64,000 nt of DNA from positions 186,001 to 250,000 of the forward strand of contig NZ_CP111036.1 in NCBI RefSeq assembly GCF_026248685.1, read 5' to 3'. The notes under the pieces were generated by a model. The model saw nothing but the letters and a program-made list of their open reading frames with translations. It had not been told where the DNA came from and did no database searches. How positions within the stretch are numbered: the first letter of the stretch is position 1; each line of letters opens with the position of its first letter. Position numbers and translations under genes: made by a program. This DNA is from Haladaptatus caseinilyticus (lineage in GTDB: Archaea; Halobacteriota; Halobacteria; Halobacteriales; Haladaptataceae). Shown here piece by piece: positions 1 through 64,000 of this stretch.

Positions 1-1303
1 AGGGGTCGAAGCCAACACAGTCACAATCGATGAAGTCGTTGCCCTCGATCCGGGGCGACGCCGCATTTTTTCGGTCGACGTCTACGCGCCCGCGAAACGT
101 CGAATTTCGGAGTTCGACGCCGTCTCCTTTGACGAGCACCGTCGTTCTGTCGGCCGCGTCGTGAATTGCGGTGACACCGTCGAAGACGATTCCGGGGGCG
201 ACGAGATTGATTCCGTTTCTGTTTTCCTCACCGGAGTGAAACGCGAGGCGGCAGTTCCGAAGCGTCGTCCCCTCACGCCAGATTTCGGCACCGTAGGCGT
301 GTTTCGACCCATCTCCCCAGTCGTCCAACTCGACCCCGTCCAACAGCACCGAACCATCCCCATCGTTGACTTTGAGCGCCCGCGACGATGACTTGCAGTC
401 GATTTTCAGATCGTGTACACGGGCCGACTCGCTCGACACACGCAAGCCGTCGTTGTCACAGTTCGGCAACCATATCTCGCCGTCGGACACTTGGACATTG
501 CCGTCCTGCAACCACAGACCACACCCGGTGTATTCGGTCTCGTCCATCTCGATTCGAACGTCGCGGGCGACGTCACCGTCACCCAGCCGTAAGTTCGCGT
601 TTCCGTTGTCCTTCCAGAGACCACCGTCCACGATACACGGACCGTCCCCACCGGCCAAATAGCCGCCGTTGTTGACCCACCCCTCCACGTGGCAGTCCCG
701 GAAGGTCAGCTCCCCGCGATGGTCGTCGGTCACGCTGACGCCGATGGGATGGCTCGTCTGCGAATCGACTGCGGACTGGTCGGGATACGTGTCGGGGCGA
801 AAATCACACCCATCCGGAAGCGAGACGGACACGGTTCCCGACCCGTCGGGGTGCGTCACCGCCGCGTAAATCGCGCCGAGCGCTCCCTTACCCGCGGATG
901 CACACTCCCCCTCGATAGCAACGTTCTCGAGTCGAAGGTCGTGACTCGCCCGTGCCGAAACCGCCTGCGAACCGACCCCCTCCGCGGTCATATCGAAAGT
1001 CAGGTTCCTGACTTCGACCGACTCGGCGGACGTTTCGGGATTCGCGCCCCATCCCCCACCCACGTCCAGACCGTACTGTTGGCCGGGGTCGGTCACGACC
1101 AGCGTGGCGTGTGGATCCCCCATGATAGCGATCGCCTTGCAGTCGTTGTGCTCGAACCGACCGTCGAGGTGGTAGCGTCCCTCGGGGAGGACGAACTTCG
1201 TCCGTGCTCCCGCGTGTTCGCTGAGGACGCGATTCAGCGGCTTTTCGGCGTTCTGAACGCCGGGTGCTACCTCGGCGACGTTCACCACGTTCCAGTCGGT
1301 CAT
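1..1303 (-). CDS. Right-handed parallel beta-helix protein, C-terminus outside window
   Basis: The reverse strand reads open from an ATG at 1303 to the left edge, giving about 434 residues with no stop, so the C-terminus lies outside. The start reads MTDWNVVNVAEVAPGVQN and there is no signal peptide. Further on are the beta-helix-like turns VEVRNLTF, RLENVAIEG, VELRNSTFRG and IEGNDFIDCD, with regularly spaced N/D and small hydrophobic residues as in pectate-lyase-like repeats. Many haloarchaeal proteins of this fold are of unknown substrate. The lack of a leader distinguishes it from the secreted beta-helix protein at 1626. Fold is fairly sure, function is not known. Confidence 0.75.
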   Translation of the reverse strand, partial: MTDWNVVNVAEVAPGVQNAEKPLNRVLSEHAGARTKFVLPEGRYHLDGRFEHNDCKAIAIMGDPHATLVVTDPGQQYGLDVGGGWGANPETSAESVEVRNLTFDMTAEGVGSQAVSARASHDLRLENVAIEGECASAGKGALGAIYAAVTHPDGSGTVSVSLPDGCDFRPDTYPDQSAVDSQTSHPIGVSVTDDHRGELTFRDCHVEGWVNNGGYLAGGDGPCIVDGGLWKDNGNANLRLGDGDVARDVRIEMDETEYTGCGLWLQDGNVQVSDGEIWLPNCDNDGLRVSSESARVHDLKIDCKSSSRALKVNDGDGSVLLDGVELDDWGDGSKHAYGAEIWREGTTLRNCRLAFHSGEENRNGINLVAPGIVFDGVTAIHDAADRTTVLVKGDGVELRNSTFRGRVDVDRKNAASPRIEGNDFIDCDCVGFDP

Positions 1304-1363
1304 GGTCGGGACTCGGCATTCGCCGGTCTTGGTCGTGGTGGCCGCCCGCTGTCGAAAGCAAGC

Positions 1364-1369
1364 CTTAAG
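1364..1369. promoter_or_regulatory. CTTAAG TATA-like box, palindromic
   Basis: CTTAAG lies 29-34 bp upstream of tRNA-Val on the plus strand, preceded by CGAAAGC as a BRE-like element. Being palindromic it could also serve the leftward beta-helix gene that starts at 1303. Confidence 0.5.
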
Positions 1370-1397
1370 TCTTGGGCAGGGAAACGACAAGATGCAC

Positions 1398-1472
1398 GGG
1401 TCGGTAGTCTAGTCCGGTTATGACAGCTCCTTCACACGGAGCAGATCGGCAGTTCGAATCTGCCCCGACCCA
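1398..1472 (+). tRNA. tRNA-Val (anticodon CAC)
   Basis: Acceptor strands GGGTCGG and CCGACCC pair perfectly. The anticodon arm is GCTCC-TTCACAC-GGAGC, giving anticodon CAC (valine, GUG codons), and the T arm is GGCAG-TTCGAAT-CTGCC. CCA is not encoded and no intron is seen. Confidence 0.95.
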
Positions 1473-1625
1473 CTGTTTCTGTCGTGACGTCTCCGTAAAT
1501 GGTGTGTGCACCCTGCTTGCGCTCCAGTGAGCCACGAGGTCGGATGGAGGGCTGTTCGAACGAAGGACGGGACACGGTCCTGTCTTGGCAACAACTCACA
1601 AACGCCAGCTCCGCGTGTGTCCCTC

Positions 1626-2513
1626 ATGGAGATTTTCCGATGGGGCGTTCCCGTGGTCGTTCTCGGACTCGTCGTCGTTTCCGCCGTCGCTCCGGGAGTC
1701 TCGGGGGCGGTTTACTCGCCTCCCGCGGAAGAATCCACGCCGATCGACACCTGCACGACGATTGCGGGGTCCGGCCACTACGTTCTCACCCACGATATCG
1801 AATCCCGCACGAACACATGTGTTCGAGTGACTGCCGACGATGTCGTCGTCTCGGGGAGGGGCCACAGCATCGACGGTGGCGTATTCCGGGAGAACACGAC
1901 CGGTATCGTGGTGACGGGCTCCAACGTCACCGTCCGGAACCTCTCGGTCCGCCAGTGGACGTTCGGAATTCGGTACGAGTCCGCGCCGAACGGGTCCGTC
2001 CGAAACGTGACGACGTGGCGTACCGTCGATGGCGTGACGTTCTCGTCGTCACCGGGGGCGAATATCGGAGAGGTGTCGGCGACGAACGGGGTGTCGGGGC
2101 TCGTGTTCGTGGACTCGGATGCGGTTGTCCTCCGCGACAGCACGGTTCGGTTTCAGAGTTCGACCGGCGTACTCGTCGCTGACTCGAAGGAGGTGACCGT
2201 ATCCGACACGTCGATCACACGGAGCGAAACCGGCATCGCGCTCCTTGGAAGTCGACAGGGGCGCGTAACCGATAGCACCGTTCGGAAAACCGGGGAATCC
2301 GCGCTGTTGCTTGCCGATTCGCGTGGCAATACGGTTTCAAACACGACGGTTTCGAACCGCAGTCGTCCTGCGACGGTCCTGTTCTCGAACGCGAGCGAAA
2401 ACCGACTTGCCGAGACGAGTGGCCACTGGACGCCCCGCTCGGAAAACGGGGCGCGAAAAAACAGCGTCGTGAACGCTACCAACGACTCGCTTCGCTACCG
2501 TTGGAGCGCCTGA
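1626..2513 (+). CDS. Secreted NosD/pectate-lyase-like right-handed beta-helix protein
   Basis: About 295 residues from ATG 1626. The open frame extends upstream, but 1626 starts a clean Sec-type signal peptide (MEIFRWGVPVVVLGLVVVSA, then AVAPGVSGA). The mature part opens with TCTTIAGSGHYVLTHDI, followed by VRVTADDVVVSGRGHSIDGG and GIVVTGSNVTVRNLSV, the repeat pattern of NosD/PbH1 beta-helix proteins. Later turns such as VVLRDSTVRF and VTVSDTSITRS follow the same spacing. Asn-Val-Thr and Asn-Thr-Thr sequons suggest a glycosylated exported protein. The last 19 bp overlap the convergent binding-protein gene. The substrate is unknown. Confidence 0.8.
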   Translation: MEIFRWGVPVVVLGLVVVSAVAPGVSGAVYSPPAEESTPIDTCTTIAGSGHYVLTHDIESRTNTCVRVTADDVVVSGRGHSIDGGVFRENTTGIVVTGSNVTVRNLSVRQWTFGIRYESAPNGSVRNVTTWRTVDGVTFSSSPGANIGEVSATNGVSGLVFVDSDAVVLRDSTVRFQSSTGVLVADSKEVTVSDTSITRSETGIALLGSRQGRVTDSTVRKTGESALLLADSRGNTVSNTTVSNRSRPATVLFSNASENRLAETSGHWTPRSENGARKNSVVNATNDSLRYRWSA

Positions 2514-3784
2514 TTGAGGACGGACGTGTACGACGACTCCCCGATGTTGAACGCGACTTGATTGAGGATTTGGCCGTCGTAATCCTCCTGGAACGACGTG
2601 GCGAACTGATTCGATAACTGCTGGCCGTAGTCGTTGTTGACGAAGAGCGTCGAAGCGGACTGCGCACCGAACCGTTCGGCGGCGACCTGACCCATCACGT
2701 TCCCCTGCAGCAGGTCGCTTGGGGCCGTCCGGAAGATGAAGTCGTTGTCCTGCAGTCGTGCGACGGTAATCGCCGTGCTCGACGGTGAACAGCCGACGAT
2801 TTCGTTCGGAATGAACACTTCGGTCGAGACGGGGATGTTGTTCCCGGAGGATGCTGGCCCCGAAACGGCGGGATAGCCCGCGTTGACGAGTGCGTTCGCC
2901 CCGCTGATGGAGGCTTGTCGGTCGGTCTGTGTGTCCTCCACTTGTGTTTCGACCTGGAGGTCAATGTTCGCCTGGTTCACTTGTTGGATCGGAATTCGTG
3001 AGGCCTGAATCATCGGCCCACCGACCGAACCGAGGTCACCCGTCTCTGGAAGCAAAATGCCGACCCTGATCGTTCGCCCCAAACCGCCGGGCGCGCTGTT
3101 CGCGCTCGGACCGCCCGCGTTCCCTTCGAATCGTCGTGTGTTGACGATTCGAACGCCGGCTTCGGTTTGCGGCGCGAACTTCCAGACGTCGTAGGCCGCC
3201 GACGCTGGACCGCCTCGGTCGTCGAAGTTCGTCGTACTCGACGCACCCTGATAGTTGATGTCCTCGCCATTTGCAGCGGCTCTGACGGCCTCGATGAAGT
3301 TCTGCGGTCCGAACTCCTTCCCCGGTGGATTGGCGACCCGACGCATCTGCTGGCGGATCGCCGGTCCGCTGTTCTCGCCAGCAGCGGCGTTCGCCAGAAT
3401 CAGGATGGCGACGGAGTCGTACGACTGAGAGGTGAATACGCCCGGATCCTGATTGTACTGGTTCTTGAACAGTCGGACGAATGCCTGCCGATTCGGCCCG
3501 GCAGCAGCGGGCACCGTTCCGGTGACGTTCTGCATGTCGTTCCCGACCTGCTGTGGCAGGGACGGGTCCTGTAGCCCGTCCGGAACGAGCACGTCGAGGT
3601 TTTGGGTTCCTCCCATCGCGTAGAAATCACGGAACAGCTGTATGCCGCTCTGTGGATAGCCGATGACCGTCAGCATGTCCGGCCCACCACCCTGTTGGAG
3701 GTTCCCCATCAAACCAACGGTCGTCGCGGCACCCATCCCCCCGACCCCACGGAGGTAGGTTCGCCTGTCGATTTTTGGACTCAT
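2495..3784 (-). CDS. Circularly permuted branched-chain amino acid-type ABC substrate-binding protein (copy 1)
   Basis: 429 residues. The N-terminus has a twin-arginine motif (RRTYLRGVGG) and a short hydrophobic stretch but no lipobox cysteine. The two halves of a type I periplasmic-binding fold are in swapped order. Residues about 35-220 (MLTVIGYPQSGIQLFRDFY to VWKFAPQTEAG) match the normal C-terminal part of this family. Residues about 238-429 (TIRVGILLPETGDLGSVGG to GESSYTSVLNQAL) match the normal N-terminal part. The break falls between YTSVLNQAL and the strand with IGYPQSG. Paralogous to the neighbour at 3934 over its whole length. Ligand is unknown; branched-chain amino acids are only the family default. 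A TATA-like ATTTAAAATA lies at 3821-3830. Confidence 0.9.
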   Translation of the reverse strand: MSPKIDRRTYLRGVGGMGAATTVGLMGNLQQGGGPDMLTVIGYPQSGIQLFRDFYAMGGTQNLDVLVPDGLQDPSLPQQVGNDMQNVTGTVPAAAGPNRQAFVRLFKNQYNQDPGVFTSQSYDSVAILILANAAAGENSGPAIRQQMRRVANPPGKEFGPQNFIEAVRAAANGEDINYQGASSTTNFDDRGGPASAAYDVWKFAPQTEAGVRIVNTRRFEGNAGGPSANSAPGGLGRTIRVGILLPETGDLGSVGGPMIQASRIPIQQVNQANIDLQVETQVEDTQTDRQASISGANALVNAGYPAVSGPASSGNNIPVSTEVFIPNEIVGCSPSSTAITVARLQDNDFIFRTAPSDLLQGNVMGQVAAERFGAQSASTLFVNNDYGQQLSNQFATSFQEDYDGQILNQVAFNIGESSYTSVLNQALQR

Positions 3785-3820
3785 ACCCGGGGAAACCCTC
3801 GTCGTTCTGCGTCAAAAGTC

Positions 3821-3830
3821 TATTTTAAAT
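3821..3830 (-). promoter_or_regulatory. TATA-like element of permuted binding protein copy 1
   Basis: On the minus strand ATTTAAAATA lies 37-46 bp upstream of the ATG at 3784, inside an A/T-rich block. Together with the TATA box before copy 2, it suggests the two paralogues are transcribed separately. Confidence 0.45.
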
Positions 3831-3933
3831 TATCATTATATATTTTGGTCGGTTCATCACTCGATGGTCGATAGTATAGGTGACAGAACGGACGACCGTT
3901 TTCGAGGTGGGACGTTCGAGCGGGGAAACCCGA

Positions 3934-5268
3934 TTACTTCGAACCGGCCGCTTTGTTGATGACGGAGGTGTAAGAGCTTTCGCCTTTGTTGAACGACACT
4001 TTGTTCATGATTTCGCCGCCGTGCTTGTCCGTGAACGCGCTGGAGAACTTATCGGATAGTTGTTGGCCGTAACTGTTGTTCACGTAGAGCGTGGACGCCG
4101 TCTTCCCGCTGAGTCGTTCGGCGGCGACCTGTGCCATCACTTTCCCCTGCAGCAGGTCGCTCGGGGCCGTCCGGAAGACGAAATCGTTGTCCTTCAGGTT
4201 CGTAACGGTGAGTGCCGTGCTCGACGGTGAACAACCGACGACGCTCTGTTTGGCATACACCTGTTTGCTCACCGGGATGTTGTTCCCGGACGAAGCAGGG
4301 CCACAGATGGCCGGATACCCCGCACTGACGAGTGCATTCGCACCGGACATCGATGCTTGCTTCGTCGTCTGGGTATCCTCGACCTGTGAATCGACGGTCA
4401 CGTCGATTCCCGCGTCGTTGACCTGCTTGACGGGGATTTTTGCCGCCTGAATCATTTGGCTCCCGACCGAACCGAGGTCGCCGGTTTCCGGCAGAAGGAT
4501 TCCGACTTTGACCTCCCGATTCTTACCACCGGGCGAACTGTCGGCCATCTTCCCACCGGCACTGCCCTCGAAGTCGATCGTATCGATGGTTTTGTAGCCG
4601 TCCTCCGTGTCCGGAGCGAACTTCCAGACATCGTAGGCCGCCGACGCCGGGTCGCCTTTATCGTTGAAATCGACGACGCTAGACGCACCTTGATAGTTAA
4701 TGTCCTCCCCACGAGCGGCCGCTTTGACCGCCTCGACGAAGTTCTCCGGACCGTATTTTTGGCCGCCGCCGTTGGCGACCCGACGCATCTGGTCGCGGAT
4801 CTTCGTGCCATCGTTTGCACCTGCCGCTGCGTTAGCGAGGATGAGGACCGCGACCGCATCGTAGGAATGTGAGGTAAACACGCCCGGCGCGCTCCCGTAC
4901 TGGTCCTTGTACATCTCCGTGAACGCCTTCTTGTTCGGCCCGGATGCTGCGGGAGCGGTTCCAGTGATGTTTTGCATATCGTTGCTGACCTGCTTCGGTA
5001 ACTCGGTATCGAGCAGTCCGTCGGGGACGATGATTTTGTGGTTCCCGTCCGTATTCTTGTAGTAGTCACGAAACAGTTGGATCCCGCTTTGTGGGTAGCC
5101 GATGACGTTGATAACGTCGGGGCCACCACCACTCTTGTCGCCACCTCCATCGCCGTTTCCACCGTCTCCGTTACCAGCACCGCCACCGCCAATACAACCG
5201 GCGAGGCCGGCAATTCCGGCCGTTCCGACACCCTTCAAAACGTCACGCCGTTCGATATCATATCGCAT
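3934..5268 (-). CDS. Circularly permuted branched-chain amino acid-type ABC substrate-binding lipoprotein (copy 2)
   Basis: 444 residues. Residues 1-25 form a Tat lipoprotein signal (ERRDVLKG, then GLAGC with Cys25 as lipidation site), followed by a Gly/Asp-rich linker to about residue 48. Residues about 50-235 (DVINVIGYPQSGIQLFRDYY to VWKFAPDTEDG) are the segment normally at the C-terminus of this family. Residues about 252-444 (EVKVGILLPETGDLGSVGS to KGESSYTSVINKAAG) are the segment normally at the N-terminus. A Gly/Ser-rich linker joins the old ends. It acts outside the membrane, presumably delivering ligand to an ABC permease; the only one in the window is livHMGF at 33-37 kb. Identical order to copy 1, so the permutation predates the duplication. 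Confidence 0.92.
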   Translation of the reverse strand: MRYDIERRDVLKGVGTAGIAGLAGCIGGGGAGNGDGGNGDGGGDKSGGGPDVINVIGYPQSGIQLFRDYYKNTDGNHKIIVPDGLLDTELPKQVSNDMQNITGTAPAASGPNKKAFTEMYKDQYGSAPGVFTSHSYDAVAVLILANAAAGANDGTKIRDQMRRVANGGGQKYGPENFVEAVKAAARGEDINYQGASSVVDFNDKGDPASAAYDVWKFAPDTEDGYKTIDTIDFEGSAGGKMADSSPGGKNREVKVGILLPETGDLGSVGSQMIQAAKIPVKQVNDAGIDVTVDSQVEDTQTTKQASMSGANALVSAGYPAICGPASSGNNIPVSKQVYAKQSVVGCSPSSTALTVTNLKDNDFVFRTAPSDLLQGKVMAQVAAERLSGKTASTLYVNNSYGQQLSDKFSSAFTDKHGGEIMNKVSFNKGESSYTSVINKAAGSK

Positions 5269-5294
5269 GGACAGGGAGGGGTATCAACTCTTGC

Positions 5295-5303
5295 AATATA
5301 AAT
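5295..5303 (-). promoter_or_regulatory. TATA box of permuted binding protein copy 2
   Basis: Minus-strand ATTTATATT lies 27-35 bp upstream of the ATG at 5268, the expected TATA position for a nearly leaderless haloarchaeal transcript. Confidence 0.6.
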
Positions 5304-5369
5304 CTACCTTTCGAGATTTTTAAAATTCGTCAAAAACTACTCTATTCGGGGAACGATAGGAGCGTTGAA

Positions 5370-5930
5370 TTAAAACTCGCGGCAATCCGTACAGACCAGT
5401 TGACCGTTGACGTTCGTCAGTTCACGGGTGAGTTTACCGCAGACCTCACAGATACTCTGTCCGGTGTATTCGGCGTCACCACCGTTCGTCTTCATCGTTC
5501 TACCGAGTTCGTCGTCCATATCCGGTTCGCGGGCGGACGAAATACTCGACGGCGACGCCGAGGCTGAAATAACGTCGCGTTCGGTGAGGACCCCGACCAG
5601 TTCATCGTCACGGGTAACCACGATTCGCCGGATACCCTGCTGGGCCATCATGCCCGCCGCATCGGCTAGGCTGCGGTCCGCACGCATCGAGACGACGGGA
5701 CTCGTCATCACATCGGCGACGGTCGTTTCGGCGGGGTCGCGCTCGTCCGCGATGAGGTCGAGGACGTCGGACTCAGTCATGATTCCGACCGGTTCACGCC
5801 CGCGAAGAACCACGACGCTCCCGACCCCCTCTGACTGCATGAGTTGCACTGCACCCAGAACGGAGTCCGATTCACTGACCCCCACGTATTCTCTGGTCAT
5901 CATATCTCGAATTGTAACTTCCGCTTCCAT
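5370..5930 (-). CDS. CBS-domain pair protein with C-terminal zinc ribbon
   Basis: 186 residues. Two CBS motifs occur, at about residues 6-62 (TIRDMMTREYVGVSESDSVL to VGIMTESDVLDLI) and 70-122 (TVADVMTSPVVSM to LVGVLTERDVISA). The tail, residues about 155-183, has paired CxxC motifs (CEVCGKL and CTDC), a zinc ribbon. CBS pairs sense adenine nucleotides or act as regulatory modules, and the ribbon suggests binding to nucleic acid or protein. No fused enzyme is present, so the target is unknown. Single gene with its own upstream A/T-rich region. Confidence 0.88.
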   Translation of the reverse strand: MEAEVTIRDMMTREYVGVSESDSVLGAVQLMQSEGVGSVVVLRGREPVGIMTESDVLDLIADERDPAETTVADVMTSPVVSMRADRSLADAAGMMAQQGIRRIVVTRDDELVGVLTERDVISASASPSSISSAREPDMDDELGRTMKTNGGDAEYTGQSICEVCGKLTRELTNVNGQLVCTDCREF

Positions 5931-6009
5931 ATGTGAACGTTTGACACAACTCTTCTAAAAGGTATCCCCGGCACCTTTATTCCCGCGTCCAACGAATATG
6001 TACGGTCAG

Positions 6010-6777
6010 CTATTCGAACTCGATTCTACTGCCGTCCGCCCGACACGTTTCTAATGCATGCTTCGCGGCCATTCCCGCCGTCTGTGGAACTCGACCGTTG
6101 CCAACACCGACTTTCAATTCGACTTCGACCGTCTCTTCGACGTGCCGGATGGCGTCTTCGTATTCCGACTCGTCTAGCTCCGGACAGACCGCAATAACGT
6201 TATCGCCCCCCACGAAGAACGAGAGCGAATCGTACGCCTTCCGCATGTACTTCATTAGTTCGGCGTACCCCTGTTCGATGTGGATGAACGAATCGAAGGC
6301 GTTCACCTCATCCGTGAAGTTGCCGGTCATATCGTTCACGTCGAAATGGGCGATCTGGATGTCGTCGTCCGTTCGGAACTCCTCGTCGATGGTTCGGCCG
6401 CGGAGGATTTCCCGCCGTGCCTTGTCCTGTGCGCTTCCGGCGGCCTGCAACTGTTCGGTCGCATCGGCGAGCGCCTCGACCGGACTCGTCCCGGTGGCGA
6501 CACCAAGACTAACCGTTACCGGATAGCGGTTGCTGATCGATTCCTGTACGAGCGCGTGGTCGTCCATCGAGAGGCCGTTCGTTACGGCGACCATGTTGTC
6601 GAACCGGGTGAAAAAGACGGAGCCCTGCCGATTGCCGATGAGTTGCGAGAGGTCGGCATAGAGACGCGATTGGAGCGTCTGGAGGTCTACTTCCCGGCGC
6701 GGTTCCGGCGTTACGGTCCATGGACCGTAGTTGTCGATTTGAACCAACGTGATCTGGGCGTTCGTCACTGTTGGCAA
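6010..6777 (-). CDS. arfA: GTP cyclohydrolase III (ArfA)
   Basis: 255 residues, the usual length for the archaeal enzyme. The N-terminus (ITLVQIDNYGPWTVTPEPRR, then LYADLSQLIGNRQGSVFFTRFDNM) is diagnostic. A second half repeats the same cyclase-like fold around FFVGGDNVIAVCPELDE, whose GGDN resembles the GGDEF-type catalytic loop. The family converts GTP to 2-amino-5-formylamino-6-ribosylamino-4(3H)-pyrimidinone monophosphate, the first step of archaeal riboflavin and F420 synthesis. It starts divergently from udk with about 190 bp between the two starts. Confidence 0.93.
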   Translation of the reverse strand: MPTVTNAQITLVQIDNYGPWTVTPEPRREVDLQTLQSRLYADLSQLIGNRQGSVFFTRFDNMVAVTNGLSMDDHALVQESISNRYPVTVSLGVATGTSPVEALADATEQLQAAGSAQDKARREILRGRTIDEEFRTDDDIQIAHFDVNDMTGNFTDEVNAFDSFIHIEQGYAELMKYMRKAYDSLSFFVGGDNVIAVCPELDESEYEDAIRHVEETVEVELKVGVGNGRVPQTAGMAAKHALETCRADGSRIEFE

Positions 6778-6965
6778 TGGGTTCGAGATACTGGCCTATA
6801 AGTTGTCCTAATCGTGATTCGCATCTCAAAAGTGAGAACCGTAGTACGGCGCGATAATTCATCGTCCCTGCTGATGCGTATGTCCGAACGGGGTCTGGAA
6901 ATGTAACACGAATCTCAAAATTCCATTCCGAGCAATTGAAGCGATTGCCCGAGAGTGACCCGACA

Positions 6966-7718
6966 ATGACCATCCCGTCGTTCGTTATCGGCATCGCAGG
7001 AGGTACTGGCGCGGGGAAGACGACGGTCGCCCGTGAAATCACTGAGGACGTGAGCGACGCCGTTACCCGTATTCCGATAGACAACTACTACCGAGACCTC
7101 TCACACCTCGATTTCGAGGAGCGCACGGAGGTCAACTACGACCATCCGTCAGCGTTCGAGTGGGAACTGCTCAGGGATCATCTCGACGCCCTTCTGTCCG
7201 GCCAATCGATCGAAATGCCGCAGTACGATTTTACAGTTCACAATCGAAAAGACGAGCGCGTCACGGTCGAGCCGACCGACGTGGTAGTTATCGAAGGGAT
7301 TTTCGCACTTTACGACTCCGAAGTCAACGAGATGCTCGATTTGCAAGTGTACGTCGAGACGGACGCCGACGTTCGTATCCTCCGCCGAATCGAGCGCGAC
7401 GTGGTGGACCGCGAACGCGGCCTCGAAGGCGTCATCGACCAGTATCTCTCGACGGTAAAGCCCATGCACGAACAGTTCGTCGAACCGACGAAAAAGCACG
7501 CCGACCTCATCATCCCCGAAGGTGCGAATCGAGTGGCAGTCAACCTTTTGGAAGAGAAGGTACAGGCGGAAACTCACTCGCACCCAACGTGGAACGTCGA
7601 AGAAGAACTACAGCTCCCATCAGAAAACAGACACGAATCGGAACGCGGACGCCAACCGTCCGTCCCGACACCTGACGGTAGCGGGGAACGGTGGCATTCG
7701 GCCAAAAACAGGGAGTGA
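6966..7718 (+). CDS. udk: Uridine kinase
   Basis: 250 residues from ATG 6966; the frame opens at 6936, but homology begins at MTIPSFVIGIAGGTGAGKTT. Walker A is GGTGAGKTTVA at about residues 11-21. Further family marks are IPIDNYYRD, the substrate-loop region PSAFEWELL, and IEGIFALYD. It phosphorylates uridine and cytidine in pyrimidine salvage. The C-terminal roughly 45 residues are charged and low-complexity, an extension beyond the kinase core. The stop abuts the stop of the convergent 7719 gene, with no intergenic base. Confidence 0.92.
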   Translation: MTIPSFVIGIAGGTGAGKTTVAREITEDVSDAVTRIPIDNYYRDLSHLDFEERTEVNYDHPSAFEWELLRDHLDALLSGQSIEMPQYDFTVHNRKDERVTVEPTDVVVIEGIFALYDSEVNEMLDLQVYVETDADVRILRRIERDVVDRERGLEGVIDQYLSTVKPMHEQFVEPTKKHADLIIPEGANRVAVNLLEEKVQAETHSHPTWNVEEELQLPSENRHESERGRQPSVPTPDGSGERWHSAKNRE

Positions 7719-8039
7719 TCAGGCTCGCTTTTTCTCTGGGTTCTCACCGACTGGATGGTAATCCCAGAAACCACCCGAGCGCATCGCGGAACCGACACCG
7801 CGGTGGAAATCCACGATGGTCTCGAACTCCGTCGGTTCGACGTGTTCGAAGATGTCACCGACGCTCACTACTTTCTTGTAGTTGATTCGAATCGGTTCGT
7901 CGGCGTGTTCCTCGGCGAACTCCTCGCTCGAAAGCGGGAAGTCCTCATCTTCGTCCAGTTTCTTTGCGAGAATTGCGAGACCGTACTTCCGTCCACCCTC
8001 GCTCCCTTGCTCACCGTCCGGGTCGTGGGGCCAGTCCAT
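7719..8039 (-). CDS. Small haloarchaeal conserved protein (DUF5785-like)
   Basis: 106 residues, acidic, no membrane segment. The sequence (MDWPHDPDGEQGSEGGRKYG, later VVSVGDIFEHV and MRSGGFWDYHP) matches my recollection of the haloarchaeal family DUF5785. Function is unknown. It is followed on the same strand, with about 48 bp between, by the upstream HTH regulator gene at 8088, so the two may be co-transcribed. Confidence 0.7.
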   Translation of the reverse strand: MDWPHDPDGEQGSEGGRKYGLAILAKKLDEDEDFPLSSEEFAEEHADEPIRINYKKVVSVGDIFEHVEPTEFETIVDFHRGVGSAMRSGGFWDYHPVGENPEKKRA

Positions 8040-8087
8040 GTACCCACGTCTGTCCGGGGGGACGAAAAGGATTCCCTTCCACGGACG

Positions 8088-8747
8088 CTACGTGCGGTCT
8101 TTGTCGGGAGAGGAAAGACCGCTCTCGACGAGACTTCGATGACCTCGACGGAGTCGTTCCGAGATAGCTTGATGCGAGATCCCCAATTCGTCCGCGAGAT
8201 CCTCCGTCGTTACTTTTCGCGGGATGTCGTAGTACCCCCGGTCGATAGCGCTTCGCAGCGTTTCGTACTGCTGTGTGGTAAGCCTGTGTGACTCTTTGAG
8301 GAGCGTCGTCCGTTCGCGCACGTTTTGAACCTCGACGGGAAGGTCGGCATCGTGGCACGATTCGTAAATCGTAGATAGCGTTTTTCGGTCGTCGGATTGG
8401 ATCTGAAATCGCCAGGTCTGGTTCGCTGCTCGTGCGGCGAGAATGCTCGTGTCGAGTTTCGTGAGAAGTGTCGTTGCTTCGTGGACCCGTCCATCCCATT
8501 TCATAGCAAACAGACCACGGTCACCGAGGTCCGTGAGAAGTTTCGCGTCGGTGACTGAGGGGTCATCTATCAGCGACGATCGAACAGAAGGAAGATCAGA
8601 CGTTGTCGCGCGAATCTGCGGCATAACGTGTTCCACACCGTGTGCGACTACTCCGACGACTTCGAACCTGGCTCCGGGTTGCTGTGAGAAGGTTTCGCGG
8701 AGCGCAAATTCGCTCGCCGGGAGCGTAATCTCGGCAATCGTACTCAC
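8088..8747 (-). CDS. Bacterio-opsin activator-type HTH regulator
   Basis: 219 residues. The C-terminal part (about 155-212) reads LTTQQYETLRSAIDRGYYDI, then TEDLADELGISHQAISERLR, which is the HTH_10 domain typical of haloarchaeal bacterio-opsin-activator-like regulators. The N-terminal about 150 residues form the accompanying ligand- or signal-binding region (FEVVGVVAHGVEHVMPQIRA). Likely a cytoplasmic transcription factor. Its target cannot be told from sequence; the neighbouring DUF5785-like gene is co-directional. Confidence 0.85.
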   Translation of the reverse strand: MSTIAEITLPASEFALRETFSQQPGARFEVVGVVAHGVEHVMPQIRATTSDLPSVRSSLIDDPSVTDAKLLTDLGDRGLFAMKWDGRVHEATTLLTKLDTSILAARAANQTWRFQIQSDDRKTLSTIYESCHDADLPVEVQNVRERTTLLKESHRLTTQQYETLRSAIDRGYYDIPRKVTTEDLADELGISHQAISERLRRGHRSLVESGLSSPDKDRT

Positions 8748-8928
8748 CTCAGTGTGAACCGAGAGTACCCAATTGCGTTTTTTGCTTGCTCATTCATGCC
8801 ACTTTAAGAGGAGATTGTAGTTTCGGTCGGAATATCCCGTCGGAATTGCACTTTAGCAGGTGTATAATTAACTCCGTGGAACGGCGAACCCGGGTTATGG
8901 CGCTGTACGAGCGGGGGATTTGAGAAAC

Positions 8929-9975
8929 ATGTCAGGCACGTCTTCAGGTGGATTCGTCCACGGTGCGCTCATCGGAGGTGGTGTCGTCTTCTTCGTCGCT
9001 GGAATGATCATCGTTTCCGGGATACCGGGAGTCCTGGGTCCATCAGTGGGTGGGATGAGTAACGAAACGACCGTCGTATCGACGACGGACGTACAAACCA
9101 GCACGCAAACGACACAGACCTCCACCGAGCAGGTAACGACGGAATCACCGGAAACGACACAGTCACGCCAGACGACGCCAGCGACGACTACGAGGACGAC
9201 CACGACGACCGCTCCGAAGGCGACGGCCGTCTATCGCGTCAACGTCGGTGGAAAGCGACTATCGATGGCGGACGGTGGGCCTGACTGGACGCGAGATACC
9301 GAGCGTCGGCCATCGCGGTTCGGAAACGCACGCAAGAGCGGGAGCCACACGAACTCGACGAACGACCGGATCGCCAGAACGGCCGCGGTACCGAGCGGAA
9401 CGCCCGAAGCGGTGTTCCAGAGCAGACGGTACGATGCCGACAACGCGGGGAGTTTGGCCGACAACACCGAGATGCAGTATCGGTTCCCCGTCGAAAAGGG
9501 GACGTACGAGGTTCGACTCTACTTCGTCGAATCGTATTTCGGCAACTCCGAGTGGAACGACTACGACGAGAAGGGACCGCGTACGTTCGATGTCGAAATC
9601 GAGGACAAGCGCGTGCTCAACAATTACGACATGTACGAAGAGCTCGGCCATGACAAGGGAACGATGAAGTCGTTCACCGTGAAGCCGAAAGACGGCACGA
9701 TAGACGTGCGCTTCCTTCACGAGGAAGAGGACCCGATGCTCTCAGGTATCGAAATCGTTCGCGTGGACGGGAAAAAGAACGGCAAATCGAAGGACAGACA
9801 GCGAAACGGTGACCTGGGTAATAGCGACGGTTTTAACGCGAACGGTTGGAGCGAGATTTCGCTTTCGGAGCCGACGCTCACACTCAGCGACGCTACACTC
9901 GATACACCGTCTCTCGGCGTTCGCTCGGCAGTGACGCAGAAGTTCCAGATGTCGCCGACGTTTCGACCGACGTAA
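8929..9975 (+). CDS. Membrane-anchored malectin-domain protein
   Basis: About 348 residues from ATG 8929 (a TTG three codons upstream is less likely). Residues about 10-35 (FVHGALIGGGVVFFVAGMII) form one membrane segment. Residues about 40-100 are a Thr/Gln/Ser-rich linker of the kind that is O-glycosylated on cell surfaces. From about 104 to 285 is a malectin-like carbohydrate-binding domain: YRVNVGGKRLSMADGGPDW, YRFPVEKGTYEVRLYFVE, GPRTFDVEIEDKRVLNNYD and LSGIEIVRVDG. The last about 60 residues are low-complexity. It probably binds glycans outside the membrane; the ligand is not known. Confidence 0.85.
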   Translation: MSGTSSGGFVHGALIGGGVVFFVAGMIIVSGIPGVLGPSVGGMSNETTVVSTTDVQTSTQTTQTSTEQVTTESPETTQSRQTTPATTTRTTTTTAPKATAVYRVNVGGKRLSMADGGPDWTRDTERRPSRFGNARKSGSHTNSTNDRIARTAAVPSGTPEAVFQSRRYDADNAGSLADNTEMQYRFPVEKGTYEVRLYFVESYFGNSEWNDYDEKGPRTFDVEIEDKRVLNNYDMYEELGHDKGTMKSFTVKPKDGTIDVRFLHEEEDPMLSGIEIVRVDGKKNGKSKDRQRNGDLGNSDGFNANGWSEISLSEPTLTLSDATLDTPSLGVRSAVTQKFQMSPTFRPT

Positions 9976-10062
9976 CGGGAATGCTCGCCATCGCCACCGG
10001 CTCGATTTACTGAAACATTCGATACGCCCTGCTCGTCGCGAACAACGTCGTGAGCGAAGAGA

Positions 10063-10090
10063 ACCGTGGGAATGGGGTTTAAACCACTGA
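10063..10090 (-). repeat. Degenerate copy of the tRNA-Ser 3' end
   Basis: These 28 bp match the T-arm and acceptor end of the tRNA-Ser gene at 10222 (plus-strand GTGGGAATGGG followed by TTT and AACC) with about six mismatches, in the same orientation and about 130 bp downstream of that gene's 3' end. It could be the scar of tRNA-directed integration or of a duplication. Confidence 0.4.
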
Positions 10091-10178
10091 AAGACGTTCT
10101 TGCTCGCCCACACCGTTCGTTCCGCGAGCGTGTGTCATTTTTACCTAAATCGGGATACTGTTTTTTCATTTCCGGCTC

Positions 10179-10210
10179 ACGAGCGAACGCTCCGCGGAGC
10201 GTTCGCTCGT
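10179..10210. repeat. Perfect 32-bp palindrome
   Basis: The half-site ACGAGCGAACGCTCCG is followed immediately by its exact reverse complement, with no spacer. It lies 12 bp beyond the 3' end of tRNA-Ser and downstream of the malectin gene. It could act as a cruciform, a protein-binding site or a bidirectional transcript end. Confidence 0.85.
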
Positions 10211-10221
10211 AGCGTAAAAAA

Positions 10222-10304
10222 CGGTGGGAATGGGATTTGAACCCATGAGGCATGACGCCACCTGCTTTCAAGGCAGGCGCAATAGGCCGCTCTGCCATCC
10301 CACC
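10222..10304 (-). tRNA. tRNA-Ser (anticodon TGA)
   Basis: Minus strand. Acceptor GGTGGGA pairs with TCCCACC. The anticodon arm is CCTGC-CTTGAAA-GCAGG with anticodon TGA. There is a long variable arm (TGGCGTCATGCC), as in class II serine tRNAs, and the T arm has TTCAAAT. A TATA-like CTTAAA lies about 30 bp upstream (near 10330). Confidence 0.95.
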
Positions 10305-10450
10305 TCACCGAACAGTACTCGACACCGGGTTTAAGAACTGTCGGTATTCGCTCGCCGACGTGTCCGTACGAATAGATTGAACGACCAAGATATTACCTTT
10401 AGGAATGAACCATAACCGTTTAATTCCCAAGGTGCATTCGTCCTCGTACG

Positions 10451-11896
10451 ATGGCATCGCTGGATTTCGAGCCACTCACATACGCGGAGCTACCGGAGAA
10501 TCGGCGACCGTCACTCGGACAGGCGCTTTTACCTGTCCTTGCCACGGTCGTGTTTCTAGGCGTCGGCTCGGCCTGGTTGAAGATGGACCCACACATACCC
10601 CTGCTGTGGGCCATCGTGTTCACCGGCCTCGTCGGCTACTACGGATTGGGAATGTCGTGGGACGATCTGTACGAGGGTGTCGCTGACAGCCTCCTCATGG
10701 GGTTACAGGCGGTCCTCATTCTGTTCACGATTTACGCGCTCATCGCCACGTGGATCAGTTCGGGCACGATTCCGGGACTGATGTACTACGGATTGGAAGT
10801 TCTCTCCCCAACCGTATTCCTTCCCGTGACGGCGATACTGTCGGGTCTCGTGGCCTTCTCGATCGGTTCCTCGTGGACCACCGTCGGAACGCTCGGCGTC
10901 GCGTTCATCGGCATCGGTTCCGGACTCGGCGTCCCTGACGCGATGACGGCCGGTGCCATTCTTTCGGGCGCTTACGCCGGTGACAAACAGTCGCCGCTCT
11001 CCGACACCACGAACCTCGCCGCGGCGGTGACGAACACCAACCTCTACGACCACATCCGAGGAATGCGGACGGGAACCGTCCTCGCGTTTGGAATCGGCGT
11101 CCTCGGCTACACCTTCCTCGGGCTACAATCAGTTGGAGGCGGTTCGACCGGGTCCGTCGGTCAAATTCAGACCGCACTGACGAACACGTACTCCCTCTCG
11201 CTGGTCGTTTTCCTTCCGTTATTCGTGACGTTCGGACTCGCACTACGCGGTTACCCTGCCCTTCCGTCACTCATCGCGGGCGTCTTCTCCGGTGCCGCAA
11301 CGACCATTCTCGTTCAGGGACGGTCGTTCACCGAGGGATGGCAGGTGCTCCTCGGCGGAACCAGCCCAAAAACGGGCATGGAGATGGTGAACAACCTCCT
11401 CGCGAGCGGTGGTATCGAAGGCTCCGCGTGGACCATCAGCGTCGTGGTCGCGGCGCTAACCCTCGGCGGTCTGCTGGAGACGACGGGCACGCTCGCGGTA
11501 CTTGCACACCACCTCTCCAAGAAAGTCAGCAGTGTCGGCGGACTCGTCGCCGGAACCGGCGCGTCGGCGACGCTCACGAACGTCCTCACGGCACAGCAGT
11601 ACATGAGCATCGTCGTCCCCGGAATGACGCTACGAAACCTCTACGAGGAGTACGGGTTAGAGAGCAAGGACCTCTCACGGGCCGTCGAGGCAGCCGGGAC
11701 ACCGACCGGCGCACTCATTCCGTGGCACGCCGGAGCAGTGTACATGGCGACCGCGCTCAAGGTGCCGACGCTGGAGTACGCTCCGTACTACTTCTTCGGA
11801 TTCCTCTCTCCACTCATCCTCTTCGCGATGGCCGCATCCGGGTTGGGAATCGGCACCCCGTCCGCTGATAACGGAACCGCTTCGACTGCGGACTGA
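10451..11896 (+). CDS. nhaC: NhaC-family Na+/H+ antiporter
   Basis: 481 residues with about 11-12 hydrophobic segments. Family marks include WISSGTIPGLMYYGL, FSIGSSWTTVGTLGVA with the conserved SSWTT stretch, and GAYAGDKQSPLSDTTNLAAA, typical of NhaC. It exchanges cytoplasmic Na+ for H+ and so contributes to salt and pH homeostasis, as expected in a halophile. A TATA-like GTTTAAT at about 10417-10423 sits about 28 bp before the ATG, suggesting a leaderless mRNA. Monocistronic: the next gene is convergent. Confidence 0.92.
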   Translation: MASLDFEPLTYAELPENRRPSLGQALLPVLATVVFLGVGSAWLKMDPHIPLLWAIVFTGLVGYYGLGMSWDDLYEGVADSLLMGLQAVLILFTIYALIATWISSGTIPGLMYYGLEVLSPTVFLPVTAILSGLVAFSIGSSWTTVGTLGVAFIGIGSGLGVPDAMTAGAILSGAYAGDKQSPLSDTTNLAAAVTNTNLYDHIRGMRTGTVLAFGIGVLGYTFLGLQSVGGGSTGSVGQIQTALTNTYSLSLVVFLPLFVTFGLALRGYPALPSLIAGVFSGAATTILVQGRSFTEGWQVLLGGTSPKTGMEMVNNLLASGGIEGSAWTISVVVAALTLGGLLETTGTLAVLAHHLSKKVSSVGGLVAGTGASATLTNVLTAQQYMSIVVPGMTLRNLYEEYGLESKDLSRAVEAAGTPTGALIPWHAGAVYMATALKVPTLEYAPYYFFGFLSPLILFAMAASGLGIGTPSADNGTASTAD

Positions 11897-11909
11897 TTTC
11901 TACGGACGC

Positions 11910-12677
11910 TTATCGGGCGAGTTTACGGTCGCCGTTCCTTTCTTCGACTCGCAAACCGAGTTCGTGGAGATACGTCGCCGTGTTCACCGGCACGATTCGA
12001 CCGGCGGCGATTCGCGCGTTCAGCAGCGGAACGAGCGAGCGCAGATCCTCTCCCGTCCGTACGCTCGTCATCGTCGGCAGGAAATCCACTTCGTGACCCG
12101 CATCGACTCCTCGTCGAGTCAGCGTTTCGAGTTCCGGCGTCGTGTAAGCGTCCTGGAAATCGATGGTATCGGTGAGGCCGACGAAGTAGGCTCGTCCGTC
12201 CTCGGCAGGGCCGAGGACGACCTCGCTCCGTCGAAGTTTCATCGCCGCACTGTCAAGTTCCTTGCGCGTCAACATTGGGGCCGTTCCGTCCACGACTGCG
12301 GCGGAATCCACACCCTCCTCCCGAAGCAGGTGTGTTGCCGTATTTCCGGCCCGACCCGCGAACGTCTCACCGACTTGCACCTCGAAACGCACCGTCTCGT
12401 CATCGTCGAGCGTCACGTCCGCCAGTGCATCCTCCGCCAGTGCGCGGAGTTCCTCCTCCGAACTCGCATCCCCGACGAATTCGCTCGGAATGGCATCGTC
12501 GGGACGGTAGTTGACGAGCAGCTCGCCGCCGCTTTTCGCGGCGGCAAGAAACGTATCTTTCAGCATTTGGGCGTACAGTTCCGCTACTTCGGATGCGGAA
12601 AGCGGCGACGATTCCACGAGTTCAGGTAACACGAATCCCTCGCGCGGCGGGTCGGCCAACACGGCAATAGTAGTCAT
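11910..12677 (-). CDS. DUF2064-like nucleotidyl/glycosyltransferase-fold protein
   Basis: 255 residues from the ATG at 12677; the frame opens at 12764, but homology begins at MTTIAVLADPPREGFVLPEL. The pattern (start strand, LYAQMLKDTFLAAAKSGGEL, then VLGPAEDGRAYFVGLT) resembles the DUF2064/TIGR04282 group related to GT-A transferases, where the GP-x-x-DGG-Y-like stretch is conserved. Substrate and role are not established. The small membrane protein at 12746 is divergent. Confidence 0.7.
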   Translation of the reverse strand: MTTIAVLADPPREGFVLPELVESSPLSASEVAELYAQMLKDTFLAAAKSGGELLVNYRPDDAIPSEFVGDASSEEELRALAEDALADVTLDDDETVRFEVQVGETFAGRAGNTATHLLREEGVDSAAVVDGTAPMLTRKELDSAAMKLRRSEVVLGPAEDGRAYFVGLTDTIDFQDAYTTPELETLTRRGVDAGHEVDFLPTMTSVRTGEDLRSLVPLLNARIAAGRIVPVNTATYLHELGLRVEERNGDRKLAR

Positions 12678-12745
12678 ATCCGCCACTGGGCGCGGAACGG
12701 CCTTGAAAGCCACCATTTTATGCCCCGCCTGCACGCAGTCCCGGT

Positions 12746-12946
12746 ATGCATTGGACGAAACCACTCGGTCTGCTCAGCGTCATCGTTCTCGCAGTGCTCG
12801 CGCTTGGCGCGCTCGCGCTCTTTGTGACGACGCTTCTCGCTGACGTTGCGGCCATCGCCACCGTCGCGCTCGTCGTCGCGTTCGTCGGCGGACTCGCCGT
12901 CCTCGGCGCGAAATCGAAGCAGTGGCGACAAAACGCCTATTGGTGA
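12746..12946 (+). CDS. Small two-helix membrane protein
   Basis: 66 residues with two hydrophobic helices (about 7-30 GLLSVIVLAVLALGALALFV and 33-54 VAAIATVALVVAFVGGLAVL) and a basic C-terminus (KSKQWRQNAYW). The start is 69 bp from the divergent 11910 gene's ATG, leaving room for a promoter. I do not recognise a family. The composition and clean topology argue for a real gene. Confidence 0.6.
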   Translation: MHWTKPLGLLSVIVLAVLALGALALFVTTLLADVAAIATVALVVAFVGGLAVLGAKSKQWRQNAYW

Positions 12947-12965
12947 CGTACAGCGATACGATTCA

Positions 12966-13595
12966 CTACCGTCCCTGCCGCCCCTTTGTCTGACGGTAAT
13001 CCGTGCCCAAGAGGTCGATAAACGCCTCGACGAACGTCTCCGTCTGTTCGTTCGTCTGATTTTCGGGGTGTACCATCGGCACGAGTTCGAATCCCCGTCC
13101 GCGAATCGTCGTCGCGTGGTCGTCCACGATGTCGATGTCGCTTGCAGGCCTCGTGGTGTATTCGGTTGCGATTTCGGTGAGCGCGCGCTCGCCGACCGGA
13201 ACGATGATTTCGGGGTTGATCATCCGAATTTCGGCGTTCAGATACGGTTCACAGGTCATGATTTCGCCGTCGCTCGGGGGGCGTTCGGGATGGTAGCACC
13301 GAGCGAGATACGTCATAAACGCGTTTTCGAGTACCGGTTCCTCGGCGGCCGGGTCGGACTCGCTCAGTCCGAGTCGATAGAGAATGTCCTGGAACCGTTC
13401 CCCGGCCTGATCACCGGTGAATGGGACACCGGTTTCGTCCGCTCCTGCGCTCGGCATCTCGCCGACGAAGAGGAACTCGGCACCCACGTCCCCGTATCCG
13501 TGAACGACCTGTTCTCGGCGTTCGCACAGGTCGCAGTTGGTACACTCTTCGTCCATACTGAACGGGTTCGAGCGCTCCTCCTGATTCGCGTCCAT
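12966..13595 (-). CDS. Uracil-DNA glycosylase, family 4-like with Fe-S cysteines
   Basis: 209 residues. Four cysteines fit an Fe-S cluster: CTNCDLC at residues 18-24 and ARCYHPERPP ... MTCEPYL near 100-116. The active-site loop VGEMPSAGADETGVPFTG corresponds to the family 4 GEAPG loop but is diverged, and the C-terminal loop PMVHPENQ supplies the conserved histidine. It removes uracil from DNA arising from cytosine deamination. An internal ATG (residue 14) just before the cysteines is an alternative start. Confidence 0.85.
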   Translation of the reverse strand: MDANQEERSNPFSMDEECTNCDLCERREQVVHGYGDVGAEFLFVGEMPSAGADETGVPFTGDQAGERFQDILYRLGLSESDPAAEEPVLENAFMTYLARCYHPERPPSDGEIMTCEPYLNAEIRMINPEIIVPVGERALTEIATEYTTRPASDIDIVDDHATTIRGRGFELVPMVHPENQTNEQTETFVEAFIDLLGTDYRQTKGRQGR

Positions 13596-13628
13596 GCTGG
13601 TCGGTAGTGGCGCGACGGTAAAAAGGAA

Positions 13629-14534
13629 CTACTCCTCGGCGACGGCGAGGAACGGCGCAATCCATCGCGCGGAGTCACGGATCGAAACTCGATGATTCGA
13701 CGCATCGTGTGTGATGACACCCGCTTTATCCAGTTTCGGCAGGTGAAGTTGATACAGCGTCGTATTATACCGGCGATGTCGGTTCTCTATCGGTGTAACC
13801 CCGTGCTCGTCGCTCGCAACGGCCGTGGCAAGGTCCTCGATATCGACCGGTTCAGTCCGCTGAAGAAGATATCTGAGCGCGTCTCGCCGTCGCCGAGACC
13901 GGAGTGCCTCGAACAGCACGTCGAGCGAGGGTGTAGTACGGACCAACTCCTGTCGCGGTCGTATCGACCATTCGGTGCCGTCGTTGTCGACTTCGACCGC
14001 TCGGTCGGCCAGTGAACGAAACGCCGTCATGGTCCGACTGTCGTGGGCACACGTTTCGAAATAAAAGTACCCGACTGCGTTCTGTTCACGGAGATGGGTC
14101 GAAACGCGGGCGAAGAATGGAACGACCTCGGAGAGGGACACGTGTTCGAGCGGTGCGGTAAGCGAGTCGAAAATGAGCGTGGTCTCCCCACTCGCTGCTT
14201 TGAGCGCCGATTCGATACCGTTTTGCACCCCGAGCAGGTCATCGAGTCGTTGTACAGTCTGGACGACGTTGGCGTCGGACCAGGTCGTCGGTTCGCTCGT
14301 CGTAGACCGAACCGTTTGACCGACGTCGATGATTTGGAGGTTGTCCGGAACCGTTCCGATTCGGGTTCGCCAGGTTCGAAGGAAGGAGTCCGCAGAACAG
14401 TCGTAGGTTACGGCGACGATGGATTCCGCATTCGCGGCCGAGAGAAGTTCGAGACTGTTCTCGCGGCTATCTCGATGAAGTGAGGAAACGGAAACGAGGA
14501 CGCTACCGTCGGAGTCCACACTGGTTCCGGTCAT
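13629..14534 (-). CDS. Haloarchaeal two-part regulator: RecA-like N-domain and wHTH (DUF7504/DUF7344-like)
   Basis: 301 residues. Residues 1-185 look like a degenerate RecA/KaiC-like nucleotide-binding fold (VLVSVSSLHRDSRENSLELL, IVAVTYDCSADSFLRTWR, TTLIFDSLTAPLEHV) but lack a Walker A GxxxxGK. Residues about 200-295 are a winged helix (LDVLFEALRSRRRRDALRYL, then TTLYQLHLPKLDKAGVITHD), as in the haloarchaeal DUF7344 domain. I assign the family numbers from memory. It is probably a transcriptional or signalling protein; the HalOD1 genes next to it support a signalling context. Confidence 0.65.
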   Translation of the reverse strand: MTGTSVDSDGSVLVSVSSLHRDSRENSLELLSAANAESIVAVTYDCSADSFLRTWRTRIGTVPDNLQIIDVGQTVRSTTSEPTTWSDANVVQTVQRLDDLLGVQNGIESALKAASGETTLIFDSLTAPLEHVSLSEVVPFFARVSTHLREQNAVGYFYFETCAHDSRTMTAFRSLADRAVEVDNDGTEWSIRPRQELVRTTPSLDVLFEALRSRRRRDALRYLLQRTEPVDIEDLATAVASDEHGVTPIENRHRRYNTTLYQLHLPKLDKAGVITHDASNHRVSIRDSARWIAPFLAVAEE

Positions 14535-14609
14535 AGTCGTTCACTCGCGTTTGGGTCGAATGAAATCATGCGGAGGGTTTGTCGAATTGTGGGTTTCATC
14601 GATATACCG

Positions 14610-14798
14610 TCATCGTTTTTCCCCTATCGTTCGGTTGCGGATATATATGTCCGTTGGCGTTGGCGACCATCTCGGGATTCGAGACGGAGAACACGACGTA
14701 TCCTTCGTCGTATCGCGATGGACATGATAACCGGTTTCGTTGGCAACGGGGGTCGGACGCGTGTTGCGGTCACCGAATCCCGTGTTCATCCAACTCAT
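14610..14798 (-). pseudogene. Decayed HalOD1 gene
   Basis: On the minus strand one frame reads NETGYHVHRDTTK, matching GYHVYHDSAS near the N-terminus of the intact HalOD1 protein at 14930. Another frame then reads EGYVVFSV...VANANGHIY, matching EGHIVFSV...VHANGHIF of the intact protein's C-terminus. The middle is deleted and the frames are shifted. DNA around ATATGTCCGTTGGCG is shared with the neighbour. This accounts for most of the 395 bp between 14535 and 14929; I see nothing else convincing there. Confidence 0.65.
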
Positions 14799-14929
14799 GA
14801 GGTGCTGTAATTACACTGGGGAGGAAAAGAGTAAAAAGATTGTGTCCGTTTACGGACGCTCGAAAGACGGGCATATCGGAATCGAATCTGTTACGCTCAT
14901 TTCACGGGAGGAGTCACCGTTGCATCTAC

Positions 14930-15259
14930 TCACGTGCCCTGTCGTTCGCGGATGAAAATATGTCCGTTGGCGTGGACAAACACATCAAACCCGTTAACCG
15001 AGAAGACGATATGTCCTTCATTCCGTTTCGAGCCGGTGTGTGTGTCGGCGAACAACGAGTTGAGTGCGTCCGGATCGACGACATCCGTCAACGGGATCAA
15101 GTCGTCGGTCGGGTCACTGCTTCGAATCGCCGCAATCGCTTCGATGATGGTTTCGCTGACTGAGTACAGACTCGCCGAATCGTGGTATACGTGGTAGCCC
15201 CGGGGTTCGCCCGCTACGAGTGTCGGTTCACTCGCTTCTGTCCCCCCGTTAGAGTGCAT
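14930..15259 (-). CDS. HalOD1 output-domain protein
   Basis: 109 residues. The C-terminal half (LNSLFADTHTGSKRNEGHIV, then FSVNGFDVFVHANGHIFI) has the haloarchaeal HalOD1 signature; the family is thought to be an output module of signalling systems. The N-terminal half includes YHVYHDSASLYSVSETIIEA. It is free-standing with no kinase or receiver domain. A decayed copy lies just downstream at 14610. TTTTATAG at 15294-15301 is a good TATA box, and an inverted repeat lies between it and the start. Confidence 0.8.
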   Translation of the reverse strand: MHSNGGTEASEPTLVAGEPRGYHVYHDSASLYSVSETIIEAIAAIRSSDPTDDLIPLTDVVDPDALNSLFADTHTGSKRNEGHIVFSVNGFDVFVHANGHIFIRERQGT

Positions 15260-15265
15260 GTCGCA

Positions 15266-15283
15266 ATACCGTGCTACCGGTAT
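15266..15283. promoter_or_regulatory. Inverted repeat in the HalOD1 start region
   Basis: ATACCG-N6-CGGTAT lies between the TATA box (15294-15301) and the ATG at 15259, overlapping the likely transcription start. That position suits a repressor operator. Confidence 0.4.
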
Positions 15284-15302
15284 GGGATGGAGAGCTATAA
15301 AA

Positions 15303-16451
15303 TTACGTCTCGGGTCGGCTCGGGTGGTAGTCCGTGTCGTATTCGCCCGGTTGACCGTCCATCCGATCGGGGTTGATGCGACCGCCGAGAAGCATGAAGT
15401 CCACGAGCGTCAGTGCCACCATCGCTTCAACGACCGGCACACCGCGTGGCGGAAGTACTGGATCGTGTCGTCCCACGACCTGGACGTCTTCTTTCTCCCC
15501 GGTTTCCCAGTCCACGGTGGACTGCGTTTTCGGAATCGAGGTCGGTGCGTGGAGGGTTACTTCGCCGTAAATCGGTTCGCCGGTGGTGATTCCGCCCTGC
15601 AACCCACCGTGTCGGTTGGAGACCGGTTTCGGGTCGCCGTTCGAATCGAACTCCCACTCATCGTTCCTGTCGTGTCCGGCCCACTCGCGTGCCTCCCTGC
15701 CGAGTCCGAACTCGAAGGCAGTGCTCGCCGGGACAGCCATCAGTGCCTGTCCGAGCCGCGCTTCGACCGAATCGAAGCGCGGCGCACCAAGCCCGCGAGG
15801 GATACCGCGAGCCTCGAAATATATCGATCCACCGATCGAGTCGCCAGCCTGCTGGTATTCGTCTATCAGTTCGCGCATCGCCTCGGCGGCCGCCGGGTCC
15901 GCACACCGAACCTCGTTTTCTTCGCTATCTCGTTTGATCGCTTCGAACGTCACGTCATCCGCTCGGATGTCGCCGATTTGATTGACGTGTGCTTTCAGTT
16001 CGACGCCGTTTTCGGCGAGAATTTTCTTTGCGATGGCTCCGCCTGCGACCCAGTTCACCGTCTCGCGCGCTGACGAACGTCCGCCGCCACCCCAGTTTCG
16101 CGTCCCGAACTTTGCGGAGTAGGTAAAATCGCCGTGACTCGGGCGCGGTGCGGTGATGAACGGTTCGTACTTGCCCGACCGGGCGTCTTTGTTCTGAATG
16201 ACCATCCCGATCGGCGTCCCCGTCGTATATCCGTCTTGAACACCGCTGTTGATCGTAACTTCGTCCGGTTCACCCCGGCTGGTCGTTATCATCGACTGGC
16301 CGGGTTTTCGCCGGTCCAAATCGCGCTGTACGTCTTCCGCCGTGAGTTCGAGTCCTGCCGGACAGCCACTTATCGTCACGCCCATCGCCTCTCCATGGCT
16401 TTCTCCGTAGGTCGTGAGCTGAAACAGCCGTCCAAACCGATTCCCGTTCAT
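15303..16451 (-). CDS. aroC: Chorismate synthase
   Basis: 382 residues. Signatures include the N-terminal TTYGESHGEAMGVTISGCPA, the middle YSAKFGTRNWGGGGRSSARE, and the C-terminal GRHDPVLPPRGVPVVEAMVA. The enzyme makes chorismate from 5-enolpyruvylshikimate 3-phosphate using reduced FMN, the last shikimate step. aroA, which makes its substrate, lies on the same strand upstream at 16996 but is separated by an opposite-strand lipoprotein gene, so the two are probably not one operon. Confidence 0.96.
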   Translation of the reverse strand: MNGNRFGRLFQLTTYGESHGEAMGVTISGCPAGLELTAEDVQRDLDRRKPGQSMITTSRGEPDEVTINSGVQDGYTTGTPIGMVIQNKDARSGKYEPFITAPRPSHGDFTYSAKFGTRNWGGGGRSSARETVNWVAGGAIAKKILAENGVELKAHVNQIGDIRADDVTFEAIKRDSEENEVRCADPAAAEAMRELIDEYQQAGDSIGGSIYFEARGIPRGLGAPRFDSVEARLGQALMAVPASTAFEFGLGREAREWAGHDRNDEWEFDSNGDPKPVSNRHGGLQGGITTGEPIYGEVTLHAPTSIPKTQSTVDWETGEKEDVQVVGRHDPVLPPRGVPVVEAMVALTLVDFMLLGGRINPDRMDGQPGEYDTDYHPSRPET

Positions 16452-16526
16452 ACCCGCTGTTCCGCGTGCCGGCCATTTAGGTGTTGTAGGAGGCGGTACG
16501 TTTCGCCACCCGTCGCCAAAAGAAAA

Positions 16527-16532
16527 TTTATA
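16527..16532 (+). promoter_or_regulatory. TATA box of lipoprotein gene
   Basis: TTTATA sits 24 bp before the ATG at 16556, so transcription should start at or next to the start codon. This favours ATG 16556 over the GTG at 16541. Confidence 0.6.
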
Positions 16533-16555
16533 CCCCGGCAGTGAATGGAAACCCG

Positions 16556-16948
16556 ATGAAACGGCGTCGCTTCGCCGCCCTGCTTGGTCTCGCAGGTGGT
16601 CTCTCCGGCTGTATCGGTCGTCTGCCCTCCAACGGCCCCCCCGAGAATCCGGTTAGCCTCCGCGTTCGCAACTACTTCGAGCAACAGCGAACCGTCTCCG
16701 TCTCGATTCACGGGTTGGATTCCGATTCCGAGTTCGAGACGAAGTTCTCCCTGTGGCCGAGTTGGGTCGGTAACAGACGGAACGTCCTCGAGGCGGGCCG
16801 ATACGAGGTACGAGTCGAAGTAGACAACGGCATGTGGCGCGTCGCGGAGTGGAACATGTGGGGGTGTGACACCAACACGATATTGATCGATGTCGGGATG
16901 GACGGTATCGGCATCACTGCGACGTGTCAGGGTACTACTAAGGGGTGA
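16556..16948 (+). CDS. Small haloarchaeal lipoprotein of unknown function
   Basis: 130 residues. The N-terminus MKRRRFAALLGLAGGLSGC is a basic, hydrophobic leader with lipobox LSGC (Cys19). The mature part looks like a compact beta-sandwich (VSLRVRNYFEQQRTVSVSIH, then LEAGRYEVRVEVDNGMWRVA) with three further cysteines or disulphide candidates near the end (WGCDTN, ATCQG). Haloarchaea carry many such predicted surface lipoproteins, and no specific family is recognised. It is inserted on the opposite strand between aroA and aroC. Confidence 0.75.
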   Translation: MKRRRFAALLGLAGGLSGCIGRLPSNGPPENPVSLRVRNYFEQQRTVSVSIHGLDSDSEFETKFSLWPSWVGNRRNVLEAGRYEVRVEVDNGMWRVAEWNMWGCDTNTILIDVGMDGIGITATCQGTTKG

Positions 16949-16995
16949 CACAGACTATCAGATCGCTATCGTGAGATATCACATCGTCGGTGTCG

Positions 16996-18285
16996 TTACC
17001 GCTCCACTGTGGCCCCGAGGTCGTAGAGGACTTCGAAGAAGTCCGGAAACGAGACATCGACGTGTTCCGCGTCGGCGACCATCGTCGTCCCGTCCGCCAC
17101 GAGTCCGGCGACTGCAAGCGACATGACGATTCGGTGGTCGGCGTGGCCGTCAACGACCGCACCCTGTAATTCTGATTCGTCACCTCGAATCGTGAGCGTA
17201 TCCTCCTCCTCTTCGACCACCGCACCGAGGTTCGCAAGTTCGTTCGCCATCACCGCCACGCGGTCGGTTTCCTTGTATCGGACGTGTTCGCAGTTGACGA
17301 TTCGTGTTTCGCCGTCCGCGATTGCGCCGAGGACGGCGATGGTCGGGAGCAAATCGGGCGTATCCCCGACATCGACTTCGACGCCCGAGAGCGAGGAACG
17401 TCGAACCGTGAGCACACCGTCGCTTCGGTTCCAGGTCACGTTCGCACCCATCCGCTCTAACACCTCGACGATGAACGTGTCTCCTTGTGCGCTTGGATAT
17501 GCACCCTCGATTCGGACGTCTTCGTCCTCCTCCGCAGCGACCGCGCCTGCGGCGAGTAGATACGAAATGGACGAGAAATCGCCGGGAACGTGGTACTCGC
17601 CGTCAGTCGGTTCGTAGAACTGCCCGCCCGGAACGTGAAAGCGACGTCCATCCGTTTCGGCTTCGACGCCGAATTCGTCGAGCAGTTCGAGCGTGATATC
17701 CACGTACGGCGCCGATTTGAGTTCCGTTTCGAGGTCGATTTCGACGCCATCCTCGGTCAGCGCACCAGCCATCAGCAGGGCGGAGATGTACTGCGAGGAA
17801 ACGTCTCCCGGAATCGAAACCGTACCGCCCGAAACCGGCCCTTTCATCACGAGCGGTGCCGTTCCGTTTCCGCGAGTGCTCTCGGCGCGCCCACCGAGCT
17901 GTTCGATTGCCGAAAGCATCGGCCCTTGGGGACGCGAGCGAAGTGACGAGTCACCGGTAAGAACCGTCAGTCCGTCCACCAGTGCGGTCGTTCCCGAAAC
18001 GAGCCGCATCGTCGTCCCGCTGTTCGCACAGTCGATAACGTCCGCGGGCGTGTGTGGTTCCCCGGTGAACCCGTCGATTTGGATTGCCTCCCCGGTGTCG
18101 GTTACGTCGCCGCCAAAGGCCTCGACGGCCTGCATCGTGGCTTTCGTATCGGCGCTGATGAGCGGGTCGTACACCAGCGCGCCGCCGGAGTATCCCGCCG
18201 CGAGAATCGCTCGATGGGTGTAACTTTTCGACGACGGTGCCCGCGCCGTCCCCGAAAGTGACGAGTGAGTGATTTCGACGTCCAT
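16996..18285 (-). CDS. aroA: 3-phosphoshikimate 1-carboxyvinyltransferase (EPSP synthase)
   Basis: 429 residues from ATG 18285; the frame opens at 18342, but [20 protein letters not shown] is the natural start. Marks are [53 protein letters not shown] and [10 protein letters not shown], all in EPSP synthase order. It transfers enolpyruvyl from PEP to shikimate 3-phosphate, supplying AroC. A universal stress protein gene lies upstream on the same strand. Confidence 0.96.
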
Positions 18286-18371
18286 GTGTCTTTCGTCGTG
18301 TGGGAGGGGTAATAGAATACCGCCTCCCGAGAATATCGCCACCTATCTGAGGGTTTCCGACTGCTGATTTC

Positions 18372-18824
18372 CTATCGAACGATGGTTACGGGAATCGTCG
18401 CCCGCCCTGCGACCTGTTTCGCGGTGCTCCCGAACAGTCCTTCGTATCGTTCGGACGTTCCGCGGTGGCCGACGAAGATGGCCTCGAAGTCGTTCTCGCC
18501 GGCGTATTCCGTGATCCGTTCGACCGGTTCGCCGTACAACAATCCGGTGTCGATATCGACGCCCGCACGCTCGGCGACTGCCGACGCCTCGTCCAGCAGT
18601 TCCTGTCCACGCGTTTCGGCATCCTCGATGTTCGACAGTAGGATGTCGCGTTCTGCCTCCGCGAAACTCGTCGGTGCGGTGTCACCGGCCGTGAACTGCT
18701 GGTTCGGCACGACGATGTGAATCGCCGTGATGGTTGCCCCCGTGTCCTTTGCGAGGTTCGCGGCATACCGGAGCGCGTCCATGCTCGACGGTGACCCATC
18801 GATCGCGACTACGTATCCCCCCAT
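18372..18824 (-). CDS. Universal stress protein (UspA family)
   Basis: 150 residues, single Usp domain. The start YVVAIDGSPSSMDALRYAAN and the ATP-binding loop GHRGTSERYEGLFGSTAKQV, with G-2x-G-9x-G-S spacing, are typical of ATP-binding members. Haloarchaea carry dozens of paralogues and the specific role is unknown. It lies 86 bp upstream of aroA on the same strand. Confidence 0.92.
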   Translation of the reverse strand: MGGYVVAIDGSPSSMDALRYAANLAKDTGATITAIHIVVPNQQFTAGDTAPTSFAEAERDILLSNIEDAETRGQELLDEASAVAERAGVDIDTGLLYGEPVERITEYAGENDFEAIFVGHRGTSERYEGLFGSTAKQVAGRATIPVTIVR

Positions 18825-18984
18825 AACGATAGTAGATAGGTTTTGTAACTGGATGTGAATTTCGGCTACGAAAATGGGAAGTCGGTGCGTCTGATTACGT
18901 TAAGGCCGGGGATGGATTTCGCAGCCAGCCAACCCATCCCTCTGCATCGCAATCGCTGTATCGACACTCGACTCGCGTAGCGAC

Positions 18985-19248
18985 TCAGAATCGAGTCGTC
19001 CGCCCTGCCGCAGACCACGCGTCGGTCGGTGCATCGCGCGGCACGCGAACGGTTCGGTTCTGCAGCCGCGAAACCTTTCCGGCGAACTGCCATCGCTGGC
19101 CGTCCCAGTCCGGTTCCTCGTCGGCTTCCGCGGCGGCCCGCTGGTCTTGAAGATGCGCATTTATCGCCGCGGCTATGGCGGCGGCCTCCTCCTCGGAGGC
19201 GTCGGGGGGAATCGAGAGCTTCACGTCCTCAGAGCGGGATGTTGCCAT
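18985..19248 (-). CDS. pccX: Acyl-CoA/propionyl-CoA carboxylase small subunit (PccX-like)
   Basis: 87 residues; starts inside the 3' end of the carboxyltransferase gene (20-bp overlap). The sequence [20 protein letters not shown] followed by a Trp-containing tail ([16 protein letters not shown]) fits the small epsilon-like subunit called PccX in Haloferax, required there for propionyl-CoA carboxylase activity. The biotin carboxylase/carrier subunit is not in this window. Confidence 0.8.
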
Positions 19249-20779
19249 GTTTCTTTTCGGGTTGCGAGGTTCGCTTGCTCAGCAGCATTTCGAGGTCGTC
19301 GATGAGTCGTGGGCGGGTGTCCTTCGGTTCGATAACGTCGTCAACGAACCCGCGGTTCGCCGCGGTGTAGGGGTTGGCGAACTGCTCGCGGTACTCGTCG
19401 ATGAGTTCCTCACGACGTGCTTCTGGATCGTCTGCCTCCGCGAGTTCCGAACTGTAGAGGACGTTGACCGCGCCCTGTGGACCCATCACCGCGATCTCGG
19501 CGGTCGGCCACGCGTAGTTCACGTCCGCGCCGATGTGCTTCGAGGACATCACGTCGTATGCCCCGCCGTACGCTTTCCGGGTGATGACGGTGAGAAGCGG
19601 AACTGTCGCCTCCGAGAAGGCGTAGAGCAACTTCGCACCGTGACGGATGATACCACCGTGTTCCTGGTCGGTGCCGGGCATGAAGCCGGGCACGTCCACG
19701 AACGTCAGAATCGGGATGTTGAACGAATCACAGAAGCGGACGAACCGTGACCCTTTCTCGGACGATTCGATGTCGAGCGTCCCCGCGTTGACGCGCGGTT
19801 GATTCGCCACGATGCCGACAGAACGCCCGTCGAGGCGGGCGAACCCGACGACGATATTCTTCGCGTAGCCTTCCTGCACCTCGAAGAAGGAATCCTCGTC
19901 CACGACGCCCCCGATGACTTTGGTGATGTCGTACGGTTTCCGTGGCTGGTCGGGGACGACCGATTCCAACGCTTCGTCGCGTCGTTCGGGGTCGTCCCAC
20001 GGTTCGACGCGCGGTGGGTCTTCGACGTTGTTCTGTGGGAGGTAGGACAACAGTCGCCGGATGTCGTCCAATGCTTCCTCCTCGCTGTCCTCGGCGAAAT
20101 GTGCGACCCCGCTTTCGCTGGTGTGGGCCTTCGCGCCGCCGAGTTCCTCGAACGTGACCTCCTCGCCCGTGACCGTCTCGATGACGTCGGGACCGGTGAT
20201 GAACATGTGGCTGGTGTCCTTCACCATGAAGATGAAGTCCGTGATAGCGGGCGAGTACACCGCGCCACCAGCACACGGTCCCATGATGGCCGAAATCTGC
20301 GGGATGACGCCGGAGGCCTGCTGGTTGCGGTGGAAGATGTCCGCGTAGCCTGCGAGCGAGGCGACACCTTCCTGGATCCGCGCCCCGGCCGAATCGTTCA
20401 GTCCGATGATGGGCGCGCCGACTTCCATCGCCTTGTCCATCACTTTGGTCACCTTCTCGGCGAACACTTCGCCGAGCGACCCTCCGAAGACGGTGAAGTC
20501 GTGGGCGAAGACGAACACCTTTCGACCGTTTACTTCGCCGTATCCCGTCACGACGCCGTCACCGGGAATCTGTTTTTCCTCCATGCCGAAGTTGTGGCTT
20601 CGGTGGGTTCGCAGTTGGTCGAACTCGTTGAAGGTATCGTCGTCGAGGAAGTAATCGATGCGCTCGCGCGCCGTCATTTTCCCCTTCTCGTGTTGTTTTT
20701 CGATTCGGTCCTCACCGCCGCCTTTTTCGGCTTCGCTGCGCTTTTCGCGCAGTTCGTCGATGCGCTCGTCCATCGTCAT
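19229..20779 (-). CDS. pccB: Acyl-CoA carboxylase carboxyltransferase subunit (PccB-like)
   Basis: 516 residues from ATG 20779 ([20 protein letters not shown]). Typical of Pcc[59 protein letters not shown] and [20 protein letters not shown]. It transfers the carboxyl group from carboxybiotin to propionyl- or acetyl-CoA, feeding methylmalonyl-CoA or malonyl-CoA routes. Translationally coupled to pccX by overlap. An in-frame ATG two codons downstream (20773) is an alternative start. Confidence 0.93.
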
Positions 20780-20886
20780 TGCCGAACACCTGGACGCATT
20801 GTCATTGCGCGTTTGCAGTACGACTGGGCGCAAAAGGTTTCCGTACTACGACGGAAAACGGGATGGGTCGCCTCGGGTTCTATCTA

Positions 20887-22206
20887 CTATAGCGCGTAGA
20901 GGTTCACCGCGAGGGTCACCAGCAAAAAGAGGGGCAGTATCGTCCGAACGCTCCATAGCCACGGCGTTCCGAGTGCGCGGGCGACTCCACCCGCGCCGGA
21001 GTCGAACTCCGCCAGTGCGTCCGCGCCGAGCACCCACCCAGTGAAGATGAGGAATCCGGCGAGACCCGCGGTCAGCATCAAGTCGACGAGCGTCCCCGCG
21101 ACGAACCCGAAAATGCCGGGGTTGAACGCACAGACAGCGCCCGTGACGAGGACGAGTCCGGTCAGCCCCACCGTCGCGTTCCGCCGCGAAACATCGTGTT
21201 CGTCCACGAGGTACGCGACAGGGATTTCCAACATGCTGATGGAACTCGACAGCGCGGCGAACAGGATAGCGCCGAAGAAGCCGACAGCAACGATTTCTCC
21301 GTAGGGTACCTGCTGAAACGCTCCTGCGACACTGACGAACAGTGCACCCGGACCGCCACCGGATGCAGTGTCGCTGAGACCTCCCTGAAACGCGAACAGG
21401 AGGGGAAACACGACGAGACCGGCCAGGACACCGACGCCGGTGTTGAGCACAGAAATGGTGCTCCCGTCGAACGCGAGGCTGTTGTCCTCGCCGAGATACG
21501 AGGCGTATGTTATCATCGTACCAACGCCGAGCGAAAGGGTGAACAGTGCTTGTCCGGCGGCGGCCCGGAGCATGTCGATAGGGTTCCGCTTGATCGGCGT
21601 CGGATCGAAGTCGAGATAGAACGACAGGCCCGCACCAGCACCGGGTTGGGTGACTGCCCACCCTGCCAGCACCGCAAGCAGGACGACGATGAGCGGCATC
21701 ATCACTTTCGTCGCTTTCTCGATACCGCCGCGAACGCCGCCGAGGACGACGAGAGCGGTTAGCGCGAGAAACGCGATTTGGAACGCCGCGGCCTCCCGAC
21801 CGAAGCTGATCGCGTCGAAGTACGCGCCGGGTTCGGCGAAGTACGACCCGGTGAAGCTCGCGACGAAGTAGCGAACGATCCATCCGCCAACGACGCTGTA
21901 AAACGATAACAGAACGAGCCCGGTTACGACCCCGAACAGGCCGACGTATCCCCACGACTTCGTTCCCGGCGCGAGGCGGGCAAGCGCGCCCGCAGGATTT
22001 CGTTTTGCGCGTCGTCCGATGACGAACTCCGCGAGCAGGCCGGGGACACCGACCAACAAGACGATACACAGATAGACGACGAGAAAGGCGCTCCCACCGT
22101 ATTCGGCGGTCATCCACGGGAAACGCCATACGTTCCCGAGTCCGACCGCGCTTCCGACGGCGGCGAGGATGAACCCCACTCGACTCGTCCACGATTCACG
22201 TGCCAT
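20887..22206 (-). CDS. NSS-family sodium-dependent transporter (copy 1)
   Basis: 439 residues, about 11-12 hydrophobic segments. TM1 carries the neurotransmitter:sodium symporter signature GSAVGLGNVWRFPWM, including Na+-site residues. TM6 region LFTLSLGVGTMITYASYLGE is also typical. The substrate is probably an amino acid or related compound, by family only. Next to a second NSS gene at 22489 on the same strand, separated by about 280 bp, so these are tandem but probably separate transcripts. Start ATG 22206 (MARESWTSRVGFILAA). Confidence 0.9.
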   Translation of the reverse strand: MARESWTSRVGFILAAVGSAVGLGNVWRFPWMTAEYGGSAFLVVYLCIVLLVGVPGLLAEFVIGRRAKRNPAGALARLAPGTKSWGYVGLFGVVTGLVLLSFYSVVGGWIVRYFVASFTGSYFAEPGAYFDAISFGREAAAFQIAFLALTALVVLGGVRGGIEKATKVMMPLIVVLLAVLAGWAVTQPGAGAGLSFYLDFDPTPIKRNPIDMLRAAAGQALFTLSLGVGTMITYASYLGEDNSLAFDGSTISVLNTGVGVLAGLVVFPLLFAFQGGLSDTASGGGPGALFVSVAGAFQQVPYGEIVAVGFFGAILFAALSSSISMLEIPVAYLVDEHDVSRRNATVGLTGLVLVTGAVCAFNPGIFGFVAGTLVDLMLTAGLAGFLIFTGWVLGADALAEFDSGAGGVARALGTPWLWSVRTILPLFLLVTLAVNLYAL

Positions 22207-22488
22207 TGCTATGCACTCGCCCGCCGACGGGTTATGAGAGTTTCGAGATTAGAAACGATCAAACTGTTGCAAACAAGCTCGATGAGGGGTAAAACACGGA
22301 TTTTTGAGACCGGTTTAGTGCGAAATAGGCTTGGGAGGTTACGATCCTTCAGAAGAAAGCCCCGCTATTTAAGTACGGGGCGATAACCCGACAGTTCCGT
22401 CCCGATCGATGGTTAGCAAACGCGGGGCCTTGTGTGAAGGGGAGGGTGACAAAAAACGACGATCGCGTGCGGTCGATTCGCTGAACGC

Positions 22489-23793
22489 CTACAGGAACGT
22501 CTGGATACTCAGCCAGAGCGTTCCGAGGACGGCGACGAAAACGACGGTTCTGATGTGCCAGAGCCATACCGGGCCGATGTTGCTGGCATTGCCGAGTCCG
22601 CGACGGAGTTCTCGGACGGAACCGCCACCGTAAATCCACCCGACGAAGAGGATAGTGAGGACGACGCCGAGCGGAAGCAGGATGTTCGACGCGATGTTGT
22701 CGAAGAAGGTGAACGTCTCGAGGCTGAGTGCCGAAGGGACGCCCAGCGCGAACACCAAGGTTCCGATTCCGACCGTGAGAATCGGACGGCTCACGTCGAA
22801 GTTGTCAACGAAGTACGACACGACGACTTCGAGGAGGCTGATGGCCGACGAGAGTGCCGCGATGAGAAGCACGACGAAGAACACGAAGCCGATGATTCCG
22901 CCCGCTGGCAGCGTACCGAACGCCTCCGCGAGGGTGACGAACACCGCACCTGCACCGGCATCACCGGGTTCGATGCTCTGTGCGAACAGAAGCGGGAACA
23001 CGACGAATCCGGCGAGAACGCCGACGAAGGTGTTTAGCGCGGCGATACTGATGCCGTCGCTGATGAGGTTGTCGTCGCCATCCAAGTAGGACGCGTAGGT
23101 CACCATCGCACCCATACCGAGCGAGAGCGAGAACAGCGCCTGCCCCACCGCGTCCGGGATGATCGTCTGATAGTTGTTCACGATAACGCTGAAGTCGGGA
23201 TTGAGGAAGTACTGGTAGCCTGCACCGGCCCCCTCGAGGGTGAACGCCCACGCAGCCATCCCCATCATCAGGATGGCGATCGCGGGAACCATGATTTTGG
23301 TGCCGACTTCGATACCTTTCTCGACACCTGCGGCGACGATACCGACGACGAAGAGCATGAAGATGGCATGGAACAGGATCGTCCCGTTTCCTGATGCGAT
23401 CTGACCGAAATACGTGCCGGGGTCACCGAAGTACGCACCGGTCAGGCTTCCGATGACGTACTGGATAACCCAGCCACCGACGACGCTGTAGTACGAGAGC
23501 AGCCAAAATCCGGTGAACAGGCCGAGTATTCCGATGAGGGCCGCACCGGGACCACCAAGGTTTCGGAACGCATCGACGACGTTCTTCTTCGTTTCACGAC
23601 CCACGACGAACTCCGCGAGGATCGCGGGCAGTCCGATGAGGACCGCGGCGATCAGGTACACGACGAGGAACGCCGCACCGCCGTTTTCAGCCGCCATGTA
23701 CGGGAATCGCCAGATGTTTCCGAGGCCGACTGCGCTACCGACAGCGGCCAGGATGAAACCCAACCGGGATGTCCACGTTTCTCTTTGTGACAT
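22489..23793 (-). CDS. NSS-family sodium-dependent transporter (copy 2)
   Basis: 434 residues from ATG 23793 (MSQRETWTSRLGFILAAVGS); a start five codons upstream is possible. Signature GSAVGLGNIWRFPYM in TM1 and LFSLSLGMGAMVTYASYLDG in TM6. Clearly paralogous to the 20887 gene but diverged in the C-terminal half. Couples Na+ entry to amino acid uptake by family knowledge; substrate not inferable. The sequence upstream is A/T-rich, with a plausible promoter near 23820. Confidence 0.9.
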   Translation of the reverse strand: MSQRETWTSRLGFILAAVGSAVGLGNIWRFPYMAAENGGAAFLVVYLIAAVLIGLPAILAEFVVGRETKKNVVDAFRNLGGPGAALIGILGLFTGFWLLSYYSVVGGWVIQYVIGSLTGAYFGDPGTYFGQIASGNGTILFHAIFMLFVVGIVAAGVEKGIEVGTKIMVPAIAILMMGMAAWAFTLEGAGAGYQYFLNPDFSVIVNNYQTIIPDAVGQALFSLSLGMGAMVTYASYLDGDDNLISDGISIAALNTFVGVLAGFVVFPLLFAQSIEPGDAGAGAVFVTLAEAFGTLPAGGIIGFVFFVVLLIAALSSAISLLEVVVSYFVDNFDVSRPILTVGIGTLVFALGVPSALSLETFTFFDNIASNILLPLGVVLTILFVGWIYGGGSVRELRRGLGNASNIGPVWLWHIRTVVFVAVLGTLWLSIQTFL

Positions 23794-24006
23794 GCTTGTA
23801 CGTGGCATTCTAAATTCTTAGTTATAAGCTGACCGGTGTGTATTAACCGCATGAACGTCCCAATATAGATTGTCTAAAAGACGATGTAAAAAATATCATT
23901 AGGCAATCTCTGCCGGAAATCCGAATTCGTGTCATCCGATAGCGAACCCCGATGTGGCGATTATTTTGCCGTTATCTCATAGTACACTATCACGTTCCGG
24001 ACAAAA

Positions 24007-24711
24007 TCATGCCTCACCATACACCGGAACCGCCGCCCCACTGGTCACGCTCGTCGCATCGCTACAGAGGACGCAGATGACCTCGGCGATGTCCGCAGGG
24101 GCGACCCACTTTTCGTGGTCGGCATCGGGCATCATCTCCCGGTTCGCGGGCGTGTCGATGACGCTCGGCATGACGGCATTGGCACGGACGACACCCGTGT
24201 TTTCCTCGGCTATCGACTCGATGAGCAATCGAACGCCTGCCTTCGACGCACGGTAGAGTGCGTCCCCTTCGCCCCCTTCGAGTGACGAGCGCGCGCTGAC
24301 GCCGACGATTGCCCCGTCGCGGTCCTGGAGGTGTGGCAGGGCGTGTTTGGACGCGAGAAACGCCGTTTTCAGGTTCACGTCGAACAGCAAATCGAACGTG
24401 TCGGCGTCGGTTTCCTCGACCGGCGACCCGCCCTTCCACGTTCCCGCGATGGTGGCGAGATGATCGATGCCACCGTGGTCGTCCACGATTTCGGCGATTA
24501 CCGATTCGACTTCGGATTCGTCCGTGAAATCGCCCTGATAGAAGTGGACTCGGCCGTCGTCCGGGAACGTGTCGTCGTCCGGTTCGACCACGTCTGTCGC
24601 GCAGACCGTCGCGCCTGCGTCTGCGAAGGCCGTACAGACTGCACGTCCGAGCGCACCGCTCGCCCCCGTGACGAGGGCAACGTCGTCGGTGAAATCGAAT
24701 TCGACGTTCAT
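24007..24711 (-). CDS. Short-chain dehydrogenase/reductase
   Basis: 234 residues from ATG 24711 (MNVEFDFTDDVALVTGASGA). The Rossmann motif is TGASGALG, the NNAG-like strand is replaced by LATIAGTWKGG, the catalytic Ser lies in VSARSSLEG and the catalytic Tyr/Lys in YRASK. The family reduces or oxidises a hydroxyl/keto group with NAD(P)H; the acidic residue after the second strand (CATDVVEPDD) favours NAD. Substrate unknown. Same strand as the quinone oxidoreductase at 24897, about 185 bp apart. Confidence 0.88.
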   Translation of the reverse strand: MNVEFDFTDDVALVTGASGALGRAVCTAFADAGATVCATDVVEPDDDTFPDDGRVHFYQGDFTDESEVESVIAEIVDDHGGIDHLATIAGTWKGGSPVEETDADTFDLLFDVNLKTAFLASKHALPHLQDRDGAIVGVSARSSLEGGEGDALYRASKAGVRLLIESIAEENTGVVRANAVMPSVIDTPANREMMPDADHEKWVAPADIAEVICVLCSDATSVTSGAAVPVYGEA

Positions 24712-24896
24712 GACTAGTGTGATGGCTTCGAACACCTTAAAATCGGATGAGGATACGAAGTCCACGTTCGATTTTTCCGCAGGTAACGACCGGGACAATG
24801 TATAATGTCGATAGCGACTGGGAACCGTATTCCGGTATCCGAAACATCCCCGTTCGACCGCCTCCGCTCAGGAACCTCAAACCACAAAATCGGCCC

Positions 24897-25853
24897 CTAC
24901 GGCTCCACGACCAGCTTTCCGAGGAAGCTCTCGTCCACGACGTCCCGCTGTGCGTCGGCGACCTCCTCGAGCGAGTACACCCCGGCAATTTCGGGGGCGA
25001 TTTCCCCGTCAGCGACCAACCGTGCCAGACGATCCAACACCGTCGAAATATCCGGGGTGTTGAACATGCTCATCAGCGTGATGGACAGTTCCTTGGAGCG
25101 CGCCCCGGAGATGTCGTCGAACCCTGCCGCAGAACCTTCGTTCCCGATGCCGATCACGCGAGCGCCGAGTTTCGCCACGTCGGCGTCGATCTGAAGATAG
25201 TCGTCCAACCGATGATCGAGGATGACATCCGGTTCGCCCTCTTCGCGGACTGCGTCCACGAGGTCGTCGCGGGCGTAGTCGAGGACGGTTCGTGCCCCGA
25301 GAGCATCGAGGCGGTCGTGATAGCTCTCGCTCGCGGTGGTCGTTACCCGTGCGCCAGTCGCGCTGGCCAACTGCACCGCGACGTGGCCGACGCCCCCGCT
25401 CCCGCCGTGGACGAGACATGTTTCGCCCGGTTCGAGTCCGGCATGGTCGATGAGGGCGCGCCAGGCCGTCACGCCGACGAGAGCGACCGCCGCGCCCTCA
25501 TCGAATGCGACACCGTCGGGCAGACGAGCCACTTTATCGAGGGGCGCCGTAAGGTACTCCGCGCAGGTACCCTGTCGGTCGTTCCCGAGGCCGGTACCGA
25601 ACACACGGTCGCCGCGCTCGAACGCCTCGACATCCGCGCCGACGGCTTCGACCACTCCCGCGAAGTCCGACCCAGGTATCCACGGGAGGTCGCCGGGTGG
25701 GTACGAACCTTCGCGGAAATAGGTGTCCACGGGGTTTATTCCGGCGGCGCGAACCGCCACCAGCAGTTCGTCGTCGTCCGGTTCCGGTCGGTCGATGTCG
25801 TCAACTCGAAGTACCTCCGGTCCGCCGTGTTCGTGGTATCGAACGGCACGCAT
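24897..25853 (-). CDS. Quinone oxidoreductase-like MDR enzyme (zinc-free)
   Basis: 318 residues from ATG 25853 (MRAVRYHEHGGPEVLRVDDI). Features are AAGINPVDTYFREGSYPP, IPGSDFAGVVEAVGADVEAF, and the NADPH-binding HGGSGGVGHVAVQLASATGA. The structural and catalytic zinc ligands of alcohol dehydrogenases are absent, as in zeta-crystallin-type NADPH:quinone reductases. A small CxxC protein gene starts divergently at 25907. Confidence 0.9.
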   Translation of the reverse strand: MRAVRYHEHGGPEVLRVDDIDRPEPDDDELLVAVRAAGINPVDTYFREGSYPPGDLPWIPGSDFAGVVEAVGADVEAFERGDRVFGTGLGNDRQGTCAEYLTAPLDKVARLPDGVAFDEGAAVALVGVTAWRALIDHAGLEPGETCLVHGGSGGVGHVAVQLASATGARVTTTASESYHDRLDALGARTVLDYARDDLVDAVREEGEPDVILDHRLDDYLQIDADVAKLGARVIGIGNEGSAAGFDDISGARSKELSITLMSMFNTPDISTVLDRLARLVADGEIAPEIAGVYSLEEVADAQRDVVDESFLGKLVVEP

Positions 25854-25906
25854 GGCTGAATTCACGGGAAGCGGGAAAATAAGTCCGTGGGGATCGAAAT
25901 CGGTGT

Positions 25907-26086
25907 ATGCCAACCTGCCCCGATTGCGACGTGTCGATGGACGCAGTGGATCACCAGACGTTCGGCGAGGAACGGATCCAAATCAAGCCGTCGGGCGGCG
26001 TGCTGAGCAGCCTCGGTCTCAAAGTGGAGTATCTGAACGCGTATCTCTGTCCCGACTGCCGACTGGTTCGTTTTTATGCCGATTGA
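25907..26086 (+). CDS. Small double-CxxC (zinc-ribbon-like) protein
   Basis: 59 residues. CPDC at residues 4-7 and CPDC near residues 48-51 (YLCPDCRLVRFYAD) form a complete two-knuckle zinc site, with a short beta-rich middle (RIQIKPSGGVLSSLGLKVEY). The spacing and hydrophobic C-terminus resemble small haloarchaeal zinc-finger proteins. The ATG is 54 bp from the divergent reductase start. Its 3' end overlaps the convergent TIM-barrel gene by 13 bp. Confidence 0.75.
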   Translation: MPTCPDCDVSMDAVDHQTFGEERIQIKPSGGVLSSLGLKVEYLNAYLCPDCRLVRFYAD

Positions 26087-26883
26087 GCTTTGTCCTCGCC
26101 GAGATAGCCGTCCAATTTGCGCTTGCTGAGTTCGAGATAGTCGAAATCGAAGGAGTACACCTCAACGGAGACGGTTCCGGACCAGCCGTCCCGAACCGGT
26201 TCGAGCGCGATATCGAAATCGAGCGTTCCGGACCCCGTCGGGACGTGTTCGTCCGTCGGGCCGCGAGCGTCGTTGACGTGGATATGTGAGATTCGGTTCC
26301 GGTGGTCGTCCAGAAACGCTGCGATGTCCTCGGCATCCATCCCGTCCACACGTGCGTGACCCGTATCGAACGTCATTGCGGCGTTCGTCTCCGAGAAAAT
26401 CCGGTCGAAATCGCGTACCGTAAACAGGATTCCGGGGAGGTTCTCGACGCAGATTTCCACGCCGTGCTCGTCACCGAACGAATCGAGTTCACGTATCGCC
26501 GACAACAGGTGTGGTTCTACATCCTCGACGGTCCACTCGGGTGGAGTGGCGTGGGAACTCGCGTGGAGAACCGCCTTTTCGGCACCCATTACTTCGGCGG
26601 TTTCGATACACGCCTTCTGTTCCTCGCGAGACGCTTCACGGATGCCCGCTCGGGGAGAACCGATTTCGATGTCCACGAACGGTAAATGAACCAGCAGGTC
26701 GATTCCTTCCGCGTCCGCCAGCGATCGAACCGCTCCGGGGTCGAGTTTCGTTCGCTCGGTCGCACCGTCCATGTACAGTTCCGCAAAATCGAAACCGAGG
26801 TTCGACCCCTGCTCGATGGCCTCCTTCCACGACACTTCCCCGGTATGGGTTTGGGTTACGAACCCCGTCCGTACCTCGCTCAC
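26074..26883 (-). CDS. Xylose-isomerase-like TIM-barrel protein
   Basis: 269 residues, AP endonuclease 2/sugar isomerase fold. Candidate metal ligands occur in barrel order: HASSHATPPEW, ICVENLPG, MTFDTGHARVDG, SHIHVNDARGPTD and VSVEVYSFD. The start overlaps the stop of the nucleotidyltransferase-HAD fusion by 4 bp (ATGA), so translation is coupled, which suggests a role in the same pathway, perhaps sugar or polyol epimerisation. The reaction is not inferable. Family members range from endonuclease IV to sugar-phosphate isomerases; the lack of the full endonuclease IV zinc set favours a sugar enzyme. Confidence 0.8.
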   Translation of the reverse strand: MSEVRTGFVTQTHTGEVSWKEAIEQGSNLGFDFAELYMDGATERTKLDPGAVRSLADAEGIDLLVHLPFVDIEIGSPRAGIREASREEQKACIETAEVMGAEKAVLHASSHATPPEWTVEDVEPHLLSAIRELDSFGDEHGVEICVENLPGILFTVRDFDRIFSETNAAMTFDTGHARVDGMDAEDIAAFLDDHRNRISHIHVNDARGPTDEHVPTGSGTLDFDIALEPVRDGWSGTVSVEVYSFDFDYLELSKRKLDGYLGEDKAQSA

Positions 26884-28436
26884 GACGTTCCCTCGTCGAT
26901 TATTCGTTGCGCGCTCGCATCGGACGATGCGGAGATGAACTGGTCGAGTACCGCGATGCTCGGTGCGACGAGCGTCGGGGTGATATCGCTTCGCTCGATG
27001 GCGGAACGAGTCGCATCGCCCGTCAACACGCAGATCGACTCACAGCCGACGTTTTCGGCCAACTGCACGTCGGTTTCCAATCGGTCGCCGACGACGAGCA
27101 CGTCCTCGGGAGCGTAACCGTTGTCGTCGAGGACGTGTTGAATCATTTCGGCGTTCGGCTTCCCGAAGACTCGGTCCGGTTTCCTGTCCGTCGCCCGCTC
27201 GATGAGTGCGCCGATGGAGCCACAATCGGGAACCATTCCATCGGCCGTCGGGCAAACCGCATCCGGATGTGCGAGCAGGAAGGTCGCCCCATTCCGAATG
27301 GCAAGGGTCGCTTTGCGTGCCTTCTCGTAGGTGAGTTCGGTGTCGAAGCCGACGACCACGTGGTCAGGGTCGTCGGCGGTAACGTCGATACCGTGGTTCG
27401 CGAGTGCGTCCCGCATCGCCGACGTTCCGAGCACGTAGACGTCGTCGCCCGCGTAAAGATACGTGATGACGCCATCGGTCGAAAGGAGCACGCTTTCGGC
27501 GTCGGCCCCGACCGACAGTTCGTTCAGTTTCGCCACGTAATCGTCCTTCCACCGCGAGGAGTTGTTCGTGAGGAAGTAGACATCGACGCCGGACTCCCGC
27601 AGTGTTTCGATGCGTGCTTTCGCGTCGTCCACAAGGTCGTCGTCCAGATAGACGGTTCCATCGAGGTCGAAGAAAATCGCCTCCTTCGAATCGAGCGACG
27701 AGAGCGAACTGAACAGCACGTCCGCGGCCTGTAAATCGTCGAAGTCGTCTATTTCGACCCAGCTATAGTCGCTTATATCGACCACTGTCAGGTCGTGGTC
27801 CCTGTTTCGAACGATTCTGTCGATGGCCACCTCGGTCCACTCACAGTAGTCGTTCTCCCGGTCAATGGTTTTCGTAATCTCGTCGAACAGCATCGTCGAA
27901 AAGTCCGCTGAGAACCGGTACACGTCCGCTGACGACCCGTGGGCGGCCTCCTCCGGAATCGCCTTATCGATATGCGTGATTCGGTCAGTATCGTCCACCG
28001 AGACCTTCATCGCCTCCTCGCTGAACGCTCCCGTATCGCAAGCTACCGCGCTGTCCGCGTCGGACTCCACCAGCGTCTTGAGCAACCCCGGATCGAAGAC
28101 GACATCACCGTTGCTGAGAATGAACTCCTCGCCAGCGACGTCCTCACTCGCGAGCGACAACGAATACATGTTGTCGGTATTCGCGTACACCTCGCTGGTT
28201 CTGACGGTTGTTTCGAGGTTCGGTCGCTGACTCTCGACCCGTTCGCAGACCGTTTCGACATGGTCCGCGAGATAGCCCGCGATGACCGTGACGTTCGTTA
28301 CACCCACATCGTCGTATGCTCGTAGCTGTCGCGCGAGAATCGGTTCTCCATCCACTGTCACACAACATTTCGGCTTGTGAAGCGTGAGCGGTCGAAGGCG
28401 AGACCCAATCCCTGCTGACAGAATTACCCCCCTCAT
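26880..28436 (-). CDS. Nucleotidyltransferase-HAD (NagD-type) phosphatase fusion
   Basis: 518 residues from ATG 28436. Residues 1 to about 240 are a LicC/PntC-like NTP transferase: MRGVILSAGIGSRLRPLTLH, then KPKCCVTVDGEPIL and near its end WVEIDDFDDLQAADVLF. Residues about 250-510 are a HAD-IIA phosphatase: IFFDLDGTVYLDDDL (nucleophile Asp), YFLTNNSSR, VFGKPNAEMIQHVL and VLVVGDRLETDVQLAENVG. One chain could dephosphorylate a polyol phosphate and activate another as CDP-polyol, or edit its own substrate. Sits between a glycerophosphodiesterase gene (112 bp upstream) and the TIM-barrel gene (4-bp overlap). CTP and glycerol phosphate as substrates are inferred from context. Confidence 0.88.
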   Translation of the reverse strand: MRGVILSAGIGSRLRPLTLHKPKCCVTVDGEPILARQLRAYDDVGVTNVTVIAGYLADHVETVCERVESQRPNLETTVRTSEVYANTDNMYSLSLASEDVAGEEFILSNGDVVFDPGLLKTLVESDADSAVACDTGAFSEEAMKVSVDDTDRITHIDKAIPEEAAHGSSADVYRFSADFSTMLFDEITKTIDRENDYCEWTEVAIDRIVRNRDHDLTVVDISDYSWVEIDDFDDLQAADVLFSSLSSLDSKEAIFFDLDGTVYLDDDLVDDAKARIETLRESGVDVYFLTNNSSRWKDDYVAKLNELSVGADAESVLLSTDGVITYLYAGDDVYVLGTSAMRDALANHGIDVTADDPDHVVVGFDTELTYEKARKATLAIRNGATFLLAHPDAVCPTADGMVPDCGSIGALIERATDRKPDRVFGKPNAEMIQHVLDDNGYAPEDVLVVGDRLETDVQLAENVGCESICVLTGDATRSAIERSDITPTLVAPSIAVLDQFISASSDASAQRIIDEGTS

Positions 28437-28548
28437 GAAATTCACCGACCCAATACCGCGACGTAGTTTGGTATAGTCTTGCTGGCTAGCGGTCAGTCGG
28501 TCTATAGTTCCCTCGATACGTGCCGATCGGTCGGTTCCCGTCAGCGGG

Positions 28549-29457
28549 TTACCGACCGTGAAACTGGAGGACGTTGGGATAATCCGTGATGATACCATCG
28601 ACGCGCGCCTGACCGAGTTGGGTGGCTTGATACCAACTTTCGACGGTCCAGACGTTCACGTCGTATCCTTCCTCGTGTGCGATATCGACGATGTCGATGT
28701 CATCGTATGGCCCAAGCGAGCCGTACTCGTCGTTGAACAGTTCGGTTCCGGCGACCATGTTCCACGGGGGATGAATCGCGTCGCACTCGTATCGACGGGC
28801 GATTTCGAAGCCATCGACGATGGATTCGGCGAACACTGCCGCGATGGGTATTGTCGCGTCGAGTTCTCGAACCGCCGCGAGCGCCCCCTCCGCGAACGAC
28901 GAGATCAATATGTCGTGGTCGTACGCCGCGAGTGTCGAGAGAACCCGGTCCGTGAACGGGAGCCATAACTCCTTCTGCTGTTCCCTCGCCTCGGGTGGAA
29001 GGTTTTCACGGGGGCGAACGTCGAGCGTTCCGGGGTTTTTGAACTCGATGTTTACACCGACGTCCGTCGGAATCGCATCGAGGAGGGTTTCTAACGTCGG
29101 GATCGTTTCGTCGGTACCGAGAACCGATACGTCATTCAGCGTGTCGTAGGGGAGGTTCCAGACGCGTTGGCTCGCGATCGACTCCGGAGCGTCCGTCAGT
29201 CGGTCGAGTCGGGTGTCGTGAAAAACGATTATCTCCCCATCCGCGGTCGGATGCACGTCGATCTCGATCATTTCGGGTCCACCATCCGGTGCAGCCGTCG
29301 CCTGCCGGACTGCTCCGATGGTGTTCTCGGGATACACTCCGGCGAAACCGCGATGGGCGATGACCGAGAGATCCACATCCGTGGCCTGGTCGAGGTCGGT
29401 AGCGTGCTGTTCGACGTTCGGAGACTGTCGTTCCGTCGTTCCGCTCGTGCGTGCCAT
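28549..29457 (-). CDS. Glycerophosphodiester phosphodiesterase (GDPD)
   Basis: 302 residues from ATG 29457. Catalytic signature: SVIAHRGFAGVYPENTIGA (HR and EN), then EIDVHPTADGEIIVFHD with the metal-binding E/D and catalytic His, followed by ETLLDAIPTDVGVNIEFKNP. No signal peptide, so cytoplasmic. The family hydrolyses glycerophosphodiesters to glycerol 3-phosphate (or archaeal glycerol 1-phosphate) and an alcohol. Its position between a TagF-like transferase and a nucleotidyltransferase-phosphatase suggests making or recycling glycerol phosphate for the same polymer. Confidence 0.92.
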   Translation of the reverse strand: MARTSGTTERQSPNVEQHATDLDQATDVDLSVIAHRGFAGVYPENTIGAVRQATAAPDGGPEMIEIDVHPTADGEIIVFHDTRLDRLTDAPESIASQRVWNLPYDTLNDVSVLGTDETIPTLETLLDAIPTDVGVNIEFKNPGTLDVRPRENLPPEAREQQKELWLPFTDRVLSTLAAYDHDILISSFAEGALAAVRELDATIPIAAVFAESIVDGFEIARRYECDAIHPPWNMVAGTELFNDEYGSLGPYDDIDIVDIAHEEGYDVNVWTVESWYQATQLGQARVDGIITDYPNVLQFHGR

Positions 29458-29606
29458 AGGATAATTCGGGCAGTTCCGCACATTCGGGACCGGTATGACG
29501 GTGCTGCCACCCTTGAGTCCGAATACGCCCAGTCGAACTTGAAGGTTTCTTTTTTAATATATGGCCTATCTTTGAACTCCACTGTGACAACGATTTTCAC
29601 AGTATC

Positions 29607-30893
29607 CTATATAGTTCGAACAGTGTCGTCGGGTCGGTTGGCATTCCCTTGGATCAATTCCCGTCGAATCGCGTCGTATACGGCCGCTGACTGTCGGCCA
29701 GTGTGGCTCACGTCGGTCAGTAACTCGTTCACGATGTTCCGTCGTTCCGTCCCGAACGGATCGTTTTCGAGCGTCCTAGATAAGGCATCGAGCAGTTCGT
29801 CGAAGTCGGTAACGACCGGTCCCGCTGTGATCGTATCGTAGTCGAAGTAGAACCCCCGCGTTTCCTCGTACTGCGTGCGGTCGTATGGATAGAAGACGGC
29901 CGGTCGGTCGAGGACGAGATAATCGAAGTAAATCGACGAGTAGTCCGTAACCAGCACGTCGGCGTGCCGGAGCAGGGGATAAACGTCACATCGTTCCGGG
30001 AGTCGAACGATCCGTGAGAGGTTCGGCGGCGGTTCGAACTGTTCCCGGGGATGCGTCTTGATGACGAGAAAAGCGTCCTTCTCCGCCAGAAATTCGTCGA
30101 GTGCTCGAAAGTCGAGGTGGTCCGCGGAACTTCCATCCGTCCCGTCCCGAAACGTCGGTAAGTAGAAAAGGACGGGGTGGTCCCGGGAAAGACGCTCCAC
30201 CCGTTTTCGAGCCGTTTCGTCCGTCCCGATGTGGCTCCCTCGAGGGGGACGAAAGAGCGCATCGAGGCGCGGATACCCCACAATCGTCGTTCGTTCGGCG
30301 TCGAGATGCAATCCGGATTCGAATATTTCGATCAGGTTCTGACCGGGGACGACCAGCCTGTCGAACTCGTCGGCCATATACTCGAGTACCGCTTTCACCG
30401 GTGCCGATTCGTCCGAAAATTCGGCATCCCACGAGATCGTTTTCAGCGGGATCCCGTGCCACAGCAGAACCGTTTTCGCACCTGCACAACACGCCATGGT
30501 GACGTCTCGATGCCCCTGCGTCAGGCAGATGACGCCCGCCCGGAGGTTCACTACTAGTCCCCGAATCGAATAACAGTGGTACGCTTCGTAGCCGGACGCC
30601 CGCAACTCCCGCACGACGCGCCGGTTTTTCGAGAGCCAAACGGGACGAACGCCGGTTCGCTCGTTTGCGACGTGCAAATAGAGATATTTCGCGTTGTCCA
30701 CGAACGCCTCGCTGTCACGCGCGCCGAACACCCAAAGGGAGTCGTCACGCGTCCACACTCCGGACAGCCGTTTCAACAGGGCGTACAGCATCCACTGAAC
30801 GAGGAGGATGGGGGACCATCGTTCGGCGATCTCGGAGAGTGGTCGATGGAGTGACTGTTTCACTGTGGCGAGAATCGATTGGCCGACTTTCAC
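29607..30893 (-). CDS. CDP-glycerol glycerophosphotransferase family protein (TagB/TagF-like)
   Basis: 428 residues taking GTG 30893 as start (VKVGQSILATVKQSLHRPLS); the open frame runs further up without a better start. Hallmarks of PF04464: LWHGIPLKTI, VGYPRLDALF, YLPTFRDGTD, KTHPREQFEPP, VTDYSSIYFDYLVLDRPAVFYP and YEETRGFYFDYD. A hydrophobic patch near residues 25-40 may dock to the membrane. In bacteria the family polymerises or attaches glycerol phosphate in teichoic acids from CDP-glycerol; acceptor in archaea unknown. First gene of the leftward cluster that continues to 26074. Confidence 0.9.
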   Translation of the reverse strand: MKVGQSILATVKQSLHRPLSEIAERWSPILLVQWMLYALLKRLSGVWTRDDSLWVFGARDSEAFVDNAKYLYLHVANERTGVRPVWLSKNRRVVRELRASGYEAYHCYSIRGLVVNLRAGVICLTQGHRDVTMACCAGAKTVLLWHGIPLKTISWDAEFSDESAPVKAVLEYMADEFDRLVVPGQNLIEIFESGLHLDAERTTIVGYPRLDALFRPPRGSHIGTDETARKRVERLSRDHPVLFYLPTFRDGTDGSSADHLDFRALDEFLAEKDAFLVIKTHPREQFEPPPNLSRIVRLPERCDVYPLLRHADVLVTDYSSIYFDYLVLDRPAVFYPYDRTQYEETRGFYFDYDTITAGPVVTDFDELLDALSRTLENDPFGTERRNIVNELLTDVSHTGRQSAAVYDAIRRELIQGNANRPDDTVRTI

Positions 30894-30970
30894 GATGCAA
30901 CTGAACGTCCTCCCATGGCAAAAATTACCTGCCCGCAAGGGGGTTCCTCGCCGGGAGTGAACCGGCGGGA

Positions 30971-30976
30971 TTTAAG
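30971..30976 (+). promoter_or_regulatory. TATA box of sucCD
   Basis: TTTAAG lies 27-32 bp upstream of the sucC ATG at 31003, consistent with a leaderless transcript. Confidence 0.55.
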
Positions 30977-31002
30977 CGGCGCCACGACCCCCTTTCGAGT
31001 GC

Positions 31003-32145
31003 ATGAGGCTACACGAGTACCAGGCGAAGGAGGTATTCTCCGACGCGGGGATTCCGACGCCCGATTCGGCGCTCGCGGAGAGCGTTGACGAGGTCGTCGA
31101 AGCGGCGGAGGATATCGGCTACCCTGTCGCGGTGAAGGCGCAAGTACACGTCGGCGGCCGCGGAAAGGCCGGCGGCATCAAGCTCGCGGAGAACCGCGAC
31201 GAGGCCGAAGAGGCCGCCGAATCCATCATCGGGATGGATTTGAAGGGATACACGGTCGAGCAGGTGTTGGTCGAAGGAGCCGTCGACTTCGTCAACGAAC
31301 TGTACGTCGGCGTGACGATGGACCGCGGCGAGGGCAAACCCGTCGCCATGGTTTCCACCAAAGGTGGCGTCGATATCGAGGCTGTCGCCGAGGAAGACCC
31401 CGACGCGATCGCACGGGAACACATCGATCCGGCATTCGGGATGCACCCGTATCAGGCCCGAAAAGCCGTGTACGACGCAGGTGTCGATAGCGACATCGCC
31501 ATGGACGTCGCGAGCGTCCTCACGACGCTGTACGACCTGTGGGACGACAAGGACGCGAGCGACGCGGAAATCAACCCGCTGATGGTCACGAGCGACGACG
31601 AAATCGTCGCCGCGGACGCAGTGCTGAACATCGACGGTGACGCGCTGTTCCGCCACCCCGACCTCGCCGAGATGGAAGAGGACTCCTACGAGGATGACCT
31701 CGAACGCAAGGCTGGCGAGTACGGCTTCGACTACGTCCGACTCGACGGGAACGTCGGCATCATCGGCAACGGTGCCGGCCTCGTCATGACGACGCTCGAC
31801 CTCGTGGACTACTACGGCGGCGAACCCGCCAACTTCCTCGACATCGGCGGCGGCGCAAAAGCCGAACGCGTGACGAACGCGCTCGATATGGTGTTCTCGG
31901 ACGAGAACGTCGATTCGGTCGTCTTCAACATCTTCGGCGGCATCACCCGTGGTGACGAAGTCGCCAAGGGGATCAACGAAGCGCTCGAATCGCTCGACGA
32001 GATTCCGAAACCGGTCGTCGTCCGACTCGCCGGTACGAACGCCGAGGAAGGAATGGAGATCCTGAACACCGACCTCGTTCAGGTCGAAGCAACGCTCGAA
32101 GACGCGGTTCAGCGTGCCGTCGAAAACGCGGAGGAAGAACAATGA
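31003..32145 (+). CDS. sucC: Succinate-CoA ligase (ADP-forming) beta subunit
   Basis: 380 residues. ATP-grasp N-terminal part begins [20 protein letters not shown], with [20 protein letters not shown] and, near the C-terminus, the CoA-ligase region [20 protein letters not shown]. It works with SucD in the TCA cycle, converting succinyl-CoA plus ADP and phosphate to succinate and ATP. The last four bases overlap sucD (ATGA), so the subunits are translated together. Confidence 0.97.
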
Positions 32146-33011
32146 GCATTCTCGTCGATGACGACACCCGAGTAGTCGTCCAAGGTATCACTGGCGGTGA
32201 GGGACGGTTCCACACCGAACAGATGATGGAGTACGGTACGAACGTCGTCGCCGGTGCTGTTCCCGGCAAGGGCGGGCAAGAAGTCGAGGACGTCCCCGTC
32301 TACGACACCGTCCACGAAGCCGTCGCGGAGGAAGACGCCGACGCATCGGTCATCTTCGTCCCGCCCGCCTTCGCGGGAGACGCCATTTTCGAGGCACTCG
32401 ACACCGACCTCGACCTCGCGGTCGCCATCACCGAAGGCGTCCCGACGCAGGACATGTCGAAGGTGTACAAGCGCCTCTCGGAGACCGACACGCGACTGCT
32501 CGGCCCGAACTGCCCCGGCATCATCACGCCCGGCGAGGCCAAACTCGGCATCCTCCCCGGCAACATCTTCGAGGCCGGAAACGTCGGTCTCGTCTCACGA
32601 TCGGGGACGCTAACCTACCAAGTGGTCGATAACCTCACCCAGCGCGGTATCGGTCAGACCACCGCCATCGGTATCGGTGGCGATCCCATCATCGGGACGG
32701 ACTTCATCGACGCGCTCTCCCTCTTCGAGGACGACCCCGACACCGACGCAGTCGTCATGTGCGGCGAAATCGGCGGCGAGGACGAAGAGGAAGCGGCGGC
32801 GTTCATCGCGGAGAACATGGACACCCCCGTCGCTGGCTTCATCGCGGGTCGAACCGCCCCACCAGGAAAACGCATGGGCCACGCCGGTGCGATCGTTTCC
32901 GGTAGCGGCACGGGTACCGCGGAAAGCAAAATCAACGCGCTGAACGATGCTGGCGTCCCGGTTGGCGATACGCCGGAGGAAGTCGCGGACAACATCGAAG
33001 ACTTCCTGTAA
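32142..33011 (+). CDS. sucD: Succinate-CoA ligase (ADP-forming) alpha subunit
   Basis: 289 residues. N-terminal CoA-binding Rossmann part ([20 protein letters not shown]), [20 protein letters not shown], and [20 protein letters not shown], which contains the phosphorylated histidine (GHAGAIV). Forms the catalytic complex with SucC, with which it overlaps by 4 bp. The 3' end is followed by a convergent livF gene after about 175 bp. Confidence 0.97.
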
Positions 33012-33185
33012 GTCGTCCAGTTTTGCGGCTTTGATTTTTTCTCTGTAACGGAGACGGCATTTCTCTCGCCTCGCCGAGGTTCGCTGCGAATTCACTCCGA
33101 CCGTCGTTTGTGGAGTAATTCGTCGGAAAAATGGCGGGTCGGAACGAGTCGGACGTGACCACGACGCGCTTCGTCGCGCGTCCCG

Positions 33186-33893
33186 CTATCCGCCGAGGAA
33201 CTCCTGTCTGACTTCCTCGTCGGCCAGCAGAGCGTCGCCGGAGTCCACGAACCGATTCCCACCGTCCACGAGGACGTAGCCGCGGTTACAGCGCCGGAGC
33301 GCTTCTTTTGCGTTCTGTTCGACCATCAGGATGGCCGTCCCGCTGTCGTTGATTTCGTCCACCTTGTCGAACATCTCGGCGACGAGGTCGGGGGCGAGGC
33401 CCGCGCTGGGTTCGTCCAGCATCAGCAGGTCGGGGTCGAGCATCAGCGCTCGCCCCATGGCGAGCATCTGCTGTTGGCCACCCGACATCGTTCCCGCCTT
33501 CTGGTCCCGACGCTCGTATAATATCGGGAAGCGGTCGAACACTTCGGCGAGCGCGTCCTCCGGCACCTCGTCCAGAATGTACGCGCCCATTTCCAAGTTC
33601 TCCTGCACGGAGAGCGACCCGAACACGTTGTCGTTTTGGGGCACATAGCCGAGTCCAAGGTGGATGATGTCTTCGGGACTCATCCGCTGAATCTCGGTTC
33701 CGTCGAACGTGATCGACCCACCCATGTAGGTCGTCAATCCGAAGACGGATTTCATCACGGTCGATTTCCCCGCACCGTTCGGGCCGACGATCGTAACGTA
33801 TTCCCCATCGTCGACGTGCATATCGACGTCGGACAGGATTTGAAGGTCCTCGCCGTATCCCGCATCGAGGCTGTCGATTTTGAGGAGTGCCAT
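33186..33893 (-). CDS. livF: Branched-chain amino acid ABC transporter ATPase LivF
   Basis: 235 residues. Walker A GPNGAGKSTVM, Q-loop region GYVPQNDNVFGSL, ABC signature MSGGQQQMLAMG, Walker B LLMLDEPSAGL and switch VEQNAKEALR. Last gene of livHMGF. Its start abuts livG's stop by one base. It powers import together with LivG. The binding protein is not in this operon; the permuted pair at 2.5-5.3 kb is a candidate partner. Confidence 0.93.
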   Translation of the reverse strand: MALLKIDSLDAGYGEDLQILSDVDMHVDDGEYVTIVGPNGAGKSTVMKSVFGLTTYMGGSITFDGTEIQRMSPEDIIHLGLGYVPQNDNVFGSLSVQENLEMGAYILDEVPEDALAEVFDRFPILYERRDQKAGTMSGGQQQMLAMGRALMLDPDLLMLDEPSAGLAPDLVAEMFDKVDEINDSGTAILMVEQNAKEALRRCNRGYVLVDGGNRFVDSGDALLADEEVRQEFLGG

Positions 33894-34726
33894 CAGATCT
33901 CCTCCCCGAGATAGGCGTCGATGACTTGGTCGTTCGCACGAATCGCGGCCGGTTCGCCCTCGGCGAGCACTTTTCCTTGGTGCATGACGATGACGTGTTC
34001 GCAGTTGTTCATGATGACGTCCATATCGTGTTCCACGAGTAGGAAGGTGTAGCCACGCTCACGAAGTTGGTGAACGTGTTTGAGCAGTTTCTTTTCGAGC
34101 GACGGGTTGACGCCAGCCAGCGGTTCGTCCAGCAGAACCATCTGCGGGTCGGTCATGAGCGCCCGCGCCATCTCCAGCAGCTTTCGCTGGCCGCCCGAGA
34201 GATTACCCGCATATTCCTCCGCGAGATGGTCGATTTCGAAGAAATCGAGCATCTCCCACGCGCGTTCGAGGACGTCTTCTTCCTGTTTCCGTACCTCGCT
34301 TCGCAGTCCCGGCGTCACCGACCGCCAGAGTTTCTCGCCTTCCTGTCCCTTCGGGGCGAGCATCATGTTTTCGAGCACCGTCATCTCAGCGAGTTCGCGG
34401 GCGATCTGGAACGTTCGAACCAGTCCGCGGTTCGCGATTTCGTACGGACGAAGGCCAGTGATGTCCTTGTCGTCGAAGTACACCGCCCCGCTATCGGGTT
34501 GATGCACGCCGGTAATGAGATTGAAGGTCGTGGACTTTCCGGCCCCGTTCGGACCAATGAGTCCCGTAAACGACCCCTGTTCGACGGAGAAGGTCGCACC
34601 ATCGACCGCGGTGATCCCCCCGAACGTTTTGTGGAGGTTCTCCACGCGAAGCGGTGTTTCGCTCAATTCCACCGCCTCACGACCGAGGCTGAGTGTTTCA
34701 GTCCGTTCGGACTCGCTCGCAGTCAT
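33893..34726 (-). CDS. livG: Branched-chain amino acid ABC transporter ATPase LivG
   Basis: 277 residues. Walker A GPNGAGKSTTF, LivG-specific insertion around QIARELAEMTVLENMMLAPK, signature LSGGQRKLLEMARALM, Walker B MVLLDEPLAGV and switch VEHDMDVIM. The first about 20 residues are a nonconserved lead (MTASESERTETLSLGREAVE). It overlaps livM's 3' end by 4 bp. Confidence 0.93.
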   Translation of the reverse strand: MTASESERTETLSLGREAVELSETPLRVENLHKTFGGITAVDGATFSVEQGSFTGLIGPNGAGKSTTFNLITGVHQPDSGAVYFDDKDITGLRPYEIANRGLVRTFQIARELAEMTVLENMMLAPKGQEGEKLWRSVTPGLRSEVRKQEEDVLERAWEMLDFFEIDHLAEEYAGNLSGGQRKLLEMARALMTDPQMVLLDEPLAGVNPSLEKKLLKHVHQLRERGYTFLLVEHDMDVIMNNCEHVIVMHQGKVLAEGEPAAIRANDQVIDAYLGEEI

Positions 34727-36048
34727 TCGCGGTCACCTCCGTTCACGCCGCCATCCGTCGCTGGTTTCGGCTCCGGCGTACCACCGCCGCTACGTGGACG
34801 CGAGAGAGGGATGCTCGCCGCTTCTTCCTTTCTGTGACCGAGCACACCTTCGGGTCGGTGATGCATTATCCAGATGAGTACCGCACCCATGATGACTAGC
34901 TGTAAGGCGTTGATGTTGTTGATGGCGTAGGCAACGAACGGCGTAATGTTGCCCGCGAATATCGGTCCGATCGCATCGGCGAACGTGTTCGGTGCTGCGG
35001 AAACGTTGTACACCTGTCGGATGATGTTTTTCAGGTACAAGGGTCCCTGAAAGAGCAGCCCCGCGAACACTGCCGCGCCGAGAACACTTCCGGTGTTGGA
35101 CCCCGCGCCGCCGATGATGAGCGCCAACCAGACGAAGAACGTCACCTGCGGCTTGAACGCCGTCGGCGTGATGGCACCCTGTCGAAGTTGCCAGAGGATG
35201 CCTGCCAGCCCCATCAGTGCACAACCGAGCATGAACGACTTGATTTTGAACTGGTCGGTGTCCTTACCGAGCGCGTTCGCAACCTCCTCGTCCTCGCGGA
35301 TGGCTTTGAGCACCCGGCCGAACGGTGATTCGCCGGTTCGCTTGAGAAGCCAGTAGAAGGCCGCCACGAAGCCCATCAGGATGAGCGCGTAGGTGAGCGA
35401 ATCGAGCACCGGACCGACACTCCCGTCCACCAGCGGTTCCAGCGCATTCTCTATCGCGCCATACGGCCCGCTGTCGAACAGCGGTTGTAGTGGGTCATCG
35501 TAGTTCAACAGCAAACCGCGACCGCCGCCAGTCCCGAGGTTTTTGCCGAACAGCGTGACGTTCTGAAACTGACTCGACATTACGATGAACCGGACGATTT
35601 CCGACATCGCAATGGTCACGATCGCGAGATAATCGGCACGTAACCGAAGTGCCGGAAGTGCAACCAACAAACCGAGTAGTGCCGCCGCCAGCATTCCGGC
35701 GAGAATACCGACCCAGAGGGGGAGTCCGAGACCGGAGACGGTCGCGGCCCCCGCGGTCGCACTCGCGGGTGGTTTCGAAACGATCGCCATCGTGTACAAG
35801 CCGACGGCCATGAACCCCGCGATACCGATGTTGAACAGGCCGGTGTATCCCCACTGAAGGTTCAACGCCAGCGCCAGCATCCCGTACACGCCGATGAGGA
35901 ACGTGAGGCGCGCGAGGGAGTTGATCTGCCCGCGGAACGAGTATCCCAGGGCCGACCCCGCGAGGATGTACAACGCGTAGAGACCGAACAACGCGCCGAG
36001 GATGAGCACCGTGTCGTTGATCTCGAGGTCGCGCATTCTGGTGCTCAT
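34723..36048 (-). CDS. livM: Branched-chain amino acid ABC transporter permease LivM
   Basis: 441 residues with about ten hydrophobic segments. LivM marks are LALNLQWGYTGLFNIGIAGF, YLAIVTIAMSEIVRFI and GLAGILWQLRQGAITPTAFK, with IGGAGSNTGSVLGAAVFAG as the ATPase-coupling loop region. An insertion of about 40 residues (NLGTGGGRGLLLNYDDPLQP onward) lies between helices, and the C-terminus carries a charged cytoplasmic tail rich in Pro/Gly. Overlaps livH and livG by 4 bp each. Confidence 0.93.
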   Translation of the reverse strand: MSTRMRDLEINDTVLILGALFGLYALYILAGSALGYSFRGQINSLARLTFLIGVYGMLALALNLQWGYTGLFNIGIAGFMAVGLYTMAIVSKPPASATAGAATVSGLGLPLWVGILAGMLAAALLGLLVALPALRLRADYLAIVTIAMSEIVRFIVMSSQFQNVTLFGKNLGTGGGRGLLLNYDDPLQPLFDSGPYGAIENALEPLVDGSVGPVLDSLTYALILMGFVAAFYWLLKRTGESPFGRVLKAIREDEEVANALGKDTDQFKIKSFMLGCALMGLAGILWQLRQGAITPTAFKPQVTFFVWLALIIGGAGSNTGSVLGAAVFAGLLFQGPLYLKNIIRQVYNVSAAPNTFADAIGPIFAGNITPFVAYAINNINALQLVIMGAVLIWIMHHRPEGVLGHRKEEAASIPLSRPRSGGGTPEPKPATDGGVNGGDRE

Positions 36049-37160
36049 GCGGTCGTCCTCCCTGCGAACAATCCCTGCGGCTTGAACAGCAGGATGAGGA
36101 TCATCATCGCGAACGCGGCGGCCCGTCCGAACTCACCCGGAATCCAGATGATTGCCAAATCCCACGTCAGTCCAATGACCAACCCACCGAGAATCGCACC
36201 GTAAATCGACCCGATACCGCCGAGGATGACCGCCGCGAAAATCGGGAGGAGGAGAAGCCACCCGAACTGGAAATCGATGGTTCCCGTCCAAAGCACCATC
36301 AGGTAGCCCGCGATGCCGGTCAGTCCACCGCCGATAATCCACGTCCAGCGGATGACCCGTTCGGTCGGAATCCCCGTAATCTGTGCGAGATCCTCGTTGT
36401 CGGCCATCGCCCGCATCGCTTTGCCGAGTTTCGTCCGCTGGAGGAGAAGATGAACGCCGAGCATCAATCCGACCGTCGAAACGAGCAGGGTGAGGTCGTG
36501 TGCCGTCACGGGAACGGTCCCGTCCCAAAGAAGGAGGCTCCACGTCGGAATCTCCTGGGACGCAGTGGTTCCACGATTCGCGGTTGAGAAGACGAACACG
36601 ATGAGGTATCGGAGCATGAAAGCCACACCGATACTCGTGATGAGAAGCGCGATTCCGCCCGAATCACGCATCGGCTTGTAGACGACGCGGTCGATGAACA
36701 GGGCGAGTACGATGGTTCCCAGTCCGGCGAGTACGAGTCCAGCGAGCACTGCGATCGTCGTCGTCGCGATCGTAATGTTGAGGTCGCTCGCGTATACCGT
36801 CCCGCCGGCACCGACCAGCAATAATCCTGCGAGTCCGGATTTACCGAACCCGGCCACGAGGTAGGTGACGGACCATCCCGTGAACGCGCCGCTCGTGATG
36901 TAGTCGCCATGTGAGAAGTTCGCGAAATTCAGAATGCTGTACGTCATCGATAGCCCGATACCCGCGAGACCGATGATGAGTCCGCGCATGAGACCGCTCC
37001 AGACGAGCGACCCGACGTCGGACACACGTAGGTTTCCGAGCAACAGTCGATTGAGGAAATCCACGACCAGAAGCGCCGCGAAGAGGCCGACGACCACGAG
37101 CAGTGGTCGCTCGACCACGAGGCGCCGTCCACGTGAATAGGTTTCATTTACGCCGTCCAT
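36045..37160 (-). CDS. livH: Branched-chain amino acid ABC transporter permease LivH
   Basis: 371 residues, about eight to nine membrane helices. Marks: GIGLSMTYSILNFANFSHGD, MRAMADNEDLAQITGIPTER and AVILGGIGSIYGAILGGLVI. First gene of the leftward operon. TATA-like GTTTAATAG lies at 37197-37205, about 37 bp upstream, with GGAG about 11 bp before the ATG as ribosome site. No binding-protein gene is attached, unusual for the family. Confidence 0.93.
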   Translation of the reverse strand: MDGVNETYSRGRRLVVERPLLVVVGLFAALLVVDFLNRLLLGNLRVSDVGSLVWSGLMRGLIIGLAGIGLSMTYSILNFANFSHGDYITSGAFTGWSVTYLVAGFGKSGLAGLLLVGAGGTVYASDLNITIATTTIAVLAGLVLAGLGTIVLALFIDRVVYKPMRDSGGIALLITSIGVAFMLRYLIVFVFSTANRGTTASQEIPTWSLLLWDGTVPVTAHDLTLLVSTVGLMLGVHLLLQRTKLGKAMRAMADNEDLAQITGIPTERVIRWTWIIGGGLTGIAGYLMVLWTGTIDFQFGWLLLLPIFAAVILGGIGSIYGAILGGLVIGLTWDLAIIWIPGEFGRAAAFAMMILILLFKPQGLFAGRTTA

Positions 37161-37370
37161 TGGTAACTCTCCACACGATAATCGGTTCAGGTCAGGCTAT
37201 TAAACCTTTCCGACAGAGTCTTCGGGTGAATTTCGGTAATGACGGCATACTCCCTATTGTTCGAAGGTTGTGTCCGATTCTTTTGTTTTCTCACTGTTTA
37301 CTCGAAAGTGTGTTTATTTTCATTATCTACTACCGACACACATATGCCGGGCGGTGTTGGAGCCACACGT

Positions 37371-38570
37371 ATGCCTATTCAGACCCTGGACGACCTCGCC
37401 GTCCAAGGGACGACCCTCGGCGTGCGCATCGACATCAACAGCCCGTTGACCGAGTCCGGTGACCTCGCCGACGATGCGCGTCTTCGGGCCCACGTCGATA
37501 CCCTCTCGGAACTGTTGGAACGCGGCGGTAAAGTGGCGGTTTTCGCTCACCAAGGCAGACCCGGTGGCGACGATTTCGCGAGCCTCTCTCCCCACGCGGA
37601 CCGATTGGACGAACTACTGCCGTATCCCGTTTCACATTGCGATGCGACGTTCTCCGCGGACGCACGGACCGCGGTGGAAAACCTCCGGGAAAGCGAAGCC
37701 GTCGTGCTCGAGAACACGCGCTTTTACAGCGAAGAGTACATGGAGTTCCCTGCGGAGCAGGCCGCTCAAACACACCTCGTCGACCGGCTCGTTCCAGTGC
37801 TCGACGCGTACGTCAACGACGCGTTTGCGGCCGCCCACCGGTCACAGCCATCGCTCGTTGGCTTTCCGACGCGGCTTCCGGGCTACGTCGGCAGGGTCAT
37901 GGAGCAGGAACTCGACGTGCTCGGTGATATCGATGCGACCCCGCGCCCACGCGTGTACGTTGTCGGTGGTGCAAAAGTCTCCGACTCCATCGCTGTCGCC
38001 GAGAACGTGCTGGAACGCGACCTCGCGGACCACGTGCTGACGGCGGGCGTCGTCGGCAACGTCTTTCTGTTCGCCGACGGTGCCGACCTCGGCGACGCGA
38101 GTGCGGACTTCATCCACGATCAAGGATACTGGGACTACATCGACGATGCCGCGGATCTGTTGGAAGCCTATAGCGACAAAATCCATCTGCCGAAGGACGC
38201 CGCAGTCGAGCGAAACGGCGAACGCGCCGAACTAACCCGCGACGACTTCCCGCCGGAAGAGGATGAGGCCGCGATGGACATCGGCAAAGCCACCATCACC
38301 GCCTATTCAAAAATACTCCGCGAGGCGGGCACTGTCATCCTTAACGGTCCAGCAGGCGTGTTCGAGGACGATACGTTCGCCGACGGAACCCGGGAGTTGT
38401 ACACCGAAGCGGTGAACGCCGAGTACAGCATCGTCGGTGGCGGAGACACTGCGGCCGCGATTCGAAAGTTCGACCTTTCCGGCTTCGACCACGTCAGCAC
38501 CGGCGGTGGCGCGTGTCTCCGAATGTTGACGGGTGACCAACTTCCAGCAGTGGACGCGCTCTCCAGATAG
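37371..38570 (+). CDS. pgk: Phosphoglycerate kinase
   Basis: 399 residues from ATG 37371 (MPIQTLDDLAVQGTTLGVRI). Further in-frame ATGs upstream (37344, 37239) are less consistent with family N-termini. Marks: IDINSPLTESGDL, VAVFAHQGRPGGDDF, FAAAHRSQPSLVGFP, GGAKVSDSIAVAENVL, ILNGPAGVFEDDTFADGTRE and GGGDTAAAIRKF. It interconverts 1,3-bisphosphoglycerate and 3-phosphoglycerate. The GNAT gene begins at the base right after its stop. Confidence 0.94.
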   Translation: MPIQTLDDLAVQGTTLGVRIDINSPLTESGDLADDARLRAHVDTLSELLERGGKVAVFAHQGRPGGDDFASLSPHADRLDELLPYPVSHCDATFSADARTAVENLRESEAVVLENTRFYSEEYMEFPAEQAAQTHLVDRLVPVLDAYVNDAFAAAHRSQPSLVGFPTRLPGYVGRVMEQELDVLGDIDATPRPRVYVVGGAKVSDSIAVAENVLERDLADHVLTAGVVGNVFLFADGADLGDASADFIHDQGYWDYIDDAADLLEAYSDKIHLPKDAAVERNGERAELTRDDFPPEEDEAAMDIGKATITAYSKILREAGTVILNGPAGVFEDDTFADGTRELYTEAVNAEYSIVGGGDTAAAIRKFDLSGFDHVSTGGGACLRMLTGDQLPAVDALSR

Positions 38571-39047
38571 ATGGTCACGATAGGGGCGGCGACGAGTGCG
38601 GATATCGATCACCTCGCCGACCTCTGGGTCGAACTCGCTCGTGACCAACGCGCGCACGGTTCACATCTCCTTCCGGACGAAAACCGAAATAACGTCCGCA
38701 ACAGTATCGCTCGACACGTAATCGAAAACACGCTGCTCGTCGCACGTGACCCGGCTGTCGTCGGGTTCGTCATGTTCGAACTCCAGTCCGGCGTCTACGA
38801 ACAGGCGACAACCCGCGGCGTCATTCAGAACATCTACGTCGAGCCCGAACGACGGGATTCTGGCATCGGTACGAAGCTCCTGGATGCCGCGGAAAACACA
38901 TTGGTCGAGCGTGGTGCGGAGCGGTTGGCCTTGGAAGTGATGGCGGGAAACGAAGACGCCCGGAGACTGTATCGAAACCGGGGATACGAACCGCATCGTA
39001 TCGAGTTGGAAAAATCGGTCGAAAACGATAACCACTCAAAGGAGTAG
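38571..39047 (+). CDS. GNAT-family N-acetyltransferase
   Basis: 158 residues. Acetyl-CoA motif A is IYVEPERRDSGIGTKLLDAA (a variant of R/Q-x-x-G-x-G/A), followed by LALEVMAGNEDARRLYRNRGY as motif B. Starts immediately after the pgk stop, so probably co-transcribed and coupled. Substrate unknown; the C-terminus RIELEKSVEND resembles small-molecule or protein N-alpha acetyltransferases. Confidence 0.9.
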   Translation: MVTIGAATSADIDHLADLWVELARDQRAHGSHLLPDENRNNVRNSIARHVIENTLLVARDPAVVGFVMFELQSGVYEQATTRGVIQNIYVEPERRDSGIGTKLLDAAENTLVERGAERLALEVMAGNEDARRLYRNRGYEPHRIELEKSVENDNHSKE

Positions 39048-39064
39048 CCACAATTCCCATCTGC

Positions 39065-39138
39065 GCCAAGGGAGCTTGGGTGGTTCAAGCACTCGATTTG
39101 TAATCGAGAATACGTGGGTTCAAATCCCACCCTTGGCT
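39065..39138 (+). tRNA. tRNA-Thr (anticodon TGT)
   Basis: Acceptor GCCAAGG pairs with CCTTGGC, discriminator T. The anticodon arm is CTCGA-TTTGTAA-TCGAG with anticodon TGT (threonine, ACA), T arm GTGGG-TTCAAAT-CCCAC. Lies 17 bp after the GNAT stop. Confidence 0.95.
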
Positions 39139-39492
39139 TTTCGATTGTTTTCGTGCGAGCGGAGTCCGCGTGGCGATATGAACGATAGTTACCATAGTTG
39201 AAAAGACGGGTTGACACCGTCTGTTCGACATACCTGCCTTCGAAACACCCGTGTTGAATGTCGATTATCGCCACAACTATCATCCGAATTGTCATTTCTG
39301 CACCCGTTGTTACGATGATTTCTCGTATCATCGATAGTAAACGAATAGTTGTGTTTGATTTTGAACTGTTTACACATTATCTGTGGTACACAATCGGTAT
39401 TTCGAATACCACAAAAGCGACTAATTTCAGCGACACGACCTTCATCGGACAGGATTAACCGGCTCTTAACTCCGAATCCCGGGTTGTGAACT

Positions 39493-39519
39493 GTTGTTGG
39501 CCGTCCGACCGGCCACAAC
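39493..39519. promoter_or_regulatory. Inverted repeat upstream of the 39562 gene
   Basis: GTTGTTGGCCG-TCCGAC-CGGCCACAAC is a near-perfect inverted repeat with one extra T. It ends 12 bp before the TATA box (39531-39536), a location suited to an activator or repressor site. Confidence 0.4.
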
Positions 39520-39530
39520 TATCGCGCGGT

Positions 39531-39536
39531 TTTATA
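39531..39536 (+). promoter_or_regulatory. TATA box of the 39562 gene
   Basis: TTTATA, preceded by CGCGGT, is 26 bp upstream of the ATG at 39562, giving a leaderless transcript. Confidence 0.6.
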
Positions 39537-39561
39537 CCGGTACGGTGCCTGTCCGTTTTGC

Positions 39562-39954
39562 ATGAGCCGCACCCAGAGCGTCCCCCTCTGGATGGCATCT
39601 CCCGAGGAGTTTCGAAGTACGCTCAAGATGGTGTTGAGTACGGCGTACAAAAACGACCGCCGGTTCGACCGCTCGTGGACGTTCAGCTATCCAGACGATG
39701 ACCTATCCGACCTGATGGTCGAGATCACGCATTTAGAGAAAGGTGGAACGAGCGTGATGATGAATCCACCCCAGCCGACGAAGCCCCCCGAACAAGCCGT
39801 CGTCAAGGATTTCCGCGACGTGCTCGGTGACCTCCTACTGAAAGGGCATCATCGTGGAATCGAGTTCGACCGCTCCTGGACTCTTCGATACCCCGAGGCA
39901 GACCATCCGGACCTGATGGTCGAGGTAACACACGTGGAAGAGCGTCCCGACTGA
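39562..39954 (+). CDS. Uncharacterised protein with internal tandem duplication
   Basis: 130 residues, soluble. Two copies of one unit are visible: FDRSWTFSYPDDDLSDLMVE then ITHLEK (residues about 35-60), and FDRSWTLRYPEADHPDLMVE then VTHVEE (about 101-126). Each is preceded by a helix (STLKMVLSTAYKNDRR; KDFRDVLGDLLLKGHHRGI). So the protein is a duplicated helix plus beta-hairpin module of about 65 residues. I do not recognise the family. The promoter is clear (TATA at 39531). Confidence 0.75.
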   Translation: MSRTQSVPLWMASPEEFRSTLKMVLSTAYKNDRRFDRSWTFSYPDDDLSDLMVEITHLEKGGTSVMMNPPQPTKPPEQAVVKDFRDVLGDLLLKGHHRGIEFDRSWTLRYPEADHPDLMVEVTHVEERPD

Positions 39955-40010
39955 TCGAAACAGCACGTGATCGCCCCGAAGACCGTGCCGATGACGGAAG
40001 AATCGAGAAC

Positions 40011-40381
40011 ATGCAGTTTACCGTCGTCCACGGAGACATCGCGGAACAGAGTACAGACGTGCTCGTCAACGCCGCAGGGACCAGTCTCAGAATGGAAGCG
40101 GAGTGGCAGGTGCGCTCCGGCGCGGAGCAAACGGGCCGATACACGACGACGCGATTTCCAACGGTCCCATCGAACTCGGCAGCGCCGCAGTAACCGGTGC
40201 GTACGAATTCGACACGGAGTACGTCGTTCACGCTGCGGCCATGCCTCACTACGGCGACGGGCATGCAACGGACGTTCGACTCATCGCCTACGGTGACGAC
40301 GAACTCCGGACGGTTCGTTATGTTTTGGAATCGGCCAAAAACGCCCGACTAAAGGCCGGAAAACAGTCATATTCTCGATGA
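40011..40381 (+). pseudogene. Broken macro-domain (ADP-ribose-binding) gene
   Basis: The first frame reads MQFTVVHGDIAEQSTDVLVN then AAGTSLRM, the start of a macro domain. The next frame continues the fold as GSGVAGALRRGANGPI, IELGSAAVTGAYEFDTEYVV and HAAAMPHYGDGHAT, so one base is missing just after ATGG near 40093. After GDGHAT the text jumps to DVRLIAYGDDELRTVRYVLE, normally the family's C-terminal end, so about 70 residues including the conserved LPALGxG loop are gone. Two independent lesions argue for a true pseudogene. Confidence 0.75.
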
Positions 40382-40391
40382 AATTCGTCTC

Positions 40392-40691
40392 TCACCGGGC
40401 TGAGGAGTCGTTTGGTTCCATGTCCTCTTCCGCATCTCCCGACCCGATTCCGAGCGTCGCGGCGGTCTCGATGGCCTCGACATCGAGTTCGCAGAGCTCT
40501 GCGACGACCCGCTGTGGAACGACGACTCGAAGCGTCTCGAACGCCAGTTCTGCATCGACTTCGCCGTCAAGTGCTTCCACTCGCTTTTTGATTCGGCCGG
40601 CGTCCGCGTCACCGAGTCGGAGCACGAGGGAGACTGTTTCGTCTCGCGGATTATCGCGTATTCTGCGCACGGGGTGGGACAGGTAGGTCAT
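40392..40691 (-). CDS. Conserved haloarchaeal hypothetical protein
   Basis: 99 residues, acidic, mixed alpha/beta: SLVLRLGDADAGRIKKRVEA then LDGEVDAELAFETLRVVVPQ and VAELCELDVEAIETAATLGI. No membrane segment or motif I recognise. It overlaps the peroxiredoxin stop by 4 bp (ATGA), so the two are translated together and it may serve in the same oxidative-stress context. The alternating strand-helix pattern suggests a ferredoxin-like fold. Confidence 0.7.
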   Translation of the reverse strand: MTYLSHPVRRIRDNPRDETVSLVLRLGDADAGRIKKRVEALDGEVDAELAFETLRVVVPQRVVAELCELDVEAIETAATLGIGSGDAEEDMEPNDSSAR

Positions 40692-41137
40692 TCGAGCCTC
40701 GAAAGGATTTCTTGGGCGTGGCCGTCGGGTGACACGTCCGTAAACACGTGCTCGATGGTGCCGTTCCGGACGACGAACGTGTTCCGGAAAACGCCATCGA
40801 AGGTCTTTCCGAACATGTTCTTTTCGCCGTAAGAGCCGTACGCACTCGCTACCTCGCCGGATTCGTCGCTCAGCAGTTCGATTGGAAGGTCGTATTTGTC
40901 GCGGAACTTTTCGAGATCCGAAACTGAGTCATCGCTGATTCCGATGATGGGAACCCCACGCTCGGCGAACTCGTCCCACGTGTCGCGAAAACCGCACGCT
41001 TCGGTCGTACAGCCAGGGGTGTCGGCACGCGGGTAGAAGTAAACGACCACTCTACCGTCGAAATCGTCCAGTGAAACGGGTTCTCCTGCGTGGTTTGGAA
41101 GTTCAAACGCTGGTGCCTGTTGGCCGGGATCGAGCAT
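40688..41137 (-). CDS. bcp: Peroxiredoxin (BCP/PrxQ type)
   Basis: 149 residues from ATG 41137 (MLDPGQQAPAFELPNHAGEP). The peroxidatic and resolving cysteines sit in YPRADTPGCTTEACGFRD, five residues apart as in atypical 2-Cys BCP enzymes. Other marks are VPIIGISDDSVSDLEKFRDK and RNTFVVRNGTIEHVF. It reduces H2O2 and alkyl hydroperoxides with thiol donors. First gene of a two-gene unit with the 99-residue protein downstream. Confidence 0.92.
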   Translation of the reverse strand: MLDPGQQAPAFELPNHAGEPVSLDDFDGRVVVYFYPRADTPGCTTEACGFRDTWDEFAERGVPIIGISDDSVSDLEKFRDKYDLPIELLSDESGEVASAYGSYGEKNMFGKTFDGVFRNTFVVRNGTIEHVFTDVSPDGHAQEILSRLE

Positions 41138-41177
41138 GACTCTCGCTTCGAAGCGAGCGAAGAACTGCGTTACGGAG

Positions 41178-41348
41178 TCATTCGCCAGCCACGACGAACG
41201 TGCGCCCACCTTTCCGTTCGAGGTGGATAGCGCCGTCTTCGGTGGAAGTTCGGACGTATGCGGCGACTTCGCTGGCGGACAATCCCGATACGTCCGCTGC
41301 GTTTCCCGGACGAACGCCCGGTCGTTCCGCACTCGTTTCGACGTTCAT
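41178..41348 (-). CDS. Small protein, 56 residues
   Basis: ATG 41348 to TGA 41178. The sequence has the feel of a structured small protein: VSGLSASEVAAYVRTSTEDG (a helix with a turn) then AIHLERKGGRTFVVAGE, a beta-hairpin. Third codon positions are GC-rich like neighbours. It lies 40 bp upstream of the peroxiredoxin on the same strand and may be in its transcript. No family recognised. Confidence 0.55.
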   Translation of the reverse strand: MNVETSAERPGVRPGNAADVSGLSASEVAAYVRTSTEDGAIHLERKGGRTFVVAGE

Positions 41349-41607
41349 GTTCAGTATTTGTCCGGTTGACTAATGAAAGCAAGCCTAGTGGAGCGAAAGT
41401 GAACGTGGTCGTATCGGATCCCGAAACGCGCTTGCATTCGGTTTCAAAGCGTGCCGAATCGGACGGGGATATCCATCGGTTGGGAACCGGTCAACAACGA
41501 TTCGGTACTCGGTGGCGTTGGTTCAATAGCAGAGTGCCACCGATCGGTTCTTGTTCAGGACACGCTGAGTCGGACCTGCTCCATCATCGCAAAGACGAAC
41601 GGTCGGA

Positions 41608-41829
41608 CTACTTCCGCAACGTAACTTGCTCGCCGTCCTTTTCGACCAGTTCGCGCTCTCGAAGGGTCCGGACGATAGTGTACAGCGCGATTTTTGGAAG
41701 TCCCAAACCGGTCTGTAGTTCATCGATAGTCGCCTCTCGTGTGGTCGTGAGGTAGAGATACACGAGTTTTGCACGGGGAGATGCCAGTTCGTCAGGTATC
41801 GGTGTCGAAGGTGCCGTTCTGATACTCAT
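41608..41829 (-). CDS. Small winged-helix DNA-binding protein (TrmB/MarR-like)
   Basis: 73 residues from ATG 41829 (MSIRTAPSTPIPDELASPRA). It is essentially one winged helix: AKLVYLYLTTTREATIDELQ, then TGLGLPKIALYTIVRTLRER and ELVEKDGEQVTLRK, with the recognition helix near LPKIALYTIVRTL. Haloarchaea encode many such single-domain regulators. Targets unknown; it lies next to the damaged motility-like stretch. Divergent from the 41978 gene with about 150 bp between. Confidence 0.8.
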   Translation of the reverse strand: MSIRTAPSTPIPDELASPRAKLVYLYLTTTREATIDELQTGLGLPKIALYTIVRTLRERELVEKDGEQVTLRK

Positions 41830-41977
41830 GTTGGTATTGCAGGGAAAACATTCGACAATAATAAAGCCTCGTGACGACAATTGTCGAAAACACCTGTGAT
41901 ATCACTTTTTCGACCAGTGTTCTCTCGGAGCTGAACTGCCGGTGATTTTATGTAATGGCCCGTGGTAGCGGTCGCTC

Positions 41978-42487
41978 ATGGGTCCAGCGCGGGACGAGGC
42001 CGACGAGGAGACGGGGGCAGTCCTTTCAGCCGACGAACTCGATATCGAACGAAGTGACAACGTCGTCGCACTGGATGAGGGCCGGTACGTCATCGGGTCG
42101 CACGGTGAGCCGTCCGTCCCGGATCGGCCGGTGCTCGACTCCGCGTCGGAGACGACGACCGAAACTGTATCACCATCGACATTCTCGTCCACATCGCAAT
42201 CGGGCGAGTCGGAGGAGGCAAACGGCCGAACACAACCAGATTCACGGATCGACTCCCGTGAGGTCCACCGATGGCTCGAAGACGACCTCGACGACGTTGA
42301 CTCCCGCTACGGGTTTCACATCTCTGCGAAGTCGGAAGGAGCGATCAGCCACCAGCGGATGTTCTCCGACGACGTCGGGACGGTTTTCGACAGTCTTCTG
42401 AGTTTGAGTTCGACCGTCTCACCCTCGCCGAGGTTGCTTCCACCGATTGCTCCCGCGTTCATCGAGATGGTGAATCGATCGTCCTGA
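41978..42487 (+). CDS. DUF7500-like protein with replaced C-terminus
   Basis: 169 residues. The N-terminus ([20 protein letters not shown], then [13 protein letters not shown]) and the segment [20 protein letters not shown] then [20 protein letters not shown] fit a haloarchaeal family I recall as DUF7500. After TVFDSLL (about 42400) the expected ending is lost, and the frame continues through the antisense strand of the archaellin gene ([17 protein letters not shown]). The original C-terminal about 30 residues are missing, so the product is a chimera and probably non-functional. Confidence 0.6.
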
Positions 42488-42945
42488 CTGTTGAGTACGG
42501 GGACGGAGTTGTCCTGATCTTTGATGTCCGAGACGTTGAACTGCGTGCTCGTCCCTGCACCGCCGCTACCGTTGAAAGTAGCGTCAACTTCACTCATGTT
42601 TCCGGACACGAGTGTGGTTGCCTTGTTCGGGCCGATCCACTCGATGGTGGCCGTCGAGAGGTTGATATCGTCGGACCCCGAGCCACGCATGACCGTGAGG
42701 TTGATGTAATCGACCCTCTCGTTGTTCGTGACGTTACCGAAACCGCTGACGACTTGCACGCGGTTCGAGACCTGTGCGCTGCTGTCCTGACCGGTCTGTT
42801 CGGACTTCGACTGCAGGAAGCCCGCCGTGTTGATGAGCACACCGGCCGCGATCGCGGCGACCAGCACCATCGCGATGAACACGATGAGCGTTCCGATACC
42901 GACTTGGCCTCGGTTGTCGAGGCGTTCTTGAATTGCGTCTTTCAT
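42316..42945 (-). CDS. Archaellin (flagellin) with replaced C-terminus
   Basis: 209 residues. The N-terminus [20 protein letters not shown] then [20 protein letters not shown] is a typical archaellin, with preflagellin-peptidase cleavage before QVGIGT. The beta domain follows ([20 protein letters not shown]). After [11 protein letters not shown], where archaellins normally end with a final strand, the frame runs into the antisense of the DUF7500-like gene ([17 protein letters not shown]). The loss of the terminal strand should harm filament assembly. No other archaellum genes are nearby. Confidence 0.75.
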
Positions 42946-43122
42946 GATTTCTCACATCATGTCCGAGAAGATATGTATCACAACCCGGACTCTATTCGAG
43001 ACAAATCAAAGGAATGTATTAAATCTACGTGTTCAATTATCAGACGTGATATCGACAAACCCAGGCATTTATAGTCTCTTATCAGCACATTGGGTTCTCA
43101 GTATGAATGGGTAGAGACAGTA

Positions 43123-43362
43123 CTAGTCATCTTTCCATAATTGAAAAATAATGAAAAGATATCCGATCGTCGAGATAAGATAGTTAACCGACAACAGATA
43201 GCGAATCCCCTGAAAATCGAGCAAAAACGCGCTGATGGTCGTTGCAAGGGACGCCGAAACGAGACACGTGAACCCGACAGAGAGGTGAAAAAGCGCTGGA
43301 CGGGACGTTCGATAATACGCCCGTACTGCGAACGCAACCATCGATAGACCTGCGACAACCAC
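43123..43362 (-). CDS. DUF7521-like three-helix membrane protein, natural start out of frame
   Basis: 79 residues if started at GTG 43362, with three hydrophobic stretches (VVVAGLSMVAFAVRAYY, FHLSVGFTCLVSASLATTIS, VNYLISTIGYLFIIFQL). Upstream the same frame codes TELLYIAFSLT, the expected N-terminus of this haloarchaeal family (DUF7521 by memory), but has no start. The ATG at 43403 would enter it only if the adjoining G6 run (43396-43401, C on plus) were G7. Follows the winged-helix gene directly, a pairing common for this family. Assembly error, slippage or mutation are all possible. Confidence 0.6.
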   Translation of the reverse strand: MVVAGLSMVAFAVRAYYRTSRPALFHLSVGFTCLVSASLATTISAFLLDFQGIRYLLSVNYLISTIGYLFIIFQLWKDD

Positions 43363-43404
43363 GGTAAGACTGAAAGCGATGTACAGGAGTTCGGTCCCCC
43401 CATC

Positions 43405-43746
43405 TTATCGCTCCTCTTTCAAATCACGCCACACATCCACCAACGAGTTTTCGACTTCGGGGCGGTCATCGACGGCGACGTCGATGCCGTCGCTCGAAAA
43501 AGCGATCGAAACGGCATCGATATCCCGACGATATACTTTCGGCCGGCGACCCTCGTTGGAGAACTCCCGCCCGGTGAGTTCGAGCAGGTTCGCCTCCGTG
43601 AGTTCCTCGATTCTTCGATAGCTGGTCGCTATCGGAATGCCGAGTTCCTCACTCAGCTCCTGCACCGATTTCGGCTTATGCGTCGCGTCGAGTATCTCGG
43701 CGTTGTACTTATTGCCGAGCACGCGAAGCAGTTCCAGGGACCCCAT
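43405..43746 (-). CDS. Winged-helix regulator (ArsR-like)
   Basis: 113 residues. Winged helix over residues 1-75: MGSLELLRVLGNKYNAEILD, HKPKSVQELSEELGIPIATS then YRRIEELTEANLLELTGREF and the wing RRPKVYRRDIDAVSIAF. C-terminal about 30 residues are a short helix probably for dimerisation (VENSLVDVWRDLKEER). Directly upstream of the DUF7521-like membrane protein, so the two may form a membrane-linked regulatory pair. Confidence 0.85.
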   Translation of the reverse strand: MGSLELLRVLGNKYNAEILDATHKPKSVQELSEELGIPIATSYRRIEELTEANLLELTGREFSNEGRRPKVYRRDIDAVSIAFSSDGIDVAVDDRPEVENSLVDVWRDLKEER

Positions 43747-43915
43747 CGGTTATCGGGTTTGATAACAAGACCATAAAAAGATACCGTACCGAATTGCATC
43801 GAAACTTACAGAGAAAATAATCGTATTATAGAGTGGTTTCGAAAGCTGTAAAACGGGATCGTCCACGACACCGTTCTACGGAACAGTAAAGTGAGTTCAC
43901 GGAAGAGAAGGGATT

Positions 43916-44326
43916 ATGTCAAAAAGAGTTTCGGAACTCCAAGTTTTGGTCTTTCGACTCGAAAACAAACGATACTGCGTCGATATCGCACATATCGACG
44001 AAATCGTCGATAGACACGAGGTGACCACACTTCCTGATTCCCCTCGACACGTCGAGGGAGTGATGGACCTTCGCGGGGCGACGACAACCATCGTCAACCC
44101 GAAGACGGTGCTCGGACTAAACGATTCGGTGACTGGTAATCGTGTCGTCGTCTTCGAGACGGAGGACGAACGACGCATCGGGTGGCTTATCGACGAAGTG
44201 AATCAGGTCGTCAGCGTGGACGAAACCGAATTTGATGACTCCGTCGAAAGCAAATCGGTACACGGCGTTATCCGCCAGAACGATGAGTTCGTCATCTGGG
44301 TCAAGCCGTCAGCGATCAACAACTGA
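43916..44326 (+). CDS. cheW: CheW chemotaxis coupling protein
   Basis: 136 residues, one CheW domain: QVLVFRLENKRYCVDIAHID, GVMDLRGATTTIVNPKTVLG and IGWLIDEVNQVVSVDETEFD. It normally bridges CheA and chemoreceptors. No cheA, cheY or transducer gene occurs in the window, so it is a solitary copy, near a truncated archaellin gene. A purine-rich AGAGAAGG lies just upstream of the ATG as a possible ribosome site. Confidence 0.92.
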   Translation: MSKRVSELQVLVFRLENKRYCVDIAHIDEIVDRHEVTTLPDSPRHVEGVMDLRGATTTIVNPKTVLGLNDSVTGNRVVVFETEDERRIGWLIDEVNQVVSVDETEFDDSVESKSVHGVIRQNDEFVIWVKPSAINN

Positions 44327-44736
44327 GCTGGAACGTACTGAAATGCGTCGCCGACCGCTATCGGAGCGTAGTGATGAATTAGTTGGTCCATCCCACACCA
44401 CGTATGTGCGATCTGGTGCCCTCATGAGTAGTCGAAGCATATCAAAAATATTTTTTAAATGATGATTAGTCAGTCACTTTCCCATCTACTGATTCGAAAG
44501 TAGTTCGGTCGTACCAGTCGGTATCCCTTGTTTCTGAAATTTATTCGTAGAATTCCCATCCATCGTTTTTTGACGATAGAGCGGAAGTACGACCGTCTTA
44601 GCGGGACATAAGACAATCCTTCACACTGTTCAGCGACTGTATAACAAAGAGGGAATCAGGGGATTCGTAGATACAGTTCAGCCCTCGATAGCGGTTCCGT
44701 CGAGGTGCGCAGGACAGTGGTGGAGGCGAGTTACCC
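44327..44736. other. Intergenic stretch without a recognisable gene
   Basis: About 410 bp of lower GC than the flanks between cheW and the glmS leader. It includes a run of T's after cheW (near 44448, possibly its transcript end) and the motif ATAACAAAG at 44641. The rest could be remnant DNA, but no frame gives a protein I can identify. Confidence 0.4.
44641..44649 (+). promoter_or_regulatory. ATAACAAAG motif upstream of the glmS leader
   Basis: Same nine bases as the motif found upstream of genes at 48-58 kb, here pointing rightward towards the leader ORFs (44737) and glmS (44855). Confidence 0.45.
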
Positions 44737-44823
44737 ATGAGATTTCCGAACGCTAGGCGAACAGTAGACAAAAGTCGTAACGCACAGCAGAACGAACGCT
44801 ATCTTTCATTCGGTCAGCAATGA
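44737..44823 (+). CDS. Leader mini-ORF 1 before glmS
   Basis: 28 codons from ATG 44737 (MRFPNARRTV to LSFGQQ), with a strong ribosome site GGAGG ten bases upstream. Its TGA overlaps the ATG of mini-ORF 2 (ATGA at 44820-44823). The peptide is basic and hydrophilic with no known family. The ribosome site and overlap suggest that it is translated and couples into the next frame. Confidence 0.45.
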   Translation: MRFPNARRTVDKSRNAQQNERYLSFGQQ

Positions 44824-44855
44824 GTACAAACGAACTGTGGGAGGTATCCCACTAA
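44820..44855 (+). CDS. Leader mini-ORF 2 overlapping the glmS start
   Basis: Eleven codons, MSTNELWEVSH, then TAA. The stop shares its last A with the glmS ATG (TAATG), so a ribosome finishing it can re-initiate on glmS. It spans the hairpin at 44837-44852, so its translation would open that hairpin. Confidence 0.5.
   Translation: MSTNELWEVSH
44837..44852 (+). promoter_or_regulatory. Hairpin sequestering the glmS ribosome site
   Basis: GTGGGA-GGTA-TCCCAC, a 6-bp stem with a 4-base loop ending two bases before the glmS ATG. The only good ribosome site for glmS (GGGAGG) is in this stem and loop, suggesting translation control. Confidence 0.5.
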
Positions 44856-46675
44856 TGTGTGGTATTATCGCTCGGATCGGCGAAACCGACGACGCGGTGG
44901 ACGAACTGCTCGTCGGTCTCGAAAATCTCGAATACCGAGGATACGATTCGGCAGGATTGGCGGTGAAAAACGGCCGTGGTCCGACGGTTTTCAAGCGCGA
45001 GGGACAGATCTCGAACCTCAAGGATTTGCTGGCGAACGAGGTTCCGTCCGGGGAGCTTGGAATCGGTCACACGCGCTGGAGCACTCACGGTCCTCCGACT
45101 GACGAGAACGCTCATCCACATACCGGCTGCTCCGATCGCGTTGCAGTCGTCCACAACGGTATCATCGAGAACCACGACGCGCTCCGGACGGAGCTCAGTG
45201 AACGAGGTCACTATTTCAAGAGTGATACCGACACCGAAGTCATCCCTCACTTGGTGGAAGAACACCTCGCAGATGGCGCAACGCCGGAACAAGCGTTCCG
45301 ACGGACGGTACAGCGACTTTCGGGAAGTTACGCCATCGCCATGTTGGTCGACGAGAGCGACGCCATCTACGCGACCCGTTCCGGGTCGCCGCTCGTACTC
45401 GGCGTTCGTGAGGGGAAGTATTACCTCGCCAGTGACGTCCCCGCCTTCTTGGATTTCACTGACGAAGTTATCTTCCTCGACGACGGCGATGTGGTCGTCC
45501 TCGAACCGGGCCACCACGAAATCACGACGCTCGACGGCGAACCGATCGAACGCCCGACGCAGACTATCGATTGGGACCCTGAGGATGCAGGGAAGGGTGC
45601 CTACGACCATTACATGCTCAAGGAAATTCACGAACAACCCACGTCGCTCCGCCAAACGCTTCGAGGGCGAGCCGACCCCGTAACAGGTGACATCCACCTC
45701 GAAGATTTTCCACCGGGGACGTTCGAGGACGTCGAACGAGTCCAGTTCGTCGCTTGTGGGACGTCGTATCACGCAGGCTTGGTCGGGAGCAACTTCATCG
45801 GAAGTCGGGGGCTCCCTTCCCAGACGTTCCTCGCGAGCGAATACGCCGTTTCGAGACCGCCAGTCGATGAAAATACGCTCGTTATCGGCGTCACCCAAAG
45901 CGGTGAGACGGCGGACACGCTCGCTGCACTCAGGGAGGCGAAAGACGGCGGCGCACGAACGCTCGCGGTGACGAACGTCGTCGGGTCCACGGCCGCCCGC
46001 GAATGCGATGACGCGTTGTTCATCCGAGCAGGACCCGAAATCGGCGTCGCCGCGACGAAGACGTTCTCCTCACAAGTCGTCTCGCTTTCCCTGCTCGGGG
46101 AGCGACTCGTCCGTGACGTGGTCGGCCACAGAAGCGAAGGCATAACGGATGTGCTGTCCGCGCTTTCGGACCTCCCTGACCACGTCCAACAGATTCTCGA
46201 CTATTCGAAAGCCCATCGGATCGCAAAACAGTACCACGACAGTGAGGCGTACTTCTTCATCGGCCGGGGGTCGGTCTTCCCGGTCGCACTCGAAGGTGCG
46301 CTCAAATTCAAAGAGATATCCTACGAACACGCGGAAGGCTTCGCAGCGGGAGAGTTGAAACACGGACCGCTAGCCTTGGTTACGCCCGCAACGCCCGTCT
46401 TCGCGGTGTTCACTGGCCGCCACGATCAGAAGACGTTGAGCAACGTAAAGGAGGTCGAAGCCCGCGGTGCACCGGTCGTCGCAGTGACGAGCGATGCGAA
46501 CGAAGCGGTCGTCCAGCATGCGAACGACGTACTGACGATTCCCGAGACGCATCCCGACGTCGCGGGTATCCTCGCCAACGTCCAACTCCAACTGCTCTCG
46601 TATCACGCCGCGGAGCAACTCGACCGGCCCATCGATAAACCGCGTAACCTGGCCAAGAGCGTGACCGTCGAATGA
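44855..46675 (+). CDS. glmS: Glutamine-fructose-6-phosphate aminotransferase (isomerising)
   Basis: 606 residues from ATG 44855. Cys2 (MCGIIARIG) is the glutaminase nucleophile once Met is removed. Glutaminase domain marks are RGYDSAGLAV and TRWSTHGPPTDENAHPH. Two SIS sugar-isomerase domains follow, with VACGTSYHAGLVG, VTQSGETADTLAALREAKD and, near the C-terminus, RPIDKPRNLAKSVTVE. It makes glucosamine 6-phosphate from fructose 6-phosphate and glutamine, the entry to UDP-GlcNAc, which the glycan cluster downstream needs. The GTG at 44837 is an unlikely start. Preceded by two overlapping mini-ORFs. Confidence 0.95.
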   Translation: MCGIIARIGETDDAVDELLVGLENLEYRGYDSAGLAVKNGRGPTVFKREGQISNLKDLLANEVPSGELGIGHTRWSTHGPPTDENAHPHTGCSDRVAVVHNGIIENHDALRTELSERGHYFKSDTDTEVIPHLVEEHLADGATPEQAFRRTVQRLSGSYAIAMLVDESDAIYATRSGSPLVLGVREGKYYLASDVPAFLDFTDEVIFLDDGDVVVLEPGHHEITTLDGEPIERPTQTIDWDPEDAGKGAYDHYMLKEIHEQPTSLRQTLRGRADPVTGDIHLEDFPPGTFEDVERVQFVACGTSYHAGLVGSNFIGSRGLPSQTFLASEYAVSRPPVDENTLVIGVTQSGETADTLAALREAKDGGARTLAVTNVVGSTAARECDDALFIRAGPEIGVAATKTFSSQVVSLSLLGERLVRDVVGHRSEGITDVLSALSDLPDHVQQILDYSKAHRIAKQYHDSEAYFFIGRGSVFPVALEGALKFKEISYEHAEGFAAGELKHGPLALVTPATPVFAVFTGRHDQKTLSNVKEVEARGAPVVAVTSDANEAVVQHANDVLTIPETHPDVAGILANVQLQLLSYHAAEQLDRPIDKPRNLAKSVTVE

Positions 46676-46763
46676 ACCGGACGGGTAATCGAAGCTTACC
46701 CGTCCGAACCAACCTGAACGGTCAGCGCGGTTTAATCGCTGTCCAACCCCAGTTTCGACAGGA

Positions 46764-47723
46764 ATGAACGCCGTCGTACTCTCTCTGGACGCCGAGCTTG
46801 CCTGGGGGTACCACGACCTCGCGGAGGTTCCGGAACACGTCGAGAGTGCACGAACGTCGTGGTCTCGTCTCCTCGCACTCTTCGACGAGTACAACGTTCC
46901 GGCCACGTGGGCCGTCGTCGGACACCTCTTTCTCGATTCGTGCGACGGAGAACACACCAGCCACGTAGCACCGACCGATGACTGGTTCGACCGCGACCCG
47001 AGCGGCGTCGCGGAACGACATCCACTCTGGTTCGCGGACGGCCTCATCGAGGATATCTCCGACGCGAAGGCGAGCCACGAAATCGGCTGTCACACGTTCT
47101 CCCATGTCGAATACGGTGACGAACGAACGACCCGGGAGGTGGCAGTCGCGGAGACTCGAGCCAGTCTCGAAATCGCGGATGATGTCGGTTACGATTTAGA
47201 ATCGTTCGTCTTCCCGAGGAACAATATCGGCCATCGGGACGTGCTCGCAGCGTACGGCTTTACCTGCTATCGAGGGACCCGTCCCGAGCTCTGGTACGAT
47301 AGGGGCCGGTTCCGGTCGCTCGCCAAGGCTATCGACTTGACCGTGAGCAAGACGAGTCCACCACTCGTCACCCCCGAACCGGACGAATACGGGTTGATAA
47401 ACATCCCCGCGTCGATGTTCCTCTTCGGCTACGAAGGTCGAGTTCGAACCATCACCGAAGGTATCTGGGAAGACCCACTCATTCGGTCGGCAAAACGCGG
47501 AATCGACCGCGCCGCGGACGCCGACGAGGGTATCTTCCACCTCTGGATGCATCCCAACAACTTCACCGAGGAGCGTGACTTCGAGCGGCTACGCGTCGTG
47601 CTGGAACACCTCGCCAAGCGTCGGGACGAGGCGAGAGTGCAAGTGCTGACGATGGGGGAAATCGCCAACCAACTTCGGGAAGCCGATCCTGCGACGACGC
47701 GAACCCCGATCGGCCCGCGTTGA
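46764..47723 (+). CDS. Polysaccharide deacetylase (NodB-like)
   Basis: 319 residues. The N-terminus MNAVVLSLDAELAWGYHDLA carries the first metal/catalytic Asp. The metal-binding histidines are in SHEIGCHTFSHVEYGD, followed by FVFPRNNIGHRDVLAAYGF and, near the end, FHLWMHPNNFTEERDFERL. No signal peptide, so it probably works on lipid-linked or nucleotide-linked sugar inside the cell. TATA-like GTTTAATCG lies about 30 bp upstream. Downstream of glmS on the same strand but with its own promoter. Confidence 0.88.
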   Translation: MNAVVLSLDAELAWGYHDLAEVPEHVESARTSWSRLLALFDEYNVPATWAVVGHLFLDSCDGEHTSHVAPTDDWFDRDPSGVAERHPLWFADGLIEDISDAKASHEIGCHTFSHVEYGDERTTREVAVAETRASLEIADDVGYDLESFVFPRNNIGHRDVLAAYGFTCYRGTRPELWYDRGRFRSLAKAIDLTVSKTSPPLVTPEPDEYGLINIPASMFLFGYEGRVRTITEGIWEDPLIRSAKRGIDRAADADEGIFHLWMHPNNFTEERDFERLRVVLEHLAKRRDEARVQVLTMGEIANQLREADPATTRTPIGPR

Positions 47724-47856
47724 CGGACTCGAGGTTGGCATCAATCAACGGCGAATCGTTTCGGTCTGACCCGTTTCCGATCCGCCCGAAAAATTCGGAG
47801 TTCCTTTTTCCGGAGATACCGACGGACTGCGGCAGGACGATTATTCACTCAGTGTA

Positions 47857-48081
47857 TCAAGCATCGTGGGGCCGAGGGGGGTCGCTCGTGGCTTGAAGGG
47901 ACCGGAGAGCGGCGGAAAATGTAGCGGCTAATTCGTACGCGAGCGAGCGCCGGGAGAAACCGTCGATGTCCACGGCCGGAAACCACGTGCCATCTTTCGT
48001 AGATATGGCCTGAGGAACGACATCCGTTACGGCCGCACCGACGGTCGTAGTGACTCCGACGTTTGCATCAGTTTTCTCCAC
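47857..48081 (-). CDS. Possible small protein (74 residues)
   Basis: MEKTDANVGVTTTVGAAVTD onwards, with IDGFSRRSLAYELAATFSAA then LRSLQATSDPPRP near the end. The frame has fair coding character (GC-rich third bases) and sits in the only sizeable gap (47724-48144) between the deacetylase and the tRNA-like gene. I recognise no family; the rest of that gap holds nothing I can name. Confidence 0.35.
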   Translation of the reverse strand: MEKTDANVGVTTTVGAAVTDVVPQAISTKDGTWFPAVDIDGFSRRSLAYELAATFSAALRSLQATSDPPRPHDA

Positions 48082-48144
48082 TCGACGTCCTGAAAGACAA
48101 CGCCACGCTCGCTTTCACTCCTCGCCCTCGCTCGTCGAAGAAAA

Positions 48145-48229
48145 CGGAAGGGGCGGGATTCGAACCACGCGAAGCCTATCAGGCTCCCACCGACGAATCG
48201 GTGGTGCTCTACCACTGAGCCACCCTTCC
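48145..48229 (-). tRNA. Anomalous tRNA-like gene, possible pseudo-tRNA
   Basis: Minus strand. Acceptor GGAAGGG/CCCTTCC and D arm GCTC-AGTGGTA-GAGC are perfect. The anticodon stem CCACC/GGTGG closes an 8-base loop (GATTCGTC) instead of 7, so no anticodon can be read safely. There is a long variable region with a hairpin (GCCT-GAT-AGGC), and the T stem GCG(T)GG/CCCGC carries a bulged T. The ATAACAAAG motif lies 27 bp upstream, so it may be transcribed. It may be a damaged tRNA or a specialised tRNA-like RNA. Confidence 0.55.
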
Positions 48230-48255
48230 ACGTTCCATAGGTTGGTCGGAGCTAT

Positions 48256-48264
48256 CTTTGTTAT
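48256..48264 (-). promoter_or_regulatory. ATAACAAAG motif before the tRNA-like gene
   Basis: Minus-strand ATAACAAAG ends 27 bp before the 5' end of the tRNA-like gene, the TATA position. Confidence 0.5.
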
Positions 48265-48338
48265 GGGCAGGCTGAAACCAGTCAATCGACATCTTCGACA
48301 CAAAGGGTCAGTAACAACACCGGTCACCGGGGGTCGAG

Positions 48339-49292
48339 TTAGACCGTCAGTTCGTCGATGAGGGACCCGAGTCCCGACGACAGCGAGACGGTCGATTCGT
48401 AGCCCAACGCCATCTTCGCTCGACTCACGTCGGCTCGACTGTGGTCGATGTCACCCGGACGGGGGTCGACGTGGACGATATCCGACTTCGAGTCGGCCAC
48501 GTCGCGTACCGTCTCTGCGAGTTCTCGAATCGTGACACTCTCGCCGGTGCCGACGTTGAACGCCTCGCCCGTTCGGTCGGTCGTCCCGGCGCGAAGGTTC
48601 GCCTGCACAACGTCCGAGATGTGGACGAAATCCCGGGTTTGGGTGCCGTCACCTTCGATGGTGATGTCCTCGCCTGCGCGCGCCTGCTGCATGAATACCT
48701 GCACGACGCCGCTGTACTCCGGATTTTGTCCCTTCCCGTAGACGTTGAAATATCGGAGTGCCACCGTCTCGACGCCATAGAGGTCGTAAAATCGCCGTGT
48801 GTACTGGTCAGCCGTCAGTTTGTCGATGCCGTACGGGGACGTCGGCATCTTTCGCGCCGATTCCGGAATCGGCACCGACTCGGGAGGTCCGTACACCGCA
48901 GCACTAGATGCGAGGACGACTCGTGCGTCCTCTCGGCGAGCACGGTCGAGGACGGCGAGCGTTCCATCGCAGGTCACAGCGTGGCTTCGAAGCGGGTGCT
49001 CGACGGAACCCTCGACGCTGACCATCGCGGCTTCGTGAAAAACGATATCGACGCCCGCCATCGCATCCCGAACGGTTTTCGGGTCGCGTACGTCGCCTTC
49101 GATGATATCGACCCCTCTCGGGAGCTTTTCCCGACTTCCGGACGAGAAGTCGTCGAGAACACGAACATCGTTTCGTTTCATCAATGCGGCCACGAGATGG
49201 CTTCCGACGAAACCCGCACCACCCGTGACGAGTACGGTCTTCCCATGCGGTCCGATTTCTGACCCACCGTCCGATTCGCTCGGGGTGCTCAT
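48339..49292 (-). CDS. NAD-dependent nucleotide-sugar epimerase (GalE/extended SDR)
   Basis: 317 residues. Rossmann motif VLVTGGAGFVGSHLVAALM, the catalytic triad region SSAAVYGPPESVP and YGIDKLTADQYTRRFYDLYG (YxxxK), then LRYFNVYGKGQNPEYSGVV. Likely UDP-glucose/UDP-GlcNAc 4-epimerase or a related dehydratase; the exact sugar is not inferable. Its start overlaps the phosphodiesterase stop by 4 bp, forming a two-gene unit. Confidence 0.88.
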   Translation of the reverse strand: MSTPSESDGGSEIGPHGKTVLVTGGAGFVGSHLVAALMKRNDVRVLDDFSSGSREKLPRGVDIIEGDVRDPKTVRDAMAGVDIVFHEAAMVSVEGSVEHPLRSHAVTCDGTLAVLDRARREDARVVLASSAAVYGPPESVPIPESARKMPTSPYGIDKLTADQYTRRFYDLYGVETVALRYFNVYGKGQNPEYSGVVQVFMQQARAGEDITIEGDGTQTRDFVHISDVVQANLRAGTTDRTGEAFNVGTGESVTIRELAETVRDVADSKSDIVHVDPRPGDIDHSRADVSRAKMALGYESTVSLSSGLGSLIDELTV

Positions 49293-50875
49293 TCCATATA
49301 CCCCAGCCCTCGGAGTCGGTCCTCCACATCGTCGAAGTTCGCTTCGACTGCCGCAGGGGTTCCCGATTCGCCGTATTCACGCTGTGAAACCGCTCGGTGA
49401 CCGGGTTTCGAACCGCTGTGGAAAATCTCTTTCAACACTCGACCGTCGGCGTCCGAGGGAACCGCCTCGTCCAGCGAGTGGAGGACTGTCGGAGCGATAT
49501 CGGTAACGTTCGCATCCGTCGTTGTCGTCCCTTGTTCGATGCTCGGTCCCCACGCGAAGAAGATTCCTTCCGGTCGATGGCTGGCGACCTTACTCCCGCT
49601 GTCCCGGAACACGTCCCTCGTCAGTGACACCGCAGTTTCGTACTCGTCGCGTCCTTTGACGACCAGATCCGGCGAGCGTGGGTCGGTGGGGAACAGTTCG
49701 TCGCCATCGTGAACTTTGAGCACTCGGTCTTCCGTTTGTGGGTCGGTCAACCCCTCGAACATGGAGCGGAGGTCCTCTTTGATCGCGGGAACGTCCTCGG
49801 GGGTGACAACGCCGGGGTCGAACCGTATCGTATCGTTGATGTACACGTTGCCCGACCCGTGAGCGAACGCGACCGTTTCTTCGAAATCGACGTCGTAGAG
49901 GTTGTGCTCGCCCGGCACCTGTGCGGCGACAGAATCGACGACGGAACGTGGGAGATGTTCGACGAGCAACTTTTCGCTCACGCCCATCCGGGAAAGAAGC
50001 CCCTGTACACGGTCTTTCGTCAGCCCGAGGCGTGCGAGTGCACCCCGTGTTCCGTCCCCGCCTTTTCGGTGGAGCAATCCTTCGCGCTCCAACAGGGTGT
50101 TGAGAAAGACGAACTGGGAGATCGGCCCGAATCCGTGGTCGGAGACGACGAACAGGGCGGCATCGCGGGATTCGGTGTATTCCATCACTTCGCCGAGGAT
50201 ATCGTCCAACTCGCGATAGTGATCGAGGAGGATGTCGTCCTCCCAGATGAGATGCTGGAGTCGGTCCGGCGCGGTGTAGACGAAAAAGAAGAGTCGCCAT
50301 TGTTCTTCCATCAGCCGACGCATCAGCTTTCGTCTGTTGTCGAGCAGGGTGGACAGTTCCTCCAGAAACTCGTCCGGTCGGTCGCGGAACTCGTCCCACG
50401 AGAGACCGATCTTGTAATCCGGAATCGTCTTTTTGAGTTCAGCGCCGAACTCGGTCGGATGCGTGAACCGCTTGTCCATCTCCGGCGTCATCATCCCCGT
50501 GACGAGCGTTCCGTCGATTTCGCTCGCGGGATAGGTCATCGGAACGTTGCCGACGGCTGACGGCGAGATGATATCCCACAGCTCGGGCCGTCGAACGTCG
50601 GCGCTGGTGTTCATTCGGTGGGAATAGCTCGATTCCAGATGCTGGAAATCGTACAGTCCGTGTTTGTCCGGCCATACTCCCGTTGCGATCGTCGGCCATG
50701 CGAGCGGCGTGGCGTCCGGTGTCGTGCTCGAAAGCGGGCCGGAAGCCCCCTCTTCGATCAACCGAGCAAAATTCGGTAGTTGTCCCTCCTCTGTCCATCG
50801 GCGAATCAATCCCCACGGGACGCCGTCAAATCCGAGAACGAACGCCCTCACCGGGTTGGAAGTTTCCATCGACAT
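49289..50875 (-). CDS. Type I phosphodiesterase/alkaline phosphatase superfamily protein
   Basis: 528 residues from ATG 50875 (or ATG 50869). Metal and nucleophile regions: FVLGFDGVPWGLIRRWTEEG (first Asp), STTPDATPLAWPTIATGVWP (nucleophile Thr), then ALFVVSDHGFGPISQFVFLN (Asp-His pair) and SPDLVVKGRDEYE with a further His in VASHRPEGIFFAWG. No signal peptide. Related haloarchaeal proteins are often found near surface-polysaccharide genes. The substrate, possibly a lipid- or nucleotide-linked phosphate, is unknown. A 5' untranslated hairpin lies at 50890-50907. Confidence 0.88.
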   Translation of the reverse strand: MSMETSNPVRAFVLGFDGVPWGLIRRWTEEGQLPNFARLIEEGASGPLSSTTPDATPLAWPTIATGVWPDKHGLYDFQHLESSYSHRMNTSADVRRPELWDIISPSAVGNVPMTYPASEIDGTLVTGMMTPEMDKRFTHPTEFGAELKKTIPDYKIGLSWDEFRDRPDEFLEELSTLLDNRRKLMRRLMEEQWRLFFFVYTAPDRLQHLIWEDDILLDHYRELDDILGEVMEYTESRDAALFVVSDHGFGPISQFVFLNTLLEREGLLHRKGGDGTRGALARLGLTKDRVQGLLSRMGVSEKLLVEHLPRSVVDSVAAQVPGEHNLYDVDFEETVAFAHGSGNVYINDTIRFDPGVVTPEDVPAIKEDLRSMFEGLTDPQTEDRVLKVHDGDELFPTDPRSPDLVVKGRDEYETAVSLTRDVFRDSGSKVASHRPEGIFFAWGPSIEQGTTTTDANVTDIAPTVLHSLDEAVPSDADGRVLKEIFHSGSKPGHRAVSQREYGESGTPAAVEANFDDVEDRLRGLGYME

Positions 50876-50889
50876 ATGTATCGTCGCCG

Positions 50890-50907
50890 GGGCAGGCCGA
50901 CCTGCCC
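50890..50907. promoter_or_regulatory. Hairpin in the 5' leader of the phosphodiesterase unit
   Basis: On the plus strand GGGCAGG-CCGA-CCTGCCC, a 7-bp GC stem, lies between the promoter motif at 50940 and the start at 50875. It could modulate translation or mark a small RNA end. Confidence 0.4.
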
Positions 50908-50939
50908 GTGGCTCTGTCCCTTCACACCATCGGGAATCG

Positions 50940-50948
50940 CTTTGTTAT
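50940..50948 (-). promoter_or_regulatory. ATAACAAAG motif upstream of the phosphodiesterase unit
   Basis: Minus-strand motif 65 bp before the ATG at 50875, implying a leader of about 35-40 bases that contains the hairpin. Confidence 0.45.
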
Positions 50949-51148
50949 GGGCTGATTTCGGCAAATATGGGCGTGGCTACGTCCGGTAGGGCAGGGCTGA
51001 GGAATTCGTTTTGCTGGGGCTTGGACGGGGAGGCGACGGGTGGGACTCCCATCAGAACGAACCCGGCCCCCTCGAGACGTTGTTGCAACGACCGCGCTTC
51101 CGCAATGGTTTGATACGGACGGCCGACCCCCGACAGTCGCTCGGGCAT
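50945..51148 (-). CDS. Possible small protein (67 residues)
   Basis: MPERLSGVGRPYQTIAEARS then LQQRLEGAGFVLMGVPPVAS and a Pro-rich tail. The first 40 residues look like a real helix-strand unit and codons are GC-rich at third positions. Its stop lies at the motif before the phosphodiesterase. No family recognised and no promoter identified; it could be spurious. Confidence 0.3.
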   Translation of the reverse strand: MPERLSGVGRPYQTIAEARSLQQRLEGAGFVLMGVPPVASPSKPQQNEFLSPALPDVATPIFAEISP

Positions 51149-51505
51149 GACTATTCGCTTCTGTCTGCGCCCATCCGTTCGTGGCCGTATCCCCAGGCGG
51201 GCGAGTCGACGAACTCGTCCGTCACGTGATTCCGGGGTATATCACCCGGCGGTGGAAGTCGGGATTGTAGGGAAACACGGAATTCCTCCAGAAAGCGGCA
51301 CGTCGGCAGGATCCGACGGGCAGGCCATCGACGTGCCTTCCAGTGGAGAAGCCGGGAACGGGCGGCCGAAAAAACTCACGAATCGGCCGTGAGCGACGGG
51401 AAATCCTCGTCCGTAGAAATAGCGAAGGAACTTCGTTCTTCAGCAGGCGTTGATCGTCACGACGACCTCCAATTACGCAAAACCGTCTCCAAATCGAATC
51501 CGAAC

Positions 51506-53302
51506 CTATTCGATGTAGTATAGGTCGAAACCACCGCCGGATTGCACCCGCGAAACGCCCCGCTGACTGTTCAGCGTTCGGAACCCTTTCCTCGGGAACC
51601 GGAGTCCCTTGTAGACCGTCAACTCGCGTTCCCTGGCGGCGTCGGTTACCGGCAAATAGTGTGGTTCCTCGAAGACGGTCGTGAGGCGTTTCGCGGTGAA
51701 ATTGTCCTCGGTCGCGTTCATATCGCTCCCATAAATCGGTTCGGCTCGCCAGTCAGCCGCTCTGCTCGCCTCGTAGCCCAAGATCGCGTCCGCATATCGC
51801 TCTCCCGGTGACCGAAGTCCGGTGAACAGGACGTCACCGCGATTCTCGAACGCCGTCTCGTAGCCCGCCATCCCCGATTCCGAGACTTGTCCGGACGGCT
51901 GGTACATGTACGGCGAGTGGAACACCGTCAGCAGCGAAAAGACGAGGAGGACGGCGAACAGTCCACCGGCGAACATCGAGACGAGGCTACCGTTCGGTAC
52001 CCTCGTCTCGATCGCATCGACACCGCGAGCGACTGCGACACCCCCGAGAATCGTCACGGGGACCATCATGAATCCCAGCACACGGAAATGGAACTGTCCC
52101 AGACTCGCCGCGAAAAACGCCCCAAACAGGAGTGTCAAGGGAATCATCCCGACCGCGACGTATTTCGTGAAAGCGCTGGTGTTCGTCCCTCGAACGCGGT
52201 CGAGCAGTCCGCCGAGCATGAAGAATCCCGCGAAGACGCTGAGAATCAGGCCGACGAGGAACAGTTTTACGAACAGCAATTTGATGCTTCCACCGAGTTG
52301 CGAGAGGCTTGCCGCCGCTTGCGTCGTATCGGTCGCCGCTGCCGGGTCGTCGAGCAGACTCGTGATGAGTGCCGTCACTGCCCCACCAGACCGTTCGTGA
52401 AACGGCGTCCAAAGCAAGAACACCGCCGCGAGGAACATCGTTTGGCCGTACAATGCGCGGTGGCGGGAGATGACGTGTCCGTTCCGGAACAGTCGGTAGA
52501 TGAACTGAACGACGACCACCCCGCCGAAAAGCAAGATGGCGTTCGCGGCCTGTTGTGGATGGACGAAAACGATGGCGACGGACGCCAACGCGAGCAGCGT
52601 TCCCGCCGACGAGCCGAGGAGCGGGAGTCGTCGCCCGTCCGTTGCTGTCACGTACTTCGCCAGCAGATAGATGACGAGCGGAAGGAACAGGATCGCTTGC
52701 GAGGTCGGGTGTGGCATGACGAAGACGCTGATGGCATTGATTGGGAGGAGCAGGAATCCGGCCAGCGCCGCGAACGTCACGGCGCGATCTTCGTTGACGA
52801 TGACGCGTACCGTCAACGGGACGAACAGCAGATAGACGAGGACGAACGCGGAAACCATCAGCAGGAGTGACCGACGGAGCGGTATTCCCGTTAATTCGCT
52901 AATGACGATTCCCACGGTGTGCGTTCCGGGATAGAGCAGCTCGTACGGTTCCATCCTCCCTGCAACGACGTCCTTCGCCCATCCCAGATGGGTCAATGCA
53001 TCGCCCGGCCCGTAGAAATGATACCCGCGAATCACCGGAAGTGACGCGATCGAGAGCGTTGCCGTCCCACTCAAAACCAGGCCAATCAACCGGTACCAAT
53101 CCGGGGACGACACTGCAACGCCAATTCCCGCCAGCAAAGCGATACCGACCCCGACCCAGAAGAGCAGAGGAGTTGCCCGATAAATCGACAGCTCGTACGC
53201 CTGCGCCGGTGATTCGTGTGCCATCCAAACACCCGCTGTGAGTGCCAAAAATCCGACGACGAGCACGCTCTTCTCCAGTCGGTGTGCAACAGTTCGTGCC
53301 AT
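51506..53302 (-). CDS. Multi-helix membrane protein, GT-C glycosyltransferase-like
   Basis: 598 residues with roughly 12-13 hydrophobic helices up to about residue 450 and a soluble extracytoplasmic C-terminal part. An early loop YHFYGPGDALTHLGWAKDVV contains an acidic residue in the place where GT-C enzymes bind metal and lipid-linked sugar, and PHPTSQAILFLPLVIYLLA follows. This topology fits a polyprenyl-phosphate-sugar-dependent transferase or a related polysaccharide membrane protein, but no signature confirms it. Starts 26 bp after a DUF354 stop, with the ATAACAAAG motif 31 bp before the ATG inside that gene. Confidence 0.75.
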   Translation of the reverse strand: MARTVAHRLEKSVLVVGFLALTAGVWMAHESPAQAYELSIYRATPLLFWVGVGIALLAGIGVAVSSPDWYRLIGLVLSGTATLSIASLPVIRGYHFYGPGDALTHLGWAKDVVAGRMEPYELLYPGTHTVGIVISELTGIPLRRSLLLMVSAFVLVYLLFVPLTVRVIVNEDRAVTFAALAGFLLLPINAISVFVMPHPTSQAILFLPLVIYLLAKYVTATDGRRLPLLGSSAGTLLALASVAIVFVHPQQAANAILLFGGVVVVQFIYRLFRNGHVISRHRALYGQTMFLAAVFLLWTPFHERSGGAVTALITSLLDDPAAATDTTQAAASLSQLGGSIKLLFVKLFLVGLILSVFAGFFMLGGLLDRVRGTNTSAFTKYVAVGMIPLTLLFGAFFAASLGQFHFRVLGFMMVPVTILGGVAVARGVDAIETRVPNGSLVSMFAGGLFAVLLVFSLLTVFHSPYMYQPSGQVSESGMAGYETAFENRGDVLFTGLRSPGERYADAILGYEASRAADWRAEPIYGSDMNATEDNFTAKRLTTVFEEPHYLPVTDAARERELTVYKGLRFPRKGFRTLNSQRGVSRVQSGGGFDLYYIE

Positions 53303-53327
53303 TCGCTCGTTTCCCGCGTCGGCCGGT

Positions 53328-54380
53328 TCACCCTTTGTTATGGACTTCCTGTCTGCGTCCAGTTCGGACGAGTACGTCTGTCACGTAATCAACGACGTCG
53401 ATCTTGTCCTCGATGAGACGATCTCGCCGTCGCGCGAAGGTTTCGGGGTCCGCATCCCTGACGAGATATTTGGCCCGTTCCACTGCATCGCGGTCGTCCG
53501 CGGTCGAATAGAGCAGTCCGTACTCGGCCAGTTCGAGGAAGTTGGTCATATCGTTCTCCCCGGCGAACGACTGCGCTCGCACTGCGGGGGTTCCGAGGAC
53601 TGCGGCCTCCGTCGCCATCGTCGCCGAATCACCGACGTACAGGTCGGCGAAAGCGAGCAAATCGTGTACGAGATGCGGTGGTACCGGCAGTCGATACTCC
53701 GCGAACTCCTCCGGAAGCGACGACTCGCTCGTAACGTACACGTCACCATGGTTGGAAAGAAACGAAACGAGATCGCGTTTTGCCTCCCGCGAGAACCCGT
53801 TCTGGCCCACATCGTGCAGGGCCGACCACTGCCGAAACCGGATGAGGAAATACGGTTCGTCGGGAGTTACGCCGTATTCCCGTAGTCGGTCGGGGTTCGG
53901 AGCAAACCGGTCCGGGTGGAGGTACGCGAGTTCGTGGTAGCCGTCGTATCGGACGTGATTCGAACCGAAATCGTCACGAAATCGACGAGGAGTACAGACG
54001 ACGTGTGCCAGCGGCGTCGTCAGCCGGTGTGACTGTGCACCCTCGTTGTCGATCCAGACGACGCTCCGTGCACCGACCAACGGGGCGACGTGCGACACCG
54101 CAACCCCGCCGATCGCGGTCATAACGTCCGGACGGATTCGCATCGTTTCGTGGAGCAGGCGCGCTTCGTAGGTCGCTTGCACCCGGGCCAGCCCGGAGAG
54201 GGAGTTCGCCTTTCCGGCGAGGACGGTGTGCTCGATGTCGTAGTGATCGAGCAGGACGAGCGCGATGTCCTTGTCCCGAGCGAAGACGTGAACGTCGTGG
54301 TCATCTTCCTCCAACGCTTTAATGACGTGACGGAAGAAGTGGACGTGCGCCGGGTGCTGAATGGTGATGACGACTTTCAT
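53328..54380 (-). CDS. DUF354-family glycosyltransferase-like protein (copy A)
   Basis: 350 residues. N-terminus MKVVITIQHPAHVHFFRHVI then ALEEDDHDVHVFARDKDIAL, later AIGGVAVSHVAPLVGARSVV, HELAYLHPDRFAPNPDRLRE and FADLYVGDSATMATEAAVLG then TPAVRAQSF, the GT-B-like layout of DUF354 (PF04007). The family resembles UDP-sugar-binding transferases but lacks a tested function. Overlaps the GT4 stop by one base. A diverged paralogue is at 55453. Confidence 0.85.
   Translation of the reverse strand: MKVVITIQHPAHVHFFRHVIKALEEDDHDVHVFARDKDIALVLLDHYDIEHTVLAGKANSLSGLARVQATYEARLLHETMRIRPDVMTAIGGVAVSHVAPLVGARSVVWIDNEGAQSHRLTTPLAHVVCTPRRFRDDFGSNHVRYDGYHELAYLHPDRFAPNPDRLREYGVTPDEPYFLIRFRQWSALHDVGQNGFSREAKRDLVSFLSNHGDVYVTSESSLPEEFAEYRLPVPPHLVHDLLAFADLYVGDSATMATEAAVLGTPAVRAQSFAGENDMTNFLELAEYGLLYSTADDRDAVERAKYLVRDADPETFARRRDRLIEDKIDVVDYVTDVLVRTGRRQEVHNKG
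53333..53341 (-). promoter_or_regulatory. ATAACAAAG motif before the GT-C-like gene
   Basis: Lies inside the last codons of DUF354 copy A, ending 31 bp upstream of the ATG at 53302. Confidence 0.5.
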
Positions 54381-55456
54381 CAGAGGACGGTTTCGTACAC
54401 GCCGCGGATTCGTTCGCCCATTCGTCCGAGACTGATGTCACGGACGTTTTCACGGCCGTTCGACCGTCGAGGATCCGAAAGTACGTCAACCAGTCCGGCC
54501 ACGAGTTCGGCGTCCGAGACACAGACTCGCGAAGGTGAAACCGCCGACAAACGGTCCCGGACGTCGCCGACGTCGGTCGTGACGACCGGCAGGTTACAGG
54601 CCATCGCCTCCTTGACGGAGTTCGGCGACCCCTCGCTTTTCGAGGGGAGCAAGAGAACGTCCGCGGCGTTGTAGTAGTTCGCCATCTCCTCGTGTGGAAC
54701 GCCGAAAACGCTCTGGAGTTCGACCGTCCCTTCGATGCGTTCCGCGGCCGCGGCGACGACTCGCTCCGCTCGTGGGAAGTCCTTCACGTCCCGAGTCGGG
54801 GGGTACGGAAACAGCACGTGTTTGGCATCCTGTCGCCATCCGACCTCGTTGCGTGCATCCGATTTCGACATCGGCGCGAACCGGGTCAGGTTGATACCGT
54901 GGGGGATGACGTGGCAGTCGCAGTCGAGTTCGCCAGCCATCTCGTCGGACATCACGATAACCGCATCACAGTGGCGGGCACAGCGTTTGCTCAGCCAGCC
55001 ATACTCGCCGAGGAGGTCCGACCCCCACAGCGAAAGGACGACTGGCAAACGAGGTTGAGCGAGCGCCATCGGCGCTGTCAACCCGTAATTCGCGTGAATG
55101 AGATCGTATTCCCCGAGCGAATTTCGGAAGACGGTCGGGAAAAAGCGCAAGTAGTCGCTCGGTGACCGCTGCGTAACCGACTCGTCATAGGCACGGTGCA
55201 TTCCTGGCGGCGAGAGCGTCTCCCCGCGAACGCCGTGCTCACCGAGAACGCGAATTTGCTCGTTGAAAAAGCGGGCATCGGCATTCGTCACGAGGTTTAG
55301 CACTCGTAGCGAAGATTCGGTGCTGGTGCTCGATTGAATAACTCCCCTCGTCACAGTGTCCTGAGACTCGCCCGAGAACGGCTTTGTTATCCACCGCTTT
55401 ATCGAACGTTCCAGCGCGACAGGGCGGTCGTACCGATGGGATGGGTCCCCCCTCAT
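54380..55456 (-). CDS. Glycosyltransferase family 4
   Basis: 358 residues from ATG 55456, which overlaps the upstream stop by 4 bp (ATGA). GT4 marks: NEQIRVLGEHGVRGETLSPP, VVLSLWGSDLLGEYGWLSKR, CHVIPHGINLTRFAPMSKSD, VLLLPSKSEGSPNSVKEAMA then CNLPVVTTDVGDVRDRL, with the retaining-GT4 E-x7-E region in SKSEGSPNSVKEA. The first 34 residues do not look like GT4, and a GTG at 55354 lies 28 bp after the ATAACAAAG motif, so a second, shorter product from an internal promoter is possible. Confidence 0.9.
   Translation of the reverse strand: MRGDPSHRYDRPVALERSIKRWITKPFSGESQDTVTRGVIQSSTSTESSLRVLNLVTNADARFFNEQIRVLGEHGVRGETLSPPGMHRAYDESVTQRSPSDYLRFFPTVFRNSLGEYDLIHANYGLTAPMALAQPRLPVVLSLWGSDLLGEYGWLSKRCARHCDAVIVMSDEMAGELDCDCHVIPHGINLTRFAPMSKSDARNEVGWRQDAKHVLFPYPPTRDVKDFPRAERVVAAAAERIEGTVELQSVFGVPHEEMANYYNAADVLLLPSKSEGSPNSVKEAMACNLPVVTTDVGDVRDRLSAVSPSRVCVSDAELVAGLVDVLSDPRRSNGRENVRDISLGRMGERIRGVYETVL
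55382..55390 (-). promoter_or_regulatory. ATAACAAAG motif within the 5' part of the GT4 frame
   Basis: Ends 28 bp upstream of GTG 55354, matching the spacing before other starts, which supports the shorter GT4 start. Confidence 0.5.
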
Positions 55457-56526
55457 CGTCTCGAAACCGCCACCGTCCGCTCTATCGGTTTCGCCGTCGG
55501 AACGGCTTTCGTGGCAACGTCTACGATAACGTCGGTCAGATTCACCTTGTCCGCGAGGTACGCGTCCCGTTTCTCACACAGCCGTTCTTTCGCGGAATCG
55601 TCCGCGAGAATCGTCAGCGATTTTGCCAGCACGTCCTCGAAATCGCGGAAGTTGTGGATGAGCCCTTCGCGTTCGAGTTCGAGGAAGTTTCCCATGTCCG
55701 ATTCGCCGACGAACGAGTTCGACCGAATCGCGGGCGTTCCGAGCAATGCGGCCTCCGTGACCATCGTCTGTGTATCCGCAACCAACAGGGACGCTTCCGC
55801 CAGCGCGTCGTGAAGCAGTGCCGGATGGAGGTCGAACGACCGGGCGTCGCCGGGTGCCGGATTACCCCCTTCGTCCGAGACGAACACCGTCGCCTGTTCG
55901 GAGAGCGCGGAGATGAGCTGCCGTCGTTTCGCGGGCGAGAATCCGGAATGCCCCACGTCGTGGTGTGACCCGAATGCGTTGAACCGGACGATGACGAACT
56001 CCTCGTCCGGCCCGACGCCGAGTCGATTCCGGATGATCGGGTCGGGGTCGTACACCTCGGGATGAAGATACGCGAGTTCCTTGAAACCGCGGAACTCGTA
56101 ATGTTTCTCGCCGAGATCCTTGCCGAACGTGTGTGGCGTGAGGAACGTATCCACGAACGGGCGGGCGACGACGTGGTCGATGGTCGTCGGTTCGGAATCC
56201 GCCACGACGACGACCGGGGTTCGTGTGAACGCTCCGGCGTGGGCCGCGTACGACCCGACACCGAAGATGAGGTCCGGACGATATCGACGGGCACGCCGGA
56301 AGATTTCGAAGTACTGTTCGGGCAGTTCGCGGAACAACGAGAACTTCGTCGTCTCACACTTCCCGTAGATTTCGTGTGGCAAGTCGTAATACTCCAGTAG
56401 GGCGCGAGTACAGCCGTAATCGCGCCCGAGGATGAACACGTCGTGTCCACGCTCGCGCAGGGTTTCCACCGCGTGTCGATAGAGGTGGACGTGCGCGGGC
56501 GTGTTGGTGAAAAATAGGTACTTCAT
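55453..56526 (-). CDS. DUF354-family glycosyltransferase-like protein (copy B)
   Basis: 357 residues from ATG 56526 (MKYLFFTNTPAHVHLYRHAV). Same layout as copy A: RPDLIFGVGSYAAHAGAFTR, FKELAYLHPEVYDPDPIIRN, VRFNAFGSHHDVGHSGFSPA and ASLLVADTQTMVTEAALLGT then PAIRSNSFVGESDMGNFLEL. Moderately diverged from copy A, so an old duplication around the GT4 gene. Overlaps neighbours on both sides by 4 bp, so firmly operonic. Possible function is sugar transfer or processing of a UDP-sugar. Confidence 0.85.
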   Translation of the reverse strand: MKYLFFTNTPAHVHLYRHAVETLRERGHDVFILGRDYGCTRALLEYYDLPHEIYGKCETTKFSLFRELPEQYFEIFRRARRYRPDLIFGVGSYAAHAGAFTRTPVVVVADSEPTTIDHVVARPFVDTFLTPHTFGKDLGEKHYEFRGFKELAYLHPEVYDPDPIIRNRLGVGPDEEFVIVRFNAFGSHHDVGHSGFSPAKRRQLISALSEQATVFVSDEGGNPAPGDARSFDLHPALLHDALAEASLLVADTQTMVTEAALLGTPAIRSNSFVGESDMGNFLELEREGLIHNFRDFEDVLAKSLTILADDSAKERLCEKRDAYLADKVNLTDVIVDVATKAVPTAKPIERTVAVSRR

Positions 56527-57596
56527 CCCCTGACAAACTGGTATGCTCGTTTTGCGACGTCCATCGTTCTGCCACTCGATTCCACCAGATAGTACGGAAC
56601 GAGGTCGGCACCGAACTTGGCTTTGTATCGGCAGAGCCGTTCCGTGTTCGCCCCCATCAGGTCGTAGGTAGTCACCGATTCGACCGGCGACCCTGAGACG
56701 ATATCCTCGATGATGTGCCAATGGACGAGACTGTTCACGCTCGTCCCTTCGTAGACAGCCCGTGCACCACCCTGCCAGAAGTACGCCGCGTCGTTGGAGT
56801 AGAGCGCCGTGATGCCACTCAAATAGTTCCCCGACGAGTCGCGGGCGACGTACGTCTGGGCGTGGTCGTCGAGTCCTTCCCAGAGGTCACGGACGTACTC
56901 CCACGACAGGCCGAGGGTTTCGTTCTGTTCATCGTAGCGTGCGACGGTATCCCTGTACACCTCACGCGCGCCCTCGATTCCCTCGCGTGAAACGGTAACC
57001 TCCAGTTCTTCCGCGTCCCGAATCTCCCGTCGAAGGCTCTTGCTGAACGACTTTTTCACCGCATCCGGCGTCGTCGATTCGAGGTTCAAGTGGTATGTGA
57101 AGTACGGTTCGACATCGAGATTCCCCCAAACGTACGGTCGCGGGTCCCCGTAGGCAGTGCCACAGAGCATGCGGAACAGGGTCAATCCCGACTCCATCTG
57201 TTCGCCCACACGCCGTGCAACCGGAGAATCGAACCCGACCTGAGCGAGCTGCTCGGTGTAGTCGGCTCGGATCCGGTCGAGGACGGTTTCGGTGAACTCC
57301 CGGTTTACTTTTTCCTGCTTTCGTCGTTTCGGACTCGTCGGCATCAAAATCGGCCCGAGTCGCGGTATCGCTAACCCCGGTGGTGGCGAGAGCGCTGCCG
57401 TCCCGAGCGGTCCGTTTCGGACGACGACCGGAAGCAGGGCGATCGCTTGCTGTCCTTTGAATCCCCCATACAGGCGAAGCTCCCCTACCGTATGGCGCTC
57501 GATGACGGCGAGCGCTTCGGGGAGGTGAAACACCTCAAACCCGTTCGAGGGGAGTTCGTTTTCCCATTCTTCGAGGTCTAGACGTTCGACTCTCAT
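56523..57596 (-). CDS. FemAB/BioF2-like GNAT-fold transferase
   Basis: 357 residues. Central and C-terminal segments (SKSLRREIRDAEELEVTVSR, AYFWQGGARAVYEGTSVNSL then VHWHIIEDI and TTYDLMGANTERLCRYKAKF) match the double-GNAT fold of FemAB/BioF2-like proteins (PF13480), which use aminoacyl-tRNA or acyl donors to modify amino groups. In glycan clusters such proteins often acylate or aminoacylate an amino sugar. Motif ATAACAAAG is 32 bp before the ATG, after an 89-bp gap. Confidence 0.82.
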   Translation of the reverse strand: MRVERLDLEEWENELPSNGFEVFHLPEALAVIERHTVGELRLYGGFKGQQAIALLPVVVRNGPLGTAALSPPPGLAIPRLGPILMPTSPKRRKQEKVNREFTETVLDRIRADYTEQLAQVGFDSPVARRVGEQMESGLTLFRMLCGTAYGDPRPYVWGNLDVEPYFTYHLNLESTTPDAVKKSFSKSLRREIRDAEELEVTVSREGIEGAREVYRDTVARYDEQNETLGLSWEYVRDLWEGLDDHAQTYVARDSSGNYLSGITALYSNDAAYFWQGGARAVYEGTSVNSLVHWHIIEDIVSGSPVESVTTYDLMGANTERLCRYKAKFGADLVPYYLVESSGRTMDVAKRAYQFVRG

Positions 57597-57627
57597 TCGT
57601 CTCGCCAGTCGATAGTGCTGGTTTTCA

Positions 57628-57636
57628 CTTTGTTAT
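57628..57636 (-). promoter_or_regulatory. ATAACAAAG motif before the FemAB-like gene
   Basis: In the only real gap of the 53-64 kb cluster, ending 32 bp upstream of the ATG at 57596. Confidence 0.55.
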
Positions 57637-57685
57637 CCCCTGCCTGTCTCGAAAAAGAGAGACCCAACCCCGAAGCAGGGAGTGG

Positions 57686-58579
57686 CTACGACCCGTGCAG
57701 GCCCGCCGTGCCGGTCGGTGTACGCGACGGAGTCGCAATCCTATCGACGAGGTCACCCGGCGGGCCGACCCAGGCACCACGTTCCAATGCGCCCTCGATG
57801 AGCTGGCGATAGAGTCGGCGATGACCGGGGTACTCAGCCGCGAACATTCGGGGATGCCAAAGAGCCGTCATGACCGCATCGTTTTCCGCGGCTTCGTCCA
57901 GCAGTTCTTCGCACCGTTCCCACGCTCGATCGAAATCGGTTCCCGGGTTCGGCACTGCGATGTCCATCATCGTCAACGGGAAGACGAGGAAATCGTCGTC
58001 GAAGGGTCGTTTCACCTCGTAGCCATGCTGGAAGCCACATTCGCTGCTCGACCCGAGCGTCGCGTCGTAGTCGAGTCCGATATCGCGGTGGTGGCTCCAC
58101 GTCGAGTCGCCACGGTTGAGATGATGCTGACGACCGCCGCGAATCGTATGTCCCAACGCGGCTTCGAGCGCGGCTTTCTGCTCGCGGAGCGCCTCCGGGT
58201 CGTCGTAGGAGTCATACGATCCGTGAAGTCCGATTTCCCACCCTCCGTCGTCCAACTCGTGAAGCACGTCCAGAATGTCGGTGTCGAACAGGTCGTACCG
58301 ACCGAGATGCTCTATCCAGTAGCGTGGAGTGAGCCACTCGTTCGGCCGTTTCTGGAAAATCGACTCCTCTTGCAGGAAGTAGAACGCGGACCGAACGCCC
58401 AACGAATCTTCGAGGTCCATGATCTCCTCGAACTGCCACCACGGGTTGACGCCCGGCAGGAGCGCACCGAGGTGTCGAGGGTTTTTATCGGCGATCGCGT
58501 AATAGGGTGCCTGTAATCCCTTGTACGGTCGGTCAACGTCGTGTGTCAAACAGAGTTCGAACTCATATTCCGGTAGCAT
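57686..58579 (-). CDS. Polysaccharide deacetylase-like protein
   Basis: 297 residues from ATG 58579 (MLPEYEFELCLTHDVDRPYK), overlapping the 2-epimerase 3' end by 17 bp. NodB-type metal sites: LTHDVDRPYK (Asp pair) and WEIGLHGSYDSYDDPEALRE (HxxxxY/D variant), then LWHPRMFAAEYPGHRRLY at the end. Distantly related to the 46764 enzyme. Probably acts on a lipid-linked or polymer amino sugar, but the intracellular form (no signal) suggests a precursor. Confidence 0.82.
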   Translation of the reverse strand: MLPEYEFELCLTHDVDRPYKGLQAPYYAIADKNPRHLGALLPGVNPWWQFEEIMDLEDSLGVRSAFYFLQEESIFQKRPNEWLTPRYWIEHLGRYDLFDTDILDVLHELDDGGWEIGLHGSYDSYDDPEALREQKAALEAALGHTIRGGRQHHLNRGDSTWSHHRDIGLDYDATLGSSSECGFQHGYEVKRPFDDDFLVFPLTMMDIAVPNPGTDFDRAWERCEELLDEAAENDAVMTALWHPRMFAAEYPGHRRLYRQLIEGALERGAWVGPPGDLVDRIATPSRTPTGTAGLHGS

Positions 58580-59624
58580 CTTCGAGCACCTCCACGATCG
58601 TTTCTGCCGCGTTCCCATCGCCGTACGGCGTGGGCTTCTCCTCGGGTTTCGTCGTCGTTCGCATCGCGCGCCGGATCGCATCCCCGTCAGCACCGACTAG
58701 CGTGTTCCAGTCGCTTTCGACCGTCTCCACCCACTCGGTTTTCTCGCGGAGGGTGACACATGGAGTATCGAGGAAGAAGGCCTCCTTCTGGACACCACCG
58801 GAATCCGTTGCCACGACCGCCGCCGAATCCAGTAGGGCGACGAACTGCCGGTAGCCGACGGGGTCGGTCAGGGTCAGTTCGCGGTCCGCGCGTTCGTACA
58901 GGCCGAACTCTTCGAGACAGCCGACCGTTCGCGGATGGGCCGGAAGGACGACCCGTCGCGGGTCGTCCGCCAGCGCATCGACGATCGCTTCGAGTCGGTC
59001 CGGGTCGTCGGTGTTCGTGTCCCGGTGAACCGTCGCGAGGACGAACTCCTCATCCACTACGCCGAAATCCGAGAGAACGCTTTTGTCCGCCCGTTCCCGT
59101 GCCCACAGGAGGGCATCGTAGCCCACGTCGCCCGTGAAATGAACCCCATCCGTGATACCCTCGGATTCGAGGTTTTCCATCGCATCGAGCGAGGGTGCGA
59201 GCAGGAGATCACCGGCGTGGTCGGTGAGCACACGGTTGGTTTCTTCCGGGATGGGGCTCCCACTCCGCATTCCAGCCTCGACGTGTGCAAGTGGCGGAGT
59301 CATCTTCGACGTCGCGATGGCTGCCGCGAGCGTCGAGTTGGTGTCGCCGTACACCAGCACTACGTCCGGGGTTTCGTCTTCGATTCGCGCTTCGAGTCCG
59401 GCGAGCATCTCGGCGGTTTGCCGTCCGTGAGTGTTCGACCCGACGCCGAGATTGTAGTCCGGGCGTGGAATCGACAGTTCTTCGAAAAACACCTCGGACA
59501 TCTCTTCATCGTAATGTTGGCCGGTGTGGACGAGCACTTCTTCGTGGCTGTCCCTGAGCACCCGCGAGACTGCCGCGGCCTTCACGAACTGTGGACGTGC
59601 ACCGACGACGGTCAGGACCTTCAT
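58563..59624 (-). CDS. wecB: UDP-N-acetylglucosamine 2-epimerase (non-hydrolysing), WecB/WbpI-like
   Basis: 353 residues. Marks: VGARPQFVKAAAVSRVLRDS, HTGQHYDEEMSEVFF, VYGDTNSTLAA, HVEAGMRSGSPIPEETNR, ATVHRDTNTDDPDRLEAIV and TDSGGVQKEAFFLDTPCVTL. Interconverts UDP-GlcNAc and UDP-ManNAc, or, if WbpI-like, acts on the diacetamido-uronic sugar made by the genes just upstream. Overlaps the GT2 stop by 4 bp. Confidence 0.93.
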   Translation of the reverse strand: MKVLTVVGARPQFVKAAAVSRVLRDSHEEVLVHTGQHYDEEMSEVFFEELSIPRPDYNLGVGSNTHGRQTAEMLAGLEARIEDETPDVVLVYGDTNSTLAAAIATSKMTPPLAHVEAGMRSGSPIPEETNRVLTDHAGDLLLAPSLDAMENLESEGITDGVHFTGDVGYDALLWARERADKSVLSDFGVVDEEFVLATVHRDTNTDDPDRLEAIVDALADDPRRVVLPAHPRTVGCLEEFGLYERADRELTLTDPVGYRQFVALLDSAAVVATDSGGVQKEAFFLDTPCVTLREKTEWVETVESDWNTLVGADGDAIRRAMRTTTKPEEKPTPYGDGNAAETIVEVLEDATGI

Positions 59625-60604
59625 TCGTCAGTCACCTCCCATTCGTCACGTATCTCCAGCTCTTCGTTCGCCTGCCTATCGAAGGTCATGGCAAGAACGA
59701 GGCAGAGGCCACCGAGGAGCGTCGCCGAAAGGCCATCGCTCGTTTCACGACGGTTTCGAAGCACGGTGAGCAGGCCCGCACCCGTTCCCACTGCGCCGAG
59801 TCCGTACAGGAATGCGAGCGGGTGGAAATCCCGAACGAGGTATTTTGCTTTCAGTCGCCAGAGAAAGCCCCACAATAGTAGTCCCGAAAGTTTCGGGACG
59901 AACGTCGAGTAGCGAATCGTGCTCTGTTCGTCACCGTACACCGCAGGCATGGTCACGTCGGCGACCCGCATGTCGTGGACGTTCAGACGAACCAGCAGCG
60001 CGTTTGCGAAGCCGTAATCGTCGTATACGTCCTCGATGGCTAGCTCCGACAGCGCTCGTTCGGAAATCGCGGTGTAGCCGTTTTGGGGATCCACCATTCC
60101 CCAATAGCCACTGGCGACCTTCGTGAGGAAGGTGAGGAGCCAGTTGCCGAAACTCCGCCACGCCGACATTCCTTCGCGGAATCCCGGCGTCGAAAGGCGA
60201 TTCCCTTTCGTGTAGTCGGCACGCCCATCGACGATCGGTTGAATGACACGGGCTAGCATTTCGGGCTCCATCTGGCCGTCCCCGGCCATGACTGCCGTCA
60301 CGTCGATATCTTCCTCACGAGCGCGACAGTAGCCGGTTTTGATGGCCGCACCGACGCCCCGATTCTCCGAATGTCGAATCGGGACGACGCGTTGGTCGAA
60401 CGCGGTATCCGTCTCACCGCCGTCCGTAATCGGGACAGTTCGTCCGGCGTGCGCACGAATTTCCTCCCACGTTCCGTCCGTCGAACAGTCGTCTATGGCA
60501 TACACTCTATCGACGAAATCCGGGACGGTATCGATGACGCGCCCGACGAGTCCCTCCTCGTTGTACGCCGGAATGACGACGGCGACGGTATTTCCCTCGT
60601 ACAT
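59621..60604 (-). CDS. Glycosyltransferase family 2 with C-terminal membrane helices (DPMS/AglJ-like)
   Basis: 327 residues. GT2 marks: VAVVIPAYNEEGLVGRVIDT, YAIDDCSTDGTWEEI and the DxD-type AVMAGDGQMEPEMLAR, then FGNWLLTFLTKVASGYWGMV. Two C-terminal helices (PLAFLYGLGAVGTGAGLLTV, SATLLGGLCLVLAMTF) as in haloarchaeal enzymes that charge dolichol phosphate with a sugar. Probably loads the first sugar onto the lipid carrier. Starts at the base after the dehydrogenase stop. Confidence 0.9.
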   Translation of the reverse strand: MYEGNTVAVVIPAYNEEGLVGRVIDTVPDFVDRVYAIDDCSTDGTWEEIRAHAGRTVPITDGGETDTAFDQRVVPIRHSENRGVGAAIKTGYCRAREEDIDVTAVMAGDGQMEPEMLARVIQPIVDGRADYTKGNRLSTPGFREGMSAWRSFGNWLLTFLTKVASGYWGMVDPQNGYTAISERALSELAIEDVYDDYGFANALLVRLNVHDMRVADVTMPAVYGDEQSTIRYSTFVPKLSGLLLWGFLWRLKAKYLVRDFHPLAFLYGLGAVGTGAGLLTVLRNRRETSDGLSATLLGGLCLVLAMTFDRQANEELEIRDEWEVTDE

Positions 60605-61960
60605 TCAGTCGCCTCCGATGGTGTAGATGCGGTGATCCGTCCACGACAAGTCGAGGGCATCACGGCCATCGACGACCACCATGGGGTCGAACCCGGCCCA
60701 GTCGATACCCGCGAACTCGTCGTGGTCGGTGACGAGCACTGCGGCGTCGAACTCGTGCTCGGCGAGGTCCTCGAACGCGAGTTTCGTCGCGTCGAATCCC
60801 TCGGCGTCGTCCAGCATGGGATCAACCGCGAACACGTCGGCACCGCGCTCGGTCAGGTCGGCACAGATGGGCCGTGCCGGTGTTGCCCGCGTCTCCTCGA
60901 CGCCAGGACGATAGGTCAATCCGAGAACGAGAATCCGCGAATCGGCGACCGCTTTCCCGTGCTCCGCCAGCAGCTCGACGGTCTTTTCGACCGTGAATCC
61001 CGGCATCGAATCGTTCACTTCGCGAGCGGTACGGAGGAGCGGGAACGGCGCTTCGAACTGCTCGATGAGGAAGTACGGATAGTAGGGAATGCAGTGCCCT
61101 CCGACACCCGGACCTGGTTTGTGGAGATCACAGAACGGTTGGGTATTCGCCGTCTCTATCGCGCCGTTGATACTGATTTCGGCGTCATCGGCGATGGAGG
61201 CGAGTTCGTTCGCCAGCGCGATGTTCACGTCGCGATAGACGCCTTCGAACACTTTTACCGCCTCCGCGGTCGTCGCGTTCGGAACCGAAATCACGTCGTT
61301 GTCAGTTAGTTCGCCGTAAACGAGTTCCGCGACCCGAGTGCTTTCATCGTCGATGCCACCGACCACCTTCGGATACGCGCCGCGAATGTCCTGCAACGCT
61401 CGCCCGCTGGACGTTCGCTCGGGACAGACAGCAAGCCCGAACTCCTCGCGTGAGAGATCACTCTCTCGCTCCAACAACGGGAGCAGTTCGTCGCGGGTCG
61501 TTCCCGGTGGTACCGTACATTCGACCACGACGAGGTCACCCTGATCGAGACCGTCCGCGATGGATTCGATCACCGACTGGAGGATGGCGAGATCCGGTTG
61601 GTTCGCGTCGGTGATCGGCGTCGGCACGATAACGACGTGAATCGACGCCCGATCCGCCGCCTCGACCGGCGATTCGACTGCCCGGAGAGCCCCCGATTCG
61701 ACCGTTTCGGAGACGAGTTCGTCCAATCCGGGTTCGCGCTTGACGTGGCAGTCGCCCCGGTTGATGGCCGCCACCACGTCAGGGTCGATATCCGCACCGA
61801 TGACGTTCCCACACGTTTCTGCGTACACCGCCGCGAGCGGGAGGCCCATCTTGCCGAGTCCGTACACTGCCACCGGAATCTCGCCTGACAGAAACGCGCT
61901 TCGTTGGTCGTCCACCGAGGCATCGCTCCCGTAGAGGGTTTGAATTTCCCGCAGACTCAC
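60605..61960 (-). CDS. UDP-N-acetyl-sugar 6-dehydrogenase (WecC/WbpA-like)
   Basis: 451 residues. NAD-binding VAVYGLGKMGLPLAAVYAET, VECTVPPGTTRDEL, middle ERTSSGRALQDIRGAYPKVV and the catalytic cysteine in GPGVGGHCIPYYPYFLIEQF. Oxidises C6 of UDP-GlcNAc or UDP-ManNAc to the uronic acid, two-fold NAD-dependent. The neighbourhood (Gfo/Idh, DegT, 2-epimerase) favours a WbpA-like role on UDP-GlcNAc. Overlaps its upstream neighbour by 4 bp. Confidence 0.93.
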   Translation of the reverse strand: MSLREIQTLYGSDASVDDQRSAFLSGEIPVAVYGLGKMGLPLAAVYAETCGNVIGADIDPDVVAAINRGDCHVKREPGLDELVSETVESGALRAVESPVEAADRASIHVVIVPTPITDANQPDLAILQSVIESIADGLDQGDLVVVECTVPPGTTRDELLPLLERESDLSREEFGLAVCPERTSSGRALQDIRGAYPKVVGGIDDESTRVAELVYGELTDNDVISVPNATTAEAVKVFEGVYRDVNIALANELASIADDAEISINGAIETANTQPFCDLHKPGPGVGGHCIPYYPYFLIEQFEAPFPLLRTAREVNDSMPGFTVEKTVELLAEHGKAVADSRILVLGLTYRPGVEETRATPARPICADLTERGADVFAVDPMLDDAEGFDATKLAFEDLAEHEFDAAVLVTDHDEFAGIDWAGFDPMVVVDGRDALDLSWTDHRIYTIGGD

Positions 61961-62934
61961 CCGAGATGCACCTCCCGTTCGCGCAGTCCCGAGGCCAATC
62001 CGTCGATTTCCCGTGCAACTTCCAACACGCGGAGGCCATCTTCGCCGGTTACGACCGGGGTCGAACCGGTGGTCGCACTGCGAACGAACGACCGCAGTTC
62101 GTTTTTCAACGGTTCGCCGTTTTCCACGGTCGGGCGCTCGACGATGCTTTCGTGGCGATAGCGAAGATCACCGTTTTCCTCGATGTACTCCGGCATGGAG
62201 TGGCGGTGAATCTCCACGGATTGGTTGGTGTAATCGACGTTTACCCGGCACTCCTGTGCCGTGATCGAAAGCTTTCGGACTTTCTCCTGCGTCACTCGAC
62301 TTGCCGTCAAACCGGCGACGATACCGCCTTCGAACTCGATGCTCGCGCTGGCGTACCGATTATCCTGCGTTCCGACTGCCGCGACCGATGCGATATCGTC
62401 GTCCACGATGGAGAGGAGGACGTCCAAATCGTGAATCATCAGATCCATCACCGCGCTCACGTCCACGGCTCTCCCCTCCGGTGGGGGACCGAGTCGCTGG
62501 GCGTCGATCGCGATGATATCGAGTTCGGACACGATTTCCGAAAGCGTCCGAATCGCCGGGTTGAACCGCTCGATGTGGCCGACTTGTATCATCACGTCTG
62601 CCGTATCGGCACGAGCGAGCAGATCCCGCCCTTCCTCCGGTTCGGCGACGAACGGCTTTTCGACGAGGATGTGAACGCCCCCGTCGATGCACTGTTTCGC
62701 CATTTCGTAATGGTAGGGCGTTGGAACCGCGATGGAGGCGACGTCCGCCTCGCGTATTGCTTCGTCCATACTGACTGCTTGCGACCCGTGATTGCGAGCG
62801 ACCTCGTCGGCTCGCGTTTCGTCCACATCGTGAATGCCGACGAGGTTTACCTCCGGCAGCTCGCTGTAGACGCGGGCGTGATGGCGACCCATACTTCCGA
62901 CGCCGATTACTGCCGCGTTGACTGGTTCACTCAT
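61957..62934 (-). CDS. Gfo/Idh/MocA oxidoreductase (WbpB-like)
   Basis: 325 residues from ATG 62934 (MSEPVNAAVIGVGSMGRHHA). Rossmann part GVGSMGRHHARVYSELPEV, the nucleotide-sugar signature HILVEKPFVAEPEEGRDLLA (EKP) and catalytic-region VMDLMIHDLDVLLSIVDDDI. In the WbpB role it oxidises C3 of UDP-GlcNAcA to the 3-keto sugar for transamination. Overlaps the aminotransferase stop by 8 bp. Confidence 0.9.
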   Translation of the reverse strand: MSEPVNAAVIGVGSMGRHHARVYSELPEVNLVGIHDVDETRADEVARNHGSQAVSMDEAIREADVASIAVPTPYHYEMAKQCIDGGVHILVEKPFVAEPEEGRDLLARADTADVMIQVGHIERFNPAIRTLSEIVSELDIIAIDAQRLGPPPEGRAVDVSAVMDLMIHDLDVLLSIVDDDIASVAAVGTQDNRYASASIEFEGGIVAGLTASRVTQEKVRKLSITAQECRVNVDYTNQSVEIHRHSMPEYIEENGDLRYRHESIVERPTVENGEPLKNELRSFVRSATTGSTPVVTGEDGLRVLEVAREIDGLASGLREREVHLG

Positions 62935-64000
62935 AGCTCGTAATAGCAGATGCGATAGTTCGTACGTCGTCACCCGACAACCCCGGATGGACGGGAAGGG
63001 AAAGCACTTCTTCCGCGGCCCGTTCCGAGACGGGGGCGTCGTGCTCGACGTGTTGGTATGCTGGTTGTTCGTGGATGGGCGTCGGATAGTATACACCGGT
63101 TCCGACACCCTTCGATTCGAGGTGGCGTTTGAGACCGTCTCGGTCGTTCGTCCGTACAGTGTACTGGTGATACACGTGTCGACAGCCATCGGGTTCGATC
63201 GGTGTGATCACGTCCGAACCCCGAAGTCGGTCGGTGAGATACGCCGCATTTGCGCGACGGATTTCGTTGTACTTCGGCAGGCGCGACAATTGGACGCGAC
63301 CGATTGCCGCAGCCATACTTGTCATCCGGAAATTGTGACCGAGACGAACGTGGTCGTACCCACCGCCGGCAGTCCGACCGTGGTTGATGAAACTCGTCGC
63401 GCGTTCGGCGACGTCCCGACGATCGGTCGTCACCATTCCCCCTTCGCCGGTCGTCATGTTCTTCGTCGGATAAAACGAAAAACAGGCGGCGTCGCCGAAC
63501 GATCCGGCGGGTTTGCCATCGAACGCCGCACCGTGTGCTTGGGCGGCGTCCTCGATGAGTGCGAGGTCGTGCGTTTCGGCGATATCTTGGAGATGGTCCA
63601 TCTTCGCGGGCAACCCGTAGAGGTGAACCGCGAGGATGGCGTCCGCCTCGTGTTCCCGAACCGCTTCCTCCGTGGCGTACGGGTCGAGCGTGTACGTTTC
63701 CGAGTCGATGTCCGCAAACACCGGTTCTGCCCCGGCCAACCGGATCGCGTTCGCGCTGGCGACGAAGGAGAAAGGTGAGGTGACGACCCGGTCCCCGGGG
63801 CCGATTCCGAGTGCCGCAAACGCGGCGTGGAGGGCAGTCGTCCCGTTGCTCGCTGCGACGCCGAACTCGGTGCGACAGAAGTCGGCGAACTCGGCTTCGA
63901 ACTGCCGAACTTCCGGACCGTCTGCCAACTGTCCGCTTTCGAGACAGTCGACTGCCGCGTCGATTTCCTCATCGCCCAGTTTCGGGTCGGCAATGGGAAT
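62927..64000 (-). CDS. DegT/DnrJ/EryC1 sugar aminotransferase (WbpE-like), N-terminus outside window
   Basis: 357 residues visible; the frame is open to the right edge, beginning IPIADPKLGDEEIDAAVDCL, which is only a few residues after the usual start of this family. A TTG at 63928 is not the start. PLP lysine is in CFSFYPTKNMTTGEGG, with EDAAQAHGAAFDGKPAGSFG before and HNFRMTSMAAAIGRVQLSRL after. Transfers an amino group from glutamate to a 3- or 4-keto nucleotide sugar; next to a WbpB-like enzyme, the 3-keto UDP-GlcNAcA is the likely substrate. Confidence 0.93.
   Translation of the reverse strand: MPIADPKLGDEEIDAAVDCLESGQLADGPEVRQFEAEFADFCRTEFGVAASNGTTALHAAFAALGIGPGDRVVTSPFSFVASANAIRLAGAEPVFADIDSETYTLDPYATEEAVREHEADAILAVHLYGLPAKMDHLQDIAETHDLALIEDAAQAHGAAFDGKPAGSFGDAACFSFYPTKNMTTGEGGMVTTDRRDVAERATSFINHGRTAGGGYDHVRLGHNFRMTSMAAAIGRVQLSRLPKYNEIRRANAAYLTDRLRGSDVITPIEPDGCRHVYHQYTVRTNDRDGLKRHLESKGVGTGVYYPTPIHEQPAYQHVEHDAPVSERAAEEVLSLPVHPGLSGDDVRTIASAITSYE

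Follow-up and report, generated by a model that had tools for sequence, protein, structure and literature searches.

The four-gene cluster

The window that we analysed is a stretch of 64,000 nucleotides from contig NZ_CP111036.1 of Haladaptatus caseinilyticus (positions 186,001 to 250,000). The host genome is 4.8 Mb in size. Four co-directional genes lie along the minus strand of the window, in the order PF04464 transferase, glycerophosphodiester phosphodiesterase (GDPD), nucleotidyltransferase-phosphatase fusion and TIM barrel (Table 1). The first-pass annotation had described four co-directional genes of these named families, and the strong Pfam matches bear this out. It had also noted an overlap of 4 bp between the fusion and the TIM barrel gene. 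We find this overlap as the sequence GTGA, which holds both start and stop codons; the remaining intergenic gaps are approximately 110-125 bp. The cluster is flanked by sucCD-type genes at one end; at the opposite end lie genes for a zinc-type dehydrogenase and an SDR. Hydropathy profiles contain no membrane-spanning stretch in any of the four proteins. The closest named relatives of the locus are in Haladaptatus litoreus and H. pallidirubidus, with 82-83% identity across the fusion protein.

Two gene starts have alternatives. For the transferase, a GTG at 30893 is the edge given by the first-pass annotation, and homologues align upstream of this position. For the fusion, a longer mechanical ORF, to 28598, runs into the end of the GDPD gene.

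Table 1. Features of the cluster and its neighbours, in window coordinates.
Feature	Position	Strand	Remarks
TagB/TagF/TarF-type CDP-alditol phosphotransferase (PF04464)	29607-30938	-	443 aa from TTG start
Glycerophosphodiester phosphodiesterase (GDPD, PF03009)	28549-29481	-	Pfam match
Fusion: LicC/PntC-type CTP nucleotidyltransferase and HAD-IIA phosphatase	26880-28436	-	518 aa, ATG start
Fusion, N-terminal nucleotidyltransferase domain	27702-28436	-	residues 2-246
Fusion, C-terminal HAD-IIA phosphatase domain	26925-27692	-	residues 250-505
Endonuclease IV/CbiR-like TIM barrel (AP_endonuc_2), probable metal-dependent phosphoesterase	26074-26883	-	PF01261
Zinc-type dehydrogenase	24897-25913		neighbour of cluster
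SDR	24007-24798		neighbour of cluster

A single-domain PF04464 transferase

The transferase matches Pfam PF04464 with 214.8 bits (E=2.4e-63). Residues 71-380 align with the catalytic region of S. epidermidis TagF. The two catalytic histidines of TagF, His444 and His584, are matched by His161 and His296, and both of the latter are invariant in 13 orthologues. The catalytic fold is preceded by a conserved Trp/Leu-rich segment, which may rest against the membrane. Where the function of a PF04464 transferase is known, the donor is a CDP-alditol and the acceptor is membrane-bound or a polymer. The architecture of the haloarchaeal protein is single-domain and TarF-sized, and all of the Tag/Tar equivalog cut-offs are missed by far (TarF, 94.8 of 550; TarL, 67.2 of 1000; TarB, 58.3 of 500). 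Hence, the polymerisation proposed by the first-pass annotation is not supported as worded.

The nucleotidyltransferase domain resembles CTP-dependent enzymes

We next consider the fusion protein, for which the AlphaFold model has a mean pLDDT of 85 and a pTM of 0.83. The N-terminal domain matches Pfam NTP_transf_3 (3.2e-10). A profile of 14 haloarchaeal sequences retrieved LicC (3.2e-32) and PntC (2.7e-26), followed by three entries of the inositol-1-phosphate cytidylyltransferase type. These five best solved relatives are all CTP-dependent alcohol-phosphate enzyme types, and sugar-nucleotide enzymes rank below them. The domain contains the GxG(S/T)R...PK motif together with the catalytic Arg, Lys and Lys, and residues R14, K24, K159, D112, E203, E229 and D231 are invariant in the 14 sequences. 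In PntC, alanine substitutions at Arg15, Lys25 or Lys153 leave less than 10% of activity (PMC6697681). According to the printed alignment of the profile search, from which all LicC/PntC correspondences were taken, these residues are R14, K24 and K159 of the haloarchaeal domain. Together, the relatives and the conserved residues suggest CTP-type activation of a substrate, consistent with the nucleotide activation that had been proposed from the first reading.

The likely substrate is indicated by a further position. In PntC, Glu104 and Glu196 are positioned at the substrate amine (PMC6697681). The second of these is retained, as E203. The first, which is Asp105 in LicC, is replaced by an invariant Asn110 in 14 of 14 haloarchaeal sequences, so that this acidic amine-contact residue is missing. 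Hence, we infer that a neutral polyol phosphate is a better candidate for the substrate than an amino-alcohol. In the host genome, no TagD-type glycerol-3-phosphate cytidylyltransferase scored above the cut-off (best 37.4 bits vs 165.4) and no LicD was found. Thus, the CDP-alcohol used by the transferase would most naturally come from the nucleotidyltransferase domain.

No plasmid record matched the fusion over at least 80% of its length; elsewhere, the matches were to the HAD half only. Another class of the same phylum has a distantly related version of the fusion, in which the nucleotidyltransferase motif is damaged and the neighbours are of the glycosyltransferase type. Hence, the fusion also occurs outside haloarchaea.

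Three probable hydrolases accompany the transfer functions

The C-terminal domain of the fusion matches Hydrolase_6 (1.3e-19) and Hydrolase_like (5.6e-19), and reaches the HAD-IIA subfamily model TIGR01460 (129.2 of 100.15 bits). The nearest protein is TM1742 (1vjr), with 38% identity and a fold TM-score of 0.93 by target length; identity to the glycerol phosphate phosphatase Rv1692 is 31%. The motifs FFDLDGT, NNSS, GKP and GDRL are conserved. The GDPD matches PF03009 with 117.2 bits (1.7e-33) and has all of the catalytic motifs (HR, EN, ExD and HD), with H43-R44, E52-N53, E73, D75 and H88 invariant in 13 orthologues. Hydropathy indicates neither a signal peptide nor a membrane segment. A GDPD and a HAD-IIA glycerol-phosphate phosphatase are a known recycling pair.

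The TIM barrel matches AP_endonuc_2 (PF01261; 9.3e-34). The first-pass annotation had called it an isomerase-fold protein. The fold stands, and the isomerase role is not supported. Nine residues (H66, H107, E147, D173, H176, H202, D211, H213 and E241) are invariant in 12 orthologues. The metal ligands of Endonuclease IV align at eight of nine positions with M. tuberculosis Endonuclease IV (5zhz) and at nine of nine with MJ1311, and the nine positions of the trinuclear site are also kept in paralogues of the TIM barrel. For the epimerase UlaE, just four of the nine positions align, namely those that epimerases use. Since all nine Endonuclease IV ligands are kept, a role as a phosphoesterase, probably a metal-dependent one, is more likely than a role as an isomerase. 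Foldseek places epimerases first, yet the ligand pattern is of the Endonuclease IV type; the fold is common to the whole superfamily and hence the ranking does not decide the role. Every isomerase, epimerase and dehydratase model scored below its cut-off (best, fructoselysine 3-epimerase at 35.0 of 305 bits), as did every curated Endonuclease IV model. The best curated match, at 76 bits under a cut-off of 105, is CbiR, which belongs to the same superfamily and is a phosphodiesterase (PMC7733943). We rejected a CbiR-like role in cobamide remodelling on this score, and no cobamide genes were recognised at the locus.

The cluster genes are co-inherited

The reading offered by the first-pass annotation depended on the four genes travelling together, and they do so. 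Among 195 genomes sampled from the order of the host, 30 encode the full-length fusion. An orthologous transferase is present in 29 of these 30 genomes, compared with 1 of the 165 that lack the fusion (Fisher p ~3e-32, not corrected for ancestry). Here, a close transferase orthologue was defined by a score of about 560 bits or more, and one was found in two pieces. The TIM barrel orthologue occurs in 25 of 30 genomes with the fusion and in 0 of 165 without it, again as counts not corrected for shared ancestry. In the genus of the host, fusion and transferase are both present in four of nine genomes and both absent from five. Thus, the two genes have been gained or lost together.

Neighbourhoods were read in 26 distinct haloarchaeal genomes with the fusion; several loci are one genome under two names. 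All four genes are side by side in 18 of the 26, in two gene orders. Locally, the fusion is accompanied by the transferase in 22, the GDPD in 24 and the TIM barrel in 21. The order transferase-GDPD-fusion-TIM is found in Haladaptatus and Halorussus, and TIM-transferase-GDPD-fusion in Haloprofundus and Halohasta types. A third group has transferase-fusion with the GDPD inverted and the TIM barrel absent. Three genomes of the Halorussus type retain the transferase at a different locus, which in one case also holds an adjacent GDPD. In one genome, the cluster is split into fusion with TIM barrel and transferase with GDPD, and both parts are retained. The conservation of this neighbourhood is far beyond chance. 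Five fusion genomes lack a TIM barrel orthologue and one (G162) locally has the fusion alone. Hence, not every part of the cluster is essential.

Other nearby genes were considered and set aside. The SDR, the zinc-type dehydrogenase and the SNF transporters accompany the cluster in one family only and so were taken as neighbours, not as accessory functions. The SDRs that adjoin the cluster in other genomes are only 27-31% identical. A 398 aa protein beside the Halorussus transferase (c11/k6) is an unrelated Obg-like GTPase of the YGR210 type. An ORF in Haloprofundus-like loci (c26) has no Pfam match, is antisense to the transferase and was taken as spurious.

A second operon encodes the same three activities

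On another contig, the host genome has a second triad (L113:9900-12329) in which a PF04464-like protein (335 aa, 41 bits), a nucleotidyltransferase (223 aa) and a GDPD (232 aa) are encoded head to tail. All three proteins have diverged strongly from their counterparts in the window cluster, and a HAD phosphatase is absent. Relatives of the nucleotidyltransferase with at least 49% identity occur in 14 genomes from several families; the adjacent transferase is conserved in 14 of 14 and the GDPD in 13 of 14. Two separate operon types thus encode the same three activities, and coincidental proximity is therefore a much less likely explanation than a common pathway.

For most other haloarchaeal PF04464 genes, a stand-alone nucleotidyltransferase gene is no more than two genes away. 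Their loci hold GT2, GT4, UDP-GlcNAc 2-epimerase, polysaccharide deacetylase, Wzx/MurJ-like flippase and Wzy_C-type O-antigen ligase genes. Since related pairs of transferase and nucleotidyltransferase adjoin flippase, ligase and glycosyltransferase genes, a role in the envelope or in surface glycans is supported. In the window cluster and its own genus, neighbourhood reading found no adjoining glycosyltransferase, flippase or lipid-carrier gene. The transferase with the closest relationship outside the fusion group (G065) is followed by a calcineurin-like phosphoesterase, and a nucleotidyltransferase is encoded at a distance of a few called genes. This locus repeats the combination of transferase, nucleotidyltransferase and phosphoesterase.

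A proposed CDP-polyol pathway

The genes, their families, the conserved catalytic residues and the tight co-inheritance are direct observations. The reading that we favour, and consider probable, is that the cluster specifies a cytoplasmic CDP-alcohol pathway that adds phosphodiester-linked small alcohols, likeliest neutral polyols such as glycerol, to an envelope acceptor. The first two steps are suggested by protein families and conserved residues. First, the N-terminal domain of the fusion would convert CTP and a polyol phosphate to CDP-polyol and pyrophosphate. Second, the TagB/TagF-type protein, at the inner face of the membrane, would use CDP-polyol and a hydroxyl of a lipid-linked glycan or glycolipid to form acceptor-P-polyol and CMP. 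This transfer would occur once or a few times. Co-inheritance points to the hydrolase steps. Here, the GDPD and the Endonuclease IV-like TIM barrel would hydrolyse phosphodiesters of the acceptor-P-polyol kind, and the HAD-IIA domain would dephosphorylate the released polyol phosphate, so that the pool is trimmed or recycled. Against this reading, a cytidylyltransferase and a phosphatase within one polypeptide might work in opposition if they share a substrate. The pathway is weakest as to which polyol and acceptor are used, in which direction the HAD and TIM barrel steps run, and whether a polymer is formed. The teichoic-acid-like logic of the first-pass annotation is supported, and the name "teichoic acid" is not justified for the product.

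Alternative explanations

The strong form of this pathway would be a teichoic-acid-like polymer proper, in which a single transferase, acting as primase and polymerase, adds one polyol-phosphate unit after another to a lipid-linked primer. The transferase family is common to TagB, TagF, TarF and TarL, and dedicated phosphodiesterases could trim chains. We nevertheless consider a polymer unlikely. The transferase is a 443 aa single-domain protein well under every Tag/Tar equivalog cut-off, the cluster has one such enzyme where bacteria usually employ a separate primase and polymerase, and linked export genes are absent in the host's own genus.

Less likely still is a soluble pathway, in which the genes serve the synthesis and breakdown of a small phosphodiester in the cytoplasm, as an osmolyte or storage compound, and the envelope is not involved. 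There is an archaeal precedent in the use of CDP-1-glycerol for synthesis of glycerophosphoinositol (Rodrigues 2017, as cited in PMC8262930). All of the cluster proteins look cytoplasmic, and degradative enzymes are encoded beside biosynthetic ones. However, known pathways of the glycerophosphoinositol type employ CDP-alcohol phosphatidyltransferase-type enzymes, not PF04464 proteins, for which the acceptors are membrane-bound or polymeric. The haloarchaeal relatives of the transferase, moreover, sit in surface-glycan loci.

We also find it improbable, and rank it below the soluble pathway, that the cluster serves salvage. The GDPD, the Endonuclease IV-like protein and the HAD-IIA domain would then degrade imported glycerophosphodiesters, and the nucleotidyltransferase and transferase would feed some of the polyol phosphate back into the head groups of glycolipids or lipids. 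Haloarchaea live on algal glycerol, and both the GDPD/HAD-IIA pair and the resemblance to Rv1692 fit with recycling. Conversely, the cluster has no uptake transporter as a conserved companion; the two SNF-type transporters nearby accompany it in one family only. In the second triad, the GDPD recurs beside a transferase and nucleotidyltransferase without a HAD phosphatase. Hence, breakdown is not the common core.

Decoration with phosphocholine, phosphoethanolamine or 2-aminoethylphosphonate is very unlikely, even with LicC and PntC as the closest solved relatives of the nucleotidyltransferase, given the invariant Asn at the PntC Glu104 position, a host genome without LicD, and the CDP-alditol donors of known PF04464 transferases.

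Significance and relationship to known systems

Haloarchaea are without peptidoglycan, and their described surface chemistry comprises S-layer glycoprotein, glycolipid and sulfated sugar. The CDP-alcohol phosphotransfer pathway that we favour, being encoded by a co-inherited module, predicts phosphodiester-linked polyols on the haloarchaeal surface, and these can be searched for directly. A bolder reading is that haloarchaea have their own polyol-phosphate envelope chemistry. A compact CDP-polyol system, in which a LicC-type cytidylyltransferase joined to a phosphatase works with a TagF-type transferase and dedicated phosphodiesterases, would then make an archaeal equivalent of teichoic acid. 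The foundation would be S-layer or lipid-linked glycans in place of peptidoglycan, and the stereochemistry might be that of sn-glycerol-1-phosphate. We hold this reading tentatively and regard it as doubtful. If the head group is glycerol, its sn-1 or sn-3 stereochemistry bears on the divergence of archaeal and bacterial envelope chemistry. In the literature that we searched, there was no published haloarchaeal polyol-phosphate envelope component, and no paper on such a haloarchaeal module. The same literature held no description of a cytidylyltransferase-HAD-IIA fusion, or of an Endonuclease IV-like protein in such an operon, and the enzymology of both is new to it.

The first-pass annotation had remarked that archaea are not generally known to make teichoic acids. 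PF04464-type genes are not new in archaea, and novelty of the transferase there is not supported. The gene mru_1079 of Methanobrevibacter ruminantium is already annotated under teichoic acid biosynthesis (PMC5816558). Its host is a methanogen with a pseudomurein wall, and neither a fusion nor a phosphodiesterase set is described there (PMC5816558).

The bacterial wall teichoic acid pathway (TagD/TarI, TagB and TagF/TarF/TarL) shares with the haloarchaeal cluster a PF04464 transferase with both TagF catalytic histidines. It also shares a CTP-type nucleotidyltransferase, encoded in the same cluster and apparently suited to CDP-alditol synthesis. Unlike the bacterial pathway, the haloarchaeal set has no TagD; its nucleotidyltransferase is of the LicC/PntC type and fused to a HAD-IIA domain, a GDPD and an Endonuclease IV-like protein are included, the hosts lack peptidoglycan, and a polymer product is hypothetical. 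The TagF-like capsule polymerases Cps3D (1.8e-17) and Bcs3 (4.8e-10) also contain a PF04464-type domain and are supplied by a dedicated CDP-alditol synthase. However, these are large multi-domain polymerases, whereas the haloarchaeal transferase has a single domain. LicC and PntC share with the fusion the motif, the catalytic Arg, Lys and Lys, and the metal-binding Glu and Asp. They differ in the acidic residue at the amine, which is an invariant Asn in haloarchaea, in the HAD-IIA fusion, and in the partner, which is a PF04464 protein instead of LicD. Finally, the TIM barrel has all nine ligand positions of the trinuclear Endonuclease IV site, with CbiR as its best curated family match; it differs from both in lying below the curated cut-offs and in its gene context.

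Relatives of the cluster genes

Location of additional features
Feature	Locus	Coordinates	Strand	Remark
Two adjacent sodium-dependent (SNF-type) transporter genes	window	20846-23808		downstream of cluster
tRNA, two-base undetermined anticodon	window	48144-48230	minus	ARAGORN prediction; may be spurious, or a tRNA gene with an intron
Fusion, Halorussus halobius	L036	10001-11800		60% identity
Nucleotidyltransferase-HAD-IIA fusions, another class of the phylum	L100	9461-10981
	L101	6048-7550
	L102	1254-2756
TIM-barrel paralogue	L105	9686-10474		relatives in L106-L112
Transferase-nucleotidyltransferase-GDPD triad, very divergent	L113	9900-12329		second triad of this genome (contig C6), outside the window

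The SNF-type transporter pair stays beside the cluster only in Haladaptatus and Halorussus. The Halorussus halobius fusion has an apparent insertion in its HAD half, and neither the GDPD nor the transferase gene lies beside it; these are side by side at a separate locus (L090).

The fusions outside the haloarchaeal class have neighbours of glycosyltransferase type. Because AANDN stands in place of the GxGSR motif, their first domain may be inactive.

TIM-barrel paralogues are common in haloarchaea, in contexts other than the cluster; those at L105 and L106-L112 have all nine Endo IV-type ligands. In Haladaptatus the paralogue is next to a kinase of the PfkB type and a protein that resembles nucleobase permeases.

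Among 14 haloarchaeal genomes with an L113-type nucleotidyltransferase, 13 keep the L113-type triad.
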